Shown here one piece after another: positions 1-64,000 of a stretch of DNA of 64,000 nt. A program made the translations under genes and the position numbers. The notes beneath the pieces are model-generated. The model was not told where the DNA came from. It saw only the letters and a program-made list of their open reading frames with translations, and ran no database searches. The stretch comes from Hydrogenophilales bacterium 16-64-46 (lineage in GTDB: Bacteria; Pseudomonadota; Gammaproteobacteria; Burkholderiales; Thiobacillaceae). Positions within the stretch are counted from its first letter, which is position 1, and each line of letters begins with the position of its first letter. Location of the stretch: assembly GCA_002281775.1 (NCBI GenBank), contig NCGY01000002.1:62001-126000 (forward strand), in the 5' to 3' direction.

Positions 1-2279
1 GCCCCGCCACCTATTGGGGACTTGCCCAATGCGCCACGATCAAGCGCGATCCGGCGGCCGCCAGTCGCTGGCTAGAACAGGCACGCGCGTTACCCGACAA
101 GCAGGCAACCACCTGGATACGCACTGGCGACCTTGAACAATTCAAGGGGAACCAGGATCAAGCGATAGCCGCCTACTCCCGTGCACTCAAAATCGATCCG
201 ATCAATATTGAAGCCCTGCACGACCGCGCATTGCAATACCTTGCGCGCGGCAAAGTCGACGCCGCACGGGCCGACGCCGAAGCCCTGCGAAAAATCGCCC
301 CCACTTCGGTGGCCTCCGCCTATGTCGACGCCGTGCTTCAATTCCAGGACAACAAACCTGCGGAGGCGCGTGAAACCCTCCAGCGCCTACTCAAAATCGC
401 ACCAGACTACCGGCCGGCGATCCAGTTGAGTGGTTCGGTGGAGGCAGCGCTCGGCAACCTGCAAACCGCCGAAGTGAATTTCGCGCGGGTTGCACGCGCC
501 GAACCCTGGAACCTCCATGCCCGGCGCATGCTCGCCCGGACTCTGCTGGGCCAGGGTCGCGCCGAAGATGCCCAACGCTCGCTCGAAGGGCTCAAATTCG
601 AGAACCTCCGCGACCCGGAAATATTCAGCGTTGCGGGTGACGTTGCCTTTGCCCGGCGTGAATTCGCCCAGGCCGCCGCTTACTTCGAACGCGCCGTCGA
701 ACTCGCGCCGAATAATCCAGCCATGCTCGCCGACCTGGGTATCGCCCGCATGGCTTTGGGCAAGAGCGAAGGAGTCATCGATCTCGAAGCCGCAGCCGCG
801 ATGGATCGCAAAAGTGATCGCATCGACAACCTGCTCATCCTCAACCAGTTACGGCAGAAAAAATACAACGACGCCCTCGCCAGCATCGCCGAACTGGAGA
901 AAAAGAACGCCAATAATCCGCTTGCCTGGCATTTTCGCGGGATCGCGCAGCTCGGCCTGAAACAACTTCCCGCAGCCCGCCTGAGCTTTGAAAAGGCACT
1001 CTCACTGGACGCCGGATTTTTTCCCGCCGCCAGCAGTCTGGCCACTCTGGATATCGAACAAGGCAAACCGGACGCCGCCCGCCAGCGTTTTCTCGCCCTG
1101 CTCGCCAAGAAAAAGGATCATGTGCAGTCGATGCTGGCCCTGGCCGAACTTGCCGACCGTGCCGGGCGACTCGACGAACAGGCCGACTGGCTGAACAAAG
1201 CTATGCAAGCCAATCCCAAGAACCTCGCACCCGCCGCACAACTCGTACGTATCCATCTATCCAGGAAACAGCCTCGCGCTGCCCTGGAAGTCGCCGAAGC
1301 GACACTCAGAGCCAACCCCGATGCCGAACAGGCCTTCGCGCTACTCGGAGCCACCCAGTTGAGCACGGGCGACCACCGTGCTGCTGTGGGCACATTCAAC
1401 CAGCTGGTCGCCAAGGCACCAAAATCCGCGTCTGCTCAGGTGCAGCTCGCGCTCGCGCTGATCGCCGAGAAACAATCGGCCTCCGCACGCGACGCATTGA
1501 AAAAAGCCCTGCTCCTCCAGCCCGGCCATCTCGGCGCACTTGATGCCCTGCTGAAGCTCGAAATGGCAGATAAACGCGTCGATGACGCCCTCGGCGTCGC
1601 CCGCCAGATGCAGACCCTTCACCCCCGGCAGGCGCTGGGTTTCCAGCGTGAAGGCGACATCGAATTGAGCCGCCGTGACTATGCTGCGGCCACGCGCGCC
1701 TATCAGTCTGCCCTCGACCGGGGGGCGGGTGGGGCCGGTGCCATCCGGCTTCACCGCGCACAGATGCTGGGCGGCCAGCCCGCTGCTGCCGACGAACGCC
1801 TGGCCAGCTGGTTGAGCAATCACCCGGACGACGCCACCGCGCGAACCTATTTTGCCGAACGGCAGGTGAGCGCCGGCCGCACGCGCGACGCCATCACGCT
1901 CTACGAAACCGTCATACGACTTGCCCCAGACAACGCAATCGCCCGCAACAACCTCGCCGGCCTCTACCAGAAAACCGGCGACCCGCGCGCACTGGCCACT
2001 GCGGAGCAGGCGCTCGCCCGTGCTCCCTCGCATCCCGGCATACTCGACACCCTGGGCTGGATACTCGTCGAGCGTGGTCAAGTTGCGCGCGCCCTACCCT
2101 TGCTCGCCCAGGCCGCCACGGCAGCCCCCCGCGTCGCCGCCATCCGTTACCACCACGGCGTTGCCCTCGCCCGTGCCGGCAAGAATGACGCTGCCCGGCG
2201 AGAAATCCAGGCGGCACTGGCCGCCGACCCCACTTTCGCAGAGGCCAATGCTGCCCGTACTCTGCTTAAAACCTTGTAA
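1..2279 (+). CDS. prsT: PEP-CTERM system TPR-repeat protein, 5' truncated
   Basis: The frame is open from base 3 to the TAA at 2277-2279, so the gene starts before the window and about 758 codons are visible. The whole product is tandem 34-residue TPR-like units rich in Ala and Leu, with repeated A-x-x-Y/F-x-x-A-L/V-x-x-x-P patterns. Large periplasmic or outer-membrane TPR proteins of this kind (PrsT) accompany XrtA exosortase and exopolysaccharide genes and are thought to scaffold export or secretion. A PEP-CTERM cargo gene follows, which supports the assignment. The N-terminus (signal or lipobox) is not visible, so PrsT is a family-level inference; a generic TPR protein is the alternative. 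Confidence 0.8.
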   Translation, partial: PATYWGLAQCATIKRDPAAASRWLEQARALPDKQATTWIRTGDLEQFKGNQDQAIAAYSRALKIDPINIEALHDRALQYLARGKVDAARADAEALRKIAPTSVASAYVDAVLQFQDNKPAEARETLQRLLKIAPDYRPAIQLSGSVEAALGNLQTAEVNFARVARAEPWNLHARRMLARTLLGQGRAEDAQRSLEGLKFENLRDPEIFSVAGDVAFARREFAQAAAYFERAVELAPNNPAMLADLGIARMALGKSEGVIDLEAAAAMDRKSDRIDNLLILNQLRQKKYNDALASIAELEKKNANNPLAWHFRGIAQLGLKQLPAARLSFEKALSLDAGFFPAASSLATLDIEQGKPDAARQRFLALLAKKKDHVQSMLALAELADRAGRLDEQADWLNKAMQANPKNLAPAAQLVRIHLSRKQPRAALEVAEATLRANPDAEQAFALLGATQLSTGDHRAAVGTFNQLVAKAPKSASAQVQLALALIAEKQSASARDALKKALLLQPGHLGALDALLKLEMADKRVDDALGVARQMQTLHPRQALGFQREGDIELSRRDYAAATRAYQSALDRGAGGAGAIRLHRAQMLGGQPAAADERLASWLSNHPDDATARTYFAERQVSAGRTRDAITLYETVIRLAPDNAIARNNLAGLYQKTGDPRALATAEQALARAPSHPGILDTLGWILVERGQVARALPLLAQAATAAPRVAAIRYHHGVALARAGKNDAARREIQAALAADPTFAEANAARTLLKTL

Positions 2280-2644
2280 TCCTGCCTGGCCATCTGTCAT
2301 CCACACGGAGGCCTGCGATTCATCGCAGCGGCGATGCAGTTGCACCGGCACGCCAGCACAGGCGCGCCGAGCCTCGCCCATGCCTTCTCGCCCGAAAACC
2401 ATAGCGGCACGTTCTCATCTTCTTATCCGAAATCGGCACGACCACTGCATCATCCATAGCCCACCGCCGATAATCCGGCTTGGCGGACCGCCATGGCACA
2501 ACACAGCGTAGTGGGAAAGTATCCGCCTGGCTTATCCAGGTAGCGCTCAGCCTGGTGCTGCTTGCAATCAGCAAACCGCCGTTGAATCCCGCCCCCCGTT
2601 CAGCGCTGCAATCTAGGCAGCATTCAACCTCACCTGCCTATACT

Positions 2645-2661
2645 GGCAGGCATTGCCTGCC
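2645..2661. promoter_or_regulatory. 17-bp palindrome, candidate activator site
   Basis: GGCAGGCA-T-TGCCTGCC is a perfect 8+1+8 inverted repeat. It lies about 235 bp upstream of the -24/-12 element at 2881-2896, a plausible though distant position for a sigma-54 enhancer-binding protein. It has no T tail, so it is not a terminator. Its function is inferred from position only. Confidence 0.4.
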
Positions 2662-2844
2662 GACATCACCAGCGGAACGGGGAAGCCCGCGCAAGCCTGC
2701 CACCCTTCCCTTGCGCCACTTCTTTGCAAAGCCAACTGACACAGTGATCAGCCTATGCTCTCACTGTTGAATCGACCCGGCGAAACGTGTCGAATTTCTT
2801 TACACCCACTGGTATTCAAGCCTTCAGAAAACGCCTCGATACCA

Positions 2845-2857
2845 AATCAAGTCATTG
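2845..2857 (+). promoter_or_regulatory. IHF-like binding site
   Basis: AATCAAGTCATTG fits the IHF consensus WATCAANNNNTTR at every defined position and lies in an AT-rich stretch. It is between the palindrome at 2645-2661 and the -24/-12 promoter, where IHF bending sites usually lie in sigma-54 promoters. Confidence 0.5.
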
Positions 2858-2880
2858 ATTATAAATGACTAAAATAGAAC

Positions 2881-2896
2881 TGGCACACCCATTGCT
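2881..2896 (+). promoter_or_regulatory. sigma-54 (-24/-12) promoter of the PEP-CTERM gene
   Basis: TGGCAC-N5-TTGCT matches the RpoN consensus fully, with the GG and GC dinucleotides ten bases apart. Expected transcription start is near 2906, giving a leader of about 80 nt before the ATG at 2988. PEP-CTERM cargo genes in bacteria with PrsK/PrsR are often RpoN-dependent, which agrees with this site. Confidence 0.75.
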
Positions 2897-2987
2897 TTAA
2901 CACAGACGTGACTTGGAGGCCAGCTTGCAAAGCCAAAACCCCAAGCCAGACAAGCTGACATTCTCAATAACTTCAGGAGTTCGCATC

Positions 2988-3821
2988 ATGGCTCAAAAAC
3001 TCAAGACCTTCGCGCTGGCCGCCTTGGCCGGTGCCGCGATGGCAATCAGCGCTTCCGCCAGCGCAATCACCCTTACCAACAGCGCAGGGTCGTTTGCCAA
3101 CTGGGGCGGCTTTGACTGGGCGGAAAACGGTTCGGCTGTTGTCGACGGTTTTGACGCTACCGTCCTCGAAGGTGGCTCTGACACCTTCGATCTGACCTAT
3201 TTCGCCGATGCGGTCTCGATCAGCGCGGCAGGCGGTGGGTCGATAGTGGGTGCTACGGTCGGCTTGTTGCTGGGTGATTATGAATACACCATCGTTGCTA
3301 AGCTGAATGAAACCAGCACCTGCACAGCCGATAACGGTTTTTTCTGTACAACCGCCGAATTCGAATTGAACTCCGGTAGCTTCGAAATCTACTACGATGT
3401 CGCTGACAACGCAGATCTGGTTGCCGGCACCGGCCTCGACGACGGCATTCTGCTGATCGCGGGGACCCTCGTGGTTGGCGGCAGTGGGGGATTTGACATC
3501 CTCACCGGTGGCAACTCCGTGCTGAATGCCGTAATCACCTTCACAAACAGCAGCTTCATCAGCCCTGACCTGATCAATTCGGTCGCAGCCACCACGCTGC
3601 AGATTGGTGACAACACCACCAACTGGACGCCGCCCACGGGCATCCCTGACGGCGGCGGTACTGCAGTCGGGATTCCCGCAGATTCTCCTGCTCTCCTCCT
3701 ACAGGCCGACGGCAACCAGACCTTCACCGCAACCAGCGTGCCCGAGCCGGGCGTGCTCGCCCTCCTGGGTGTGGCCATGCTGGGCATGGCGGCGACCCGC
3801 CGTCGCAAGAGCGTGAAATAA
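2988..3821 (+). CDS. PEP-CTERM sorting-domain exported protein
   Basis: A 277-residue exported protein. Residues 1-26 are a Sec signal peptide (Lys-rich start, Ala-rich core, ASASA cleavage region). The C-terminus has the PEP-CTERM signal: VPEPG, a hydrophobic helix, then an Arg/Lys cluster (RRRK). This is recognised by exosortase XrtA, which cleaves and sorts the protein to the envelope or exopolysaccharide matrix. The middle is acidic, Gly/Thr/Asn-rich and low in Lys, as expected for a surface protein, and I recognise no domain in it. I chose the ATG at 2988 because AGGAG lies at 2975-2979 and the signal peptide starts there; the frame opens further upstream without features. Confidence 0.9.
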   Translation: MAQKLKTFALAALAGAAMAISASASAITLTNSAGSFANWGGFDWAENGSAVVDGFDATVLEGGSDTFDLTYFADAVSISAAGGGSIVGATVGLLLGDYEYTIVAKLNETSTCTADNGFFCTTAEFELNSGSFEIYYDVADNADLVAGTGLDDGILLIAGTLVVGGSGGFDILTGGNSVLNAVITFTNSSFISPDLINSVAATTLQIGDNTTNWTPPTGIPDGGGTAVGIPADSPALLLQADGNQTFTATSVPEPGVLALLGVAMLGMAATRRRKSVK

Positions 3822-3842
3822 TCCACGCCGGGTAACTCCATC

Positions 3843-3873
3843 AAAGAGCCGCGCAGTGCGCGGCTCTTTTTTT
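3843..3873 (+). terminator. rho-independent terminator after the PEP-CTERM gene
   Basis: A 13-bp perfect stem (3843-3855 with 3857-3869), GC-rich in the middle, followed by a run of T to 3873. The A-rich 5' side may also help terminate the converging acyltransferase gene on the other strand. Confidence 0.9.
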
Positions 3874-3903
3874 ATGTGTGCTTTCATTACGCAGCAGACA
3901 CGC

Positions 3904-4560
3904 TCAGCGAAGGCGTCTGGCCGGCACGCCGCCCCAGATTTCGCCCGCGCCAATGTGGGTGTCCTTGAGCACCAGCGCCCCAGCCGACACGATGGCGTCA
4001 TCGTCGATCGTGACGCCCGACATCACCACTGCCGTGGCACCGATGGTGACGTTGTTGCCGATGCGGATGCGCGCAAGGGCAAAGCGCCGGCCCTCGATGG
4101 CATGACTGAACAGCACGGCGTCGTGCCCCACGATGCAGTTGTCACCCAGTTCCGTCAGCGGCGGGTCTAGCAACACACCTGCACTGTAGGTGTTGCTGCC
4201 CAGCCGGGCACCCAGCGCCAGGTAAATCAGCCGCATCAGCGGGACAGGCAGGAAATGGGTACGAATCAGGCTGTTGAACAACAACAGATAGAAGAGGATG
4301 TTGACTTGCGCCGCGAACTCGGCACGCGAGCCTTCAACCAGCTCACCTTCCTGGAGTGGAAACGCACGCAAAAAAAGCCGATAGACGACAAACGCCCAGA
4401 GATAGACCAGGACCACTGCAGCAAACAGTAAAACCATGCCCCGGAAATCCCCCAGCGGCAAGCGTCCCAGCCCCCACCAGGTCGAGCCCAGCCCAAGCGT
4501 CAGGATCAGCCCGAGCATGACCATGAAAGTGAATATTTGCGGAACGGTTATGGCACGCAT
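3904..4560 (-). CDS. membrane-anchored hexapeptide-repeat acyltransferase
   Basis: A 218-residue protein. The N-terminal third has two strongly hydrophobic segments (about residues 5-27 and 37-60). The C-terminal half is a left-handed beta-helix acyltransferase with [LIV]-G-x-x-x-x repeats such as IRIGNNVTIGATAVV and VTIDDDAIVSAGALV, ending WGGVPARRL as in CysE/WbbJ-type O-acetyltransferases. Such enzymes O-acylate sugars of polysaccharides or lipids. The start ATG at 4560 overlaps the end of the glycosyltransferase by 13 nt, indicating translational coupling. Likely role: decoration of a glycan or glycolipid made with its neighbour. The acceptor is unknown. Confidence 0.75.
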   Translation of the reverse strand: MRAITVPQIFTFMVMLGLILTLGLGSTWWGLGRLPLGDFRGMVLLFAAVVLVYLWAFVVYRLFLRAFPLQEGELVEGSRAEFAAQVNILFYLLLFNSLIRTHFLPVPLMRLIYLALGARLGSNTYSAGVLLDPPLTELGDNCIVGHDAVLFSHAIEGRRFALARIRIGNNVTIGATAVVMSGVTIDDDAIVSAGALVLKDTHIGAGEIWGGVPARRLR

Positions 4561-5801
4561 GAAGAACTCGCCGATGGACTTGAAGATGGGCTGGACAAGA
4601 TGTCTGCGACAAAGGCGCGAAAATTCTCGCCAGGGTCGAAATCGCGTATGCGCTTGCCCACCGTTTGGGCTGCCTGCCGATAATGTGGTTCTTCGAGCAG
4701 GTGTTGCACGGCTTCGCGCAGGGCCGTGGCGTTGACGCGCGCGCCCCGCAGAGTCAGTCCGGCTCCCAGACGTTCGATCGCCTGCATGTTGAGCAATTGA
4801 TCCATGTTGAAACACACCCCCAGTACGGGCGTGCCGGCGGCCAGCGCTTCGCAGCTTGTGAGGCTGCCGCCATTGCAGATCAGCAGGTGGACTCGACTCA
4901 TCGCCAGCCCGAGCGGGAGGTAGTCGGCGATAAAAACATTCCGCTGGCTCTGATCCACGCCTTGCTTGCCGGCAACAACTGCGATGACGGTCAGCGGCAG
5001 CTGGGCCAGTGCGGCGACGATGCCAGGCAGGGCCACCCCGTGTCCGGAACTACCCAGGGTCACCAGTACCACGGGTTTATCCTCCGGCAAGCTGGCCCAC
5101 CATTCCGGCAGACACGCACCCGCAGACCAGCGGGGCACACCGATGAACCGGTGATTGGCGGGCAACCTGGACTGGGGTACCCAGTCGGGCAGGTCGGTGA
5201 AAAGCGTATGGTTGCTCCAGCTATAGACTGTGCGTAGGTCTGCGCCAAGTGACGGCAGGCCATGTCGCTTGCGGACACGATTCAGGGGGCGGGCATGACG
5301 GGCAAACGCCAAAGGGCGCACCCGGTCGAACAGCCACTGCGAAAAGCGCAGCCCCAGAAAGCGGGTGAAGGGCAGATCGGGCACGGGATAGTCGACTTTG
5401 GCGCAGGGGCTCCAGTAGGCATTGACCAGGGCCGCATAAGGCACGCGCCGCAGGGGCGCACTCACCGCCAGGGAGAGTCTGAAATCACCCACGACAAGGT
5501 CGGGTTCGACACGCGCGAGCAAATCGAGATCCTCGCTGACATAGGCTTCGAGCGCGGCACTGTCGTAGAGGGGTTTGCCCGCTTCCAGCGCGCGCGCAAA
5601 TGCCTCGCCGGGGATCGACTGGATCGGGTGGTAACGCAGTCCATCCATATCGGCAAGGGACAGGTATCGCGGGTCGGACGCGACCACGACTTCATAGCGT
5701 GAGGAATCGAGCGTGCGCGCCAGAGCAACGATGCGCGCAAAATGCGCGAGGGTGACGGCCTCAGCAACCAGCAAAACGACCGGTCTTTTTCGTACCTGCA
5801 T
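4548..5801 (-). CDS. UGT/MGT-type (GT1) glycosyltransferase
   Basis: A 417-residue GT-B glycosyltransferase. The C-terminal half carries the GT1 nucleotide-sugar signature as CNGGSLTSCEALAAGTP, preceded by VTLGSSGHG, the loop that begins the second Rossmann domain. Family members move a sugar from a UDP-sugar to lipids or small hydrophobic acceptors. The ATG at 5801 has AGAGAG about 6 nt upstream; another in-frame ATG at 5819 has a poorer site. It forms an operon with the acyltransferase downstream. Acceptor unknown; a glycolipid or secreted natural product is as likely as a polysaccharide. Confidence 0.75.
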   Translation of the reverse strand: MQVRKRPVVLLVAEAVTLAHFARIVALARTLDSSRYEVVVASDPRYLSLADMDGLRYHPIQSIPGEAFARALEAGKPLYDSAALEAYVSEDLDLLARVEPDLVVGDFRLSLAVSAPLRRVPYAALVNAYWSPCAKVDYPVPDLPFTRFLGLRFSQWLFDRVRPLAFARHARPLNRVRKRHGLPSLGADLRTVYSWSNHTLFTDLPDWVPQSRLPANHRFIGVPRWSAGACLPEWWASLPEDKPVVLVTLGSSGHGVALPGIVAALAQLPLTVIAVVAGKQGVDQSQRNVFIADYLPLGLAMSRVHLLICNGGSLTSCEALAAGTPVLGVCFNMDQLLNMQAIERLGAGLTLRGARVNATALREAVQHLLEEPHYRQAAQTVGKRIRDFDPGENFRAFVADILSSPSSSPSASSSCVP

Positions 5802-5911
5802 TACACTCTCTCTAATCATTGTTCAAGTCCCGCAAAGTGACTCCATGCATCCTCAGGTTCGACATCCCGGAATGCAGGATATCGAATGCGGCAATTTCGC
5901 GCCGTAACTGA

Positions 5912-7144
5912 ATGCCTGATATGGCCAATTTGCAGCTCGCTCTACGCAATCTCGTGCGTAACCGCAAACGCGGCATGATCGCCTTGTTGACGGTTGGCAT
6001 GGCTGTGGTTGCCATGACTTTGGCTGATGGCTTTGTGCAGTGGGTATTCTGGGCCATGCGCGAGGGGACAATCCAGTCCCAGTCCGGACACATCCAGGTC
6101 GTGCGTCCAGGTTATTTCCAGGCTGGCGCAGCCGACCCACACGCATTTTTGCTCCCCGTGACCGACGCTGTCCGGCAAACCCTGGAAAAAACCCCCGGTG
6201 TGAAGCTTGTGGCCCCTCGCCTTCTGGCCACCGGGCTCATCAGCCGCGAGGGAACCACGGTTTCTTTCATTGCTGAGGGCGTCGATCCCGCCAAAGAGCA
6301 CGATCTCAGCAAGGCGATCAACTTGGTGAAAGGACGTGATCTGTCGAATGGCACAGCCAATGAGGTCATCCTGGGTAACGGGCTTGCCCGCAGCCTGCAT
6401 GCCAGCCCGGGCGACACAGTCGCCCTGCTGTCAAATACCGCGAGCGGTGGCATCAATGCCGTTGAAGCAAAAGTGGCCGGTATTTTCGTGAGCACCAGCC
6501 AGGCTTACGACGACGCGGCGCTGCGGCTGCCGATCACCTTGGCCCAGTCCCTTATCCGTGTGGAAGGTGCGCACATGTGGCTGGTGTTGTTGCAGGATAC
6601 CGCGCAAACCGACGACCGTCTGGCAGAGTTCCGCACACGCTTCCCGCCCGCTGCTCACCAGCTGGAGTTCGTACCGTGGTACCAGCGCGCCGATTTCTAC
6701 AACAAAACCGTCGCGCTTTTCTCCGAACAAATCCATGTGCTACGGATCATCATTGCAGCCATTATCGTGCTCAGCATTTCCAATATTCTGGTCATGAACG
6801 TGCTGGAGCGCACTGGCGAAATCGGCACCTTGCTGGCTGTTGGCATCAAGCGCAGGCAGGTGCTGGTGCTGTTCGCACTCGAAGGCATACTGCTGGGTGG
6901 GGTCGGCGGCATAGGCGGGGCGGGCATCGGCTTCGGTCTGGCCGAGATCATCTCTGCCATCGGCATTCCCATGCCGCCACCACCGGGCATGGAAAAAGGA
7001 TTCACCGCTCGCATCAATGCCGACTGGACAGTCCTGCTTCAGGCGTTCGCCATTGCGTTCCTGACCACATCCGTGGCCAGCATTTACCCAGCCTGGAAAG
7101 CTTCCCGGCTGGATATCGTCAACGCCTTGCGACATAACATTTAG
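5912..7144 (+). CDS. ABC transporter permease, FtsX/MacB family (first of pair)
   Basis: A 410-residue inner-membrane protein with the FtsX/LolC/MacB layout: TM1 near residues 20-40 after a basic N-terminus (RNLVRNRKRG), a long periplasmic MacB-type domain, then three C-terminal TM segments. The cytoplasmic stretch ERTGEIGTLLAVGIKRRQVL is the coupling region of this family. These permeases act with a LolD/MacB-type ATPase to extract or move lipoproteins, lipids or hydrophobic molecules. The second permease starts 4 nt downstream. Either ATG 5912 or 5921 could be the start; neither has a clear ribosome site. Confidence 0.85.
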   Translation: MPDMANLQLALRNLVRNRKRGMIALLTVGMAVVAMTLADGFVQWVFWAMREGTIQSQSGHIQVVRPGYFQAGAADPHAFLLPVTDAVRQTLEKTPGVKLVAPRLLATGLISREGTTVSFIAEGVDPAKEHDLSKAINLVKGRDLSNGTANEVILGNGLARSLHASPGDTVALLSNTASGGINAVEAKVAGIFVSTSQAYDDAALRLPITLAQSLIRVEGAHMWLVLLQDTAQTDDRLAEFRTRFPPAAHQLEFVPWYQRADFYNKTVALFSEQIHVLRIIIAAIIVLSISNILVMNVLERTGEIGTLLAVGIKRRQVLVLFALEGILLGGVGGIGGAGIGFGLAEIISAIGIPMPPPPGMEKGFTARINADWTVLLQAFAIAFLTTSVASIYPAWKASRLDIVNALRHNI

Positions 7145-7148
7145 GCCC

Positions 7149-8360
7149 ATGTTCAGGCTCGCTGTCCGCAACATCTTCCGCAACCGTTTGCGTACCGCGC
7201 TAACGCTGGCGGCCATCATGTGTGGCGTGGCCGCCGTGATCCTGAGCGGCGGTTTTGTCGAGGATGTATTTGTGCAACTGCGCGAATCCACCATCCATTC
7301 GCGCCTGGGCCATGCACAGGTGATGCGCCAGGGATATCGCGAATTCGGCCAGCGCGAACCGACTCGGTACATGATCGAATCCGCCGAACCGGTGCTCAAG
7401 GTCGCCCGTAGCCTGCCGCAGATACGCGAGGTAATGACACGAGTGAATTTTTCCGGCCTGGCCAACAACGGTCGTGCCGATTTGCCGATCATCGGCGAAG
7501 GCGTGGAACCCGGCAAGGAGGGGCGCCTCGGAAGCGCCATCGATTTCATCGCGGGACGCAACCTCACGGATGGTGACGCGTTCGGGGTTGTTGTCGGTGA
7601 GGGTGTCGCTGCTGCATTGAAGCTCAAACCCGGCAACCCACTGAATCTTGCCGTCAGTACGCCGGACGGCGCACTGAACACGCTGGAGTTCACCGTCACC
7701 GGGATATTCCGCAGCTTCTCGAAGGAGTACGATGACCGCGCGGTTCGCATCTCGCAAGCGGCTGCACAGGAGTTGCTGTACACAGCGGCCGTACACAGCG
7801 TAATCATTGCGCTCACAGACACGGCCCATACCGATGCGGTCGTGACAGAATTGCGTGCCCGTCTCGGTCAACAGGGCTTCGAGGTGAAACCCTGGTATGA
7901 ACTGGCCGATTTCTACAACAAGACCGTAGCACTCTATAAACGCCAGTTCGGTGCATTGCAGTTCATCATACTGATGATGCTGGTCCTGAGCGTGACAAGC
8001 ACGATCAACATGGTGATTTACGAGCGTACAGGCGAATTCGGCACGCTTCTGGCGCTGGGCATGAAACGCCGTCGCATATTCCGACTGGTACTGCTGGAAA
8101 ACGCCCTGCTTGGCATAGTGGGGGCCGCGCTCGGCGTACTTGCAGGGCTGGCACTGGCGCTGGGAATCTCCGCCATGGGACTCGACATGCCGCCGCCGCC
8201 CGGGTCCAGCGTGGGCTATACGGCCAGCATCCGCATCGTGCCCTGGGTGCTGGCGGTTGCCGCCGCCACCGGCGCAATGTCGGCGGTGCTGGCGTCGGTC
8301 TTACCGGGCCGGCGGGCCGCCCGGCTTGGCATCGTAGAAGCCCTTCGCCACAATATCTGA
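7149..8360 (+). CDS. ABC transporter permease, FtsX/MacB family (second of pair)
   Basis: A 403-residue paralogue of the preceding gene with the same plan: RNIFRNRLRTALTL then TM1, a periplasmic domain, three C-terminal TM segments, the coupling motif YERTGEFGTLLALGMKRRRI, and a matching C-terminus (IVEALRHNI versus IVNALRHNI). It begins 4 nt after the first permease, so the two are co-translated and probably form a heterodimer like LolC/LolE. The ATPase is not directly downstream but lies at 9301 after an opposite-strand gene. Confidence 0.85.
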   Translation: MFRLAVRNIFRNRLRTALTLAAIMCGVAAVILSGGFVEDVFVQLRESTIHSRLGHAQVMRQGYREFGQREPTRYMIESAEPVLKVARSLPQIREVMTRVNFSGLANNGRADLPIIGEGVEPGKEGRLGSAIDFIAGRNLTDGDAFGVVVGEGVAAALKLKPGNPLNLAVSTPDGALNTLEFTVTGIFRSFSKEYDDRAVRISQAAAQELLYTAAVHSVIIALTDTAHTDAVVTELRARLGQQGFEVKPWYELADFYNKTVALYKRQFGALQFIILMMLVLSVTSTINMVIYERTGEFGTLLALGMKRRRIFRLVLLENALLGIVGAALGVLAGLALALGISAMGLDMPPPPGSSVGYTASIRIVPWVLAVAAATGAMSAVLASVLPGRRAARLGIVEALRHNI

Positions 8361-8385
8361 ATCTCGTTCGCTGCCACCGTCGTCG

Positions 8386-9189
8386 TCAACGGCTCAGGCG
8401 CTTGAGATAGTCCTTGGTGAAAAGACGGTCGGGCAAGTCCCGCGGCATCATGTCGCTGTATGCCAGTTCGGAGCGATACCCTGGGCGCAAGGCATCCTCG
8501 ACCACCATGCGGGTTGGCCGGATGCGACCGCCGAGTTCCTCGAAATCCCGATAGGTAGCGGTTTTCAGCAAGCGACCGGACACAGCGTGAAATTCAGCCT
8601 TGTACGGTCGCGCAGTGCGCGCGTTGACCCAGTAGTTGACGCTACGGTAAGTCACCCAGCGGTCGAGTGCATCAAGTCGCAGCACAGTATGCTCTTCGCC
8701 GGACACGATTTCCTCGCGCAGGATGCTCGGTACGTAGTCTCCGGCGAAGTTGGCACGCGCCAGGTCGCCATTGGCGACCTGGCCTGTCAGTCGTTGTGCA
8801 AGAGGCAGACGAATGGGCTGTGACAAATTAGGCAGGAACGCCCAAAGCTCGCGATCTCGCATCAGCAGGATCTGGCCGCGCTCGACAGCTGGCGCGGTGG
8901 TTTGCACCAGCGTGCGGGTATTACCACGCGACAGGATGCGATAGGCACGCTCCTCGGGCTCTGCCTCTGGTGCGAAGGTGGTGATGACAACATCGACCTG
9001 GAACGGCTCGTCAGGGAAACGGATACGGTCGGCACGCAGCAGAAGATCGCGTGCCCGGGAATCATCGGTTCGCGCAAGAAGCGGGCTCGACGCGAACGCG
9101 AGTGCGCCGCACACCCATGCAACAAAGTGGCGACGCGACAGATGAGGCAAACCTGCCATGGACACGGTGCTACTGAGGGGTTGACGCAT
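8386..9189 (-). CDS. outer membrane lipoprotein-sorting (LolA-like) protein
   Basis: A 267-residue exported protein with an RRHF twin-Arg-like N-region and a hydrophobic stretch ending at LLARTDD. The rest resembles the LolA/LolB-like family COG2834: many beta strands, motifs such as LLMRDRELWAFLPNLSQPIR, and a C-terminal TKDYLKRL. These proteins have a half-barrel that binds acyl chains in the periplasm. It converges with the permeases and diverges from the FHA-ABC gene, so it is transcribed separately although it almost certainly belongs to the same system. The start at 9189 is uncertain; an ATG at 9159 would also retain the signal sequence. Confidence 0.75.
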   Translation of the reverse strand: MRQPLSSTVSMAGLPHLSRRHFVAWVCGALAFASSPLLARTDDSRARDLLLRADRIRFPDEPFQVDVVITTFAPEAEPEERAYRILSRGNTRTLVQTTAPAVERGQILLMRDRELWAFLPNLSQPIRLPLAQRLTGQVANGDLARANFAGDYVPSILREEIVSGEEHTVLRLDALDRWVTYRSVNYWVNARTARPYKAEFHAVSGRLLKTATYRDFEELGGRIRPTRMVVEDALRPGYRSELAYSDMMPRDLPDRLFTKDYLKRLSR

Positions 9190-9300
9190 GTGGGTGCATT
9201 TCAGAGAACCTTGGTCTTGGCATTATCGGCTAATATGCGGGCTAATTCAGTTGTTCCATTCTCCATAGCTGCCAGACGAATCCGGATTGAAGCGCCCACC

Positions 9301-10284
9301 ATGGCCAGACTCCTGATCACGCAAGACCAGCAATCCCCGCGCGCGGTTCGCCTGTACAAACCACGTATCAAGATCGGTCGGGCATCGGTATGTGAGGTGC
9401 AGTTGAATTTTCCGGGTGTCAGTCGCAGACATGCAGTGATTACCCGGGAGGGCGAGGCTTTTTATATCGAAGACCTGGATAGCGCCCAAGGCGTGCGGCT
9501 GAACGGCCAAAAGATTCAGCGCGCCCTGTTACAGCACGGCGACCATATCGTTATCGATCAATCGCATCTGGAGTTCGATGCCGAACTCGATGTGACCGAT
9601 GCGGCCGGGGTGACGGTGGTGCAAGCCGATACCGTCAGCAAGACCTACGCACTGGGCAACCAAACTGTTCAGGCACTGAATGGTGTGTCGGTGGAAATTG
9701 CACGGGGCGAATTCATGGCACTGGCCGGCCCATCGGGGAGCGGGAAATCGACGCTTCTGAACCTGATCGGCTGCCTCGACACGCCCAGCGCAGGCCGTAT
9801 CATGATTGAAGGCCAGGATATCGCCGGAAAAACCGCCGACGAACTGGCCGATCTGCGACTGAATACACTTGGGTTCGTGTTCCAGACTTTCAATCTTCTG
9901 CCCGTACTCACGGCCCTGGAAAACATCGAATACCCGTTATTGCAAAAATCCGGCGTGGACAAAACCGAACGCCAGAAGCGCATCGCGCACTACCTCAGGG
10001 TGGTCGGACTCGAACGCTACGCCCACCACAAGCCCAGCGAATTGTCCGGAGGACAGCGCCAGCGGGTGGCCATCGCACGCGCACTGGCAACGCAACCCCG
10101 CATCGTGCTCGCAGATGAACCCACGGCCAATCTGGACCATAAAACCGGTGAGGATATTCTCCGCCTGATGAAGCAACTCAACCATGCCGAGGGTACAACC
10201 TTCGTTTTCTCTACGCACGATGCGCGTGTCATGGAAATGGCTGATCGCGTCGTCGAACTGTCCGACGGTCGGATTGCAGAATGA
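9301..10284 (+). CDS. ABC transporter ATPase with N-terminal FHA domain
   Basis: A 327-residue fusion. Residues about 1-95 form a forkhead-associated domain (IGRASVCEVQLNFPGVSRRH near 25-44 and LDSAQGVRLNGQKI near 59-72), a phosphothreonine-binding module. Residues 108-327 are a MacB/LolD-type ATPase: Walker A GPSGSGKST at 143-151, LSGGQ at 248-252, Walker B RIVLADEP at 267-274. It should energise the two FtsX permeases at 5912-8360. The ATG at 9301 was chosen because the FHA domain starts there; the longer open frame upstream is antisense to the LolA-like gene. The FHA domain suggests control by Ser/Thr phosphorylation, but no kinase is seen in the window. Confidence 0.9.
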   Translation: MARLLITQDQQSPRAVRLYKPRIKIGRASVCEVQLNFPGVSRRHAVITREGEAFYIEDLDSAQGVRLNGQKIQRALLQHGDHIVIDQSHLEFDAELDVTDAAGVTVVQADTVSKTYALGNQTVQALNGVSVEIARGEFMALAGPSGSGKSTLLNLIGCLDTPSAGRIMIEGQDIAGKTADELADLRLNTLGFVFQTFNLLPVLTALENIEYPLLQKSGVDKTERQKRIAHYLRVVGLERYAHHKPSELSGGQRQRVAIARALATQPRIVLADEPTANLDHKTGEDILRLMKQLNHAEGTTFVFSTHDARVMEMADRVVELSDGRIAE

Positions 10285-11849
10285 CACCCATGTCCCAAAC
10301 ACCCCGCACACAATTCTTTCATCCTGTTGCCCGCCGGTTCTTCCCTGCTCCGGTTCTACTGATTGCTTTGGCGACGGCATTACCTGCCACCGCGTTTTGC
10401 CAGCAATCATTCGACGATTTGTTCGGCGGCCCCCCCAAGCCAAAAACGGCCAAGCCCAAACCGACCAAGCCCGCGCCTGTTGAAGCCCAGCCTGTCGCGC
10501 CCCCACCCGGGGAAACGCCTGCGCCGCTGATCGAGTCCGCCCCTGCACAGGCCCTGCCTGAGAGCCTGCCCGTGACAGCCCCCCCCCCTGCCATCGTGCC
10601 TGCGGCCCCGGCAAGCCTAGGAAGCGACGGGTCACCTCCGGCTCCCGACACCGCCAGGTTCACTGGTTTTTACCAGAACGATCTGGCCTATACATTCGCA
10701 GGCGACAAGCACTGGTCACGCTTCAGCAATACCTTTGATCTTGCTGCGCAAGGCAATCTCGGCAGCGCGGCATGGAAACTTGGCGGACGCCTTGTGGCCG
10801 ACCCGATATACGACCTGACCAGCCATTACCCCCGCGCGGTGCGCGATGATCAGCGCTTCGAGGCTACGATACGCGAGGCCTATCTCGATTTCACAGCTGC
10901 CGATCTCGAATTCCGCCTGGGGCGCCAACATATCGTGTGGGGTGAGATGGTCGGCCTGTTTTTTGCTGACGTGGTCTCGGCCAGGGACTTACGGCAATTC
11001 GTGCTGCCCGATTTCGACATGATCCGGCTGCCCCAATGGGCGGCCCGGGCAGAGTATTTCTCGGGAGATTTCCACGCAGAAGCCGTGTGGATTCCATTTA
11101 TGACCTACGACGACATAGGCAAGCCCGGTGCCGAGTTCTACCCCTTTGTGCCGTCTCCGGTGACAGGGTTCGACACAGTCATCGCCAAGGAAAGCCGGCC
11201 TTCGGGCCCCGACGACGCAGCCTATGGCCTGCGGCTCTCATGGCTACGGAATGGCTGGGATCTCTCTGGTTTCTACTACACCACCCTGGATCCGGCGGCG
11301 GCCTTTTCCCGGCGAGTGGACCTCAGCATCATTACCTATCAGCCATCGCATTCCCGTATCCGTCAGGTTGGCGGTACCCTGGCCAAGGACCTGGGCTTCA
11401 CATTGCTCAAGGCTGAGGCGGTCTATACCCTCGACAAACGCTACACCACGCTTGACCCTCTCGATGCCGATGGCCTGGTCAGGCAAAACGCGCTGGACTA
11501 TGTGGTGGGGCTGGAATGGAGCTTCCCGCAAGAGACGCGGTTCAACATTCAGGCCTACCAGCGACGTTTTTCCGACTACGATGCCGGCATCGTCCCCGAG
11601 CGGATCGAAAGCGGAATGAGCCTGCTACTCGCAACACGCGTTCTCCACCCCAAACTCGAAACCGAGCTATTGTGGATCAACAGCCTCAACCGCACTGACT
11701 GGCTGGGACAACTCAAAATGACCTGGCTATATGACGACCACTGGCGTCTAGCCGCCGGCGTGGATGTTTTCGAAGGCCCTGCGGATGGCCTGTTTGGCCA
11801 ATACGACAAACGCGACCGGGCTTACACAGAAATCCGGTACACCTTTTAG
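10281..11849 (+). CDS. outer-membrane beta-barrel protein (DUF1302/porin-like) with Pro-rich linker
   Basis: A 522-residue protein whose ATG overlaps the ATPase stop codon (ATGA), so it is coupled to the ABC system. Residues 1-40 are a signal peptide and residues about 50-120 a Pro/Ala/Lys-rich linker. From about 130 onward alternating amphipathic strands end in a terminal Phe (EIRYTF), the outer-membrane barrel signature. LGRQHIVWGEM is typical of DUF1302-like barrels. It could be the outer-membrane exit or acceptor for the substrate of the ABC system. The family call is from pattern only. Confidence 0.7.
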   Translation: MTPMSQTPRTQFFHPVARRFFPAPVLLIALATALPATAFCQQSFDDLFGGPPKPKTAKPKPTKPAPVEAQPVAPPPGETPAPLIESAPAQALPESLPVTAPPPAIVPAAPASLGSDGSPPAPDTARFTGFYQNDLAYTFAGDKHWSRFSNTFDLAAQGNLGSAAWKLGGRLVADPIYDLTSHYPRAVRDDQRFEATIREAYLDFTAADLEFRLGRQHIVWGEMVGLFFADVVSARDLRQFVLPDFDMIRLPQWAARAEYFSGDFHAEAVWIPFMTYDDIGKPGAEFYPFVPSPVTGFDTVIAKESRPSGPDDAAYGLRLSWLRNGWDLSGFYYTTLDPAAAFSRRVDLSIITYQPSHSRIRQVGGTLAKDLGFTLLKAEAVYTLDKRYTTLDPLDADGLVRQNALDYVVGLEWSFPQETRFNIQAYQRRFSDYDAGIVPERIESGMSLLLATRVLHPKLETELLWINSLNRTDWLGQLKMTWLYDDHWRLAAGVDVFEGPADGLFGQYDKRDRAYTEIRYTF

Positions 11850-11899
11850 CCGCGCCCCAACAAGCACTGAACCCGGCCGGCATCATGCACAGGGCCGGA

Positions 11900-12979
11900 T
11901 CAAGTTCCAGTTTTGATCAGCCGTTCGGCGTCCAGACGCAAAGAGCGGCTGGACGCGGCCACGCCGTATCCCAAGCGGCCGAGAAATACTGTGTGGCCAG
12001 CCGCCCCGGCCGGGAGACGGCTTCGTAGGCGGGTAGCCAGGTTAGCCGCGTAGGCAACCAGCTCAGGGCGCGTCGTAAATGCTCGTCCCTGCCGCAGATA
12101 ACGGTCGAAGATCAAGGGGGTCTGCTCAGGCTGTAGCTGAAGGCCCAAACGCGTTGCAGTGAGCCAAAACCGCTGAAGGGCTCGCCCGGCAGCCACATAG
12201 TCGTCGACACTCCTGGCCGGACGCGACGCGACCAGACCAAAGTGGGCCGCACACATCAGGCCGGGCAGCCAATCCATCTCCAGCCTCGGCACGAGGTGAC
12301 CGGCAAGATAGGTGTTGAAAAAGCGAACCCGGTTCCAGCTCCCCATCACCCAACGCATCAACTTGAGCGTACCAGGATCGAGCCCCAGCGCCTGATCGGG
12401 CACTTTGTCTGAACTGAAACGGGCGTTCCAGTCGATGATGTCGCGGTGAACAGGATAGGCTTCGGGCAGGGTTAAACGCAGCTTGGCGTTGGCAAACATG
12501 AGCGCGGCCATGCGGCGTTTTTCTGCTCCCTCGAACCAGATTACTTTGTAGTGCGGTGCCACGGCGTCATGCAGCGTCTGCCGATGCGCATCCTCCAGTT
12601 TGCGGGTGGAAAGCGGGCGGCGTTGAACAGAGCGCAGACGAATATACTCGTAAAGTGAATCGACGTTTCCGCCCACACCATCTTCGAGCACGACCCGATA
12701 CACCGGATGGGTGTCAGTCGAACCGGGCTCACGCGTGATGTCAGCACGCGCGCCTTGTGCTGTGGCAGCTATCGCCAGTGTCTCGATCAGCGCACCATGG
12801 GCAAGGTGGCTGGAATGTCCATCGAGATCATAGACGCAGTGATCCCGGGTATCTGCTCCGTGGACGCGAAGGTGATGCGCATCCACGATCTCGATATGCC
12901 AGGGCTGGGTATTGTCACCAGAAGGTGCCCAGCGGGCATCGTCAATGATCCGTATGAGAGAATCGGGCGGAGCAGCCAT
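11900..12979 (-). CDS. nitroreductase-family flavoprotein (oxazolone synthetase oxidase-like)
   Basis: A 359-residue nitroreductase-fold protein, longer than the roughly 200 residues of a simple nitroreductase. The N-terminus has the FMN-binding signature ARWAPSGDNTQPWHIEI near residues 15-31. The C-terminal half holds AGRALQRFWLTATRLGLQLQ, the usual second FMN/dimer region. It is the third gene of a tight operon: its ATG overlaps the TAA of the ThiF gene (TAATG). In heterocycle-forming systems this fold oxidises azolines or similar rings. With a ThiF-like and an N-acyl amino acid synthase-like partner, an oxidase role in oxazolone formation is the best hypothesis; another flavin reductase function remains possible. 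Confidence 0.75.
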   Translation of the reverse strand: MAAPPDSLIRIIDDARWAPSGDNTQPWHIEIVDAHHLRVHGADTRDHCVYDLDGHSSHLAHGALIETLAIAATAQGARADITREPGSTDTHPVYRVVLEDGVGGNVDSLYEYIRLRSVQRRPLSTRKLEDAHRQTLHDAVAPHYKVIWFEGAEKRRMAALMFANAKLRLTLPEAYPVHRDIIDWNARFSSDKVPDQALGLDPGTLKLMRWVMGSWNRVRFFNTYLAGHLVPRLEMDWLPGLMCAAHFGLVASRPARSVDDYVAAGRALQRFWLTATRLGLQLQPEQTPLIFDRYLRQGRAFTTRPELVAYAANLATRLRSRLPAGAAGHTVFLGRLGYGVAASSRSLRLDAERLIKTGT

Positions 12980-13914
12980 TACAACCCCAGCTTGCGTCGC
13001 ACGAGAGCGATCATGAGTCGTTGTAATGGATTTCGATTGCCACCTGGACGCCAGGTTTTAGCAAGACGGAGTCGATAGGCATCGAAATGATAACCATGAG
13101 GTGCTGCACGAACGGGGCCCCGGTTCAACAAGATTTTCAGGGTTTCGGTTGCGGCCACTCCAGCACAGAGTTGGCATGCCATGATGGTCGAAGGCCCGCG
13201 GCGACTAGCCATATCTACAGCTGATGGGTCGGCGAGATACTGCATTTGCAGACCTGCCGGGGCCAAACCGATAACAAACCTTATCGGCCACTCAGCCTCC
13301 GGGCCGTCAGAAAAGCGAAAGTAATCCTCAAAACTCATACTCCCGGGCAGGAAATTGAGCACTGCCGCGCCCATGCCCAAGGGCGCGGCGGTGACGGCAG
13401 GAATCCCCTTGTCGCGACAGGCGGCAAACACGGCACGACGTATGTCAAAGGCAAAAAAATCCAGCCCGTCAACAAATATATCCACCCCCGCCAGAAACGC
13501 ATCAAGATTCTCAGGGGAGACACCTTGCGGAAAGCCCGTAATCTCGACTTCGGGATTGATGTCCCGCGCCTGAGCCATCATCACACCCAGCTTGGCACAA
13601 CCCAGTGTGCTCGTAGTCGCTCCCGCCTGACGGTTGAAATTCGCCAGTTCGAAGGTATCAAAATCCGCCAGATGAAAGCGGGATACACCCAGACGACACA
13701 AGGTGAGCAAATGGACGCCACCTACCCCGCCCATGCCCGCAATCGCCACGCGCCTGCCACGCAGGCTTGCCTGCTCCTCACGAGTCAGCCAACCGATGTT
13801 GCGGGAAAAAGCCTCCTGATAATCGAAGGGTAGGGATTGAGCTGCCTCTGCCATGCTCGGGACTGCACTACGATCAATTGCCACGAAGCAATCGCTGCGT
13901 AATACCCAACTCAT
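12979..13914 (-). CDS. ThiF/E1-like adenylating protein
   Basis: A 311-residue member of the ThiF/MoeB/E1 superfamily. GMGGVG at 60-65 is the nucleotide loop, followed by DFDTFELANFNRQ (84-96) with the Asp and Asn-x-x-Arg-Gln residues that contact ATP. Only one CxxC pair (CQLC near 251) is visible, so the structural zinc site of MoeB may be incomplete. E1-like proteins adenylate carboxylates, here perhaps of an N-acyl amino acid. Its start overlaps the upstream acyltransferase by 41 nt; an in-frame ATG at 13854 would remove the overlap and begin just before the conserved region. No ThiS or MoaD partner is nearby, which argues against cofactor synthesis. Confidence 0.85.
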   Translation of the reverse strand: MSWVLRSDCFVAIDRSAVPSMAEAAQSLPFDYQEAFSRNIGWLTREEQASLRGRRVAIAGMGGVGGVHLLTLCRLGVSRFHLADFDTFELANFNRQAGATTSTLGCAKLGVMMAQARDINPEVEITGFPQGVSPENLDAFLAGVDIFVDGLDFFAFDIRRAVFAACRDKGIPAVTAAPLGMGAAVLNFLPGSMSFEDYFRFSDGPEAEWPIRFVIGLAPAGLQMQYLADPSAVDMASRRGPSTIMACQLCAGVAATETLKILLNRGPVRAAPHGYHFDAYRLRLAKTWRPGGNRNPLQRLMIALVRRKLGL

Positions 13915-14671
13915 CCTCGCGGGAGAAAAAATAGGGATAGATCGATTTCACCCCAGGCACTGAAGATCCAGTTCCGCCAAACCGCAGTATCTGGCTGTCC
14001 GCATAAGCCAGGTCGAGCCTGAGCAGCACAGCAGGCGCGTTGACGCGCGGGCAGACCTTTTCCCCGCCGAACGCTGCGAATCCGAGCATCTTCTCGTAAA
14101 ACAGGACGTGACGGGGGTTAACCTCGATCAGGAAGTCGGTGGCCTGATGAATGTTGTGGCCATAGATGTACGACAGGTGAAACAACGCAGCCAGAACGCT
14201 CTTGGAACGGATGTCCTGGTCTACAGCGAGTCGCGTGATGTCGCACGGTACGCGTCCTGCTGCACGCAGGCTGTCCGCCTCGGCCTTATAGAGCTGATCC
14301 ACGATCATCCCGTCTGGCGTATCCAGACCCAAGGTGAGGGTGCCTACCACCTTGTCCTCCTGGTAGGCGACAAGCGTGATCTTGTACTGGTCGCGCTCCG
14401 ACACGGAGGCCTCGTAGCCACGCCAGTGATACATTTTTTCGACCAGTAGGCTGGCGGATCTGCGACGATCTTCATTGGTCGCAAGCCGGATCTTGTATTG
14501 TTCGCGCCCCACCTGCGTACCCATCACCAGATCAGTCGAGGCCGCGCTCTGATCCAGGCACAAATCCTTCAGGCGATAGGGCGACTGGAACGAGACCAGA
14601 GTGCGATCCCACTCGTCCGGTTCAGTCTGGCGCTTTTTTGCGCCCAGCAGAAATTTGCTGAGGTCAGTCAT
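13874..14671 (-). CDS. FeeM-like N-acyl amino acid synthase / GNAT-type acyltransferase
   Basis: A 265-residue protein of the autoinducer-synthase/GNAT fold. Visible features are the helix RRSASLLVEKMYHWRGYE near residues 50-67, the core strand VVGTLTLGLD, CDITRLAVDQ, and the GNAT-like EVNPRHVLFYEKMLGF. These fit FeeM-type synthases, which join an acyl-ACP acyl chain to an amino acid, or the related PEP-CTERM/exosortase-associated acyltransferases. It is the first gene of the three-gene minus-strand operon, and AGGA lies just before the ATG. Made with the ThiF and nitroreductase partners, its product is likely an N-acyl amino acid to be cyclised. Amino acid specificity cannot be read from the sequence. 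Confidence 0.75.
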   Translation of the reverse strand: MTDLSKFLLGAKKRQTEPDEWDRTLVSFQSPYRLKDLCLDQSAASTDLVMGTQVGREQYKIRLATNEDRRRSASLLVEKMYHWRGYEASVSERDQYKITLVAYQEDKVVGTLTLGLDTPDGMIVDQLYKAEADSLRAAGRVPCDITRLAVDQDIRSKSVLAALFHLSYIYGHNIHQATDFLIEVNPRHVLFYEKMLGFAAFGGEKVCPRVNAPAVLLRLDLAYADSQILRFGGTGSSVPGVKSIYPYFFSREDELGITQRLLRGN

Positions 14672-14723
14672 GTTCCTGGGTTAAGAATTTGGCAGGCCGA
14701 GTCTGCTCATGTTTCGTGACAGT

Positions 14724-14738
14724 CATAGGGACCCTATG
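14724..14738. promoter_or_regulatory. palindrome upstream of the acyltransferase-ThiF-nitroreductase operon
   Basis: CATAGGG-A-CCCTATG is a perfect 7+1+7 inverted repeat located 53 bp upstream of the acyltransferase ATG. It lacks a T tail and sits where an operator or activator box would be. No regulator gene is adjacent. Confidence 0.4.
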
Positions 14739-14790
14739 GAGTTTATCGGCATCCTTACCACACGACTTGACCGTTAGCGCGCAAATCAAT

Positions 14791-15834
<1,044 letters not shown>

Positions 15835-15840
15835 CTATTT

Positions 15841-15966
15841 TTCCGGTCTCACGCTCCATGATGCAGACGATGTTGCATCGTCTCCCGCTTCTCCTCCCTG
15901 AGCGGGATGCCTTAATCCCCTTAAGGCACTTTCAGCCCCGACTCCTCCCTTGGTCGGGGCTTTTTT
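15841..15966 (+). ncRNA. candidate small RNA with two anti-Shine-Dalgarno loops
   Basis: Between hemB and engB, both on the minus strand, the plus strand folds into four consecutive hairpins: stems 15865-15872/15876-15883, 15884-15889/15901-15906, 15908-15915/15921-15928 and 15934-15942/15953-15961. The last is followed by six T, a complete intrinsic terminator for which no plus-strand gene exists. The loops of hairpins 2 and 4 are TCTCCTCCCTG and TCCTCCCTTG, complementary to Shine-Dalgarno sequences. This matches the plan of anti-SD small RNAs of Proteobacteria and perhaps the Betaproteobacteria toxic small RNA family. The 5' end is a guess; no clear promoter was found. Confidence 0.65.
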
Positions 15967-15973
15967 ATTCCGG

Positions 15974-16606
15974 CTACCCTGCCGGAACCGGGGCAGCGTC
16001 ACGGTCCCCCACAGGCTCCAGCAAGGATTCGATCCGCACGGCTGCTTCGTCCGCGCCCAGCCGGGACAGGCTGGAAAAAAGCTGCACGCTGACGCCGGGA
16101 TGCCCGACCAGCGCCTGCTTCACCTTGCGCAGCGTCTGCGCCCGTTCGCTGCCCGAGAGCTTATCCGCTTTCGACAACAGGATATGCACCGGCTTGCCGC
16201 GCGGTAGAAACCAGTCAAGCATCCGTTGGTCCAGCGGCGTCAGGGGATGGCGCGCATCCATGATCAGCACCATGCCTACCAGCGCGGTGCGCTCCTGGAG
16301 ATAACGCGAGAGCAATTCTTCCCACTGCGCCTTGATTTCCGGCGGCACCTTGGCGTAGCCGTAGCCGGGCAGGTCGACCAGATAGATGTTGGCATCGAGC
16401 TCGAAAAAATTGATGAGCTGGGTGCGACCAGGCGTTTTGGAGGTATAGGCGAGCCGGTTCTTGCGCGTCAAGAGATTGATCGCACTCGATTTTCCGGCAT
16501 TGGAGCGCCCGGCAAAGGCAATCTCGGCTTGGCTGGCAGGCAGATCGCGCAGCCGGGCGACCGAGGTGTGGAACTGGGCGCGATTAAGCACAGGCTTGGC
16601 AGTCAT
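15974..16606 (-). CDS. engB: ribosome biogenesis GTPase YsxC/EngB
   Basis: A 210-residue GTPase of the YihA/YsxC family, needed for 50S subunit assembly. G1 is [10 protein letters not shown]3 is DLPGYG, G4 is SKAD, and the family segment [11 protein letters not shown] lies between G1 and G3. I chose the ATG at 16606, where conserved family sequence begins ([12 protein letters not shown]); the longer frame overlaps the promoter region of the divergent cytochrome gene. The adjacent order hemB-engB-cytochrome c4 on opposite strands is common in betaproteobacteria. Confidence 0.93.
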
Positions 16607-16678
16607 ATTAGTTGACGCTAAACTACCCGCTTCCAAAAATTTTGCAATCCCCGCGTCTCGCAAGCTTCAGGAGCTGCC

Positions 16679-17293
16679 ATGAAATTTGTCGTTACCCTGG
16701 CCACCGCACTGGTCGCCACTTCCGCTTACGCCAACCCGGGCATGGTCAAGGGCGATCCCAGGGCCGCGGAGAGCATCGTCAACCAGGTCTGCGCCGCCTG
16801 TCATGCCGTGGACGGCAACAGTGCCGCCGCCGCCAACCCCAAGCTGGCCGGCCTGAACGCTGAATACCTCTACAAGCAGCTCAGCAACTTCAAATCCGGT
16901 GAACGCAAGAACGCCATCATGTCGGGCATGGTGGCCAACCTGTCCGACCAGGACATGAAGAACCTTGCGCTCTACTTCAGTGCCCAGCAGCCCAAGCCCG
17001 CCACGTCCAAGGATCAGGCGCTAGCGCTCATCGGCCAGAAAATCTATCGCGGCGGCGTGCAAGGTGCTGGCGTACCTGCTTGCGCCTCCTGCCACGGGCC
17101 GCAGGGCAAGGGCATCCCCGTACAGTTCCCCCGTCTGGCGGGCCAGCATACCGACTACATTTACACCCAGCTGAACAGCTTCCGCGTCGGGGCCCGCGCC
17201 AACGACGCCGCCAAGATGATGCGCAGCATCGCCGCCAAGATGACCGACGCGGATATGAAGGCTGTTGCGTCCTATATCCAGGGACTGCGCTAA
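16679..17293 (+). CDS. dihaem cytochrome c4
   Basis: A 204-residue exported protein with a signal peptide ending ATSAYA and two CxxCH sites (CAACH near 38-42, CASCH near 135-139), one in each of two homologous domains. This is the cytochrome c4 layout. Cytochrome c4 is a membrane-associated periplasmic electron carrier to terminal oxidases. AGGAG lies 6 nt before the ATG. It is divergent from engB and upstream of the ResB/CcsA maturation genes that would attach its haem. Confidence 0.92.
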   Translation: MKFVVTLATALVATSAYANPGMVKGDPRAAESIVNQVCAACHAVDGNSAAAANPKLAGLNAEYLYKQLSNFKSGERKNAIMSGMVANLSDQDMKNLALYFSAQQPKPATSKDQALALIGQKIYRGGVQGAGVPACASCHGPQGKGIPVQFPRLAGQHTDYIYTQLNSFRVGARANDAAKMMRSIAAKMTDADMKAVASYIQGLR

Positions 17294-17366
17294 GGCCGGC
17301 GCGACGACGGCATATCACACGCGCCGTGCGGAACAGGTAAACTAATCGGCCTCGTCCGAGTCGATG

Positions 17367-17392
17367 AAAGGGTGACGCGAGTCACCCTTTTT
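17367..17392 (+). terminator. rho-independent terminator after cytochrome c4
   Basis: A 10-bp perfect stem (17367-17376 with 17381-17390), a GCGA tetraloop and five T from 17388 to 17392. It separates the cytochrome c4 transcript from resB 15 nt downstream, so resB may rely on readthrough or a promoter overlapping this region. Confidence 0.85.
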
Positions 17393-17406
17393 CATTTCCA
17401 GCCATC

Positions 17407-19419
17407 ATGAACACCGCTACCGCCTCTTTCGGAAAATCCCTGTTCGAACTGCTGAGCTCGATGCGCTTTGCCATCAGCCTGCTCTCGATTCTGGCCATCG
17501 CCTCCATCATCGGCACGGTGCTGAAACAGGCCGAGCCTTACAACAATTACGTTATCCAGCTTGGCCCGTACTGGTTCCAGGTGTTTGAGAAACTGGGCCT
17601 GTACGACGTGTACCACGCCGCCTGGTTTCTGGTGATCCTGACTTTCCTGGTCGCGTCCGTCAGCGTCTGCATCTGGCGCAACGCGCCCAACTTTGCGCGC
17701 GAAATGAAAAGCTTTCGCGAACAGGTCAGCGAACAATCGCTGGCGGCGTTCAAGCATAAGCACGAGGCTGTCACCGCCCATTCGCCTGAATCGCTCGCCG
17801 CTCAGGCTGAGGCCTATCTCACGGGTCAGGGGTATGCAGTCAAACGCGTGGCGCGCGATGACGGCCTGCTGCTGGCCGCCAAGGCCGGCAAGTGGAACCG
17901 CTTGGGATACTTTCTTGCCCACGCCGCGATCGTGCTGATCTGCATCGGTGGGCTGATGGACGGGAATCTGGTGTTCAAGGCACAGCAACTGCTGGGCATG
18001 AAGAAAATCGAGACGCGCGACATTCCGCAAAGCGAAGTCCCCGCGATTTCGCGCCTGTCACCCGACAACCCCTCGTTTCGCGGCAGCGTGCAGATTCCCG
18101 AAGGCTCGAGCGCGGACGTGGCCTTCCTCAACGTCGCCGACGGCTATCTGGTGCAGGACCTGCCGTTTACCGTGGCCCTGAAGCAGTTCCGTATCGAGCA
18201 CTATTCCACCGGCCAGCCCAAGAGCTTCGAATCCGATCTGGAGATCTTCGACCGCTCCGGCAAGAAAATCCGCGAGGCGACGATCGCAGTCAACCATCCG
18301 CTCATCCACGACGGCATTGCCATCTACCAAGCCAGCTTTGCCGACGGCGGCACCAAGCTCTCGCTGCGCGGCTGGAACCTGTTTGCCTCGCAGGCGGCCA
18401 CCTTCGAAGTGGACGGCGTGGTCCACCAGAACACCACGCTCACCAGCGCGGCCGGCGATTACACGCTCGAATTCACCGATTTCCGTCCCTTCAACATCGA
18501 AAACGTGGGCGGGGAAATCGACACCGGGCGCGATGCCATGGCGGTGCTGGGCGGCAGCCCGGTTTCCGACAACAAGCACCTGCGCAACGTCGGCCCCAGT
18601 TTCCAGTACAAGCTGCGCGACGCGCGCGGGCAGGCGCGGGAATATTCCAACTACATGCTGCCGATGCAGCTCGATGACCGCTGGTACATGATGTCGGGCG
18701 TACGCGAGACGCCGAATGAGGCCTTCCGCTATCTGCGGATGCCACTGGACGCCAGCGGCAGCCTCGACAGTTTCATGCGCCTGCGCGGCGCGCTCATGAA
18801 TCCGGATCTGCGCCCCGAAATCGCTGCGCGTTTTGCCCGTCAGGCGCTGCCGGAAAATGCCTGGAACACTGAAATAGAGGACAAGCTGAAATTCAGCGCC
18901 TCGCAGGTGCTGGCCCTGTTCGCCACCGGTGGATTCCAGGCCCTGAGCGGGTTTATCGAGGCGCGCGTCCCCGAAGCCGAACGCGACAAGGCGGCAGAAA
19001 CCTATTTGCGCATTCTGGAGCTCTCCGCCTTCGAAGCCCTGCAAATCGCCAACCGGCTCGACAAGCAGCCGCCGCCCGCCGCCAACGACGCGACCGGCTG
19101 GCTGGTGCGCGATACCCTCAACAGCCTGTCAGACATGTTCGTCTACGGCGCGCCGATCTATCTGCAGCTGATGCAGTATGACGAAGTGAAGGCCAGCGGT
19201 CTCCAGCTGACGCGCTCGCCCGGCAAGAGCGTGGTCTACTTCGGCTCGCTGCTGTTGACGCTGGGTGTGTTTTTCATGTTTTATGTGCGCGAACGACGTG
19301 TCTGGATCCGGATCAAACCCGGCCACGCCCTGCTGGCCATGTCTGCCGCCAAGCACACCCTGGATTTTGACAAGGAATTTGCGCAGCACGCCCAGGCACT
19401 CGATACCCTGGCGAAGTAA
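17407..19419 (+). CDS. resB: cytochrome c biogenesis protein ResB (Ccs1)
   Basis: A 670-residue System II protein that, with CcsA, carries haem across the membrane and attaches it to apocytochromes. There are TM segments near residues 20-40, 70-90 and 165-185, a large periplasmic domain, and a final TM segment near 605-625 (VVYFGSLLLTLGVFFMFYV). NHPLIHDGIAIYQASF and LEFTDFRPFNI are recognisable ResB segments. Proteobacterial ResB of this size is typical of betaproteobacteria. ccsA follows 21 nt downstream. Confidence 0.92.
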   Translation: MNTATASFGKSLFELLSSMRFAISLLSILAIASIIGTVLKQAEPYNNYVIQLGPYWFQVFEKLGLYDVYHAAWFLVILTFLVASVSVCIWRNAPNFAREMKSFREQVSEQSLAAFKHKHEAVTAHSPESLAAQAEAYLTGQGYAVKRVARDDGLLLAAKAGKWNRLGYFLAHAAIVLICIGGLMDGNLVFKAQQLLGMKKIETRDIPQSEVPAISRLSPDNPSFRGSVQIPEGSSADVAFLNVADGYLVQDLPFTVALKQFRIEHYSTGQPKSFESDLEIFDRSGKKIREATIAVNHPLIHDGIAIYQASFADGGTKLSLRGWNLFASQAATFEVDGVVHQNTTLTSAAGDYTLEFTDFRPFNIENVGGEIDTGRDAMAVLGGSPVSDNKHLRNVGPSFQYKLRDARGQAREYSNYMLPMQLDDRWYMMSGVRETPNEAFRYLRMPLDASGSLDSFMRLRGALMNPDLRPEIAARFARQALPENAWNTEIEDKLKFSASQVLALFATGGFQALSGFIEARVPEAERDKAAETYLRILELSAFEALQIANRLDKQPPPAANDATGWLVRDTLNSLSDMFVYGAPIYLQLMQYDEVKASGLQLTRSPGKSVVYFGSLLLTLGVFFMFYVRERRVWIRIKPGHALLAMSAAKHTLDFDKEFAQHAQALDTLAK

Positions 19420-19440
19420 GCCCAACCGGAGAGTCCCATC

Positions 19441-20580
19441 ATGGAAATTGCCCTCAACCAACCTGCCCCGCTGTTCAAGCGCCTGACCTGGTTCGACTGG
19501 CTGTTTGCGGCCATCGTCGCGGGCGGCCTGCTGTTCGCCCTGTCGCGCTACGGCGAGTTCATGGATATCTACGAAAAGGCCATCCTGCTCGCCGCGATTC
19601 CTTCGTTGGCCGCCTTTGGCTGGTTCTGGAAGCCGTTCCGGGTGCTGTTCATCGCGGTCGGCGCGTTGAGCCTGGTCGCGATCGGCCAGTACGACGGCGA
19701 CCTCGGCCGCATGGAACAGGCCTTCCTGCTGAAATACCTGATCTCCAGCCAGGCCGCCATCATGTGGATGTGTGCGCTGTTCCTGCTCGCCACCGTCACC
19801 TACTGGGCCGGCCTTTTGGCGCGCTCCGACTTCCTCAACCGCACCGGCACCGCCATGGTCTGGGTCGCCGTGACCCTGGGCTTCGTCGGCCTGATGGTGC
19901 GCTGGTACGAGTCCTACCTCATCGGCCCGGACGTCGGCCACATTCCGGTGTCGAACCTGTACGAAGTCTTCGTGCTGTTCTGCCTCATCACCTCGATGAT
20001 GTACCTGTACTACGAAGCGCGCTATCAGGCCCGCCAGCTGGGCGGCTTCGTGCTCATCATCATTTCTGCCGCCGTCGGCTTCATCCTCTGGTATACCTTC
20101 GACCGTGGCGCGCACGAAATCCAGCCGCTGGTGCCGGCACTGAAATCGTGGTGGATGAAGCTGCACGTCCCGGCCAATTTTGTCGGCTACGGCGCGTTCT
20201 CCATCGCCGCCATGCTCGGCGTGGCCTATCTCCTGTCGGCGCGCGGCATTCTTGCCAGCCGCCTGCCCAAGCCCGAAGTCATCGACGACATCATGTACAA
20301 GGCGATCGCCATCGGCTTCGCCTTCTTCACCATCGCCACCATCCTCGGCGCGATGTGGGCAGCCGAAGCCTGGGGCGGCTACTGGTCGTGGGACCCGAAG
20401 GAGACCTGGGCGCTCATCGTCTGGCTGAACTACGCCGCCTGGCTCCACATCCGCCTGGTGAAAGGCCTGCGCGGCCCGATGCTGGCCTGGTGGGCGGTGG
20501 TAGGCCTGTTTGTCACCACCTTTGCCTTCATCGGCGTGAACATGTTCCTGTCGGGCCTGCATTCCTACGGCGAGCTGTAA
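19441..20580 (+). CDS. ccsA: cytochrome c biogenesis protein CcsA (ResC/CcsB-type)
   Basis: A 379-residue polytopic protein with about eight TM segments. The haem-handling WWD motif is clear (WGGYWSWDPKETWALIVW), with His residues flanking it in neighbouring loops (KLHVPANF, LHIRL, LHSYGEL). It is the System II haem exporter/synthetase partner of ResB and is co-transcribed with it. It ends 12 nt before the sigma-54 activator gene. Confidence 0.93.
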   Translation: MEIALNQPAPLFKRLTWFDWLFAAIVAGGLLFALSRYGEFMDIYEKAILLAAIPSLAAFGWFWKPFRVLFIAVGALSLVAIGQYDGDLGRMEQAFLLKYLISSQAAIMWMCALFLLATVTYWAGLLARSDFLNRTGTAMVWVAVTLGFVGLMVRWYESYLIGPDVGHIPVSNLYEVFVLFCLITSMMYLYYEARYQARQLGGFVLIIISAAVGFILWYTFDRGAHEIQPLVPALKSWWMKLHVPANFVGYGAFSIAAMLGVAYLLSARGILASRLPKPEVIDDIMYKAIAIGFAFFTIATILGAMWAAEAWGGYWSWDPKETWALIVWLNYAAWLHIRLVKGLRGPMLAWWAVVGLFVTTFAFIGVNMFLSGLHSYGEL

Positions 20581-20592
20581 GCCGACACGACC

Positions 20593-21945
20593 ATGCCGGG
20601 CAGCAGAAAATTCGTGCAAAGCCTGGTGGATGCCCACCCGGAACCGTTTGCGCTGATCGACCGCGACTACACCATCGTCGCGTGCAACCAGCATTATGCC
20701 GAGGCCTACACGCGGCTGGTGCCGGCTGACATCGTCGGCATGAAATGCCACGAGGTGTCGCACAAGTCGGCCAGCACCTGCGAGATCAACGGTGAGGAAT
20801 GCCCGCTTCACCGCGTATTCGAAACCGAGCACGCGGTACAGGTGATCCATCGCCACATGGATCGCGACCACAAACCCGAATACGTGGCGGTGCATGGTTC
20901 GCCCGTCTACGACGACCACGGCCGCATCCTCTACATGGGCGAAGGCATGCGCTCGATCACCCAGGAACAGGAACTGGCCTTCGACGAGCAGAAGATGGTC
21001 GGCTGCTGCCCCTCGTTCATGCGCGTCATCGACAACCTCTGCCTCGTGGCGGAGAGCGATTCTCCAGCCCTCATACACGGCGAGACCGGCACAGGCAAGG
21101 AGATGGCAGCGCAACTGCTGCACCGCAAGTCGCCGCGCGCCAAAGGGCCTTTCATCACCGTCGACAGCACCAGCTTCACCGAAGACCTGCTGGTCAACGA
21201 GCTGTTCGGCCACGAGCCGGGGGCCTTCACGGGCTGTATCGGTGCCAAGAAGGGCCTGGTCGAACTGGCCGACCAGGGCACGCTGTTCATGGACGAGATC
21301 GGTGAAATCCCGCTTTCGCTCCAGGCCAAACTCCTTCGCGTGCTGGAAACCGGCACCTTCCGCCGGCTCGGCGGCACCGAGGAACGCCGCGTCGATTTCC
21401 GCTTCATCTGCGCCACCCATCGCGATCTCCGGGCCATGGTCGAACGCGGCGACTTCCGCGCCGACCTCTACTACCGCATCAATGTCATGCAGATCGAATT
21501 GCCGCCACTGCGCCACCGCAAGGACGACATCCCGCATCTGGTCGCGCACTTCCTGTCGCGCCGGATGCTCGGCAAGCTCACCACACCGATCAGCGAGGAA
21601 GCGATGGCGCTGCTGTATCGCTACCCCTTCCCAGGCAATATGCGCGAACTGAAGAACATCGTCGAACGCGCCGCTCTACTGGCGCGCGGCGGGGCCATCC
21701 AGCCCGAGCACCTGCCCGAGGAAATCCGCCGGGCCGAGGCCATCGAGCAGAAACTGCGCACCGCCGACCTCGACGCGCTGGGACACCACTGCCACCATGA
21801 CGACGACATTGCCCCCGCCACCCTGCGGGCCACGCTCGCGCGTTTCAACGGTAACCGGCGCAAGACCGCGGCCTTCCTGAAAATGAGCGAGCGCACGCTG
21901 TACCGCCGGCTCAAATCACTCGACGCGCCCTCCCCCGAGGGCTGA
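20593..21945 (+). CDS. PAS-domain sigma-54-dependent transcriptional activator
   Basis: A 450-residue enhancer-binding protein. Residues 8-125 are a PAS domain with a Cys/His cluster (C52, H53, H57, C63, C70), suggesting a metal, haem, redox or sulfide sensor. Residues 135-370 are the AAA+ domain: Walker A GETGTGKE (163-170), Walker B TLFMDEIG (230-237). The RpoN-contact loop reads GAFTGC (210-215) rather than GAFTGA. A Fis-type helix-turn-helix ends the protein (NRRKTAAFLKMSERTLYRRL). Directly downstream lie inverted repeats and a -24/-12 promoter for the sulfide oxidation genes, so it very likely activates them. No strong ribosome site precedes the ATG, which is 12 nt after ccsA. Confidence 0.9.
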   Translation: MPGSRKFVQSLVDAHPEPFALIDRDYTIVACNQHYAEAYTRLVPADIVGMKCHEVSHKSASTCEINGEECPLHRVFETEHAVQVIHRHMDRDHKPEYVAVHGSPVYDDHGRILYMGEGMRSITQEQELAFDEQKMVGCCPSFMRVIDNLCLVAESDSPALIHGETGTGKEMAAQLLHRKSPRAKGPFITVDSTSFTEDLLVNELFGHEPGAFTGCIGAKKGLVELADQGTLFMDEIGEIPLSLQAKLLRVLETGTFRRLGGTEERRVDFRFICATHRDLRAMVERGDFRADLYYRINVMQIELPPLRHRKDDIPHLVAHFLSRRMLGKLTTPISEEAMALLYRYPFPGNMRELKNIVERAALLARGGAIQPEHLPEEIRRAEAIEQKLRTADLDALGHHCHHDDDIAPATLRATLARFNGNRRKTAAFLKMSERTLYRRLKSLDAPSPEG

Positions 21946-21950
21946 CCGAC

Positions 21951-22008
21951 TCTGCCACGATCCTGCCACATGGCAGTTCCGATCTGCCATGACAGATCGT
22001 CTGGCAGA
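21951..22008. promoter_or_regulatory. paired inverted repeats, candidate activator (UAS) sites
   Basis: Half-site TCTGCCA occurs at 21951-21957 and 21983-21989, facing inverted copies TGGCAG at 21971-21976 and TGGCAGA at 22002-22008, with 13- and 12-nt spacers. Their centres are about 32 bp (three turns) apart. Nested repeats CTGCCA-N2-TGGCAG (21963-21976) and GATCTG-N6-CAGATC (21981-21998) overlap them. They lie roughly 100-140 bp upstream of the expected start of the sigma-54 promoter, the usual place for an enhancer-binding protein. Confidence 0.65.
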
Positions 22009-22073
22009 TTCGAGCCCTCACCATAGACGTGCTTAATCCTTATTTAACAGACACATAAACCTTAGATATTTGC

Positions 22074-22089
22074 TGGCACGTCCCCTGCT
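22074..22089 (+). promoter_or_regulatory. sigma-54 (-24/-12) promoter of the sulfide oxidation operon
   Basis: TGGCAC-N5-CTGCT matches the RpoN consensus except for one base of the -12 element, and GG and GC are correctly ten bases apart. Expected start is near 22100, about 47 nt before the cytochrome ATG. The region upstream (22030-22070) is AT-rich, but I found no perfect IHF site. Confidence 0.75.
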
Positions 22090-22146
22090 AAGCCCTTCAG
22101 GCCACCGTCCGTGGCACACAACAAGCATTTTGTCTGGAGGGAAGCC

Positions 22147-22653
22147 ATGATACGTACCACCGCCTTGCTGGCGACGCTGCTGCTTGCCAGCCCCGCCCTG
22201 TCCAACCCCGTGGCCATGCCCACGCGCATGCCGGCCGGCCCGGTCTCGCTCGACGCCTTCAAGGGCTGGGTCGCGGTACCGGTCGCCGTGATGATCAACG
22301 GCCAGATCACGACCCAGTGGATGCTGGTGCCCGCGCAGGCAGTGGCGGGCGTGGCAGCCGCCACCCCCGCGCCCGCCGTCGAGGCCGGCGCGCCCGCTGC
22401 CCCGCCCGCCGATCCGGCGGCGACCCACGGTCGCGTCATCGCCGCCACCTGCGCGAGTTGCCACGGCACCCACGGCATCAGCCACGGTGCCATTCCCGGG
22501 CTTGCCGGGCTTGAGAAGGCCTACTTCGTCAAGCAGATGAAAGCCTTCCAGGACGGTTCGCGCCCGGCCACGGTGATGCACCAGCACGCCAAGGCCTACA
22601 GCGACGACGAAATCGAACAGATGGCCGCGATATTCGCCGCCGTTAAGCCCTGA
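22147..22653 (+). CDS. monohaem cytochrome c, probable partner of FccB
   Basis: A 168-residue exported protein. Residues 1-19 are a signal peptide. Residues about 20-95 form an unusual N-terminal part (KGWVAVPVAVMINGQITTQW) ending in an Ala/Pro linker. The C-terminal 70 residues are a class I cytochrome domain with one haem site (CASCH) and a later Met in TVMHQH as possible axial ligand. It is the first gene behind the sigma-54 promoter and lies 10 nt before fccB. It may replace the usual dihaem FccA as electron acceptor of the flavoprotein. GGAGG precedes the ATG at 22147. Confidence 0.85.
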   Translation: MIRTTALLATLLLASPALSNPVAMPTRMPAGPVSLDAFKGWVAVPVAVMINGQITTQWMLVPAQAVAGVAAATPAPAVEAGAPAAPPADPAATHGRVIAATCASCHGTHGISHGAIPGLAGLEKAYFVKQMKAFQDGSRPATVMHQHAKAYSDDEIEQMAAIFAAVKP

Positions 22654-22663
22654 GGAGCCGACC

Positions 22664-23923
22664 ATGACCATGCAAAGACGCGATTTCCTGAAAGTCTCCG
22701 CAGCCGGACTGGCAGCCGCCGGGTTTCCGCTGCGTGCCCATGCCGGTGCGGCAAAAGCCAAAGTCGTGATTGTGGGCGCAGGGTTTGGTGGCGCGACCGC
22801 CGCTAAATACATCCGCATGTGGGATCCGAATATTGAAGTCACCCTGATCGACCGTGAGCCCAAGTTCGTCTCCTGCCCGATGTCCAACCTGGTGCTGGCC
22901 GGGCTGAAGACGCTGGACGACATCACCAAAACCTATGACGCCCTGAAAACCACATACGGCGTGAACGTCGTCGTCGACAGCGTGACCGCGATCGACACCG
23001 ACAAGCGCACAGTCAAGACCATGAACGGCAGCTTCGCCTACGACCGCCTGATCCTCTCGCCCGGAATCGATTTCCGCTTCGACCAGATCGAGGGCTACGA
23101 CGCAAAAGCCCAGCAGCGGATTCTGCACGCCTGGAAAGCCGGCGAGCAGACGCTGAAACTGCGCCAGCAGGTGGAATCGATGAAGGACGGCGGCCTCATC
23201 GTCGTCGGCATGCCGCTCGCGCCCTACCGCTGCCCACCCGGGCCTTACGAACGCGTCTGCCTGATCGCCAATTATCTGAAGCGTGCCAAGCCCAAGTCCA
23301 AGATCATCATGCTCGACGCCAACCCGGACGTGGTTTCGAAGAAGCCACTGTTCATGAAAGCCTGGAACACGCTGTATAGCGACTGGGTCGAGTACCGGCC
23401 GAACAGCAAGGTGGTGAAGGTTGACGCCGAGGGCATGATCGCCAGCACCGAGTTCGAGGATCTCAAGGCCGACGTCATCAACGTCATCCCGCCGCAACGC
23501 GCCGGCCACGTCGCCGAACTGGCCGGGATACGCACCGATTCCAACGGCGTCTGGTGCCCGGCGAACTTCGTCACCTACGAATCGAAAGCCAAGCCCAACG
23601 TCCACGTCATCGGCGACGCGCTGCTGTCGAACTTCCCCAAATCCGGCCACATGGCCAACAACATGGGCAAGGTCTGCGCCAACGCCGTGGTCGAGCTGCT
23701 CAACGGCCGCCAGCCCGACCCGGTGCCGGTCGTCTCCAACACCTGCTACAGCGCGGTCAGCGAAGACCGCGCGATCCACGTCGCCACCGTGTTCCGCTAC
23801 GATCCCGCGAAGGATCAGATGACGGCCCAGCCCGGCGGCGGCATCTCCAGCGACCTCTCCGAGGAGGAGGCGATCTACGCCGAGGCCTGGGCCGAAGGCA
23901 TCTGGAGCGACACTTTCCTGTGA
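22664..23923 (+). CDS. fccB: flavocytochrome c sulfide dehydrogenase, flavoprotein subunit
   Basis: A 419-residue periplasmic flavoprotein with a Tat signal (RRDFLK at 5-10). The FAD dinucleotide loop is GAGFGG at 38-43 and a second FAD contact is VHVIGDAL. Cys residues in PYRCPPGPYERVC and SNTCYSAVS correspond to the redox-active pair of FCSD. It oxidises sulfide to sulfur or polysulfide and reduces a cytochrome c. Length and motifs fit intact FccB rather than SQR, because it has a Tat signal and a cytochrome gene next to it. A hairpin with a T run follows the stop. Confidence 0.93.
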   Translation: MTMQRRDFLKVSAAGLAAAGFPLRAHAGAAKAKVVIVGAGFGGATAAKYIRMWDPNIEVTLIDREPKFVSCPMSNLVLAGLKTLDDITKTYDALKTTYGVNVVVDSVTAIDTDKRTVKTMNGSFAYDRLILSPGIDFRFDQIEGYDAKAQQRILHAWKAGEQTLKLRQQVESMKDGGLIVVGMPLAPYRCPPGPYERVCLIANYLKRAKPKSKIIMLDANPDVVSKKPLFMKAWNTLYSDWVEYRPNSKVVKVDAEGMIASTEFEDLKADVINVIPPQRAGHVAELAGIRTDSNGVWCPANFVTYESKAKPNVHVIGDALLSNFPKSGHMANNMGKVCANAVVELLNGRQPDPVPVVSNTCYSAVSEDRAIHVATVFRYDPAKDQMTAQPGGGISSDLSEEEAIYAEAWAEGIWSDTFL

Positions 23924-23942
23924 TCCTCCTCATAGCAGGAAA

Positions 23943-23971
23943 CCGGCAGGGCCTGCCTGCCGGATTTTTTT
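23943..23971 (+). terminator. intrinsic terminator or attenuator after fccB
   Basis: A 7-bp GC-rich stem (23943-23949 with 23957-23963), a 7-nt loop and seven T (23965-23971). It ends 26 nt before the next ATG in the same direction, so it probably reduces rather than ends transcription into the Met-rich and Sox genes, unless a promoter lies in the short gap. Confidence 0.75.
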
Positions 23972-23997
23972 ACAACGATTCTGATACGGAGCGCCTG

Positions 23998-24588
23998 ATG
24001 AAGCACCTCATTTCCCTGATCGCCCTGACCCCCGCACTTGCACTGGCCAACCCGCCCGCCGCCACCCCGACCTCGGCGGAAGGCTGGGTCGCGAAAATGA
24101 CCAACCCCGCCCAGAACGCCTCGGCGTTCAAGGACCCCACTGCCTTCGTGCAATGGAGCGGGGCCATGATGAACCCGGCGATGATGCCGGCGATGGGCAA
24201 CGCCATGATGAACCCGCAGACCTCGATGAACATGATGAACGGCATGATGAGCCCGGCCGCCATGGGCAACTACATGCAGTTCATGGACCCCAGCGTGTCG
24301 ATGAAGTGGATGGCCGCCGGCATGGACCCCAACTTCTACACCGCGCTCATGACGCAGACGATGAACCCCGCCAACATGATGGGCTGGATGATGGCCCCCA
24401 TGGACCCGCGCATGATGAACATGGGCATGCAGATGATGAACCCGTCCCTGGTCACCAATTGGATGATGGCCCCCATGAGCCCGCAGATGATGAACACCAT
24501 GATGGTGCCGATGAACCCCGCGAGCTACGGATCCATGATGGGGGCGATGCCCGGCATGGCCCCCGCCCAGCCCGCCCCCGCCCAATAA
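23998..24588 (+). CDS. exported Met-rich protein (first of three)
   Basis: A 196-residue protein with a clear signal peptide (residues 1-18, ALALA). The mature part is dominated by MM-x-P-M type units with Asn, Ala and Gly. Aromatic residues (Trp, Tyr, Phe) occur at intervals, and there is no Cys. I recognise no family. Thioether-rich periplasmic segments can bind Cu(I), and here could also interact with sulfur or polysulfide; neither is shown. GGAG lies 8 nt before the ATG at 23998. It sits between fccB and soxY in the same direction, which ties it to sulfide oxidation. The ATG-rich DNA produces spurious His-rich frames on the other strand. Confidence 0.8.
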   Translation: MKHLISLIALTPALALANPPAATPTSAEGWVAKMTNPAQNASAFKDPTAFVQWSGAMMNPAMMPAMGNAMMNPQTSMNMMNGMMSPAAMGNYMQFMDPSVSMKWMAAGMDPNFYTALMTQTMNPANMMGWMMAPMDPRMMNMGMQMMNPSLVTNWMMAPMSPQMMNTMMVPMNPASYGSMMGAMPGMAPAQPAPAQ

Positions 24589-24604
24589 ACCGAGGAGAAC
24601 AAGC

Positions 24605-25069
24605 ATGAATCGTCATCGCAGAACCTTCCTTCAGGGCGCGACCTCGGCGGGCCTCGTCGCCACCGCCATTGCCGCCGGCCTGCTGAAACCCGGCCAGGTG
24701 CTGGCCGACTGGAACGCCGCCGGCTTCGGTGCCACCAAGACCGCCGACGCCCTCGCCGCCATCGGCGGCAGCGGCGCGGCCGAATCGAAGGACATCACCA
24801 TCAAGGCGCCGGACATCGCCGAGAACGGCGCGGTGGTGCCGGTCGAAGTCGTCACCACCCTGCCCAACGTCGAGTCCATCGCCATTCTGGGCGAGAAGAA
24901 CGCCAACCCGCTGATCGCGCAGTACATGCTCACCGATTTCGACGGCACGCTGGCCACCCGCATGCGCATGGGGCAAACAGCGAACGTGCGTGCGGTGGTG
25001 AAAGCCGGCGGCAAGGTCTACACCGCCGCCAAGGAAGTGAAAGTCACCGTCGGCGGCTGCGGCGGCTGA
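24605..25069 (+). CDS. soxY: sulfur carrier protein SoxY
   Basis: A 154-residue periplasmic protein with a Tat-like signal (RHRRTFLQGATSAG) and the SoxY C-terminal GGCGG arm (150-154), whose Cys covalently carries the sulfur chain. The beta-sandwich region NGAVVPVEVVTTLPNVESIA is typical. It works as a SoxYZ heterodimer with the next gene. soxXA, soxB and soxCD are not in the window, so this copy may serve sulfide or polysulfide handling with FccB as well as, or instead of, the classical Sox cycle. Confidence 0.93.
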   Translation: MNRHRRTFLQGATSAGLVATAIAAGLLKPGQVLADWNAAGFGATKTADALAAIGGSGAAESKDITIKAPDIAENGAVVPVEVVTTLPNVESIAILGEKNANPLIAQYMLTDFDGTLATRMRMGQTANVRAVVKAGGKVYTAAKEVKVTVGGCGG

Positions 25070-25091
25070 TCAAACAGGAAAGGAACGGAAA

Positions 25092-25394
25092 ATGGCTATT
25101 GCAATGCGAGTACGCGCCGGCAGCGGCGAAATCAAGGTGCTGATGACGCACCCCTCGGAAAACGGCCTGCGCAAGGACGCCAAGAGCGGGCAGCTGATCC
25201 CGGCGCATTTCGTGAAGAACGTCGTCGTGGCGATCAACGGCAAGAACGTGATGACCGGCCACTGGGGCGGCGGCATTTCCAAGGACCCCTACCTGGCCTT
25301 CAAGGTAAAAGGCATGAAGGCCGGCGACAAGGTTACCGTCAGCGCCGAGGACAACACCGGCGACAAGGGCAGCGTCGATGCCACCGCGAGCTGA
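25092..25394 (+). CDS. soxZ: sulfur carrier subunit SoxZ
   Basis: A 100-residue SoxZ of normal length without signal peptide; it is exported as a complex with SoxY through the Tat pathway. Recognisable segments are VLMTHPSENGLRKD, PAHFVKN and SKDPYLAFKVKG. It starts 22 nt after soxY with AGGAA upstream. Together they form the carrier on which sulfur is oxidised. Confidence 0.93.
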   Translation: MAIAMRVRAGSGEIKVLMTHPSENGLRKDAKSGQLIPAHFVKNVVVAINGKNVMTGHWGGGISKDPYLAFKVKGMKAGDKVTVSAEDNTGDKGSVDATAS

Positions 25395-25413
25395 CATTCA
25401 CACGGAGACCCAC

Positions 25414-25941
25414 ATGATCAGATCATTCCTCACTGCCGGCCTGGCGGCCCTTGCCACCACGGCCTGGGCGGACGACACCAAGTTCAGCACCCATCTTCAC
25501 GCCAAGTTCCACCACAGTGCCTGCCTCACCTGCCACCAGTTCTTCACCAAGAACATCGCCGGCACTGGCAAGAAAGGCCTGGCCTGGAACACGCACTTCG
25601 CGCGCAAAAAGCAGGCCTGCACCGAGTGCCACACCAGCGCCGTCACCAGCATGGAAAAAGCCGAGGACTGGTTCGCGGATCACGAACTCGACTACACCGG
25701 CATGGGCCCGAAGGAAACCTGCGAGTTCATCAAGACCACGCACCACGGCAAGACCGGCACGCCCGCCGCCATGCTGTCGCACCTGTTGACCGACCCGCGC
25801 ATCATGTGGTCCATCAAGGGCGGTCTGCCCAACGCCGGCAACCTGCCCATGGGCAAGAAGGCCGAGTTGATTCCCGGCGATATCGACGAATGGCGGACCC
25901 AGGTCGCAGCCTGGATCAACGGCGGCATGAAGTGTGAGTAA
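25414..25941 (+). CDS. dihaem c-type cytochrome of the sulfur operon
   Basis: A 175-residue exported protein with a signal peptide (residues 1-19, TTAWA) and two haem sites, CLTCH (37-41) and CTECH (69-73), plus many further His residues (HLHAKFHH, TTHHGK) that could be distal ligands. Two lone Cys occur near the middle and end. It is not a cytochrome c4 or SoxA type that I recognise. Its position after soxZ suggests an electron acceptor for sulfur oxidation. ACGGAGAC precedes the ATG at 25414. Its end overlaps the rhodanese gene by 8 nt. Confidence 0.8.
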   Translation: MIRSFLTAGLAALATTAWADDTKFSTHLHAKFHHSACLTCHQFFTKNIAGTGKKGLAWNTHFARKKQACTECHTSAVTSMEKAEDWFADHELDYTGMGPKETCEFIKTTHHGKTGTPAAMLSHLLTDPRIMWSIKGGLPNAGNLPMGKKAELIPGDIDEWRTQVAAWINGGMKCE

Positions 25942-26620
25942 GGCTGCCCTGAGCGCAGGCGGGCGGCTGGGCGTGGTTTGCGCGCTCGCCGTCCTGGCAG
26001 GCGGCAACCCGCGCGCCGAAGATGCAGCGGGCCGCGAGGTCCGCATCACCCAGGACCTGCCGCGCGTCACCGTGCTGCATCGCGGCAAACCCGTGGTGGT
26101 CGAGCGCAATCCGGATACCGAGAACATGATCGAGCCGGATCTCGCCCTGACCTCCCGGCCCTGTCCGCCTTTCTGCATTCTGCCGATGACCCTCGCCCCG
26201 GGCGTGGAAACCCTGGGCGAGCTCGAACTCATCGATTATCTGCAAAAAATCGGCAGGGACAGCCACGTGCTCGTCATCGATTCGCGCGACGGCACCTGGC
26301 CGCAGCGTACCGGCCTCATCCCCGGCGCCGTCCTGCTGCCCTGGCAGAAGCTGCACCCGGCCCATGCCAGCGCCGCCCAAATCGCCGACACCCTGCAATT
26401 CCAGTTCGGCGCGGTGCGCCAGGACGGCCTGTGGAACTTTGCCGGGGCCAAAACCCTGGTGTTCTACTGCAACGGCCCCTGGTGCGGCCAATCTCCCACC
26501 AATATCAGGCAGTTGCTGGCACTCGGCTACCCCGCGCACAAGCTCAAGTGGTATCGAGGCGGCATTCAGGCCTGGAAAGCACTGGGACTGACATCTGTGC
26601 CATACGACAACGCGCCCTGA
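25934..26620 (+). CDS. periplasmic rhodanese-like sulfurtransferase
   Basis: A 228-residue protein with an N-terminal signal sequence (LGVVCALAVLAGG) and a rhodanese domain over residues about 90-220: LVIDSRDGTWPQRTGLIPGA, then the active loop CNGPWCGQS with Cys179, then the C-terminal YRGGIQAWKALG. A second Cys pair, CPPFC at 77-81, lies before the domain and is unusual. The GTG start overlaps the cytochrome gene by 8 nt, so translation is coupled. It could move sulfane sulfur between FccB products, SoxYZ and other carriers in the periplasm. Confidence 0.85.
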   Translation: MSKAALSAGGRLGVVCALAVLAGGNPRAEDAAGREVRITQDLPRVTVLHRGKPVVVERNPDTENMIEPDLALTSRPCPPFCILPMTLAPGVETLGELELIDYLQKIGRDSHVLVIDSRDGTWPQRTGLIPGAVLLPWQKLHPAHASAAQIADTLQFQFGAVRQDGLWNFAGAKTLVFYCNGPWCGQSPTNIRQLLALGYPAHKLKWYRGGIQAWKALGLTSVPYDNAP

Positions 26621-26688
26621 TCCGCTATCATCCGCAGCATAAATTCGCCTGATCAACAGGTTTTCAGAAACATCTGGAGGGATTCCCC

Positions 26689-27402
26689 ATGTCCAAACTG
26701 CTTTCCACGCTCGCCCTTGCCCTGGCATCGAGCCTTGCCCTGCCTGTCGTTGCACAGACTCCGGCTTACCCCAACACCACCAATCCCTATCTCAAGAACG
26801 TCCCCGCGCCTGCCCCCAATCCCATGACGCTCCTGCCCAAGGGCACCGGTGCCATGAAGGATGCCATTCCCTGGGCAATGTCCGCCACGCCCACGGCCGA
26901 GCAGAAGAAACAGCTGATGAAAGCCATGATTCCAATGATGGCAAACATGGGCCTCAACATCCGCGACGTCATGAACTACATGACGACCAAGTACCAGGCC
27001 AAGGCAGGCGTCTCGTTTGACGACGTGGTCGAATCGATGAAACTGCGCGCCAACCAGCTGAACCTCAAGCTGGTCGGCCACTCGCCCATGATCAAGGACA
27101 TGCAGGCCGTGCTGGGCGACACCACCAGCCCCCGCATGGAAGTGTTCCACTTCTGTGACATTGCCGCCGGCCGTGAAATCATGAAGCTGGTGCCCGAAGC
27201 GATCGTCTACCTGCCCTGCCGCATCGCTGTCATGGAAGACAACAACAAGAACGTCTGGGTGCTGACCCTGGACTGGGACATGGCCTGGCTCGACAGCATC
27301 AACGGCTCGATGGGCATCACGCCCGAACTCGCCAAGATGGCGCTCGATATTCGCGACAAGATGGACAACGTGATGCGCGCAGGCGCAAACGGCGACCTCT
27401 GA
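26689..27402 (+). CDS. exported DUF302-domain protein
   Basis: A 237-residue protein with a signal peptide (residues 1-22, PVVAQ). The C-terminal two thirds resemble DUF302 (TT1751-like): KLVGHSPMIKDMQAVLG, RMEVFHFCDIAAGREIM and YLPCRIAVMEDNNKNVWVLT, with two conserved-looking Cys. The N-terminal part is Pro/Asn/Met-rich (NPYLKNVPAPAPNPM) and shares the NPYL pattern with the third Met-rich protein. DUF302 proteins recur in sulfur-oxidiser gene sets but have no proven function. GGAGG lies 9 nt before the ATG. Confidence 0.75.
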   Translation: MSKLLSTLALALASSLALPVVAQTPAYPNTTNPYLKNVPAPAPNPMTLLPKGTGAMKDAIPWAMSATPTAEQKKQLMKAMIPMMANMGLNIRDVMNYMTTKYQAKAGVSFDDVVESMKLRANQLNLKLVGHSPMIKDMQAVLGDTTSPRMEVFHFCDIAAGREIMKLVPEAIVYLPCRIAVMEDNNKNVWVLTLDWDMAWLDSINGSMGITPELAKMALDIRDKMDNVMRAGANGDL

Positions 27403-27547
27403 TTTCCGCGTCGGCCAGAGGTGGATACACCTTGCCTGACCGTCCGGACGCACTAGACTGCATGAGCATTACCCCATAGCAACAAGCGCAATCCGCTGGC
27501 CTTCAGCGAACGCTCGCCGGACCGCCGGCACCACTCGGAGATTGACC

Positions 27548-28114
27548 ATGAACACACGCAAACTCGCCCTCGCCGCCGCCCTGCTGGCCAGCCCCCTGGC
27601 ACACGCCCAGTACGGTATGGAGCAAATGATGAATCCCATGGCCATGATGGGTCCGATGATGAACCCCATGAGCATGATGGGCCCGATGATGGCCCCGATG
27701 GGCATGATGGGTCCGATGATGGGCGGCATGGCCCCCATGATGGGCTCGATGATGGCCCCGATGAGCATGATGGGTCCGATGATGGGCGGTATGACCCCCA
27801 TGATGGGCTCGATGATGGCCCCGATGAGCATGATGGGTCCGATGATGGGCGGCATGACCCCCATGATGGGCTCGATGATGCAACCCATGGGCGGCATGAT
27901 GCAGCCCATGAGTGGGATGATGCAGCCGATGAACCAGATGATGCAGCCCATGGGCGGCATGATGCAGCCGATGAACCAGATGACCGCCCCGATGGGTGCG
28001 ATGATGGCCCCGATGGGCCCGATGATGGCCCCCATGGCACCGATGATGGCCCCGATGGCCCCGATGATGCCGCCCGCCGCACCGGCCGCAGCCGAACCCG
28101 CACCGGCCAAGTAA
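27548..28114 (+). CDS. exported Met-rich repeat protein (second of three)
   Basis: A 188-residue protein. A signal peptide (residues 1-20, AHAQ) is followed by an almost pure low-complexity sequence of MMGPMM, MAPM, MMQPM and MGGM units; I count about 69 Met in the mature part, near 40 percent. The tail is Pro/Ala-rich. No Cys, no aromatic residue after the first few positions, almost no charge. It contains a 21-residue unit repeated three times (63-bp DNA repeats). GGAG precedes the ATG at 27548. A role in binding Cu(I), or in contact with sulfur or a hydrophobic surface, is speculation; I know of no described family. Confidence 0.8.
   Translation: MNTRKLALAAALLASPLAHAQYGMEQMMNPMAMMGPMMNPMSMMGPMMAPMGMMGPMMGGMAPMMGSMMAPMSMMGPMMGGMTPMMGSMMAPMSMMGPMMGGMTPMMGSMMQPMGGMMQPMSGMMQPMNQMMQPMGGMMQPMNQMTAPMGAMMAPMGPMMAPMAPMMAPMAPMMPPAAPAAAEPAPAK
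27711..27880. repeat. 63-bp tandem repeats inside the Met-rich gene
   Basis: Units start at 27711, 27774 and 27837, exactly 63 bp apart, and differ by only a few bases; the third diverges after 44 bp. Each encodes 21 residues of MM, GG and P units. Near identity at synonymous sites points to recent duplication. Confidence 0.9.
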
Positions 28115-28128
28115 GTCTTCCCAGCCCC

Positions 28129-28159
28129 CGAGCCCGCCCGTCGCGGGCTCGATTTGTTT
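28129..28159 (+). terminator. hairpin between two Met-rich genes, weak terminator
   Basis: A 9-bp perfect GC-rich stem (28129-28137 with 28143-28151) and a 5-nt loop, followed by ATTTGTTT instead of a continuous T run. It probably attenuates transcription into the next gene or protects the upstream mRNA end. Confidence 0.55.
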
Positions 28160-28201
28160 CTGCCCCGCCAGTTGAACTGGCTTGATCCGGAGTCTCAGAC
28201 C

Positions 28202-28858
28202 ATGCACGCCCGCACCTTCACCCTCGCCCTCCTGCTCGCTGGTTCCACCGGTGCCCATGCCCAGTTCGGCGGCATGATGAACCCCATGGGCATGATGAAT
28301 CCGATGACCATGATGGCACCCATGACGATGATGGCCCCAATGGGCATGATGGCCGCACCGATGATGATGCCGATGGGGGCCGGCATGATGTCGAGCCAGA
28401 TGTACAACCCGCAGTCCATGATGAACCCCTATCTCAACCCCATGGCAGCAAGCAACCCCTACCTGAACCAGGGCGGCGGGATGATGAACCCCTTCGCCAT
28501 GATGCAGCCCGCCCCGGCTTACGGTGGTTACGGCGCGCCCGCCGCGCCGGCCATGCCGTTCTTACCGGCCATGCCTGCTGCTGCGCCGGCACCCGCCCAA
28601 GCGGCTCCCATGCCCTTCTTCCCGGCCATGCCCGCTGCTGCGCCGGCCTACGGTTACGGTGCCCCTGTCGCCGCGCCGATGCCGAGTTTCCCCATGATGC
28701 CGGCAGCGCCCGTCGACGACGCCCCGGCTGCCGCGCCGCAGGCTGCCGCCCCGACGGGCAACGCCTTCGATCCGTCGGTCTGGATGCAGATGATGGGCGG
28801 CATGATGCCCGCCCAGCCTGCTCCGTCCACGCCGGCCGCCGCGCCCGAAGCCAAGTAA
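28202..28858 (+). CDS. exported Met/Pro-rich protein (third of three)
   Basis: A 218-residue protein. A signal peptide (residues 1-20, GAHAQ) is followed by a Met-rich N-terminal third (NPMGMMNPMTMMAPM), then NPYLNPMAASNPYLN. A Pro/Ala/Gly/Tyr-rich second half holds repeats such as PFLPAMPAAAPAPAQAAP, and a last Met cluster lies in VWMQMMGGMMPAQP. No Cys. The NPYL motif also occurs in the DUF302 protein upstream, suggesting a shared partner or surface. CGGAG lies before the ATG at 28202. Function unknown; association with the sulfide operon is by position. Confidence 0.75.
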   Translation: MHARTFTLALLLAGSTGAHAQFGGMMNPMGMMNPMTMMAPMTMMAPMGMMAAPMMMPMGAGMMSSQMYNPQSMMNPYLNPMAASNPYLNQGGGMMNPFAMMQPAPAYGGYGAPAAPAMPFLPAMPAAAPAPAQAAPMPFFPAMPAAAPAYGYGAPVAAPMPSFPMMPAAPVDDAPAAAPQAAAPTGNAFDPSVWMQMMGGMMPAQPAPSTPAAAPEAK

Positions 28859-28896
28859 CACGCGCCCGCCCCGTCAGCGGGGTGGCGCGGGTCGCC

Positions 28897-29427
28897 ATGC
28901 CCCGCTTCTGGCTGTTTGCCCTGCCCCTTGCGTTGGCCGCCCTGGCCGCCGGCGTGTGGTTTGCACACGGACATTACGCGCCCCGATCGAGCGAAGCAGC
29001 CGCCCTCGCGGCGTTGCAACAGGCCCGCTACCCTGATCCGGAGGGTCGGTCACAGGCATTGGCACAGTGGTCGGGCAAACTGCGGGTGGTAAATTTCTGG
29101 GCCAGCTGGTGCGCGCCGTGCCGGGAGGAAATGCCTGATTTCGACGACCTGGCCCGCCAGTATCGGGAACACGGCGTCGAATTCATCGGTATCGCCGTCG
29201 ATACGCCGGCCAACGTGCAGGCTTTTCTCCAGCGCCAGCCCGTCGGCTACCCCATCCTCGTTGGCGAAGGCGGGGCGGACAGCCTGGCGCGCGCACTCGG
29301 CAACACCACCGGCACCCTGCCCTATACCCTCGTACTCGACCCCGAAGGCCGGGTAGTGAAGCAGCACCTGGGACGCCTGCCGCGCGCCACACTCGACGCC
29401 GTGCTGCGCGAAAACCTGGCGCACTGA
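28897..29427 (+). CDS. TlpA/ResA-like thioredoxin
   Basis: A 176-residue membrane-anchored or exported thioredoxin. A hydrophobic segment covers residues about 5-25, and the active site is WASWCAPCREE, typical of TlpA/ResA. GTLPYTLVLDPEG is the cis-Pro region. Such proteins reduce disulfides in the periplasm, for example on apocytochromes before haem attachment or on SoxY-like carriers. It is the last gene of the sulfur island. A GTG five codons upstream is an alternative start; neither has a strong ribosome site. Confidence 0.88.
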   Translation: MPRFWLFALPLALAALAAGVWFAHGHYAPRSSEAAALAALQQARYPDPEGRSQALAQWSGKLRVVNFWASWCAPCREEMPDFDDLARQYREHGVEFIGIAVDTPANVQAFLQRQPVGYPILVGEGGADSLARALGNTTGTLPYTLVLDPEGRVVKQHLGRLPRATLDAVLRENLAH

Positions 29428-29499
29428 CAAACGACGCATGGAAGCGATTTAGCGTCAATATCTGGACAATTTGAATACATTTACGGCAAACTCGCCGCC

Positions 29500-30030
29500 A
29501 TGACGCTCAAGCGAACCGGTCGCACATCGACCAAATCCGTGCCAAGTCTGCACCCACATATCCTGGTGCTGCACGGCCCCAACCTCAATCTGCTCGGCAG
29601 CCGCGAGCCCAAGCACTATGGTCTGGTCACGCTCGACGACATCAATCGCGCTCTGACCGCCCGTGGCGAAGCCGCCGGCGCGCTGGTCGAAACCTTCCAG
29701 CACAACCACGAGGGCGCGCTGGTCGACCGCATTCATCAGGCAGCGCGCGACCGCGTCGACTTCATCCTCATCAACCCCGCCGCCTATACGCATACCAGCG
29801 TCGCCATGCGCGATGCGCTGGCAGCGGTGGCCATCCCCTTCGTCGAAGTGCATCTGTCCAACGTTCATGCCCGCGAAGCCTTCCGCCACCACTCCTATTT
29901 CTCCGACCTCGCCGTCGGCGTGATTGCGGGGCTGGGGGCGCACGGCTACGAACTCGCGCTGGAACACGCACTGCGACATCATCAAGACAGGACCGCCCAT
30001 GGATCTCAGAAAACTGAAAAAGCTCATTGA
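29500..30030 (+). CDS. aroQ: type II 3-dehydroquinate dehydratase
   Basis: A 176-residue AroQ, third enzyme of the shikimate pathway, slightly long because of an N-terminal extension of about 20 residues. Family motifs are [16 protein letters not shown], the active-site Tyr in [18 protein letters not shown] and EVHLSN. Its last 32 nt overlap the start of accB. The order aroQ-accB-accC is widespread in Proteobacteria. Confidence 0.93.
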
Positions 30031-30448
30031 CCTAGTACAGGAATCGGGTATCGCCGAGCTGGAAATCACCGAAGGCGAAGAAAAAGTCCGCATTGCCAAA
30101 AGCATTGCCGGCACTCCCATGATGATGGCCCCGCAGCCGCACTACCTGCCTGCTGCCGCCCCCGCCGCTGCGCCGGCCGCACCAGCCGCCCCGGTGGAAG
30201 ACGCCATCCCCGAAGGCCATGTTGTCCGTTCGCCCATGGTCGGCACCTTCTACCGTGCGCCCGCCCCGGGCTCCAAGAATTTTGTCGAAGTCGGCCAGAA
30301 CGTCGGGGCCGGCGACACCCTCTGCATCATCGAAGCCATGAAGCTGCTGAATGAAATCGAAGCGGACGAGGGCGGCGTGATCAAGGCCATCCTGGTCGAG
30401 AACGGCCAGCCGGTGGAATACGGCGAACCGCTGTTTGTCATTGCTTGA
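29999..30448 (+). CDS. accB: acetyl-CoA carboxylase biotin carboxyl carrier protein
   Basis: A 149-residue BCCP. The N-terminal helix [17 protein letters not shown] is typical, a Pro/Ala-rich linker follows (residues about 45-65), and the C-terminal biotinyl domain has [12 protein letters not shown] with the biotinylated Lys. The ATG at 29999 lies inside aroQ, with AGGA upstream. It provides the carrier for malonyl-CoA synthesis with AccC. Confidence 0.95.
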
Positions 30449-30450
30449 TG

Positions 30451-30550
30451 GGAGACAGGGACCAGGGGCCAGGAACCAGGAGCTAGGGATTCATCACGCG
30501 CGCAGCGCACCTCCCCCAGCCCCAAGATCCTAGTTCCTGCCCCTCAAACG
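30451..30550. repeat. heptad-repeat hairpin element 1 (accB-accC spacer)
   Basis: The left arm is consecutive 7-mers GGGACCA, GGGGCCA, GGAACCA, GGAGCTA (30458-30485). The right arm, read on the other strand, gives CAGGAAC, TAGGATC, TTGGGGC, TGGGGGA. A short GC-rich centre separates them. Same family as the elements at 35803, 38148, 57953 and 59114. Confidence 0.75.
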
Positions 30551-30551
30551 C

Positions 30552-31901
<1,350 letters not shown>

Positions 31902-31975
31902 GCGGTGAACAGTGAGCAGCAAGCGGCAATCCCCTCACCGCGCCCTGCTCACCGCGCCCTGCTCACCGCTCACCA
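31902..31975. repeat. heptad-repeat hairpin element 2 (accC-prmA spacer)
   Basis: Left arm 7-mers: GCGGTGA, ACAGTGA, GCAGCAA, GCGGCAA. The right arm on the opposite strand reads GTGGTGA, GCGGTGA, GCAGGGC, GCGGTGA, GCAGGGC, GCGGTGA. A subtype with consensus GCRGTGA, shared with the element at 56611. It is open in the prmA frame, so prmA could be mis-called 22 codons too long. Confidence 0.7.
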
Positions 31976-31977
31976 CC

Positions 31978-32868
31978 ATGCCCTGGCAATCCCTCCGCTT
32001 CCTCGTTGATTCCAGAACGGCCGAGCCGCTGTCCGACGCGCTGATGGACGCCGGCGCGCTGTCGGTGGCGCTGGAAGACGCGGACGCCGGCACGGTCGAC
32101 GAAACGCCGCTGTTCGGTGAACCCGACCATCCCACGGCCGAGCTGTGGCAGCGCAGCATCGCGGTCGTGCTCTTCGACAGGGATGCCGACGTGGCCGCCA
32201 TCCTGGCGGAAGCCGCGCAGGCCATCGGCGTCCCCGCACCCACCCACACCAGCGTGGACATCGTGGCCGACGAGGATTGGGTGCGCCTCACCCAGTCGCA
32301 GTTCGACCCGATTCCGATATCGCCCCGTCTGTGGATCGTGCCGACCTGGCATACCGCGCCCGACGCCGACGCGATCAACCTCAAACTCGACCCCGGCCTG
32401 GCCTTCGGCACCGGCAGCCACCCCACCACGCGACTCTGTCTTGCCTGGCTCGACGCCCATCTGCAAGGCGGCGAAACCTTGCTCGACTACGGCTGCGGCT
32501 CGGGCATCCTTGCCATCGCTGCGGCCAAGCTGGGGGCGCGTCAAGTGGATGGAATCGACATCGACCCGCAGGCGGTCACCGCGTCGAACGATAACGCCGC
32601 ACTCAACGCAGTCAGTGCCCGCTTTGGCCTGCCCGGTGCGCTGCCGGATCAGGTCTACGACGTCGTTGTCGCCAACATCCTCACCAACCCGCTCAAGGCC
32701 ATGGCCCCCCTGCTCGCCGGCAAGGTCCGCCGCGGCGGCCGGATGGTTCTGTCCGGCATCCTCACGGAACAGGCCGGGGAGGTGATGGCGATCTACCAGC
32801 AGTGGTTCGTGTTTGACCCGCCTGCCAGCGACGAAGGCTGGGTTCGACTCGCCGGGACGCGAAAATGA
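31978..32868 (+). CDS. prmA: ribosomal protein L11 methyltransferase
   Basis: A 296-residue SAM-dependent methyltransferase, usual length for PrmA. AFGTGSHPTTRLCL and the SAM loop LDYGCGSGILAIAAAKLGA are diagnostic, with the Asn-Pro region VVANILTNPL as acceptor site. It trimethylates amino groups of L11. The ATG at 31978 lies immediately after the heptad element; a GTG at 31912 inside the element is less likely. Its end overlaps the next gene by 4 nt. Confidence 0.93.
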   Translation: MPWQSLRFLVDSRTAEPLSDALMDAGALSVALEDADAGTVDETPLFGEPDHPTAELWQRSIAVVLFDRDADVAAILAEAAQAIGVPAPTHTSVDIVADEDWVRLTQSQFDPIPISPRLWIVPTWHTAPDADAINLKLDPGLAFGTGSHPTTRLCLAWLDAHLQGGETLLDYGCGSGILAIAAAKLGARQVDGIDIDPQAVTASNDNAALNAVSARFGLPGALPDQVYDVVVANILTNPLKAMAPLLAGKVRRGGRMVLSGILTEQAGEVMAIYQQWFVFDPPASDEGWVRLAGTRK

Positions 32869-33902
32869 ACTACCGCGCCGCCTGCCCGCACTGCGCCAGC
32901 GTGTTCCGGCTGGGCGACGACCAGCTTGCCGCAGCACAAGGCTGGGTACAGTGCGGCGTATGCGGGGTGGCGTTTGACGCCCGCCAGTCGCTGCGTATGG
33001 AAGACGGCTCGACGCTGCCGCGCGCCAGCGACCCCGAGCCGCCCGTCATGCCCACGCCGGCGACCTCGCCTCAGTCCGACATGCCGCCCGCCGCGGGCGT
33101 CCCAGAACCCGGCATCCCGCCCGACACGGCAGACATCCCCGAGCCGCTGCCTGACCCGCAGGACGAGGCGGACGCCCCGGCCGCCAGCGAACGGCCACGC
33201 GGCATCCGTGAACGCGACGATCCGCTCGACCTGCCGTCGATCATACTCATCGACCCCAACCTGCCGAGTTACGACGACCCGGGGCCGATGCCCGTCATCC
33301 GCCCGGAACCGATGCCCGCCCTGACGGTGACGCCGCCGCCCAGCACGCCTGCGCCATCACCGCCACCTGCCGCCCGCATCGAATACGCGCAACCACTGCC
33401 AGCGAAGCCGGTGCGCCCCGAACGCCGCCGCAGACTCAATCCCTGGCTTGGCGGCCTGCTGGCGCTGCTGCTCGTGCTCGTCCTCTTGGCCCAGCTGGCC
33501 TGGTTCCAGCGCGACACCCTCGCCACACGCTTCCCGCAAACGCGGCCGCTGCTCGAACAGGCCTGCGCCCAGCTCGGCTGCGTACTTTCCCTGCCCAAAC
33601 AGCTCGACCAGATCCGCATCGTGGGCTCCGACCTCACCACCGAAGCCGACGGCCAGCTGCGCCTCGTCCTCACGCTAGGCAACCGCGCCCGGCACGTCAT
33701 GGCGTGGCCGGTGCTGGTGCTCACCCTCTCCGATCAGGCCGGCCGACCCCTGGCCCGACGCAGCTTTGCCGCCAGCGAATATCTCGCCGACGCGGATCTT
33801 ATCCAGGCCGGGATGCCGCCGCTCGCCGAACAGGCGCTCAGCCTGCCGCTGGCAGTGCGGGATATCGCCCCCATGGGCTTCGACCTGCGACTTGCCTACT
33901 GA
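32865..33902 (+). CDS. zinc-ribbon DUF3426 membrane protein
   Basis: A 345-residue protein with an MJ0042-type zinc ribbon at the N-terminus (CPHC near 8-11 and CGVC near 36-39). A long Pro-rich acidic linker (about 45-180), one TM helix (about 192-212, LLALLLVLVLLAQLAWF) and a C-terminal periplasmic DUF3426 domain with two Cys follow. The start overlaps prmA (ATGA). Such proteins are common next to prmA in betaproteobacteria; the function is unknown. Confidence 0.85.
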   Translation: MNYRAACPHCASVFRLGDDQLAAAQGWVQCGVCGVAFDARQSLRMEDGSTLPRASDPEPPVMPTPATSPQSDMPPAAGVPEPGIPPDTADIPEPLPDPQDEADAPAASERPRGIRERDDPLDLPSIILIDPNLPSYDDPGPMPVIRPEPMPALTVTPPPSTPAPSPPPAARIEYAQPLPAKPVRPERRRRLNPWLGGLLALLLVLVLLAQLAWFQRDTLATRFPQTRPLLEQACAQLGCVLSLPKQLDQIRIVGSDLTTEADGQLRLVLTLGNRARHVMAWPVLVLTLSDQAGRPLARRSFAASEYLADADLIQAGMPPLAEQALSLPLAVRDIAPMGFDLRLAY

Positions 33903-33949
33903 CCCGGCGGGGAGTGGTTCACGCCGCACTTCTTCGGTATAGTTCGGCT

Positions 33950-34158
33950 TCCCGTTGCGGGAGAGTGCGGCATCTGCCGCCGCCGAAGGCGCAATTCACC
34001 CGGAATCGCTCAGGCAAAAGGACCGCAACCGCCAGAATCCATTCTGGAAAATACTCTGGAGAGCGCAGACACCGGACACGAATCCGGACACTGCCACCGA
34101 AGGGGCAGCGGCGAGGTTCAATCCATCGAACCCGACCGTAATCTCTCAGGTACCAAGG
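33950..34158 (+). promoter_or_regulatory. tandem glycine riboswitch
   Basis: The leader of gcvT holds two similar aptamer cores: a first with GCCGAAGGCGCAA and CTCAGGCAAAAGGACCGC, and a second starting CTCTGGAGAG with CACCGAAGGGGCA and CTCTCAGGTACCAAGGACAG. The repeated order of GGAGAG, CCGAAGG and CUCAGG-AA-GGAC is diagnostic of the glycine (gcvT) riboswitch. Two aptamers bind glycine and turn the glycine cleavage genes on. Confidence 0.93.
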
Positions 34159-34160
34159 AC

Positions 34161-34197
34161 AGAGGGGTGAGGCGCATCCGGCGCTTCACCTCTTTTT
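34161..34197 (+). terminator. riboswitch-controlled terminator
   Basis: GGTGAGGCGC pairs with GCGCTTCACC (one G-U pair), with AGAGG/TCT extending the base of the stem, followed by TTTTT. It lies between the second aptamer and the gcvT start. It is the likely expression platform: formed without glycine, disrupted when glycine is bound. Confidence 0.8.
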
Positions 34198-34214
34198 AAT
34201 TTCTGGTACCGCAC

Positions 34215-35312
34215 ATGTCGACGCAAACCGCACTCAAGACCACGCCGCTCAACGCCGTCCACCGCGAAGCCGGTGCCAAAATGGTCGATTTCGGCGGCTG
34301 GGACATGCCGGTCAACTACGGCTCGCAAATCGAGGAACACCACGCGGTGCGCACCGGTTGTGGTCTCTTCGACGTGTCGCACATGCTGCCGCTCGACGTC
34401 CGTGGCGAAAACGTTCGCGCGTTTTTGCGCCGGTTGGTCGCGAACAACGTCGATAAATTGCAGAGTGCAGGCCGCGCGCTCTACTCCTGCATGCTCAACG
34501 AAGCCGGCGGCGTGATCGACGACCTCATCATCTATTTCATGGACGAATCGTGGTTCCGATTGGTCGTCAACGCCGGCACGGCGGAAAAAGACCTGGCGTG
34601 GATGGAGAAGATGAACGCCGAGTGGGGCATGGGCCTCACCCTCACCCCGCGCCGCGATCTGGCGATGGTCGCGATCCAGGGGCCGAAAGCCGCTGAAGTG
34701 CTGAACAACGCGCTGCCCGGCGTCGACTTGATCACCGGCAATCTCAAGCCCTTCAACGCCGCCGCGATGGGCGAAATGTTCGTCGCCCGCACCGGCTACA
34801 CCGGCGAAGACGGCTTCGAAGTCATGATCCTTGCCAAGTCCGCGCCGATGTTCTGGCGCGCGCTGAGTGAGGCCGGCGGCAAGCCGATTGGCTTGGGCGC
34901 ACGCGACACGCTGCGTCTGGAAGCCGGGATGAATCTCTACGGGCAGGACATGGACGAGACACAAAACCCGCTCGAATCGGGGCTCGCGTGGACGGTGGAC
35001 ATGAAGACCGAGCGCGATTTCGTTGGCCGCAAAGCGCTCGAATCGAGTGAACTCTCCAAGCAAATGGTCGGCCTCGTCCTGCTCGACAAAGGCGTGCTGC
35101 GCGGCCATCAAAAGGTGCTCACCAAACACGGCGAAGGCGAAATCACCTCCGGCACTTTTTCGCCGACGATGCAGCAGTCGATTGCGCTGGCGCGCATCCC
35201 CATGGGCATCGCCCCGGGCGAAGAAGTCGAAGTCGAAATCCGTGACAAAAAACTGCGCGCGAAAGTGGTGAAGTACCCGTTCGTGCGCAATGGAAAAATT
35301 CTGGTTGCGTGA
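34215..35312 (+). CDS. gcvT: glycine cleavage system T protein (aminomethyltransferase)
   Basis: A 365-residue GcvT, full length. It transfers the methylene group from the H-protein arm to tetrahydrofolate and releases ammonia. Motifs include [20 protein letters not shown] near the N-terminus, [13 protein letters not shown] and [20 protein letters not shown]. It is first gene after the glycine riboswitch. Confidence 0.96.
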
Positions 35313-35402
35313 GGCGTGAGGGGTAAGGCGTGAGGGGCAAATCCCACACGCCGCACCGAACTCACCTCACGACACCTCACCCCTAACGCCTCACCCCTCA
35401 CA
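35309..35402. repeat. heptad-repeat hairpin element 3 (gcvT-gcvH spacer)
   Basis: Left arm 7-mers: GTGAGGC, GTGAGGG, GTAAGGC, GTGAGGG. The right arm on the opposite strand reads GTGAGGG, GTGAGGC, GTTAGGG, GTGAGGT. A third subtype (GTGAGGS) with the same 7-bp period and complementary arms as the other elements. The gcvT stop codon lies inside the first heptad. Confidence 0.75.
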
Positions 35403-35411
35403 GGAGCCCTT

Positions 35412-35801
35412 ATGTCCATCCCCGCAGACCTCAAATACACCCCCAGCCACGAATGGGTGCGCGTCGAAACCGACGGCACGCTGACCGTCGGCATCACCCA
35501 CCACGCGCAGGATCTGCTCGGCGACATGGTGTTCGTCGAGTCCCCCGCCGTCGGCCGCGTGCTTGCCAAGGGCGAAGAGTGCGCCGTCGTCGAATCGGTG
35601 AAAGCCGCGTCCGACGTTTACGCGCCGGTGGCCGGCGAAGTCGTCGCCACCAACGGCGACACCGAATCCAGCCCCGAAGCGATCAACGCCGACGCCTACG
35701 CCGCGTGGATGTTCAAGATCAAACCGGTAGACGCCGGCGCGACCGCCGAGCTGCTGGACGCAGCGGCGTATCAGAAGCTGGTCGAATCGGAAGCGCACTG
35801 A
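35412..35801 (+). CDS. gcvH: glycine cleavage system H protein
   Basis: A 129-residue lipoyl carrier protein. [16 protein letters not shown] opens it, and the lipoylated Lys is in [23 protein letters not shown] lies 7 nt before the ATG. It shuttles the aminomethyl group between the P and T proteins. Confidence 0.96.
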
Positions 35802-35802
35802 T

Positions 35803-35912
35803 TAGGGACCAGGGGCTAGGAGCTAGGGACTAGGGGATGAGCGGCTACGCCGCGCCCCTTGAACCTGCGCCGCCCCACCCTAGCCCCTAACTCCAAATTC
35901 CTAGCCCCCAAC
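35803..35912. repeat. heptad-repeat hairpin element 4 (gcvH-gcvPA spacer)
   Basis: Left arm: TAGGGAC, CAGGGGC, TAGGAGC, TAGGGAC, TAGGGGA. The right arm on the opposite strand reads TTGGGGGC, TAGGAAT, TTGGAGT, TAGGGGC, TAGGGTG. The centre has a GCGGC-TAC-GCCGC hairpin. It belongs to the YAGGRRC subtype and is open in the gcvPA frame, creating a false 19-codon extension. Confidence 0.75.
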
Positions 35913-35915
35913 AAA

Positions 35916-37292
35916 ATGCCCTTCATCCCCCACACCCCCGACGACGTCACCGCCATGCTCGGCACCATCGGCGCGGCCAGCATCGACGCGCTGTTCGACG
36001 AAATCCCGCCCGCGCTCAAGTCCGGCAAATTGAAAGACGTGCCCGAAGGCGCGCCCGAAATGGCCGTCACCCGCCTCATGCACGAGCGCGCAGCGGCTGA
36101 TGGTTTCTGGTCCAACTTCATCGGCGCGGGGGTGTACGAGCACCACATCCCGGCCGCGATCTGGCAGATCACCACGCGCGGCGAGTTCTATTCGGCCTAC
36201 ACCCCGTATCAGGCCGAAGCGAGCCAGGGCACGCTCCAGCTCATCTACGAATACCAGACCATGATGACCCGGCTGACCGGGCTCGACGCGTCGAATGCTT
36301 CCCTTTACGACGGCGCGTCCGCCTTGGCCGAGGCGGTGCTAATGGCCGTGCGCGCGAACAAAGGCAAATCGCGCCGCGTGCTCATCCCCAAGACCGTGCA
36401 CCCGACCTACCGCAAGGTCGTCCTCACCACGGTCAAAAACCAGGGCATCGAGCTGGTCGAACTCGACTACGACGCCGTCTCCGGAACGACGGTGCTGCCG
36501 ACCGAGCCGGGCGAATTCGCCGGCCTCGTCATCCCCCAGCCCAACTTCTTCGGCGTGCTCGAAGACGTGCACGCCATGACCGACTGGGCGCACGCGCATC
36601 ACGCCATGGCCATCGCGCTGGTCAACCCGACCTCGCTCGCCGTGCTCGAAGCGCCCGGCAACTGGGGGCAGACTGGCGCCGACATCGCCTGCGGCGAAGG
36701 CCAGCCGCTCGGCGCGCCCATGGCCTCGGGTGGGCCGTACTTCGGCTTCATGTGCTGCCGTCAGGATTTCGTCCGCCAGATGCCCGGCCGCATCGTCGGT
36801 CGCACCGTCGATCTGGACGGAAAACCCGGCTTCTCACTGACCCTGCAAGCGCGCGAACAACACATCCGCCGCTCCAAAGCCACCTCCAATATCTGCACCA
36901 ACCAGGGTCTGGTCGTCACCGCCGCCACGCAATACATGTCGCTATTGGGCCCCGCAGGCTTGGCCAAAGTCGCGTCGGCGTCGCACGCCAACACCGTGGC
37001 GCTCGCCGACAAGCTCTGCGCGATTCCCGGTGTGAAGCGCGCGTTCACCGGCGCGTGTTTCCACGAAGTCGTGCTGCAACTCGACGACGCCACGCTTAAT
37101 GGAACCTCAGCGGCAAATGTTCTGCGCGCGCTGCGTGCTCAGGGGATACTTGGCGGCTACGACCTCACCGCGACCTACCCCGAACTCGGCAACGCGATCC
37201 TCGTCTGCGTCACCGAAACCAAGACCGTTGCTGATCTGGATGCCTACGCCAGCCAGCTCGCACGCATCCTGTCATCGTCAGCAACGCGCTGA
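35916..37292 (+). CDS. gcvPA: glycine dehydrogenase (decarboxylating), subunit 1
   Basis: A 458-residue N-terminal half of the P protein in organisms with a split enzyme. [19 protein letters not shown] is the typical start, and [24 protein letters not shown] and [14 protein letters not shown] are family segments. It works with GcvPB (38244), which carries the PLP lysine. The ATG at 35916 directly follows the repeat element. Confidence 0.95.
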
Positions 37293-37330
37293 TCCCTCCA
37301 CCCGCGACACACACAGAAGCGAGACCCGCC

Positions 37331-37606
37331 ATGAGCAGCATTCCCCACGACAAAGAGTTCTACGAAATCGCCGACGAACACATCACGCTGTGCAATGCCC
37401 ACATGGGCAAGATCATGCCGGCCAAAGTGAGCGCAGCCATGCTGTTTGCCGCCTCACGTTTCAATGCTTTCGTGATCATGGCTGCCAGCGAGAACAAGGC
37501 GGAAATGCTCGCGCAGAAGGAAGCAGCCATCGCGTTTTTTCTCAATGAATACGAAACAAACCTGCGTGAAAATATCGACGAGCACCTGAAGCGCTACGAT
37601 AACTGA
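37331..37606 (+). CDS. small DUF3144-like protein
   Basis: A 91-residue, mostly helical, cytoplasmic protein ([18 protein letters not shown], then [18 protein letters not shown]). It resembles DUF3144 proteins, small Proteobacterial proteins of unknown role. It lies 38 nt after gcvPA and 47 nt before tpx in the same direction, so it is probably part of the glycine cleavage transcript. One Cys near residue 21. Family call moderately sure. Confidence 0.75.
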
Positions 37607-37653
37607 ACGGGCACTCCCGTTTATTTGCAGTGAACGATCCAAGGAGAAACATC

Positions 37654-38139
37654 ATGGCAGTGACTTTAGGCGGCAACCCCATCGACGTATCCGGCACCTT
37701 CCCCAAAGTCGGCGACACCGCGCCCGACTTCAAACTGGTGAACAAGGACCTGGCCGACGTCTCGCTGGCCGATTTCGCCGGCAAGAAGAAAATCCTCAAC
37801 ATCGTGCCCAGCCTCGACACTCCGGTGTGCGCCATTTCGACCAAGCGTTTCAACGACGCTGCGTCGGACAAGGTCGCCGTCATCGCAGTTTCGGCCGACC
37901 TGCCGTTTGCGCAGAACCGGTTCTGCGGTGCCGAAGCGCCGAACGTGTCCACCCTGTCGACCATGCGCGGTGGTGATTTCATGAAGGCTTACGGCGTCGC
38001 CATCACCAGCGGCCCGCTCGCTGGCATCACCGCGCGTGCCGTGGTCGTGCTGGATGAATCGAACAAGGTCATCCACGCCGAACTCGTGCCGGAAATCAAG
38101 CAGGAACCGGACTACGCCGCGGCGCTGGCCGTTCTCTGA
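37654..38139 (+). CDS. tpx: thiol peroxidase
   Basis: A 161-residue atypical 2-Cys peroxiredoxin. The peroxidatic Cys is in [14 protein letters not shown] and the resolving Cys in QNRFCGAE, both typical of Tpx. It reduces peroxides with thioredoxin. AAGGAGA precedes the ATG at 37654. Its place between the two halves of the glycine dehydrogenase genes is unusual and may link peroxide defence with glycine oxidation, or be chance. Confidence 0.95.
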
Positions 38140-38147
38140 CGGGCACG

Positions 38148-38240
38148 CCAGGGGCCAGGAGCTAGGGAATGTGCGGCTGCGCCGCACTTTTTGCTATCCA
38201 TGCGCCCCCTAGCCCCTGAATCCTAAATCCTACCCCTATA
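38148..38240. repeat. heptad-repeat hairpin element 5 (tpx-gcvPB spacer) with terminator-like core
   Basis: Left arm: CCAGGGG, CCAGGAG, CTAGGGA. The right arm on the opposite strand reads TAGGATT, TAGGATT, CAGGGGC, TAGGGGG. The core GTGCGGC-TGC-GCCGCAC followed by TTTTT (38171-38192) is a good intrinsic terminator on the plus strand, ahead of gcvPB. Confidence 0.75.
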
Positions 38241-38243
38241 ACC

Positions 38244-39695
38244 ATGCTGATATTTGACCACTCCCGCCCCGGCCGTACCGCCACCGCCCAGCTTCCCGCC
38301 GCCGGCGGCAGCCTGGCCGACATCCCCGCCGCGTTCCTTCGCAGAGTCGCGCCGGGACTGCCCGAGGTGTCGGAGCTCGACGTGGTGCGGCATTACACGC
38401 GATTGAGCCAAAAGAATTTCTCCATCGACACGCAGTTCTACCCGCTCGGCTCGTGCACGATGAAATACAACCCGCGCGCGTGCAATTCGCTGGCGATGCT
38501 GCCGCAGTTCCTCGCGCGCCATCCGGCTGCGCCCGACGAAACCGGGCAGGGTTTCCTGCTGTCGATGTTCGAATTGCAGGAAATGCTCAAGGACGTGACC
38601 GGCATGGCCGGCGTGTCGATGGCACCGATGGCCGGGGCGCACGGCGAATTCGCCGGGGTGGCGATGATCCGCGCCTACCACGACGCGCGCGGCGACACGG
38701 CGCGGCGCGAAATCATCGTCCCCGACGCGGCGCACGGCACCAACCCGGCGACCGCGACGATGTGCGGTTACACGGTCAAGGAGATTCCGACCGACGCTAA
38801 CGGCGCAGTGGACATCGAAGCGCTCAAAGCCGCCGTCGGCCCGCAAACCGCCGGGCTCATGCTCACCAATCCGTCGACGCTCGGCGTGTTCGAAAAGCGC
38901 ATCGTCGAGATTCTGAAAATCGTCCATGACGCGGGCGGCTTGGCCTACTACGACGGCGCGAACCTGAACGCGATTCTGGGCTACGTGCGCCCCGGTGACA
39001 TGGGCTTCGACGTGATCCACATGAACCTGCACAAGACCTTCTCGACCCCGCACGGCGGCGGCGGCCCCGGCGCGGGCCCGGTCGGCGTCGCGACACGCCT
39101 GCTGCCCTTCATGCCGATTCCGCTGGTGCTGAACGACAACGGCTTCTACCGGCTGGCGACCGAGACCGACGTGCCGCAGAGCATCGGCCGCATGAGCGCG
39201 AACATGGGCAACGCGGGCGTGCTGATGCGCGCCTACATCTACGCGCGGCTGCTGGGGCGCGAGGGCATGCACCGCGTCGCCGAGTACGCCACGCTCAACG
39301 CCAATTACGTCATGGCACGATTGAGAGAAGCGGGGTTCGAACTCGCCTACCCCGAGCGTCGCGCCAGCCACGAATTCATCGTCACGCTGAAAAAGCTCAA
39401 GGACGCCACGGGGGTTTCTGCGATGGACTTCGCCAAGCGCCTGCTCGACTACGGCTACCACGCGCCGACCACCTACTTCCCGCTACTGGTGCCCGAGTGC
39501 CTCCTGATCGAGCCGACCGAAACCGAATCGCGTGAAACGCTCGATGGCTTCATCGACGCGATGGTCAAGATCAAGCACGAAGCCGAAACCAATCCCGATC
39601 TGGTGAAAGGCGCACCGTACACGCTGCCGGTACGCCGGCTGGACGACGTGAAGGCCGCGCGCGAGCTCGATCTGGCGTACAAGCCTGCGGCCTGA
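38244..39695 (+). CDS. gcvPB: glycine dehydrogenase (decarboxylating), subunit 2
   Basis: A 483-residue C-terminal half of the split P protein. It decarboxylates glycine with PLP; the Lys is in [18 protein letters not shown]. Other family segments are [10 protein letters not shown] near the N-terminus and [10 protein letters not shown]. The product ends one base before dgkA. Confidence 0.96.
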
Positions 39696-39696
39696 G

Positions 39697-40092
39697 ATGA
39701 ACGCATCGCTGCCGCCCGAAGGCCAGGAATCGCCGTTCAAGGGCAAGACCGGTATCCGCCGTCTGATCAACGCTGCCGGGTACTCGATCGATGGTTTCAG
39801 GGCCGCGTACAAGCACGAAGATGCTTTCCGCCAGGAAATCCACCTTGCGCTGGTGCTGGTCCCGCTTGCGGTCTGGCTGGGCGATACCGGCATCGAACGC
39901 GCCCTGATGATCGGTTCGGTGCTGTTCGTCCTGATCGTCGAATTGCTTAATTCTGCCGTCGAGGCAGCGGTGGATCGTATTTCGCTCGACCGCCACCACC
40001 TCATCAAGCGCGCCAAGGACATGGGCAGCGCCGCGGTGCTGATCGCCCTGATCAACGTCGTGGTCGTGTGGGCGCTGATGATTTTTGCCTGA
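39697..40092 (+). CDS. dgkA: diacylglycerol kinase
   Basis: A 131-residue integral membrane kinase. The cytoplasmic N-terminal region is followed by AAYKHEDAFRQEI and three TM helices. ELLNSAVEAAVDRIS is the DgkA active-site signature. It recycles diacylglycerol to phosphatidic acid. It starts one base after the gcvPB stop, so it is co-translated although unrelated in function. Confidence 0.94.
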   Translation: MNASLPPEGQESPFKGKTGIRRLINAAGYSIDGFRAAYKHEDAFRQEIHLALVLVPLAVWLGDTGIERALMIGSVLFVLIVELLNSAVEAAVDRISLDRHHLIKRAKDMGSAAVLIALINVVVVWALMIFA

Positions 40093-40171
40093 TCTCCACT
40101 CACTGCCAGCGTCAAAAAACGTGCCAATATCGGCATCGCACCCTAAAGTTGGCCGCAAAATAGCCGGAATT

Positions 40172-40190
40172 GAGGGCGTGTCCCTCTTTT
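40172..40190 (+). terminator. weak hairpin terminator after dgkA
   Basis: GAGGG-CGTGT-CCCTC followed by TTTT. The short 5-bp stem and only four T make it marginal. It lies 10 bases before the GTG of the FimV-like gene, which must therefore have a promoter upstream or depend on readthrough. Confidence 0.4.
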
Positions 40191-40200
40191 CCTGCGCCGC

Positions 40201-41718
40201 GTGAAACGCTCCTTACTCGTTCTTCTGGTTTACCTGTGTCCAGCCGCCGTGCACGCCTTCGGCCTGGGTGAGGTGAGCGTGCGATCGGCTCTTGGCCAGC
40301 CCCTGCACGCAGTGGTCGAACTGATCGACGTGCCGCCCGAAGTCAACGCCGACTGTTTCCGGCTGACACCGGCCAGTGTCGCCATCCCCGCGCCTGTCGA
40401 TGCCAGGCTGGCGCTCACCCGCGCTCCAGGCCGGACTGCTCTGCATATCCGAACCCCGAACAACATCCACGAGCCTTTTGTCCAGTTCGTGCTGGGCACG
40501 GACTGCGATATCCGAATGCAGCGGGAATATGCGCTTCTGCTCGACCCGCCCGCCCTCATCGCAGCTGTCGACCTCCCCGAACCCCGTGCTGCGGAACCCG
40601 GGGCCACTGCACCCGAAACCGGCGCGGAGGCCCGCGCGTCCGCGAGCCTCCCCACCAGGGTGCGTGCGGACACACCCGCCACCCGCGCCAAGCGCACGCC
40701 GGCAGCAGTCGCGACAGCCCCCCGGCTCGTGCTGTCTGGCAAGCGCCGCTTTGCCGCCGGCCCCGAATCGCGCTTCGCCCTGCAACTCGACACGACCCTG
40801 CCCGATCCCTCACGCATCGGTCAGCCCATGGAAGTCCTGACGCCTGCCGAACTCTCGGACGAGAACACGGCCCTCAGCCACAAGCTTGCGTATCTGGAAA
40901 CGCAGTTGCGAGCCCTGCGCCAGCGCAATGCCGAGCTGGAAGGCCGCCAGACAAACCGCCCGCCTCGCGAGGCCCCTGCGACCCCGCCCACCGCGCGCTG
41001 GCCGCTGGCATTGCTGCTGGTCGGACTGCTGGCCGGCATCGCCGCGCTGGTGATCTGGCTGCGCCGGCGCACGCAGACAAGGGTGGAAGACAGCTTCACT
41101 GCGATTGCGCCAACCTGGCTATCGGGCGAAGCCCAGGCAGCGTCCGCCATCGAGCGCATGGAAGACGACGATACGCTCGGCACGCCGCCCGCCCCGGCCC
41201 GCATGGCGGAACGCGCGCCCGCAGAACCCGAAGAAAAAGGTACCGAGGTCAAGGAAGACATCCTCGACCAGGCGGAAGTGTTCATGGCGCACGGCCACGG
41301 CGAGTTCGCCATCCACCTGCTGCAGGAGCATCTGCGGTCCGCGCCGATGGAGTCGCCCGTTCCCTGGCTCCTGCTGCTCGATCTGCAACACCGCGCTGGC
41401 GACACCGAGGGCTACACCACCACCAGTGCGGATTGCCGCCGCTACTTCAACATCAACCTCTCGGGCCACCCCATCTCCCAGGAAGGCAACGAGCCGGGGC
41501 CGGGCCTGGAGGCCTATCCCCACCTTCTGGACCGGCTGGTGGCCATGTGGAACACGCCCGACATCGACGCCTTCCTCAACGAGCTCATCTACGACGACCG
41601 CGGCGGCACGCGCGTCGGTTTCGAACCCGGTGCCTACCGCGACATCCTGCTGCTGCGCGACATCTCCAAGCAGTCGCAGTACTCGCTGGCCAAGGCGGGC
41701 GAACGCGCCGCAGCTTAA
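40201..41718 (+). CDS. FimV/HubP-like peptidoglycan and pilus-assembly protein
   Basis: A 505-residue protein. The signal peptide (HAFGLGEVSVRSALGQPLHA) runs straight into the FimV N-terminal domain. A LysM region is not obvious. A coiled-coil segment lies near residues 220-250 (ENTALSHKLAYLETQLRALR), one TM helix near 265-285 (LALLLVGLLAGIAALVIWL), and an acidic TPR-like cytoplasmic tail follows. FimV/HubP proteins organise the cell pole, type IV pili or type II secretion. It starts with GTG. Here it is shorter than classical FimV (usually above 800 residues). Confidence 0.78.
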   Translation: MKRSLLVLLVYLCPAAVHAFGLGEVSVRSALGQPLHAVVELIDVPPEVNADCFRLTPASVAIPAPVDARLALTRAPGRTALHIRTPNNIHEPFVQFVLGTDCDIRMQREYALLLDPPALIAAVDLPEPRAAEPGATAPETGAEARASASLPTRVRADTPATRAKRTPAAVATAPRLVLSGKRRFAAGPESRFALQLDTTLPDPSRIGQPMEVLTPAELSDENTALSHKLAYLETQLRALRQRNAELEGRQTNRPPREAPATPPTARWPLALLLVGLLAGIAALVIWLRRRTQTRVEDSFTAIAPTWLSGEAQAASAIERMEDDDTLGTPPAPARMAERAPAEPEEKGTEVKEDILDQAEVFMAHGHGEFAIHLLQEHLRSAPMESPVPWLLLLDLQHRAGDTEGYTTTSADCRRYFNINLSGHPISQEGNEPGPGLEAYPHLLDRLVAMWNTPDIDAFLNELIYDDRGGTRVGFEPGAYRDILLLRDISKQSQYSLAKAGERAAA

Positions 41719-41775
41719 CCCAAACGTCACACTTGCTTCATCGCCCTGTCGCATGGTGCGCGCAAGCTGCGCCCC

Positions 41776-43011
41776 ATGGATGCTGCCGATTTCACCTACC
41801 AGACCCTGCCCGCGATGCGCCCCCAGTTGCGCATCGCCGTCGTCACCGAAACCTACCCGCCTGAAGTGAACGGGGTGGCGATGACGCTAGGCCGCATCGT
41901 CGACGGCCTGCAGGTGCGCAACCACCAGATTCAGCTGATCCGTCCGCGCCAGCATGTCGGGGATATTCCGACACCCACAGCCACCCTCACCCAGCACCTC
42001 CAGCGCGGCATTCCGCTGCCGCGCTACGAAGGCCTGAAAATGGGCCTCCCGGCCAAGACCGCCCTGACGAAGCTATGGACCAAGCATCGCCCGGACGTGG
42101 TGCAGATCGCCACCGAAGGCCCGCTGGGCTGGTCGGCACTGGCCGCCGCAAACAAGCTGCGGCTGCCGGTGGCAAGCGACTTCCACACCAACTTCCACAG
42201 CTACAGCAACCATTACGGCTTCGGCCTGTTGCGGCGCGCCATCGTCGCCTACCTGCGCAAGTTCCATAACAAGGCTGCGGTGACCCTGGTGCCCACCGAC
42301 GGCATCCGCCGCGAGCTGGAAGCCTCAGGCTACGAGAACATCGAGGTGATCGGCCGTGGCGTCGACACCCGCCTGTTCCATCCTGGCCGTCGGGACGCCG
42401 CCCTGCGCGCGCAATGGGGCGTGGACGAGAACACGCCGGTGGCGCTCTATGTCGGCCGGCTCGCCGCCGAAAAAAACCTGGCGCTGGTATTTGATGCCTA
42501 CGACGCCATGCGTGCCGTGACGCCCGCAACCCGCCTGGTGCTGGTGGGCGACGGTCCGGAACGAGCCGGCTGGCAGACCAAACGGCCCGACGCGATTTTC
42601 TGCGGCACCCAGATCGGCGAAGCGCTTGCCGCGCATTACGCCTCGGCCGACGTCTTCCTGTTTCCCAGCCTCACCGAAACCTGGGGCAACGTCACCATCG
42701 AGGCAATGGCGTCGGGCCTGGCGGTGATCGCTTACGACTGCGCCGCCGCCGAGGAAGTGATCCGCCATTGCGAAAACGGCCTCAAGGCCCCACCCGAAGA
42801 CAGCGCCGGCTTCAAGCAGCTGGCGGCCGGCATCGCCGCCGACCGTCCCCAGCAACGCCGTCTCGGTACCGCAGCCAGCGCGCGTGCCGCGCAGTTGTCG
42901 TGGGATGCCATCGTCGACGGATTCGAGCACGTACTGCTGCGGCTTGCCCTGACACAACCGGCCGTCGAGGCTGAACCAGACTGGCAGACCGCACGTTCGA
43001 CACGCCCCTGA
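41776..43011 (+). CDS. family 4 glycosyltransferase
   Basis: A 411-residue GT-B glycosyltransferase. AVVTETYPPEVNGVAMTLGR near the N-terminus and PSLTETWGNVTIEAMASGL near the C-terminus (E-x7-E signature) place it with the GT4 group containing lipid glycosyltransferases (SqdX, MgtA, dGlcDAG synthases). VPTDGIRRELEASGY is typical of these. The PAP2 phosphatase follows 9 nt downstream. Likely role: transfer of a hexose to diacylglycerol or another lipid. Confidence 0.82.
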   Translation: MDAADFTYQTLPAMRPQLRIAVVTETYPPEVNGVAMTLGRIVDGLQVRNHQIQLIRPRQHVGDIPTPTATLTQHLQRGIPLPRYEGLKMGLPAKTALTKLWTKHRPDVVQIATEGPLGWSALAAANKLRLPVASDFHTNFHSYSNHYGFGLLRRAIVAYLRKFHNKAAVTLVPTDGIRRELEASGYENIEVIGRGVDTRLFHPGRRDAALRAQWGVDENTPVALYVGRLAAEKNLALVFDAYDAMRAVTPATRLVLVGDGPERAGWQTKRPDAIFCGTQIGEALAAHYASADVFLFPSLTETWGNVTIEAMASGLAVIAYDCAAAEEVIRHCENGLKAPPEDSAGFKQLAAGIAADRPQQRRLGTAASARAAQLSWDAIVDGFEHVLLRLALTQPAVEAEPDWQTARSTRP

Positions 43012-43020
43012 GGAGCCGCC

Positions 43021-43572
43021 ATGCCCACCACCCGACTCGGCAACGTCGCCATCCACGGACTCAACCGTCTCGCCGCCCGCGAGCATGTCTGGCTCGAACG
43101 CCTGAACGGCGTGCGACTGCCGAATTGGGAAGTGGCCGTGTTCCGCGCGGCCAGCCGGCTCGGCGACGGCGTGCTCTGGTACGCGCTGATGGGCGGCCTG
43201 CTCGCGTGGTACGGGTTCGACGCCCTGCCGGCGGTGTTGCACATGGTCATCGCCGGGCTGGCGGGCACGCTGATCTACAAATGGCTGAAAGGCGCAACCG
43301 AACGGCCTCGCCCCTATCAGGTCTGCGCGACGATCTGCTGCCTGACCGCCCCGCTCGACCGCTTCAGCTTCCCCTCCGGCCACACCCTCCATGCGGTGGT
43401 ATTCAGCGTGGTCGCCAGCGTCTACTACCCGGCGCTGGCCGCGTGGGTCTGGCCGTTCACCCTGCTGGTCGCCGCCTCGCGGCTGGTACTCGGCCTGCAC
43501 TATCCGAGCGATGTCGTCATCGGTGCGGTGCTGGGCGCGACAATCGCCGGCGTGTCGCTCGTCCTCTTCTGA
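43021..43572 (+). CDS. PAP2-family membrane phosphatase
   Basis: A 183-residue membrane protein with the three-part PAP2 signature: KGATERPRP, PSGHT, and SRLVLGLHYPSD. It dephosphorylates lipid phosphates such as phosphatidic acid, phosphatidylglycerol phosphate or undecaprenyl pyrophosphate. It is coupled to the GT4 gene. It ends before a terminator that serves the opposite strand. Confidence 0.9.
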   Translation: MPTTRLGNVAIHGLNRLAAREHVWLERLNGVRLPNWEVAVFRAASRLGDGVLWYALMGGLLAWYGFDALPAVLHMVIAGLAGTLIYKWLKGATERPRPYQVCATICCLTAPLDRFSFPSGHTLHAVVFSVVASVYYPALAAWVWPFTLLVAASRLVLGLHYPSDVVIGAVLGATIAGVSLVLF

Positions 43573-43585
43573 ATCCGCTACAGCA

Positions 43586-43613
43586 ATAAAAAGCCCGCCG
43601 GACAGGCGGGCTT
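43586..43613 (-). terminator. terminator for dps (bidirectional potential)
   Basis: A 9-bp stem (43591-43599 with 43605-43613). Read on the minus strand it is followed by a T run, so it ends the dps transcript. It also follows the PAP2 gene but has only two T on the plus strand. Confidence 0.8.
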
Positions 43614-43665
43614 GCAGTAGGCCGGTGTGGAATCCGGATCGCCGGATTCCGCCCCGAACACACCC

Positions 43666-44160
43666 TCATTCTTCCATCAGGCTGCGCAACATCCAGGCCG
43701 TCTTCTCGTGAATTTCCAGACGCTGGGTCAGCACGTCGGCGGTCGGCTGGTCGTTGGCCTTGTCGACGACCGGGAACAGGCTGCGCGCCGTCCGCGCCGT
43801 TGCTTCCTGCGCGGCGACCAGATGCTTGATCATGTCCATCGCCTTGGGCACGCCCGCCACTTCCTTGATCGACGCCAGCTTGGCGAATTCGCTGTAGGTG
43901 CCGGGTGCCGGATGACCGAGCGCACGGATGCGTTCGGCAATGATGTCCAGCGCGTTCCACTGCTCGGTATATTGCTGCATGAACATGGTGTGGAGGGTGT
44001 TGAACATCGGCCCGGTGACGTTCCAGTGGAAGTTGTGCGTCATGAGATACAGCGTGTAGCTATCGGCGAGCAGACGCGACAACCCCTGCGCGATCTTGGC
44101 GCGGTCGGCGTCGGAAATGCCGATGTCGATGCTGACGGGTTTTTTGGATTTGGCTTTCAT
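43666..44160 (-). CDS. dps: Dps-family ferritin-like DNA-protection protein
   Basis: A 164-residue Dps. [16 protein letters not shown] carries the ferroxidase His/Trp residues, and [11 protein letters not shown] the Asp/Glu ligands. The Lys-rich N-terminus (MKAKSKKP) could bind DNA. It stores iron and protects DNA from oxidants. Single-gene unit with its own terminator. Confidence 0.92.
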
Positions 44161-44276
44161 GTCGGTCTCCCTATGCGAGTTTCGATGATGGAATTGTGCG
44201 CCGCACGGGTCCGCATGGCCAGCGGATAATCTCGATCACCCCGATTGAAACCCGCTGTCGACAATCGGGCCCGCCT

Positions 44277-45143
44277 TCAGGCGGCGCGTTTGAGCGGCGG
44301 CGTATCGGTCTCGAACAAATCCCCCGGCAGCGGCATCCGCCCGGCCACCAGTTCGGGCGCATGGGCGGCAATACGCGCCCGCGCCAGTTCGGCGGGCGGA
44401 CAGTCCGCGATCCAGGCCGGGGCCTCGCCCGCCAGAACGCGATTCATCTGCGGCAGGCGCGCGGTCGTTTCCTGAATGTAGTAATCAAAGCGCGCATTCA
44501 GGCTGCGGTCGAAGAGGCGACCGCAGCCATGCAGCAGGGTGGGGAGCCCGCTCTGGCGCAGCAGCTTTTCTGCGCCAGCCAGCTGGCGGATCGCACGGCT
44601 GGCGGCTACGGGCGTGCAGTCGAAATTGCGTGCGACAAAATCGACCAGCCAGGTGTCAGCCTTGAGCAAGGTGGCGGGCGGGCGAAACAGATGCCGCGCA
44701 ATGTGGCGATCCATCGCCCATTCCGACGCGGCGTGCGTGAGCATGGGCACGTTCCACCACAGGTGTTCATGCGCCGGCACGAAGTGATTGTGCGCGATGA
44801 TATCCACCCACAGATGGCTCATCGCGCCCACCGCACAGGCACGCTCTTCATCGTCGCGTGCCCGATCGAGCAGGGCGTGGGCGCTTTCCCAGCGATGGCT
44901 GCCGTCGAATGCGCGCGTGCCGGCCGTCTTGCCGACCAGTACCAGATCCGGCAGGCAGGCTCCCGCCACCAGCCGCTGCGGAAAGCGCCGCACCGCGCGC
45001 CGCAGCACGGGATCGAGGAGCGGCACCGACCAGACCAGCAATTGCGCGAAATAGACGTGGGTATACAGGCCCCACGCCAGTACGTCACCGGCAAACAGGA
45101 CAGCGGGAATCGACCACAGGAAGGCAGTGCGTCGCGTGCTCAT
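44277..45143 (-). CDS. zinc-dependent phospholipase C-like protein
   Basis: A 288-residue protein with an N-terminal hydrophobic signal-like segment. His/Asp-rich motifs of the Zn-dependent phospholipase C/S1-P1 fold are visible: WGLYTHVYFAQ, HRWESAH, SHLWVDIIAHNH and HEHLW. These residues would bind two or three zinc ions. Substrate unknown; many bacterial members are uncharacterised. The ATG at 45143 begins the signal-like segment; an in-frame ATG at 45173 is possible and neither has a clear ribosome site. Confidence 0.72.
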   Translation of the reverse strand: MSTRRTAFLWSIPAVLFAGDVLAWGLYTHVYFAQLLVWSVPLLDPVLRRAVRRFPQRLVAGACLPDLVLVGKTAGTRAFDGSHRWESAHALLDRARDDEERACAVGAMSHLWVDIIAHNHFVPAHEHLWWNVPMLTHAASEWAMDRHIARHLFRPPATLLKADTWLVDFVARNFDCTPVAASRAIRQLAGAEKLLRQSGLPTLLHGCGRLFDRSLNARFDYYIQETTARLPQMNRVLAGEAPAWIADCPPAELARARIAAHAPELVAGRMPLPGDLFETDTPPLKRAA

Positions 45144-45259
45144 GGACGCAGCATGGAAGCGCAGCATGACCATGCGCTTTCAACTGCATGAATCTTCAGT
45201 GAAACGGCAGCCTCCCGGCCTGCGTATAATCGCCGCTGTCGTTTTCCACCCACACCACC

Positions 45260-46192
45260 ATGCGCACACTCATCTGCGGTTCACTCGCCTTCGACTCGAT
45301 CATGGTGTTTCAGGATCACTTCAAGCACCACATCCTGCCCGACAAGATCCACATGCTGAACGTCTCCTTCCTGGTACCCGAAATGCGCCGCGAATACGGT
45401 GGCTGCGCGGGCAACATTGCCTACAACCTGAAGCTGCTCGGCGGCGAGCCGGTGATCATGGCCACGGTCGGCGAAGATTTCGGCCCCTATGCCGAGCGGC
45501 TCGACACGCTCGGCATCACGCGCGAAGCCATCCGCACCCTGCCCGGCAGTTACACCGCACAGGCCTTCATCACCACCGATCTTGCCGACAACCAGATCAC
45601 TGCCTTCCATCCCGGCGCGATGAATTTTTCACACGAGAACGACGCCTCGAAAGTGCGCGACATCGGCCTCGGTATTGTCTCGCCCGACGGCCGCGACGGC
45701 ATGCTGAACCACTGCCGCCAGTTTCACGCTGCGGGCATTCCCTTCGTGTTCGACCCGGGCCAGGGCATGCCGCTGTTCAATGGCGAGGAACTGCTGGAAA
45801 TGGTCGAACTTGCCGACATCGTCACCCTCAACGACTACGAGGCCGAGCTGTTGCAGACGCGCACCGGCCTGTCGCTGGCCGCGCTCGCCGCCCGGGTGAA
45901 ATGCCTGGTCGTGACGCGCGGCGAAGCCGGCTCACACTTCCACGTCGACGGGGCGATCATCGACATCCCGGTCGTGCCCGCCGACGCGGTGGTCGACCCC
46001 ACCGGCTGCGGCGACGCGTTCCGCGCCGGCCTACTCTACGGCATCGCCCACGGCTGGGACTGGCAGACCACCGGCCAGCTCGCCAGCGTGATGGGCTCGA
46101 TCAAGATTGAACATCGCGGCGGGCAGAACCATGTGCCTGATCGCAGTGCAATCAACGACCGCCTGTACCAGGCTTTCAACAAAATGCTTTAG
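45260..46192 (+). CDS. PfkB-family carbohydrate/nucleoside kinase
   Basis: A 310-residue ribokinase-fold kinase. Signature 1 is GGCAGNIAYNLKLLGGEP, and signature 2 with the catalytic Asp is DPTGCGDAFRAGLL. The N-terminus (CGSLAFDSIM) resembles adenosine kinase-like members of betaproteobacteria. Substrate not determinable. The last 4 nt overlap the converging sulfotransferase gene. Confidence 0.88.
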   Translation: MRTLICGSLAFDSIMVFQDHFKHHILPDKIHMLNVSFLVPEMRREYGGCAGNIAYNLKLLGGEPVIMATVGEDFGPYAERLDTLGITREAIRTLPGSYTAQAFITTDLADNQITAFHPGAMNFSHENDASKVRDIGLGIVSPDGRDGMLNHCRQFHAAGIPFVFDPGQGMPLFNGEELLEMVELADIVTLNDYEAELLQTRTGLSLAALAARVKCLVVTRGEAGSHFHVDGAIIDIPVVPADAVVDPTGCGDAFRAGLLYGIAHGWDWQTTGQLASVMGSIKIEHRGGQNHVPDRSAINDRLYQAFNKML

Positions 46193-46935
46193 CTTCGCTC
46201 CCCTAATCGATCCGCTTCGATGTAGCGTTCCCTGAAATCCGCCAGCTGGGTCAACAGGGCATCGGCGCGTGGATCGGAGGGTACGATACGTCGCGTGGCT
46301 GGAGGTTGAGGGCACACGATCTTGGCTCGACTGGCGAGTATGGTTTCTGCATCCAGTCCGGTCGTGCGAGCCAATGCAGCCGCCCATGCCGTTTCGCTTA
46401 CATCCATGATTTCCTCATAGCTCACCACACACCCTCCATAGACCTGCACGGTCATGAGTGCAGTCGAGTTATGGTTGTAGTAGCTCTCCATCAGTTCGGC
46501 ATACCCGATGCCGTGTCTTTGATGCGCACTGAAAGTCTGGTCGACATAGTGCCGATACAGGAAAACCACCCCGGGTCGGTAGCCCAGCTTCCGCGCGAGC
46601 AGGGGAATTACCGAGTCGCCACATTTGGCGAACGGTGCCCGCTTCATGGCCAGTCTCAGGTAAATCTGCCCCAGCGCACGATGCAACTTGCGATGCCACA
46701 TTCTCCAGGTCGACAAGTGACTGGCACTGCGCAAGGCCAGGGATCGACGGTAGTGCGCGGTTGCCCGACCAACGGCCGAAGATTCGAAGGCACCGGTGCG
46801 GGCATCCCATTGTCCACGGTAACGCTCGCCGAAATCCGCACCTGCATGGGTGAGAATCGCGGCCAGAAGTGATGAACCACAACGGCCGGTACTCAACAAA
46901 AAATAGCGGGACTTGACCGGTGCACGGGTATTCAT
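46189..46935 (-). CDS. sulfotransferase-family protein
   Basis: A 248-residue protein. STGRCGSSLLAAIL near the N-terminus is the PAPS 5'-phosphosulfate-binding loop of sulfotransferases, and VVFLYRHYVDQTFSAHQRHG resembles the 3'-phosphate region. It starts 8 nt after the O-antigen ligase gene, so it probably sulfates the same surface glycan or a lipid. I chose the ATG at 46935 because homologous sequence starts there; the longer frame overlaps the ligase gene. Specificity unknown. Confidence 0.75.
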   Translation of the reverse strand: MNTRAPVKSRYFLLSTGRCGSSLLAAILTHAGADFGERYRGQWDARTGAFESSAVGRATAHYRRSLALRSASHLSTWRMWHRKLHRALGQIYLRLAMKRAPFAKCGDSVIPLLARKLGYRPGVVFLYRHYVDQTFSAHQRHGIGYAELMESYYNHNSTALMTVQVYGGCVVSYEEIMDVSETAWAAALARTTGLDAETILASRAKIVCPQPPATRRIVPSDPRADALLTQLADFRERYIEADRLGERS

Positions 46936-46943
46936 GACTACAC

Positions 46944-48146
46944 CTACTTTTCGAACCTGTGCGCACGCCATCCCTGCAAGGCAAACAGGTACGGCAGGAA
47001 CAGCGCAAAATGATGAGAGCGGAAATGCTGTTCCAGCATTCCGGCCGTCAGGATCGCTGCCATGCTGGCAAGCAGCGTGACGCGTATTTCCGGATCGCGT
47101 TCCCGCTGCCCGCCGCCCACAAACTGCACAGCCGAGTAAGCCAAGAACAGCCCCAAGCCCAGCAGACCGATCTCGTACCACATATCCACAAAGAGATTGT
47201 GCAGATGCTTCACCGCACCTTTATCACCCATGCGGACAGGGGGGTACTGCCAGACGTTTCCTGCCCCCACGCCTAGCCAGGGATTCGGCGGCGGAACCGC
47301 CAGCGCCTGACGCCAGATCAGGGTACGCTGGCTGCTGAGTTTGTCGGCCAAGGCGACCCAGTCGGTGCTCTGTGGTGCCTCGCTCGATTCCTGTTCGGCA
47401 ATAACACGTCCAACAGGATCGAATGCCAGAATTAGGGCCACGAAGCCGGCAAGCAGTGCCACCGCCAATCCGAGACGCATGCGCCACGATCCCAACCGAA
47501 GCAGTACCAGGGTCAGCACCGCAGCCGCAAATGCCAGAACCTCGGTAAGACTGTTGGCCTGCACCAGTAGCCACGCCAGCAGACTGCCATACGCCAGCAT
47601 CAATCCTGTCCGGAGCATGACCGTGGCGCGCTGTGCGATGAGGTACAGAACAAATGGGGCCAGATAGGCCGGGACCAGTCCACGGATATGGTTTTGCGGT
47701 TGAAAACCCGGCGTGCCGTAAGTCAGCGCGGTGTGTCCAAGCAGCCACAGAAAGCTGATGAGGCCAACCCAGCCTATAAGCTGCATGAGGCCGTCGATCC
47801 GGTCGAAGGCAAACCGGCGCATCAGCACCACCACCAGGAAGAACACACTTCCGGTCAATGCGTACCTGAACCAGTCACTGCCCGCCTCGGCCGGCGCGAT
47901 CGACCAAGCCGCACTCAACCCACCGGACGCCAGCAAGACCAGCCACAGCAGACCTGCGCCACGCCAGCGAATCGATGCGGCCGAGGCACGAAATCTGACT
48001 GCCATGGCCAGCAAGGCCAGCAAAGTGAGCACCAGGCTGATGTTGCCAAGACCGCGTCCGATCTGGTAGCAGAAGGGAACCACGGCCGGGGTCAGCAACA
48101 ACCATACTAGCCAGGAGGGGTGGGACGGGGTATCTGTTACGGTCAT
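46944..48146 (-). CDS. O-antigen ligase / polymerase (Wzy/WaaL-like) membrane protein
   Basis: A 400-residue polytopic protein with about ten TM segments and a large periplasmic loop (about 255-330). That loop contains NPWLGVGAGNVWQ and HLHNLFVDMWYEIGLLG, the conserved Wzy_C region with H-x-H-N. Such proteins ligate or polymerise glycan repeats. The ATG at 48146 was chosen because the first TM segment follows; the upstream extension has no membrane character. Operon with the sulfotransferase. Confidence 0.85.
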   Translation of the reverse strand: MTVTDTPSHPSWLVWLLLTPAVVPFCYQIGRGLGNISLVLTLLALLAMAVRFRASAASIRWRGAGLLWLVLLASGGLSAAWSIAPAEAGSDWFRYALTGSVFFLVVVLMRRFAFDRIDGLMQLIGWVGLISFLWLLGHTALTYGTPGFQPQNHIRGLVPAYLAPFVLYLIAQRATVMLRTGLMLAYGSLLAWLLVQANSLTEVLAFAAAVLTLVLLRLGSWRMRLGLAVALLAGFVALILAFDPVGRVIAEQESSEAPQSTDWVALADKLSSQRTLIWRQALAVPPPNPWLGVGAGNVWQYPPVRMGDKGAVKHLHNLFVDMWYEIGLLGLGLFLAYSAVQFVGGGQRERDPEIRVTLLASMAAILTAGMLEQHFRSHHFALFLPYLFALQGWRAHRFEK

Positions 48147-48269
48147 ATATGCAAGCCGATAGTCTGGTCGTCGATGCTGCCTGCCCATGGGTATCAGGCA
48201 GCACGCGATGCTACAACGATTGCCGGATGATCGCTTAGAATCCAGACATCGGTTTTCAAGGACTTCATC

Positions 48270-48740
48270 ATGACGTCTCCCGTTATACATTCCATTTTTG
48301 CCTTGGCTTCCATCATCCTGCTTGCAGGTACGTTGTCAGGTTGCGCCTCCGGCACCGGCGGCAAGGACTACAGCCGTGAACAGGCCCGCACCGTGCAGGA
48401 GGTCAAGATGGGTGTGGTCGAATCCGTGCGCGAAGTGAACATCGAAGGCACGAAATCCCCGGTGGGTGCAGGTGCAGGCGCTATCGTCGGCGGCGTGGCC
48501 GGCAGTACCGTGGGCGGCGGGCGTGGACAGATCGTCGGCGCGGCGGTGGGGGCCGTGCTCGGTGGGCTGGGCGGGGCCGCCGCAGAAGAGGCGTTGACCC
48601 GTTCCAAAGGTGTGGAAATCACGGTCAAACTCGATTCTGGCCGCCTGATCGCCATCACGCAGTCGGCCGACGAGCAGTTCAATGTGGGCGATCGCGTGCG
48701 GGTGCTGAGCGGCGGCGGTGTCACCCGCGTGTCGCACTGA
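48270..48740 (+). CDS. glycine-zipper outer-membrane lipoprotein (SlyB/Pcp-like)
   Basis: A 156-residue lipoprotein. The lipobox is LSGC with Cys25. A Gly-rich zipper of repeated GAxxGG units lies near residues 65-105 (GAIVGGVAGSTVGGG and GAAVGAVLGGLGGAA), followed by a small beta domain. SlyB-type proteins insert into or stabilise the outer membrane. It is monocistronic or leads into the acyltransferase genes. Confidence 0.88.
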   Translation: MTSPVIHSIFALASIILLAGTLSGCASGTGGKDYSREQARTVQEVKMGVVESVREVNIEGTKSPVGAGAGAIVGGVAGSTVGGGRGQIVGAAVGAVLGGLGGAAAEEALTRSKGVEITVKLDSGRLIAITQSADEQFNVGDRVRVLSGGGVTRVSH

Positions 48741-48837
48741 CCGCGCCGCGCGCACGTCATCGTTCCGCAATCCGCCGGTCACGCCGGGGTCACAGGCTTT
48801 TTTTAAGCTGGGCGCTCACCATCATCGGGAGCGCCTC

Positions 48838-49587
48838 ATGCTCGATCTTCGTCCAGCCCCGCAAGCCAACCCTGCCAGCCGCTACCACGTATCGCTAGCC
48901 ATCGACGACGCCGAAATCCGAGAGGCACAGCGCCTGCGTTACAAGGTGTTTGCCGAGGAGATGGGAGCGCGCCTCTCGACCATCCTGCCCAGCCACGACA
49001 TCGACCTGTACGACCCCTATTGCGACCATCTGCTGGTGCGCGATCTCGCCACCGGCGAGGTGGTCGGCACCTATCGCATCCTGTCGCCGGAATCGGCGCA
49101 GCGCGTGGGCAGCTATTACTCCGAACAGGAATTCGATCTGGCCCGGCTGGACAACCTGCGCCCGCGCATGGCCGAACTCGGCCGCTCGTGCGTGCACCCA
49201 GAGCATCGCAGCGGGGCAGTGATCGCCCGGCTGTGGATGGGGCTGGCGGACTACATGACGCGCCACGGCTACGACACCATCGTCGGTTGCGCGAGCATTG
49301 CCATGAGTGACGGCGGCCACCATGCAGCGCGCGTGCACCGGCAGGTGAGCGAGCGTTATCTGGCCCCGGCGGAATGGCGGGTTGCGCCGCGCTGCCGCCT
49401 GCCGGTTGACACGCTGGACGACGGCCAGGCGGCGATCCTGCCCCCGCTCATCAAGGGTTATACGCGGCTGGGCGCGCTGGTCTGCGGCGAGCCGGCCTGG
49501 GATCCGGATTTCAACACCGCCGACCTGTTGATGCTGCTGCCGATGGCGCAACTGAACCGCAGCTATGCGCGGCGTCTGCTCGGCTGA
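48838..49587 (+). CDS. OlsB-like GNAT N-acyltransferase (ornithine lipid type)
   Basis: A 249-residue acyltransferase of the COG3176 group. EAQRLRYKVFAEEMGARL near residues 24-41 and the core strand VGTYRILSPE are typical, as is ELGRSCVHPEHRSG. Known members (OlsB) attach a 3-hydroxyacyl chain from acyl-ACP to ornithine. A PlsC-type O-acyltransferase follows 25 nt downstream, the OlsB-OlsA order, so ornithine (or another amino acid) lipid synthesis is likely. GGGAG precedes the ATG at 48838. Confidence 0.8.
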   Translation: MLDLRPAPQANPASRYHVSLAIDDAEIREAQRLRYKVFAEEMGARLSTILPSHDIDLYDPYCDHLLVRDLATGEVVGTYRILSPESAQRVGSYYSEQEFDLARLDNLRPRMAELGRSCVHPEHRSGAVIARLWMGLADYMTRHGYDTIVGCASIAMSDGGHHAARVHRQVSERYLAPAEWRVAPRCRLPVDTLDDGQAAILPPLIKGYTRLGALVCGEPAWDPDFNTADLLMLLPMAQLNRSYARRLLG

Positions 49588-49612
49588 AGCAGGGCCGTCT
49601 TACAATGCAGGC

Positions 49613-50449
49613 GTGATCGACCGCCTGCGCCTTGCCTTTCGACGAACCCGCCGCATTGCCGCCCTCATTGTGCATATCGCACTGGGCGTGAAGCTGGCGG
49701 CGCTGGTGTTCCCTTTCCTGGGCACGACCTCACGCGACCGCGCGATCGGCTGGTGGGCGCGACGCCTGTTGCGCGTGCTGGGGGTGCGGCTGAACGCGCA
49801 ATCCCCCCCCGCTCTGCCTGATGGTGCTTTGCTGGTCTGCAACCACGTGTCCTGGCTGGATATCTATCTGATCCTGGCTACGCGCCGGGTGCATTTCGTT
49901 TCCAAATCGGAAGTGCGTGGCTGGCCGGTGGTGGGCTGGCTGGCACAGCAGACGGGGACGCTGTTCCTGGAACGCGGCCGCCGCGCCGATACCGCGCGCA
50001 TCAACGCAGAAATGCACGCGCTGATGACGCAGGGCCGCTGGGTAGCGGTCTTCCCCGAAGGCACCACCAGCGATGGTCGTGGAGTGAAGCGTTTTCTGCC
50101 TTCGCTGCTGCAACCCGCTGTCGAACTGGGCTGCCCCATCCTCCCCGCCGCGCTGCGTTACCGAACGCTGGACGGCGGCTACAGCGCCGCACCGGCCTAC
50201 GTCGACGACATCAGCCTGTGGGACAGCATGATGCGGATCGTCAGCGAGCCGGGGCTCGTGGCTGAACTGCATTTCGCCGCGCCGCTCACGCCCGCCGGCC
50301 ATCGACGCGAATTGGCGGCGCGGGCCGAACGCGCGGTGGTGAGCCTGCTGGGGATCGCGCCGGCGGATTCTGCCGCGCTCAGCCCGGACGCTGCTGCTGC
50401 GGACACGCCACCGCAAACGTCTGCCGATCCTCCAGCCGCACGGCCGTGA
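49613..50449 (+). CDS. PlsC-family acyltransferase (OlsA-like)
   Basis: A 278-residue 1-acylglycerol-3-phosphate O-acyltransferase fold with a TM helix near residues 15-40. [10 protein letters not shown] is the catalytic H-x4-D, and FPEGTTSDG the acyl-acceptor motif. With the preceding OlsB-like enzyme it probably O-acylates a lyso-ornithine lipid. The GTG at 49613 gives the natural N-terminus ([13 protein letters not shown]); an ATG at 49565 inside the upstream gene is the alternative. Its last 71 nt overlap apaH on the other strand. Confidence 0.85.
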
Positions 50450-51197
50450 GCTGACCGCCCCACAGGCAGCCGGTATCCAGCGCGATCAGGTTGGGGCGGT
50501 TGATCAGGCCCAGCGTCGACCAGTGGCCGATCACACACGTCACACCGGCACTTGCACGCCCGGGCACGTCGAACCACGGCATCCAGGGCGCAGGCTGCGA
50601 GTCCGGCGCACCCTTGTGGTGGAATTCCATCTCGCCCGCCGGCGAGCAATAGCGCAGCCGGGTGAAGGTATTGACGATGACCCGCAGACGATCCGTGCCG
50701 GTCAGCGCGTTGTCCCAGGCTGCGGGCACATTGCCGTACATATGTTTGAAAAATCCGCGATAGTCCGCACCCTGCAGCGCCGCCTCGGCTTCGGCGGCAT
50801 ACGTCAGCGCCGCCTCGGGCGTCCAGCCCGGCAACACACCGGCGTGGACCAGCAGGAAGCCGCGTTCACCCCAGGCCAGCCTGCGGTGGCGCAGCCAGTG
50901 CAGGAGCTCATCGCGATCGGGTGCGCTCAGCACCTGCTCCAGCGTATCGCCCTTGTGAACCCGGCCAAACCCTTCCGACAACGCCAGCAGATGCAGATCA
51001 TGGTTGCCGAGTACGCAGATCGCGGCATCGCCCAGTTCCCGGATCAGCCGCAACACGCCCAACGAATCCGGACCGCGATTGACCAGATCACCCACGAACC
51101 ACAGCCTGTCCACGCCGGGATCGAAGGCGATGGCGTCCAGAAGGTGCAACAGGGAATCATGACAACCCTGAATGTCGCCAATGGCATAGGTGGGCAT
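50379..51197 (-). CDS. apaH: diadenosine tetraphosphatase (symmetrical)
   Basis: A 272-residue calcineurin-like phosphoesterase. [20 protein letters not shown] and GNHDLHL are the metal-binding motifs, near the N-terminus from residue 6. It cleaves Ap4A to two ADP and can remove Np4 caps from RNA. I chose the ATG at 51197, where the family sequence begins ([11 protein letters not shown]). The C-terminal 23 codons lie opposite the end of the plsC-like gene. Confidence 0.93.
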
Positions 51198-51267
51198 ATA
51201 AAATGGTGGTTTCGCGTGACAGCCTGCATCATAGCGCGCCCGTTTTCCCGTCTTGTGACGACCCCAG

Positions 51268-51660
51268 ATGAAACCCTTGATCCGCCTGTTCTTCCGCACC
51301 GTGCGCGCCGTGCTCGGTCCTTTCCTCCTGCTGGGCAACTGGCTGACCCGGCCCACGCCCGTCACCCGCAGCGCCGAAGCGCAGGCGGCGGTCGATGCGC
51401 GCACGGCGCGGCTGGCGCTGTATCACTTTCCGACCTGCCCGTTCTGCCTCAAGGTTCGGCGTGTTACCCGCCGCCTCGCACTCGATATCGAATTGCGCGA
51501 TGCGCGCAACGACGACACCGCGCGTGCAGCGTTGCTGGCGGGCGGCGGCAAGCCGCAGGTGCCTTGCCTCTTGATCACTGATGCGGACGGCCGCCAGACC
51601 TGGCTGTATGAATCCGACGCCATCATCGCCTGGCTCGACCGGGAATTCGGCACGGCATGA
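51268..51660 (+). CDS. glutaredoxin-like protein
   Basis: A 130-residue protein with a hydrophobic N-terminal segment (about residues 8-28) that may anchor it, then a glutaredoxin/GST-N fold: [15 protein letters not shown] holds the CPFC active site, and PQVPCLLI the cis-Pro. Such proteins handle glutathione-linked thiols. Its stop codon overlaps the rep start (ATGA). Confidence 0.85.
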
Positions 51661-53639
51661 GCCTCACCGCCGCGCTCAATCCACCGCAACGCGAGGCGGC
51701 GAGCTATCTTGATGGGCCCTTGCTGGTGCTAGCCGGCGCGGGCTCGGGCAAGACTCGCGTCATCACCCACAAGATCGCCTATCTCATCGGTGAATGCGGC
51801 TTCAAGCCCTCGACCATCGCTGCGATCACCTTTACCAACAAGGCCGCACGCGAAATGCAGGAACGGGCGTCCAAGCTCACGCAGGCGGTCAACACCAAGG
51901 GGCTCATCGTCACCACCTTCCATTCGATGGGCCTGAGGATGTTGCGGGAGGATGCGGCTTTTGCCGAACTGAAGCCGAGTTTTTCCATCCTCGATTCGGC
52001 CGACGCCATGCAGATCGTGTCGGAAATCCTCAAGACCACCGACAAGCAGGAAATTCGTCGTGCCGTGTCGCGCATTTCGCTGTGGAAGAACGAGCTTAAA
52101 TCGCCCGCAGCGGCGCTGGCCACAGCCGAGGATGACAACGCCCGTGCCTACGCAAAGATCTACGACCGTTATGACGCCACGCTGCGCGCCTACCAGGCGG
52201 TGGATTTCGACGACCTGATCCGTCTGCCGGCCGAACTGCTCGATGCGCACGTCGAGTTGCGCGACAAGTGGCAGAACCGGCTGCGGCATGTGCTCGTCGA
52301 TGAATATCAGGACACCAATATTGCGCAGTACCAGCTGTTGCGGAAGCTCACCGGTGTGCGCGCTGCGTTCACCGCCGTTGGCGATGACGACCAGGCGATC
52401 TACGGCTGGCGCGGCGCGTCTGCCGATAATCTGCGGCAACTGCGCGACGACTATCCCCAGCTTAAGGTGGTCAAGCTCGAGCAGAATTACCGTTCCACCA
52501 TCCGCATCCTCAAGGCCGCCAACAGCCTGATTGCCCACAACCCCAAGCTGTTCGAGAAACGTCTCTGGAGTGATCTCGGAAATGGCGACCCCATCCAGAT
52601 CCTGCCTGCCAAGGATGACGAGCACGAGGCCGAGTCAGTGGTGATGCGGCTGCTTTCCCACAAATTCCAGTACCGCACCGAATGGCGCGACTACGCGATC
52701 CTCTATCGCGGCAACTATCAGGCGCGCATCTTCGAGCAGGCGCTGCGCAACGAGAAAGTGCCCTACCAGCTGTCGGGCGGGCAGTCGTTTTTCGACAAGT
52801 CAGAAATCAAGGACGTCATCGCCTACCTGCGCCTTATCGCCAACGGCGACGACGACCCCGCCTTCATTCGGGCGGTGACCACGCCCAGGCGTGGCATCGG
52901 CGCTGCCACGCTGGAGAAGCTCGGCCAGGTGGCCGCCACCTTGCATGTCAGCCTGTTCGAGGCGGTCTTTTCTTCAGCGGCCGCGGCTCAAATTGGCGAA
53001 CGCCATCTCGCGCCGCTGGCCGAGTTCTGTCATTTCATCAACCGCATGGAAGCACGGGTGGCGCGTGAACCCGCCGGCGAGCTCCTGGATGAAATTCTCC
53101 AGGCCATCGGCTACGAGGCCTGGCTGTTCGACCAGGACGACCAGCGTGCTGCCCAGAGCCGCTGGGACAATGTGCGCGAATTTGCCGCCTGGATCGCCAA
53201 AAAAGGCGAAGAGGACGAAAAGACCCTGCTCCAGCTCACACAGACCATCGCCCTGATTACCTTGCTGGAAGGGCGGGAGGACGAAGCGCCGGATGCCGTG
53301 CGGCTCTCGACGCTGCATGCCGCCAAAGGCCTGGAATTCGGCCACGTGTTCCTGGTCGGTGTCGAAGAAAACATCCTGCCGCACCGGGACGCCGTTGACG
53401 AAGGCCGACTCGAAGAAGAGCGCAGGCTGATGTACGTGGGCGTCACGCGCGCACGAAAATCCCTGACGCTGACCTACTGCGCCCGTCGCAAACGTGCGCG
53501 CGAATCAGTGAGCTGCGAACCTTCCCGCTTCATTGAGGAACTCGGCGACGACATCCGGCTGCCCGGTGCGGAGCCGGACGCGAATGCCAGGGCCAGCGGC
53601 AGTGATCGCCTCGCAGCGCTCAAGGCGATGCTGGGCTGA
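51657..53639 (+). CDS. rep: ATP-dependent DNA helicase Rep
   Basis: A 660-residue superfamily 1A helicase. Motif I is AGAGSGKTRVI, Ia AITFTNKAAREM, II VDEYQDTN, III GDDDQAIYGWRGA and VI YVGVTRARKSL. Length and motifs fit Rep more than UvrD, which is usually longer. It unwinds DNA 3'-5' and helps forks past obstacles. Coupled to the glutaredoxin-like gene by a 4-nt overlap. Confidence 0.93.
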   Translation: MSLTAALNPPQREAASYLDGPLLVLAGAGSGKTRVITHKIAYLIGECGFKPSTIAAITFTNKAAREMQERASKLTQAVNTKGLIVTTFHSMGLRMLREDAAFAELKPSFSILDSADAMQIVSEILKTTDKQEIRRAVSRISLWKNELKSPAAALATAEDDNARAYAKIYDRYDATLRAYQAVDFDDLIRLPAELLDAHVELRDKWQNRLRHVLVDEYQDTNIAQYQLLRKLTGVRAAFTAVGDDDQAIYGWRGASADNLRQLRDDYPQLKVVKLEQNYRSTIRILKAANSLIAHNPKLFEKRLWSDLGNGDPIQILPAKDDEHEAESVVMRLLSHKFQYRTEWRDYAILYRGNYQARIFEQALRNEKVPYQLSGGQSFFDKSEIKDVIAYLRLIANGDDDPAFIRAVTTPRRGIGAATLEKLGQVAATLHVSLFEAVFSSAAAAQIGERHLAPLAEFCHFINRMEARVAREPAGELLDEILQAIGYEAWLFDQDDQRAAQSRWDNVREFAAWIAKKGEEDEKTLLQLTQTIALITLLEGREDEAPDAVRLSTLHAAKGLEFGHVFLVGVEENILPHRDAVDEGRLEEERRLMYVGVTRARKSLTLTYCARRKRARESVSCEPSRFIEELGDDIRLPGAEPDANARASGSDRLAALKAMLG

Positions 53640-53659
53640 CGCGTTCTGCGTTCAGGCTG

Positions 53660-53956
53660 TTACAGCGTCAGTATCCATTTCGCGAGCGCCTGGGCATCGG
53701 CAGCTGACACCTTCTGCGGCGGCATGGGAATCTTGCCCCACTTGCCCTTGACGCCCTTGCTGATACCTGCGGCCAGCGTGGTCTGGGCGGTTTTCTGGCC
53801 CTTGAACCTGGCGGCGATTTCCTTGAACGACGGGCCCAGCACTTTCCTGTCCACCTGATGACAGGTCATGCATTTGCTCTTGGCGGCCAGTTCGGGACTG
53901 GCCTGGGCCGGCAGGGTAGTCAGGGCAAGCATGCACAGAATGAATAGTTTTTTCAT
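53660..53956 (-). CDS. small monohaem cytochrome c (c551/c552 type)
   Basis: A 98-residue exported cytochrome. Signal peptide residues 1-19 (LPAQA), haem site CMTCH near 29-33, and the axial Met in KIPMPPQ. The mature size of about 79 residues fits cytochrome c551/c8, a soluble electron carrier. CAGGAG precedes the ATG at 53956. Expected partners are the sulfur-oxidation enzymes and oxidases or denitrification enzymes. Confidence 0.9.
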   Translation of the reverse strand: MKKLFILCMLALTTLPAQASPELAAKSKCMTCHQVDRKVLGPSFKEIAARFKGQKTAQTTLAAGISKGVKGKWGKIPMPPQKVSAADAQALAKWILTL

Positions 53957-54028
53957 GGCGACTCCTGTCATAAAAAAGATAACAACATCCTCATATAACT
54001 ATAGCGTCACCCAACCTGCTTGTCGACC

Positions 54029-54057
54029 AAAAAAAAAGGACGCCGAAGCGTCCTTTT
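54029..54057 (-). terminator. terminator after fba
   Basis: On the minus strand AAAAGGACGC-TTCG-GCGTCCTTTT is a 10-bp stem with a stable UUCG loop, followed by a long T run (A run at 54029-54037 on the plus strand). It ends the tkt-gap-pgk-pyk-fba cluster. Confidence 0.92.
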
Positions 54058-54074
54058 CAAGGGGTCGAAACGGA

Positions 54075-55142
54075 TCAGTTGATCTTGGGATCCAGTTCAC
54101 CCTTGGCGTAGCGCTGATGCATTTCATCCAGGTTGTAGACTTTTTTGATCTTGCTCGCCTGGCCGGCTGCGCCGAACGCTTCGTAGCGATCACGACAGAT
54201 CGCGGTCATGCCCTTGGTGGCTTCCTTGAGGAACTTGCGCGGGTCAAAGTTCGACTTGTTCTCAGCCAGATGCTTGCGGACCGCACCCGTTGAGGCCATA
54301 CGCAGATCGGTATCAATATTGACCTTGCGCACGCCGTGCTTGATGCCTTCGACGATTTCAGCAACGGGCACGCCATAGGTTTCACCCATGTCACCACCGA
54401 AGCTGTTGATGATGGCCAGCCAGTCCTGCGGCACGGAAGACGAACCATGCATCACCAGGTGGGTATTGGGGATGCGGGCGTGGATGGCCTTGACGCGATC
54501 AATAGCCAGAATGTCTCCCGTGGGCGGACGAGTGAACTTGTACGCACCGTGCGAGGTGCCGATGGCAATGGCCAGGGCGTCGACGCCGGTTTTCTTGACG
54601 AAGTCAGCGGCTTCGTCGGGGTCGGTCAGCAGCATGGAATGGTCCAGTGCACCTTCGGCACCGTGGCCATCCTCTTCGCCGGCCATACCAGTTTCGAGCG
54701 AGCCCAGGCAGCCCAGTTCACCTTCAACAGACACACCTACGGCGTGTGCCATCTCGACCACCTTGGCGGTGGTGGCGACGTTGTATTCGTAGGAGGAAGG
54801 GGTCTTGCCGTCGGCCTGCAGCGAGCCATCCATCATCACCGAGCTGAAGCCCGACTGGATCGAGCGGAAGCAGATATCGGGCGTCGCGCCGTGATCCTGG
54901 TGCATGCAGATGGGAATCTGCGGGTACATTTCGATCGCGGCCAGAATCAGGTGACGCAGGAAGGGCTCGCCTGCGTAGGAACGTGCACCGGCGGAGCCTT
55001 GCAGGATCACCGGGGAATCCACGGCGGCCGCAGCCTCCATGATCGCCTTGACCTGCTCCATATTGTTGACGTTGAAGGCAGGCAAGCCATAGCCGTTTTC
55101 GGCGGCATGGTCGAGCAGTTGACGAAGCGAAATCAGGGCCAT
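54075..55142 (-). CDS. fba: class II fructose-1,6-bisphosphate aldolase
   Basis: A 355-residue zinc-dependent aldolase of the Calvin-cycle type (CbbA-like). [19 protein letters not shown] carries metal and catalytic residues, HGSSSVP the later His ligand, and [11 protein letters not shown] the phosphate-binding region. In an autotroph it makes fructose-1,6-bisphosphate and sedoheptulose-1,7-bisphosphate. Last gene of the cluster. Confidence 0.95.
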
Positions 55143-55172
55143 TGATAATCTCCTAGTAATGACAAGCGTGAA

Positions 55173-56606
55173 TCAGGTTTTTTTCGTGCCGCCGACGCGG
55201 ACGATCTTCATGGTGTTGGTGCCGCCGGACTGGCCGATGGGTTCGCCTACGGTCAGCAGGATCAGGTCGCCTTCGCGCACCGCGCCGCGTCGGCGCAATT
55301 CTTCTTCCGCCTCGGACAGCAACACGTCACGATCCTTGGTCGAGGTTTTCAGGTTGATCGGGTAAACCCCGCGGAACAGAGTGACTTTTCTACGGGTTTC
55401 GACCTGGGGTGTCAAGGCGTAGATCGGCACCCGGGTGGACAGGCGGCTCATCCACAGACAGGTATTGCCCGATTCGGTGAGCGCCGCGATGGCCTTGATA
55501 TTCAGGTGGACAGAGGTAAACACCGCCGACATGGCGATCGCCTCGTCGGCACGCAGGAAACTCTTCGACAGGCGGTCGTTCGAGAAACCGGGTTCGGCCT
55601 CCTTCTCGGCTTCAAGACAGACCCGATGCATGGCCTGTACCGCCTCGACCGGGAACTGACCGGCTGCCGTTTCGGCAGAAAGCATCACGGCGTCGGTGCC
55701 GTCCAGCACGGCGTTGGCCACGTCCGACACTTCGGCGCGCGTCGGGATCGGGCTGGTGATCATCGACTCCATCATCTGGGTGGCGGTAATCACGGTCTTG
55801 TTGCGCTCCAGAGCCAGACGGATCATGCGCTTCTGTAGGGCCGGAACCGCCGCGTCGCCGACCTCCACCCCCAGATCGCCACGCGCGACCATGATGGCAT
55901 CTGAAGCTTCGAGGATTTCCTCCAGATTCTCGATCGCCTCACAACGCTCGATCTTGGCCACGAGTTGGCTCTTGCCCCCCGCAGCCCTCAAAAGCTCACG
56001 CGCCTGGCGCATGTCCGCGCCGGAACGCGGGAATGACACTGCCAGATAGTCCGCCTTCAATGCAGCAGCGGTCTTGATGTCCTCGATGTCCTTCTCGGTC
56101 AGGGCCGACGCCGACAGCCCGCCGCCCTTGCGGTTGATGCCCTTGTTGTTGGACAGGGTGCCGCCCTGTACCACGGTGCATTGGATTTCCGTTCCCTTGA
56201 CTTCCTCGACCCAGAACTCGATCCGGCCATCGTCGAGCAGCAACGTGACACCGCGTGCCACATCGTTCGGCAGTTCCTTGTAGTCCAGCCCAACACGGGT
56301 CTGATCGCCCAGGGTGCAGGCGGCATCGAGTATGAAACGGTCCCCCTTGGCGAGCTGGATCTTGCCATCCTTGAACTTGCCGATGCGGATCTTGGGGCCT
56401 TGCAGATCGACCAGCACGCCGATGGCGCGACCGCGTGCCCGGGCGAGTGACCGCACGAGCTCCGCGCGGTCGATGTGGTCCTGGGCGGTGCCGTGGGAGA
56501 AATTGAGGCGCACGACATCCATCCCGGCTTCCATCAGCCGGTCGAGTGTCTTGGCATCCGAACTGGCGGGGCCGAGCGTGGCAACGATTTTGGTTCTACG
56601 AATCAT
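55173..56606 (-). CDS. pyk: pyruvate kinase
   Basis: A 477-residue enzyme. RRTKIVATLGPAS is the start of the catalytic barrel, MVARGDLGVEV the Mg/PEP site, and TATQMMESMI the signature with TRAEVSDVANAV. The ATG at 56606 was chosen because conserved sequence begins there; the open frame upstream is the repeat element. It draws 3-phosphoglycerate carbon from the cycle into pyruvate. Confidence 0.95.
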   Translation of the reverse strand: MIRRTKIVATLGPASSDAKTLDRLMEAGMDVVRLNFSHGTAQDHIDRAELVRSLARARGRAIGVLVDLQGPKIRIGKFKDGKIQLAKGDRFILDAACTLGDQTRVGLDYKELPNDVARGVTLLLDDGRIEFWVEEVKGTEIQCTVVQGGTLSNNKGINRKGGGLSASALTEKDIEDIKTAAALKADYLAVSFPRSGADMRQARELLRAAGGKSQLVAKIERCEAIENLEEILEASDAIMVARGDLGVEVGDAAVPALQKRMIRLALERNKTVITATQMMESMITSPIPTRAEVSDVANAVLDGTDAVMLSAETAAGQFPVEAVQAMHRVCLEAEKEAEPGFSNDRLSKSFLRADEAIAMSAVFTSVHLNIKAIAALTESGNTCLWMSRLSTRVPIYALTPQVETRRKVTLFRGVYPINLKTSTKDRDVLLSEAEEELRRRGAVREGDLILLTVGEPIGQSGGTNTMKIVRVGGTKKT

Positions 56607-56610
56607 GTTT

Positions 56611-56690
56611 GGTGAGCGGTGAGCAGTAAGCTGTGAGCGGTATAAAAACAAAAAGCGGCAAGCGGAAAACCGCTCACGGCTTACCGTTCC
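56611..56690. repeat. heptad-repeat hairpin element 6 (pgk-pyk spacer)
   Basis: Plus-strand 7-mers GGTGAGC, GGTGAGC, AGTAAGC, TGTGAGC (56611-56638), later GCGGCAA and GCGGAAA. The far arm on the opposite strand reads GGTAAGC, CGTGAGC. Same subtype as element 2 near accC-prmA, 24 kb away. Confidence 0.7.
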
Positions 56691-56693
56691 CCC

Positions 56694-57878
56694 TTACTCC
56701 TGTGCGCGCTCCTCCAGAATCGCAACGGCCGGCAGCACCTTGCCTTCAAGGTATTCGAGGAAGGCACCACCAGCAGTCGAGATATAGCTGACTTTATCGT
56801 AGATATCGTACTTCTGGATGGCCGCGATGGTGTCGCCGCCACCGGCCAGCGAAAAGCCCGGCGCGTTGGCGATGGCCATCGACACGGTCTTGGTACCTTC
56901 GCCGAACTGGTCGAATTCGAACACGCCGACCGGGCCGTTCCAGACGATGGTGCCCGCCTGGGCGATGATGTCGGCGAGCACCTTGGCCGAATCGGGGCCG
57001 ATGTCGAAGATCATGTCGTCGTCCTGCACGTCATCCGCATTTTTCAGCACGGCGGGTTCGTTGGCGTCGAACTGCTTGCCGCACACCACGTCTGTGGCGA
57101 TGGGAATCGACGCGCCGCGCGCGGCCATTTTCTCGATCAGCATCTTCGCGGTCGGGATGAGGTCATGTTCGCACAGCGATTTGCCAACGTTCTTGCCCAT
57201 GGCAGCAAGGAAGGTGTTGGCGATGCCGCCGCCGACGACCAGCTGGTCAACTTTTTCCGACAGTGCTTCGAGCACGGTCAGCTTGGTCGAGACTTTCGAG
57301 CCGCCGACGATGGCGACCATCGGGCGCGCGGGTTCGGCCAGCGCCTTGGCGAGCGCGTCGAGTTCTTCGGTGAGCAGGATACCGGCGGCGGCGACCGGCG
57401 CGAACTTGGCGACGCCATGGGTCGAGGCTTCGGCGCGGTGTGCGGTGCCGAAAGCGTCCATCACGAACACGTCGCACAGGGCGGCGTATTTCTTCGCGGT
57501 GTCGTCGACGTTCTTCTTCTCACCCTTGTTGACGCGGCAGTTTTCCAGCACCACCAGTTCGCCATCGGCCACATCAAAGCCGCCATCGGTCCATTCGCGA
57601 ATCAGACGGATGTTCTTGCCGAGCTTCTGCGCAATCACGTCGACGACGGGCTTAAGCGAATCTTCTTCCTTGAACTCGCCTTCGGTGGGGCGACCGAGGT
57701 GGGAGGTGACCATGACCTTGGCACCGGCCTTGATGCAATGTTCGATGGTGCGCATCGATGCGGTGATGCGGGCGTCGGACGTGACCTTGCCGTCTTTGAC
57801 GGGAACGTTCATGTCGGCGCGAATGAAAACGCGCTTGCCGGCGAGATCGAGATCGGTGACGCGGATGAATTTGGACAT
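56694..57878 (-). CDS. pgk: phosphoglycerate kinase
   Basis: A 394-residue monomeric kinase. [15 protein letters not shown] is the 3-PG site at the N-terminus, SHLGRPTEG and [10 protein letters not shown] are conserved, and GGGDTIAAI ends the ATP domain. AGGAG lies 9 nt before the ATG. It phosphorylates 3-phosphoglycerate in the Calvin cycle. The leader contains a strong hairpin. Confidence 0.96.
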
Positions 57879-57910
57879 GCTGACTTTCTCCTGAAGTAAG
57901 TTCTAAGGGT

Positions 57911-57937
57911 TGGCGCGATTGGTTGAGGATCGCGCCA
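57911..57937 (-). promoter_or_regulatory. hairpin in the pgk leader
   Basis: TGGCGCGAT (57911-57919) pairs perfectly with ATCGCGCCA (57929-57937) around a 9-nt loop, 33 nt upstream of the pgk ATG. No T run follows on either strand. It may protect or process the gap-pgk mRNA; no known element is recognised. Confidence 0.45.
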
Positions 57938-57952
57938 GACCTTAAGGCTCAG

Positions 57953-58068
57953 CCAGGGGTTAGGGACCAGGATCCAGGGGCTAGGGGTGGTGCGGCCCAT
58001 GGGCCGCACCTTTTCAAATACGCGGGCGCAGCCCGCACAAGACTCCCTAATCCCTGTCTCCTAGATCC
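57953..58068. repeat. heptad-repeat hairpin element 7 (gap-pgk spacer)
   Basis: Plus-strand 7-mers CCAGGGG, TTAGGGA, CCAGGAT, CCAGGGG, CTAGGGG. The far arm on the opposite strand reads TAAGGAT, CTAGGAG, ACAGGGA, TTAGGGA. The core holds a perfect 22-bp palindrome (57989-58010) followed by TTTT on the plus strand, and a second hairpin GCGGGC-GCA-GCCCGC (58022-58036). Confidence 0.75.
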
Positions 58069-59082
<1,014 letters not shown>

Positions 59083-59113
59083 CTAAGTGTGTGAAGGTTG
59101 TGGAATTCTTTTC

Positions 59114-59204
59114 GGGGCTGGGGGCCAGGATTTAGGGTTTGAGGGACGTCGCGCTGCGCGCGCTTTTTCCCCTGACCCCTAGCCCTTAACGCCTAGTTCC
59201 TGCT
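59114..59204. repeat. heptad-repeat hairpin element 8 (tkt-gap spacer)
   Basis: Plus-strand 7-mers GGGGCTG, GGGGCCA, GGATTTA, GGGTTTG. The far arm on the opposite strand reads CAGGAAC, TAGGCGT, TAAGGGC, TAGGGGT, CAGGGG. A GC-rich core with TTTTT lies between. YAGGRRC subtype. Confidence 0.75.
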
Positions 59205-59206
59205 TT

Positions 59207-61192
59207 TCAAAGTACGCCCTTGACCGCCGCGACCAGTGCTTCGGCGGTGATACCAAAATGCTTGTACAGCGCCGGCGCGGGGGCCGATTCGCCGAAGGTG
59301 TCGATGCCGACGACCGCACCTTCGAGGCCGACATATTTGCGCCAGAAGTCGGTGACACCGGCTTCGATGGCGACGCGCGGCAGGCCCTTCGGCAGCACGG
59401 CGGCTTTGTACGTCGCATCCTGACGGTCGAAGACGTTGGTCGACGGCATCGAGACGACGCGCACCGGCGTGCCTTCGGCAGCGAGTGCATCTGCGGCCTT
59501 CATGGCGATTTCGACTTCGGAGCCGGTGGCGATGATGACAGCCTTGGCATCTGCGGCGTCTTTCAGGACGTAGCCACCGCGGGCGACATTGGCGATGGTC
59601 GCTTCGTCGCGCGCCATGAACTGCAGGTTCTGGCGCGAGAGGATGTGGCAGGTCGGACCGGTGGTACGCTCGACCGAGGCCGCCCAGCCGACCAGCGTTT
59701 CGACGGTATCGCACGGACGCCACACGTCCATGTTCGGGATCATGCGCAGGGTGGACGTCTGCTCGACCGGCTGGTGGGTCGGGCCGTCTTCGCCGAGGCC
59801 GATGGAGTCGTGGGTGAAGACGTGGATCACGCGTTGCTTCATCAACGCGGCCATGCGCAGCGCGTTACGCGAGTATTCCGAAAACATCAGGAAAGTGCCG
59901 CCGAAGGGCAGCAAGCCGCCGTGCAATGCCATGCCGTTCATGATCGCGGCCATGCCGAATTCACGCACACCGTAGCTGATGTAGTTGCCGGGCTTGCCGT
60001 GGCGCACCGGATGGCAGCCTTCCCAGTTGGTCAGGTTGGAGCCGGTGAGGTCGGCCGAACCCCCAAGGAACTCGGGCAGCGCGGACGCCAGTGCGTTGAT
60101 CGCGATTTGCGACGCCTTGCGGGTGGCGACGGTTTCGGCCTTGGTGTTGATCGCGGCGAGTTTTTCGGCAACGTGGGCCTTGAAGTTGACCGGGAGCTCG
60201 CCTTTCATGCGGCGTTCGAACTCGGCGGCTTCTTTCGGGTAAGCAGCCTTGTATTCGGCGAATTTGTTGTTCCACAGGCTTTCCAGCCCCTGGCCCTTGG
60301 TCTTCGCGTCCCAGCCGGCGTAGATGTCGGCGGGCACTTCGAAGGCCGGCGAATTCCAGCCGATGTGCTTGCGGGTGGCCTCGATTTCGGCCGCGCCCAG
60401 CGCCGCGCCGTGCACGTCGTGCGTGCCTTCCTTGTTGGGCGAACCCTTGCCGATGATGGTCTTGCAGCAGATGAGGGTGGGCTTGTCGCTGCTGGCCTTG
60501 GCCTTCTGGATCGCGGCCTCGATGGCGACGACGTCATGGCCGTCCACGCCGGCAATCACGTTCCAGCCGTAAGCTTCGAAACGCTTGGCGGTGTCGTCGG
60601 TGTACCAGTGTTCGATGTGGCCATCGATGGAGATGCCGTTGTCATCCCAGAAGGCGATCAGCTTGTTCAGCTTCCACGTGCCGGCGAGCGCGCAGGCTTC
60701 GTGCGAGATGCCTTCCATCATGCAGCCGTCGCCCATGAACACGTAGGTGTGGTGGTTGACGATTTCGTGATCGGGCTTGTTGAATTCGGCAGCCAGCACC
60801 TTTTCCGCCATGGCCATGCCGACGGCGTTGGTGATGCCCTGGCCTAGCGGACCGGTGGTGGTTTCCACGCCCGGCGCGTAGCCGTATTCGGGGTGACCGG
60901 GGGTCTTCGAGTGCAACTGGCGGAACTGCTTGAGGTCTTCCATCGACAGGTCGTAGCCGGTCAGATGCAAGAGCGCGTAGATCAGCATCGAGCCGTGGCC
61001 ATTCGACAGCACGAAACGGTCGCGATCGATCCACTTGGGATTGGTCGGATTGTGGCGCAGGTGGTGGTTCCAAAGCGTTTCGGCGATTTCCGCCATGCCC
61101 ATGGGCGCGCCGGGGTGGCCGGATTTGGCTTTTTCGACGGCATCCATCGCGAGTGCGCGAATGGCATTGGCCAGGTCGTTACGGGTTGGCAT
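59207..61192 (-). CDS. tkt: transketolase
   Basis: A 661-residue thiamine diphosphate enzyme. [13 protein letters not shown] is the ThDP/Mg site, [18 protein letters not shown] the substrate-side signature, and [19 protein letters not shown] is near the N-terminus. It moves two-carbon units in the Calvin and pentose phosphate pathways. AAGGGA lies before the ATG. First gene of the minus-strand carbon cluster; the promoter should lie in 61193-61426. Confidence 0.96.
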
Positions 61193-61426
61193 TGCGTTCC
61201 CTTCTTGAAGTAATGAAAACCGGTGGCGGCTTCTGCCCGCGCAGCCGCGCGGCCCATCTTGGGCAGAATATGCAAAAACCTTGATTATCCGTCAGCAGGC
61301 CGGGCTTTCGCAAGCCAAGGCATCCACCCATGAAATACGTGGTGCGACAAAGGTTTAGGTCATGCTGCTCAAGCCCGGACTCAGATCACGCGGCTAAAAA
61401 TGTTTTTATCCGCCCTCTGCGGCGAT

Positions 61427-62233
61427 TTATGCACCCGCTGCCTTGAGCCAGTCCCGCCACAGATCGAAAAGCGCCGGGCTCGCCGACGCCACCACCGAGC
61501 GCTCCCAGATGTTGGCGATGTCGAAACTCCCTGACAGGCTGGCCAGCCGCCCGCCGGCTTCTTCCAGGATCAGCGCGCCTGCGGCGTAGTCCCAGAGTTT
61601 CTGGCCGCCGTGGACATAGATGTCGAACCGGCCTGCGGCGGTGTAGCACCAGTCGAGCGTGGACGCGCCGAAATTGCGCTGCGAGGCATACGGCGGCCAG
61701 GACGCGAGCCGCCCTGCCAGTTCACGGTCGATGCGTTTCAATTCGACTCCGGCCAGTGCGCGGCGCAGTTCGCTCACCGGCGCGCGCAGGGGCAAGGGCG
61801 TGCCGTTGAGATGCGCGCCACGGCCGCGCTCGGCGCTAAACATCTCGTCGGCGATCGGATCGTAGATCACGCCCAGCTGGCGCTCGCCCTTGTACAGGTA
61901 CGCCACGGAAACAGCGAAATACGGCACGCCGGCGACAAAATTCGAGGTGCCGTCGATAGGATCGACGCACCACAAGCCGTCCCGCCCGGCGGCCCAGGCA
62001 TCGCGCTGTTGCTGCTCGGTCATTTCCTCGCCGAGCACGGGCGCGTCATGGATCGCGGGCAACGCCGCTTCCAGCGCGGCCTGGGTCGCAGCGTCGGCTT
62101 CGGTGAACAGGCTGCCGTCGGCCTTGTGGCTGTGCGCCACCTTGAGGAAACGCGGCGTCACCTCGCGTAGCGCCACTTCGCGCACCACGGCTTCCACGGC
62201 CTTCAGCATCGAAGCCTCGCCCTGGATGCTCAT
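61427..62233 (-). CDS. inositol-monophosphatase-family phosphatase
   Basis: A 268-residue Mg-dependent phosphatase. GEEMTEQQQ and CVDPIDGTSNFVAGVP hold the metal-binding Glu and Asp residues, and WDYAAGALILEEAGG is the C-terminal signature. Possible substrates are inositol phosphates, PAP/PAPS or histidinol phosphate. The ATG at 62233 overlaps the redoxin stop (ATGA) and has GGAAGGG upstream. Confidence 0.88.
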   Translation of the reverse strand: MSIQGEASMLKAVEAVVREVALREVTPRFLKVAHSHKADGSLFTEADAATQAALEAALPAIHDAPVLGEEMTEQQQRDAWAAGRDGLWCVDPIDGTSNFVAGVPYFAVSVAYLYKGERQLGVIYDPIADEMFSAERGRGAHLNGTPLPLRAPVSELRRALAGVELKRIDRELAGRLASWPPYASQRNFGASTLDWCYTAAGRFDIYVHGGQKLWDYAAGALILEEAGGRLASLSGSFDIANIWERSVVASASPALFDLWRDWLKAAGA

Positions 62234-62790
62234 TCGCCCTTCCACTTGATCGAACAACCCATGCTGGGAATCTGCCCGGCCGGGCCGCGCTGGGTGGCGG
62301 CAATTTCCGTCATCGCCTCGAACAGGTCGCGGCGCACGCCTTCCGGGGCTGTCTCCTTGCGCGATTCGTCGAAGCGCCCCCGATACTGCAATTCACCCCG
62401 GCGATTGAGCCCGAAGAAATCCGGCGTACACACGGCACCGTAGGCTTTCGCCACCTGCTGGGTTTCATCGCTGACGTATGGGAAGGAGAAACCGAATTCC
62501 GCCGCCACCGCCCGCATGTTGTCGAAGCTGTCTTCGGCGTAGTCGGTGGGGTCGTTCGACATAATGGCGATGGCGTGGATGCCGTGATCACGCCGTAACT
62601 CGGCCAGATCACGCACCAGCCGGGGCCGGATCGCCTTGACGTAGGGGCAGTGATTGCAGATGAACATGACCAGCAGCCCGTTCGGGCCCATGGCGTCCTG
62701 CAATGTCCAGATGCGGCCATCCACGCCGGGCAGGCTGAAACCCGGGGCCTGCCAGCCAAAATCACAGACAGGGGTGGTGAGGGAAACCAT
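62230..62790 (-). CDS. thioredoxin-fold redoxin
   Basis: A 186-residue cytoplasmic AhpC/TSA-like protein. MFICNHCPYVKAIRPRL contains a CxxC pair, and VCTPDFFGLN a third Cys at the cis-Pro region; both are typical of the thioredoxin-family proteins of this length. Substrate unknown. Its stop overlaps the start of the phosphatase gene. Confidence 0.85.
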   Translation of the reverse strand: MVSLTTPVCDFGWQAPGFSLPGVDGRIWTLQDAMGPNGLLVMFICNHCPYVKAIRPRLVRDLAELRRDHGIHAIAIMSNDPTDYAEDSFDNMRAVAAEFGFSFPYVSDETQQVAKAYGAVCTPDFFGLNRRGELQYRGRFDESRKETAPEGVRRDLFEAMTEIAATQRGPAGQIPSMGCSIKWKGE

Positions 62791-62832
62791 GGCGACTCCA
62801 CTGAATCTCGGATTGACCCCGGCATAATACCA

Positions 62833-63564
62833 ATGATGTCACCGCCGCGTTTTTACCTCGACCAGCCGCTCGCTTCCGGCGCGCGCTTCACCCTGCCGCC
62901 CGGGCCTGCGCGTCATGCCGCACGGGCATTGCGTCTGTCCGAAGGCAGTCTCATCACCTTGTTCAACGGCTCGGGGGGTGAGTACGAGGCGCGCATCGAG
63001 CGCATCCACAGGGACGATGTCGCCGTCAGCATTGCCGGGCATCGGGCCGTCGAACGCGAATCCCGGCTGCGCGTGATGCTGGCGCAGGGCATCTCCAGCG
63101 GCGAGCGCATGGATTACACCCTGCAGAAAGCGGTGGAACTGGGCATCACGGCGATCCAGCCGCTGGCGACGCGGCGCAGCGTGGTCAAGCTCGCGGGCGA
63201 GCGCAGCGAGCGGCGCGTGGCGCACTGGCAGGGCGTGGTCGCCAGCGCCTGCGAGCAATGCGGCCGCAACACCCTGCCGCCGGTGGCGCAGCCGCTGGCG
63301 CTGGCGAACTGGCTCGGTACGCGCGCACCGGGGCGTCTGCTGTTTCTGTCACCGCTCGCCGAGATGCGCTTCGCCGACCTGCCCCCTCCCGAGGGCCTCG
63401 ACACCCTGGTCGCCGGCCCGGAAGGCGGATTCGAAGCCGACGAACTCGCCGCGCTCGACGCCGCCCGGGCCATTCCGGTGCGGCTCGGGCCGCGTGTATT
63501 GCGAACGGAAACCGCCGCGCTGGCGGCGCTGGCGACCATGCAGGCGCTGTGGGGCGATTTCTGA
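62833..63564 (+). CDS. rsmE: 16S rRNA (uracil1498-N3)-methyltransferase
   Basis: A 243-residue SPOUT methyltransferase. A PUA-like N-terminus contains HAARALRLSEGSLITLFNG, and VAGPEGGFEADEL near the C-terminus is the SAM-knot signature, with LGPRVLRTETA following. Start ATG is 62833 or 62836. It diverges from the redoxin gene. Confidence 0.93.
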   Translation: MMSPPRFYLDQPLASGARFTLPPGPARHAARALRLSEGSLITLFNGSGGEYEARIERIHRDDVAVSIAGHRAVERESRLRVMLAQGISSGERMDYTLQKAVELGITAIQPLATRRSVVKLAGERSERRVAHWQGVVASACEQCGRNTLPPVAQPLALANWLGTRAPGRLLFLSPLAEMRFADLPPPEGLDTLVAGPEGGFEADELAALDAARAIPVRLGPRVLRTETAALAALATMQALWGDF

Positions 63565-63576
63565 TCTGGCCCGCAC

Positions 63577-64000
63577 TCAGGGCCGCAGGTAGGTATAGCC
63601 CTGTTGCTGCTTCTGCATGATCTCGACCACCCCGGCATTGACGTAACCGATCGTGCCGTTCATGTCGCCCTTGCTGAGTTTCTGCGCGCGCATGGTGTTC
63701 TCGCACGCCACGACCTGCACGCCGGAATCAACCGCCTCCTGGATACGGTTGGCCACTTCGGATTCGGCCTTCAACATACCAATGCCCGGACCGTAGGCGA
63801 CGATTTCCAGATCGACCTTGTCCTTGCCCAGGTCCTTCTGAATGTTTTTGGCGTTGTTCAGCGCGAGATTCCATTTGGCCGGGTCGTTATCGCTGACCTG
63901 AATCACCATTTTGGCCTTGCCATCAACCGCAGCCGCCGTTGCCGGCTGGGCCAACGCGCCCACCAGTGCCAGCCCGCCCAGTAGCGCGCCCATCGTCGTG
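63577..64000 (-). CDS. DsrE/F-like exported protein, probably cut at the 5' end
   Basis: At least 138 residues ending EIMQKQQQGYTYLRP. The fold resembles DsrE-like sulfur-relay proteins (MVIQVSDNDPAKWNLALNNA, VDLEIVAYGPGIGMLK, ACENTMRAQKL), with one Cys in the position often used for persulfide. A hydrophobic Ala-rich segment at the N-terminus indicates export. The ATG at 63993 has no positive residues before the hydrophobic core and the frame stays open to the window end, so the true start may lie outside. Confidence 0.78.
   Translation of the reverse strand, partial: TTMGALLGGLALVGALAQPATAAAVDGKAKMVIQVSDNDPAKWNLALNNAKNIQKDLGKDKVDLEIVAYGPGIGMLKAESEVANRIQEAVDSGVQVVACENTMRAQKLSKGDMNGTIGYVNAGVVEIMQKQQQGYTYLRP

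What the first reader, a model, noticed from the sequence alone, without database searches (positions are those of the whole stretch)
11900..14671. Three-gene operon resembling a split oxazolone synthetase locus
An N-acyl amino acid synthase-like gene, a ThiF/E1-like gene and an enlarged nitroreductase-like gene form a tight operon with 41-nt and 1-nt overlaps. There is no ThiS/MoaD, YcaO or precursor peptide gene. Established knowledge, from memory: a ThiF-nitroreductase di-domain enzyme with an N-acyltransferase partner makes acyl-amino-acid-derived oxazolones. Here the two domains are separate proteins, which would be a discrete version of that system in a sulfur-oxidising autotroph. The product could be a lipid-like signal or envelope compound. 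The ABC exporter locus ends only 51 bp away on the other strand and may handle it.
Basis: partly seen in the sequence, partly recalled or inferred. Interest (0 to 1): 0.85.

Follow-up and report, generated by a model that had tools for sequence, protein, structure and literature searches.

The report
Split acyl-oxazolone gene trio in Thiobacillus
Three adjacent genes in a sulfur-oxidising Thiobacillus look like a known kind of enzyme set that turns fatty acids and amino acids into unusual ring-shaped lipids; across many bacteria this set sits beside genes for surface-protein sorting, slime and a lipid-type exporter, which hints at a role in building the cell's outer matrix.

Summary
[quoted passage not shown] Only the claimed 41-nt overlap is doubtful, because it depends on the start codon. 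The ThiF protein groups with ThiF domains fused to FDO and apart from MoeB/ThiF/TcdA. The FDO matches Acg by profile and by fold. The trio or its fused form is conserved across Thiobacillus and many Pseudomonadota, so an acyl-oxazolone or dehydro-N-acyl amino acid pathway is the best reading. The more interesting result is context. The ThiF gene co-occurs with exosortase (18/19 versus 41/166 genomes). Its neighbourhoods are enriched for PEP-CTERM proteins, XrtA exopolysaccharide genes and a LolCDE-like exporter. In this genome the only two PrsT genes lie about 10 kb away. The link of NAS, and of one stieleriacine cluster, to PEP-CTERM is published; the survey linking cyclase, oxidase and exporter was not found in papers I could read. 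One caution: the essential NAS glutamate is aspartate here. No product has been shown.

The parts
13874..14671 (-). [quoted passage not shown] catalytic-Glu position is Asp144
   Evidence: PF21926 175 bits; predicted fold best matches FeeM 2g0b, E 1.3e-14; motif comparison
12979..13914 (-). ThiF-like adenylating cyclase, 311 aa as the longest ORF; probable true start at 13854 (291 aa)
   Evidence: NF006077 452 bits; tree; start codon comparison
11900..12979 (-). Flavin-dependent oxidase (FDO, Acg-type nitroreductase), 359 aa, predicted desaturase
   Evidence: Acg-family and Rv1355c-family models; profile match to 2YMV 5.6e-19; Foldseek top hit 2YMV 1.7e-12
10281..11849 (+). DUF1302 outer-membrane protein of the exporter locus, convergent, 50 bp from the FDO gene
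   Evidence: PF06980; recurs beside split and fused ThiF/FDO genes
9193..10284 (+). FHA-ABC ATPase, LolD-like (start approximate)
   Evidence: PF00498 and PF00005; TIGR02211 238 bits, below its cut-off
8386..9189 (-). LolA-like carrier (PF17131)
   Evidence: 147 bits; conserved in the linked exporter
7149..8360 (+). FtsX/MacB-type permease, LolC/E-like
5912..7144 (+). FtsX/MacB-type permease, LolC/E-like
4548..5819 (-). Small-molecule-type glycosyltransferase (EryCIII/MGT-like); homologue near the ThiF gene in 20 of 62 named loci
2913..3821 (+). PEP-CTERM protein of the flocculation-associated PepA family (start uncertain; searched from 2988)
   Evidence: NF033554 156 bits against a cut-off of 80
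1..2279 (+). PrsT (XrtA/PEP-CTERM TPR protein), second of a tandem pair; its 5' part lies left of the window
   Evidence: TIGR02917 at G000:C33:61541-64219, 756 bits; the only two over the cut-off in the genome

Best explanation
The three genes most likely encode a split acyl-oxazolone-type pathway. Step 1: the FeeM-type NAS joins an acyl chain (from acyl-ACP or acyl-CoA) to the amino group of an amino acid, probably an aromatic one. Step 2: the ThiF-like protein activates the carboxylate with ATP and closes the 5-membered oxazolone ring. Step 3: the Acg-type FMN oxidase introduces the alpha-beta double bond with O2. The last two may run in either order, and ring opening would leave a dehydro-N-acyl amino acid. 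The lipid, possibly glycosylated, is then probably moved to the envelope by the adjacent LolCDE-like ABC/LolA-like/DUF1302 exporter, in the service of the XrtA/PEP-CTERM/exopolysaccharide matrix system. Shown here: gene content, family membership, folds, conservation, gene linkage. Inferred: every chemical step, the substrate, the export and the matrix role (the chemistry is much surer than the export and matrix role).
For: Family models and folds for all three proteins. The tree puts MoeB/ThiF/TcdA and this genome's own paralogues on one side (97/92, 100% of 200 bootstrap trees) and the window ThiF with discrete and ThiF-FDO fused proteins on the other. The window FDO is 53-62% identical to many discrete and fused FDO domains. 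The trio is conserved in Thiobacillus and beyond. Characterised systems of the same make-up do these steps: OxzAB and TyzABC as described in PMC10404671, TrzAS in PMC12856293. Context: exosortase in 18/19 ThiF-positive genomes versus 41/166 others; TIGR03694 acyltransferase in 15/19 versus 10/166. Neighbourhood against 20 matched control loci: acyltransferase 38/62 versus 0/20, exporter 22/62 versus 0/20, XrtA exopolysaccharide genes 14/62 versus 0/20, PEP-CTERM proteins 20/62 versus 1/20. Literature: an exosortase-linked NAS mutant of Methylomonas LW13 loses its polysaccharide band (PMC11072679), PrsT is needed for flocs (PMC9850573), and the stieleriacine cluster lies among EPS and PEP-CTERM genes (PMC7293339).
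Against: No product is known from any Thiobacillus. The NAS carries Asp where FeeM has Glu95 and where Glu103 of Nas354 is essential (PMC4897644). No oxazolones were observed for stieleriacines, kyonggic or thalassotalic acids despite similar genes (PMC12479983), so the ThiF protein may not deliver a stable oxazolone. The OxzA/B and TyzA/B/C sequences themselves were not available for direct comparison. PrsT enrichment alone is weak against the control (20/62 versus 2/20, p 0.08), and the 62 loci are not independent (many Oxalobacteraceae). Some Thiobacillus genomes show NAS-ThiF without an FDO found nearby.
Confidence: 0.66

Rival explanations
1. The trio makes linear dehydro-N-acyl amino acids (thalassotalic/kyonggic/stieleriacine-like), with the ThiF protein only activating or transiently cyclising the substrate so that the FDO can desaturate it; the oxazolone is an intermediate, not the product.
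For: Producers of these acids carry the same three genes, and no oxazolone was reported from them (PMC12479983). Tryptazolones hydrolyse and are alcoholysed easily (PMC12856293). In TrzS cyclisation precedes desaturation.
Against: Tyrazolones and tryptazolones were detected in producers when extraction was gentle (PMC10404671, PMC12856293).
Confidence: 0.25
2. The ThiF protein is a cofactor or sulfur-carrier enzyme (MoeB/ThiF/TcdA) and the neighbours are incidental.
For: It shares the E1-type adenylation fold and about 35% identity over roughly 150 residues with those proteins.
Against: Separate clade in the tree; the genome has two other ThiF-family paralogues that group with MoeB/ThiF and TcdA; no cysteine is invariant in the family alignment; no ThiS/MoaD gene was seen nearby; NAS and FDO linkage is conserved.
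Confidence: 0.03
3. Gene linkage to exosortase/EPS and the exporter is hitch-hiking in a variable envelope-gene region, without functional coupling.
For: ThiF sequences of Thiobacillus fall into several clades, as expected of frequent transfer; the 62 loci are not phylogenetically independent.
Against: Genome-level co-occurrence in a class sample drawn mostly as one genome per family (18/19 versus 41/166), so not only adjacency; the exporter appears beside split and fused forms in several families; a fused protein beside XrtA and PEP-CTERM genes in Nitratidesulfovibrio and ABC genes beside ThiF in Bdellovibrio.
Confidence: 0.25
4. The NAS of this clade is inactive or altered in substrate because Glu is replaced by Asp.
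For: E103A abolishes Nas354 activity (PMC4897644); Asp in 7 of 52 NAS, Glu in 45.
Against: An acidic residue is kept and the Asp form is kept in proteins 52-73% identical to the window NAS from Thiobacillus, Sulfuriferula and Nitrotoga, next to intact ThiF and FDO genes.
Confidence: 0.12

Closest known systems
TyzA/TyzB/TyzC of Mycobacterium tuberculosis (PMC10404671)
   Same: Three separate proteins: acyltransferase, ThiF-like cyclase, single-domain FDO. The paper puts TyzC in FDO-A23, a subcluster with Betaproteobacteria and Hydrogenophilalia members.
   Different: TyzA is on the opposite strand; actinobacterial; no exosortase context described.
OxzA/OxzB of Pseudoalteromonas rubra (as described in PMC10404671)
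   Same: N-acyltransferase plus ThiF and nitroreductase domains; close relatives of the window proteins exist in fused form.
   Different: ThiF and FDO are fused in OxzB; separate here.
TrzA/TrzS of mycolic-acid bacteria (PMC12856293)
   Same: Same chemistry types; the window FDO hits the Rv1355c (TrzS) family model with 119 bits.
   Different: Fused; tryptophan-specific; short acyl chains.
Thalassotalic/kyonggic/stieleriacine clusters (PMC12479983, PMC7293339)
   Same: NAS, separate ThiF and separate nitroreductase genes in operon-like order; the Stieleria cluster is near PEP-CTERM and EPS genes.
   Different: Linear dehydrotyrosine products; no LolCDE-like exporter mentioned in the passages read.
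PEP-CTERM/exosortase-associated N-acyl amino acid synthases (Craig, Cherry and Brady 2011, cited in PMC11631085, PMC4897644 and PMC7293339; original not held)
   Same: NAS genetically linked to the exosortase system.
   Different: The NAS here is FeeM-type, not TIGR03694; I add linkage of the cyclase, oxidase and exporter.

Membership tests
[quoted passage not shown]
   PF21926 175 bits; Foldseek FeeM 2g0b first
Acyl-oxazolone pathway (OxzAB/TyzABC/TrzAS type) | ThiF-like protein or domain in the FDO-linked clade, not the MoeB/ThiF/TcdA clade | tested here: met
Acyl-oxazolone pathway (OxzAB/TyzABC/TrzAS type) | FDO (Acg-like, enlarged monomeric nitroreductase) | tested here: met
Acyl-oxazolone pathway (OxzAB/TyzABC/TrzAS type) | Direct sequence relation to characterised OxzB, TyzB or TyzC | not tested
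   Those sequences were not fetched; only NCBIfam models of related families were matched
Acyl-oxazolone pathway (OxzAB/TyzABC/TrzAS type) | Oxazolone product | not testable with these tools
   Needs expression and LC-MS
[quoted passage not shown]
   Asp144 instead; strict Glu not met, acidic group kept, effect on activity unknown
TIGR03694 exosortase-associated acyltransferase | Score above 111.95 bits | tested here: not met
   No match for the NAS at E<=1; none over the cut-off in the genome
MoeB/ThiF cofactor enzymes | Groups with MoeB/ThiF; sulfur-carrier partner gene nearby | tested here: not met
XrtA/PEP-CTERM system, context | Exosortase in the genome; PrsT and PEP-CTERM protein nearby | tested here: met
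   Three exosortase genes; tandem PrsT; PepA-type protein at 2913-3821

The most novel reading that the evidence does not exclude
The NAS-ThiF-FDO set, split or fused, is a standing lipid branch of the XrtA/PEP-CTERM/exopolysaccharide system. It makes an acyl-oxazolone that is glycosylated or exported by a dedicated LolCDE-like/LolA-like/DUF1302 relay and is needed for floc or biofilm matrix. That would give these lipids a physiological role and explain why exosortase genomes carry acyltransferases.
Probability: 0.3. Interest if true: 0.72.

Novelty: new member of a known kind. Interest (0 to 1): 0.42.

Why it matters
The physiological role of acyl-oxazolones is described as a major unresolved question (PMC12856293). 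Here the cyclase and oxidase, and not only the synthase, are tied by co-occurrence and by neighbourhood to the exosortase/exopolysaccharide system and to a recurring exporter. That makes the role directly testable in bacteria with floc or biofilm assays. It also suggests a function for NF006077 (PRK08223), still labelled 'hypothetical protein'. The gene set itself is of a published kind.

Tried and rejected
Cofactor-enzyme reading of the ThiF protein: rejected by the tree. TIGR03694 as the identity of the NAS: rejected. 'Discrete version is new': rejected by PMC10404671 and PMC12479983. Sigma-54 control of the trio: no site with 0 or 1 mismatch near its start; the one perfect site in the window (2881-2895) lies before the PEP-CTERM gene, and matches with up to 2 mismatches are no more frequent than in shuffled sequence. 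No sigma-70-like promoter was found in 11700-14900. Viral contigs hold no relative by this search. The plasmid search gave few distant relatives, of which the Nitratidesulfovibrio one was informative. A single origin of the Asp-type NAS was not supported: the Nitrotoga sequence falls apart from the others in a weakly supported tree. The 2011 NAS-exosortase paper and the 2021 OxzB paper were not held.

Full report
OBSERVATION. The three genes are present at the stated coordinates on the minus strand. The NAS matches Pfam FeeM with 175 bits. The ThiF protein scores 452 bits to NCBIfam NF006077/PRK08223 (cut-off 266; 'hypothetical protein'), 318 and 258 bits to the multidomain models PRK14851 and PRK14852, and at most 84 bits to MoeB/ThiF models. 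The third protein matches Nitroreductase weakly (39.5 bits) and the Rv1355c-family (119 bits) and Acg-family (117 bits) models better. The FDO gene overlaps the ThiF gene by 1 nt. The 41-nt ThiF/NAS overlap follows from the most upstream ATG; homologues start about 25-29 residues later, and Met21 would leave a 19-nt gap. The convergent DUF1302 gene ends 50 bp away.

ORGANISM. The window is G000:C33:62001-126000.

WHAT THE PROTEINS ARE. A maximum-likelihood tree of 49 ThiF sequences puts E. coli MoeB, ThiF and TcdA and this genome's two paralogues on one side of a supported branch (97/92; 100% of 200 bootstrap trees). The window protein lies on the other side, among discrete and ThiF-FDO-fused proteins that interleave, so fusion or fission happened repeatedly. 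Tree placement of some long branches is unsure, as the program warns. Gly-rich nucleotide-loop residues and Asp152, which I equate with the ATP-contacting Asp of ThiF/MoeB, are invariant in 16 family members (the equation rests on alignment and prior knowledge). The FDO family profile finds Acg (2YMV, 5.6e-19) as its best solved relative. The AlphaFold model (mean pLDDT 96.7) has 2YMV as its top Foldseek match (1.7e-12, TM 0.71/0.77; next best 6e-05). Acg is the single-active-site monomer of the FDO group (PMC10404671), which explains the 'enlarged' reductase. The NAS model (pLDDT 83.7) matches FeeM first (1.3e-14). At the catalytic position (Glu95 in FeeM; Glu103 in Nas354, where Ala abolishes the phenotype, PMC4897644) the window protein has Asp144. 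Seven of 52 NAS compared have Asp, 45 have Glu. The Asp forms are from the Thiobacillus/Sulfuriferula relatives closest to the window, plus Nitrotoga, which does not clearly group with them.

CONSERVATION. Of the 35 genus mates searched, 32 have a ThiF homologue at 46% identity or more. NAS is found in 51 of 56 Thiobacillus genomes. In most loci the order NAS-ThiF-FDO is kept; in some the FDO is divergent (about 28% identity) or not found within 1.5 kb. In a class-wide sample of 185 genomes, 19 have a ThiF over the NF006077 cut-off, in open frames of both about 300 aa and about 660 aa or more.

CONTEXT. The ThiF genes recur beside large PrsT-type TPR genes, TIGR03694 or FeeM-type acyltransferases, two LolC/E-like permeases, a LolD-like ATPase, a LolA-like protein and a DUF1302 protein. 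In 62 named loci of at least 12 kb, compared with 20 loci around MoeB/TcdA-type paralogues from trio-bearing relatives: acyltransferase 38 versus 0 (p 5e-7), exporter 22 versus 0 (p 0.001), glycosyltransferase 20 versus 0 (p 0.002), PEP-CTERM proteins 20 versus 1 (p 0.017), XrtA exopolysaccharide genes 14 versus 0 (p 0.017), PrsT 20 versus 2 (p 0.08). These p-values are indicative only, because several loci are from close relatives. The XrtA gene names were checked on representatives (TIGR03027, TIGR03007, TIGR03018, TIGR03016, TIGR02915). At genome level, exosortase over its cut-off occurs in 18 of 19 ThiF-positive and 41 of 166 other genomes (p 2e-9), and TIGR03694 in 15 of 19 and 10 of 166 (p 2e-12). 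This genome has three exosortase genes, no TIGR03694 over the cut-off and only two PrsT genes, in tandem about 10 kb from the trio, followed by a PepA-type PEP-CTERM gene. Nitratidesulfovibrio vulgaris plasmid pDVUL01 carries a 989-aa ThiF-FDO protein, by its length and the PRK14852 model probably a NAS-ThiF-FDO fusion, among an XrtA glycosyltransferase, a TPR gene and PEP-CTERM genes. A Bdellovibrio plasmid has ABC exporter genes beside a ThiF gene.

MECHANISM. From the characterised systems (PMC10404671, PMC12856293): acylation of an amino acid, ATP-dependent cyclisation, O2-dependent desaturation. Which amino acid and acyl chain are used here cannot be read from sequence; tyrosine or phenylalanine is the likeliest by precedent. 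Export by the neighbouring transporter and a matrix role are inferences from linkage. They are helped by phenotypes elsewhere: loss of a polysaccharide band in a Methylomonas mutant of an exosortase-linked NAS (PMC11072679), loss of flocs in a prsT mutant (PMC9850573), and the stieleriacine cluster among EPS and PEP-CTERM genes (PMC7293339).

NOVELTY. Separate ThiF and nitroreductase genes with an NAS are published (PMC10404671, PMC12479983). The tie between NAS and exosortase dates from 2011 (cited in PMC11631085, PMC4897644 and PMC7293339; original not held). I found no paper that connects oxazolones with exosortase: a term search of PMC12856293 finds none, and the only paper in the library that holds 'N-acyl', 'oxazolone' and 'exosortase' together uses them in unrelated passages. 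The 2021 OxzB paper could not be read. I therefore file the trio as a new member of a known kind. The survey-level link of cyclase, oxidase and exporter to the exosortase system is the part worth following.

Noticed in passing
window 2881-2895 (+): Perfect sigma-54 consensus TGGCAC-N5-TTGC just upstream of the PepA-type PEP-CTERM gene, as reported for pepA in Aquincola.
   Followed up: partly
window 15881-15968 (+): anti-hemB small RNA (RF02837), 73.9 bits, beside the hemB gene.
   Followed up: no
[quoted passage not shown]
   Followed up: partly
L063 (G049), L104, L175: Two NAS genes within one locus; in L063 the copy next to the ThiF gene is the Asp type and the second is the Glu type.
   Followed up: no
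L106, L104, L119, L160, L130, L139 and others: A second, very divergent FDO class (about 18-23% identity to the window FDO) beside the same kind of ThiF gene.
   Followed up: no
window 9193-10284 (+): The exporter ATPase carries an N-terminal FHA domain, suggesting phospho-dependent control of a LolD-like ATPase.
   Followed up: no
L182, 5062-8031 (+), plasmid pDVUL01 of Nitratidesulfovibrio vulgaris: ThiF-FDO protein of 989 aa, probably with an N-terminal NAS domain, among XrtA and PEP-CTERM genes.
   Followed up: partly
window 12979-13914 versus 13246-13833: A codon-usage gene caller preferred an opposite-strand ORF over the ThiF gene, hinting at atypical codon use or transfer.
   Followed up: no
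L112-L128 (mostly Oxalobacteraceae loci): ThiF-FDO pairs near a homologue of the window's MGT-like glycosyltransferase, many without an acyltransferase detected within about 7 kb.
   Followed up: no

Follow-up and report, generated by a model that had tools for sequence, protein, structure and literature searches.

The DNA analyzed here, a stretch of 64,000 nucleotides from Hydrogenophilales bacterium 16-64-46 (the window), carries between the genes hemB and engB an RNA that belongs to a known family and is, judged by its sequence, clearly the Thiobacillus copy of anti-hemB (RF02837). We consider it probable that this copy is a trans-acting small RNA (sRNA) of about 100 nt, which is expressed from a sigma-E-type promoter, occludes ribosome binding sites (RBS) with its C-rich loops and represents the betaproteobacterial branch of an ancient locus linked to engB. 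The sigma-E-type promoter, the covarying 5' hairpin and the family linked to engB across the class seem not to have been described before (subscription literature lay outside the search). An earlier note on this DNA had described a regulatory RNA with anti-Shine-Dalgarno loops. This description is supported by stem covariation and by the C-rich motif retained in the loops of relatives; the promoter type and the class-wide link to polA and engB had not been foreseen.

The sRNA consists of four adjacent hairpins on the plus strand (15866-15961), the last of which is a perfect terminator (Table 1). Sequence reading, folding and a terminator scan bore out this arrangement, which the earlier note had placed on the strand opposite to hemB and engB. 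The fold has a predicted energy of -59.2 kcal/mol (z = -5.1), and none of 200 shuffled sequences folded equally well. C-rich loop motifs are CUCCUCCC and UCCUCCC. The motifs of the two anti-Shine-Dalgarno loops had been recognized correctly in the earlier note; however, these loops measure 9 and 10 nt rather than 10-11 nt. Of the extent proposed there (15841-15966), the end is retained, whereas the start is now predicted at about 15864-15866, the bases before it being part of the promoter. The 3' end of the sRNA at 15966 converges with that of engB, the stop codon of which is at 15974. The gene polA is not found on the other side of the sRNA in the window, hemB occupying that place in betaproteobacteria.

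Two further observations were made in the window. The listed start of hemB is a TTG at 15813 (15799-15813, minus strand), and a few codons downstream there is a candidate GTG start at 15801, for which TTTGGAGA, a sequence kept in relatives, resembles a Shine-Dalgarno motif. In addition, a tandem glycine riboswitch is located at 33948-34172 on the plus strand, with two aptamers that score 68.5 and 51.9 bits, both above the Rfam cut-off.

Table 1. Features of the hemB-engB region in the window.
Feature	Position	Strand	Sequence, basis or remark
hemB (delta-aminolevulinate dehydratase)	14791-15813	-	Divergent neighbor of the sRNA; flank kept in relatives
-35 element of the putative sigma-E/RpoE-type promoter	15831-15836	+	GGAACT; conserved spacing, likeness to the rpoE promoter of the same genome
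-10 element of the same putative promoter	15854-15859	+	CTCCAT (TC core); conserved spacing, likeness to the rpoE promoter
Hairpin 1 (5' hairpin)	15866-15882	+	GACGAU/AUCGUC; folding; no counterpart in the Rfam model
RF02837 (anti-hemB) match	15881-15968	+	73.9 bits, cut-off 49.5; model positions 1-81 align from 15881
Hairpin 2	15884-15906	+	CCCGCUU/GAGCGGG, first anti-Shine-Dalgarno loop CUCCUCCCU; sequence and folding
Hairpin 3	15908-15928	+	UGCCUUAA/UUAAGGCA, loop UCCCC; folding
Hairpin 4, stem-loop	15934-15961	+	AGCCCCGAC/GUCGGGGCU, second anti-Shine-Dalgarno loop UCCUCCCUUG
Intrinsic terminator (hairpin 4 and U6 tail)	15934-15966	+	Terminator scan, sole terminator found
engB (yihA/ysxC GTPase)	15974-16663	-	Convergent neighbor; linkage kept in beta- and gammaproteobacteria

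An Rfam scan, conservation of the hemB-engB spacer and covariation in the stems had been proposed in the earlier note as checks. The covariance model search identified anti-hemB (E = 2e-15 for the 64-kb window searched), and no other Rfam family scored above its cut-off in 15881-15968; the model of sX13 (RF02232) reached 19.4 bits (cut-off 50). The member of this family in Burkholderia cenocepacia, ncS04, is a 105 nt RNA that is expressed and bound by Hfq (PMC5688073, PMC4603805); its start was mapped by differential RNA-seq and its 3' end by RACE, it was detected by northern blot, and its level was constant across all tested conditions (PMC5688073). B. pseudomallei is another species for which the family has been listed (PMC3521395). 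The earlier note had pointed to a family of toxic sRNAs of betaproteobacteria instead. A place of the window RNA in that double-hairpin family (RF02278) is extremely unlikely: both follow the same CU-rich anti-Shine-Dalgarno principle and a weak match was obtained (25.3 bits, E = 0.0046 in a search of 401 bases), but this is half of the gathering score of 50, and the window RNA has four hairpins and not two. Moreover, a true RF02278 gene is present on another contig of the same genome (G000:C5:180991-181056; locus L032, 1501-1566; 54.5 bits), and thus RF02278 and anti-hemB are distinct families here. Sister copies of this RF02278 gene in two other Thiobacillus genomes have a common upstream motif similar to TTATTCTAATAACACTGA.

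Among the genome of the window and those of its relatives, anti-hemB was found above the cut-off in 35 of 41. Of 30 loci excised from these genomes, 29 have both hemB and engB next to the sRNA. A pattern scan of named genomes yielded at least 119 stretches; the matches listed include Thiobacillus, Nitrosospira, Gallionellaceae, Hydrogenophilus, Azoarcus, Methylovorus, Oxalobacteraceae, Burkholderia, Paraburkholderia, Pandoraea, Comamonadaceae and some MAGs named Gammaproteobacteria, and most of the matches listed are flanked by hemB, engB or both. Both genes were found in at least 84 loci and hemB alone in at least 36 more, many of the contigs or loci being short. Nitrosospira briensis contains two adjacent copies of anti-hemB (L086, 671-778 and 795-913, minus strand).

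RpoE (sigma-E) promoters follow the pattern GGAACTT and then TCNNA, and the sRNAs ErsA, MicA and RybB are known to depend on sigma-E. Upstream of the window sRNA we found GGAACT-N18-TCCAT (15831-15859), which is of the RpoE type by a test of sequence alone. The position of this element is conserved: among 137 distinct loci, 52 carry GGAAC at 50-55 nt upstream of hairpin 2 (mean of shuffled sequences 1.3, maximum 5), and in 50 of these 52 a TC follows 18-19 nt beyond it. Since the -10 element ends in TCCAT, the strict pattern GGAACT-N17/18-TCNNA missed the sRNA promoter in its own genome; instead, a weight matrix was built from the sRNA promoter sites and applied upstream of rpoE. The best site before rpoE in the genome of the window reads TGAACT...CTCCATG, and matching sites were detected upstream of rpoE in all four Thiobacillus genomes tested, with 0-2 of 200 shuffles as good. 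With this matrix no convincing site was found in the rpoE promoters of Burkholderia, Variovorax, Hydrogenophilus, Gallionellaceae and Noviherbaspirillum. The location of the -35 and -10 elements predicts the transcription start given above and an RNA of about 100 nt, which is close to the length of ncS04.

The anti-hemB copies of Burkholderia and Comamonadaceae are preceded by promoter sequences that are not of the sigma-E type; in Comamonadaceae a sigma-70-like promoter is found at the same place. These other promoters and the unresponsive ncS04 (PMC5688073) indicate that sigma-E control is not universal in the family. Among the loci of the named set, 22 of the 26 that have a sigma-E-type promoter also have a C-rich loop in the terminator, compared to none of the 36 that have a sigma-70-like -10 element; this association tracks lineage and is therefore a correlation and not independent evidence.

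Outside the betaproteobacteria the sRNA was searched for with a covariance model (R1) made from 49 sequences with the GGAAC promoter, mainly betaproteobacterial (alignment A1). Of the 235 genomes searched from the class Gammaproteobacteria as defined by GTDB, 85 contain a full-length match, and the matches extend to many other families of this class. From these matches 40 loci were cut out, 38 of them from outside the order of the window. Among the 38, a convergent engB is located downstream in 24, polA in the same direction upstream in 23 and either gene in 31, and in most of these gammaproteobacterial loci polA or engB flanks the sRNA without any match to hemB. The promoter is retained too: GAAC-N18/19-TC, in which GAAC precedes the start of the model by 25-28 nt, is present in 32 of the 38 loci, compared to 4% at random positions. 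When tandem copies and GAAAC variants are counted, 46 of 50 copies have a sigma-E-like promoter; in locus L302 each of four tandem copies has its own. Tandem arrays of two to four sRNA copies occur in several gammaproteobacterial families (L302, L298, L276, L277, L267, L294 and L296); several of them are located at polA or engB, and nearly all of the copies have their own sigma-E-like promoter.

These data bear on the possibility that the window RNA is an anti-hemB sRNA of the ordinary kind, expressed from a housekeeping promoter or some other one, and that GGAACT is kept for another reason, for instance as part of the promoter of hemB on the opposite strand. The constant level of ncS04 and the sigma-70-like promoter of Comamonadaceae agree with such a reading, and divergent hemB promoters could impose conservation. 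However, the distance between the promoter site and the RNA is fixed also in gammaproteobacteria, where polA and not hemB lies upstream, and in tandem copies, and a similar site precedes rpoE in the genome of the window. We therefore regard an ordinary promoter as unlikely and a sigma-E-type promoter as the better explanation.

The stems covary in the relatives, whereas the loops retain the C-rich motif. In A1, changes on both sides were found in 14 of 30 base pairs (88 cells compared to 24 after shuffling; 0 of 500 shuffles as high), among them five of the eight pairs of hairpin 3 and six of the nine pairs of hairpin 4. Hairpin 2 is invariant in A1; because hairpin 2 was part of the search pattern, its conservation there and in the collection scan is to some extent a product of the search. 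A second alignment (A2) holds 50 gammaproteobacterial copies, which were collected with the covariance model and not with the hairpin 2 pattern. Compensatory changes are present in 29 of 30 pairs of A2 (410 cells compared to 120 after shuffling, 0 of 500 as high); this alignment is fitted to R1 and so biased towards the model, but it far exceeds the shuffle control nonetheless. Hairpin 1 shows compensatory changes in three of six pairs in A1 and in all six in A2. The 101 matches from named genomes covary as well (590 cells compared to 187 after shuffling). The loop of hairpin 2 contains CUCCC or CCUCC in 46 of the 50 copies in A2, and 40 of them have a C-rich terminator loop. Selection acts strongly on the C-rich loops of the RNA, while the sequences of the stems vary freely.

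The name given to the family by Rfam suggests a different role, in which the RNA would act in cis as an antisense regulator and adjust heme synthesis by pairing with the leader of hemB. The betaproteobacterial sRNA indeed adjoins hemB on the opposite strand; however, the direction of its transcription leads away from hemB, it has no overlap with the open reading frame of hemB, and most of the gammaproteobacterial loci described above are next to polA or engB and gave no match to hemB. Strong selection on C-rich loops next to freely changing stems also argues against pairing with the hemB leader, which makes regulation in cis very unlikely. We give almost no credence to the reading that the region is a terminator alone, with CU-rich loops by chance and no independent RNA. 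The U-tract does end 8 nt from the engB stop codon, but the engB strand lacks a T-run, the Rfam match, the covariation and the conserved promoter speak for an RNA, and the B. cenocepacia homologue was observed with three methods, namely differential RNA-seq, 3' RACE and northern blot (PMC5688073).

According to the trans-acting model that we prefer, the sRNA would be transcribed from its own promoter and end at its own terminator. A promoter of the RpoE/sigma-E type implies that the sRNA should accumulate once envelope stress frees sigma-E. The loops of hairpin 2 and of the terminator would then pair with G-rich motifs (Shine-Dalgarno or enhancer) in a number of mRNAs, probably assisted by Hfq, and this pairing would block translation of the targets. 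We searched 13 Thiobacillus genomes for GGGAGGAG-N4-10-ATG at the RBS and obtained scattered genes and no conserved target family; among the 30 target loci read, hflC (named from its sequence) was the sole recurrent gene, in two genomes other than that of the window. The starts of porin and OmpA-type genes gave no better duplexes than the background of the window (mean -8.8 compared to -8.0), a comparison that is weak because the start codons were guessed. While no reported function for anti-hemB was found in the literature, its link to the polA/engB locus together with the sigma-E-type promoter suggests a testable one in the envelope stress response.

Among known RNAs, ncS04 is the closest: in addition to the match above the cut-off, the two RNAs share a length of about 105 nt (predicted for the window RNA), the loop of hairpin 2 and the orientation between two genes on the opposite strand. 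They differ in that the Rfam model of anti-hemB lacks a 5' hairpin, which the Thiobacillus RNA has, and in that the sigma-E-type promoter and the C-rich terminator loop of the Thiobacillus RNA are both missing from most copies in Burkholderia and Comamonadaceae. RF02278 (ncS27, bdhR1) and Bordetella S17 resemble the window RNA in their CU-rich anti-Shine-Dalgarno loops and predicted RBS occlusion; however, RF02278 is a separate family of short RNAs with its own locus in the same genome.

ErsA of Pseudomonas aeruginosa is encoded between polA and engB, depends on sigma-22/AlgU and acts by Hfq-dependent base pairing (PMC8575079, PMC7565897, PMC8395346). The place next to engB, the link to an ECF sigma factor (putative in the window RNA) and the Hfq-dependent pairing (presumed there) are shared with the window RNA, the two being compared here by description and not by sequence, whereas ErsA is 132 nt long, has a U-rich unstructured domain and has polA and not hemB on its other flank. 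In three Pseudomonadaceae genomes R1 gave weak matches, none of them near polA or engB; in 800 kb of one of these genomes polA was not found. Two Pseudomonadaceae loci (L308 in G448 and L309 in G381) contain a conserved RNA-like element with AUCUCCCCCCAAGUGCCCCGC and the terminator loop CAUCCCCCAGA, which is a weak R1 match away from polA and engB.

The Xanthomonas sRNA sX13 adjoins polA and uses its C-rich loops to repress mRNAs that contain G-rich motifs (PMC3771888). It shares C-rich apical loops with the window RNA, but canonical sX13 loci (RF02232) have no clear sigma-E promoter. In four bridging genomes (G178, G104, G147 and G262) the R1 and sX13 models match the same sites, and in each of four canonical sX13 loci the only R1 match is the sX13 site (13.7-18.9 bits). 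In Escherichia coli, Spot 42 (RF00021) is encoded by spf between polA and yihA (engB), in the order polA> spf> yihA<. It has the same place by engB and hairpins with a terminator, but no CUCCUCCC loop; according to references in PMC3771888 it is regulated by cAMP-CRP. R1 matches spf weakly at the right place (14.8 bits, E = 1.6e-4 in 501 bases), the next match on the plus strand reaching 3.1 bits.

In Rfam, anti-hemB, sX13 and Spot 42 are three different families that no clan unites, and no publication was found that joins anti-hemB with ErsA, Spot 42 or sX13 (with subscription literature outside the search). The engB-linked locus may nevertheless be the one that elsewhere carries sX13, ErsA and, more remotely, Spot 42. 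We lean slightly towards common descent, in which anti-hemB, sX13, ErsA and possibly Spot 42 would derive from one engB-linked sRNA of the beta- and gammaproteobacterial ancestor that was under sigma-E control from the start. The stems would have drifted with compensatory changes while the C-rich loops were kept; Burkholderia, Comamonadaceae and enterobacteria would later have swapped the promoter, and terminator loops would have lost the C-rich motif in parallel. The authors of the sX13 study asked whether the polA loci of other bacteria encode such sRNAs (PMC3771888), a question that is answered in part here. If the proposed model is true, anti-hemB would belong to a deeply conserved sRNA arm of the sigma-E response outside the enterobacteria.
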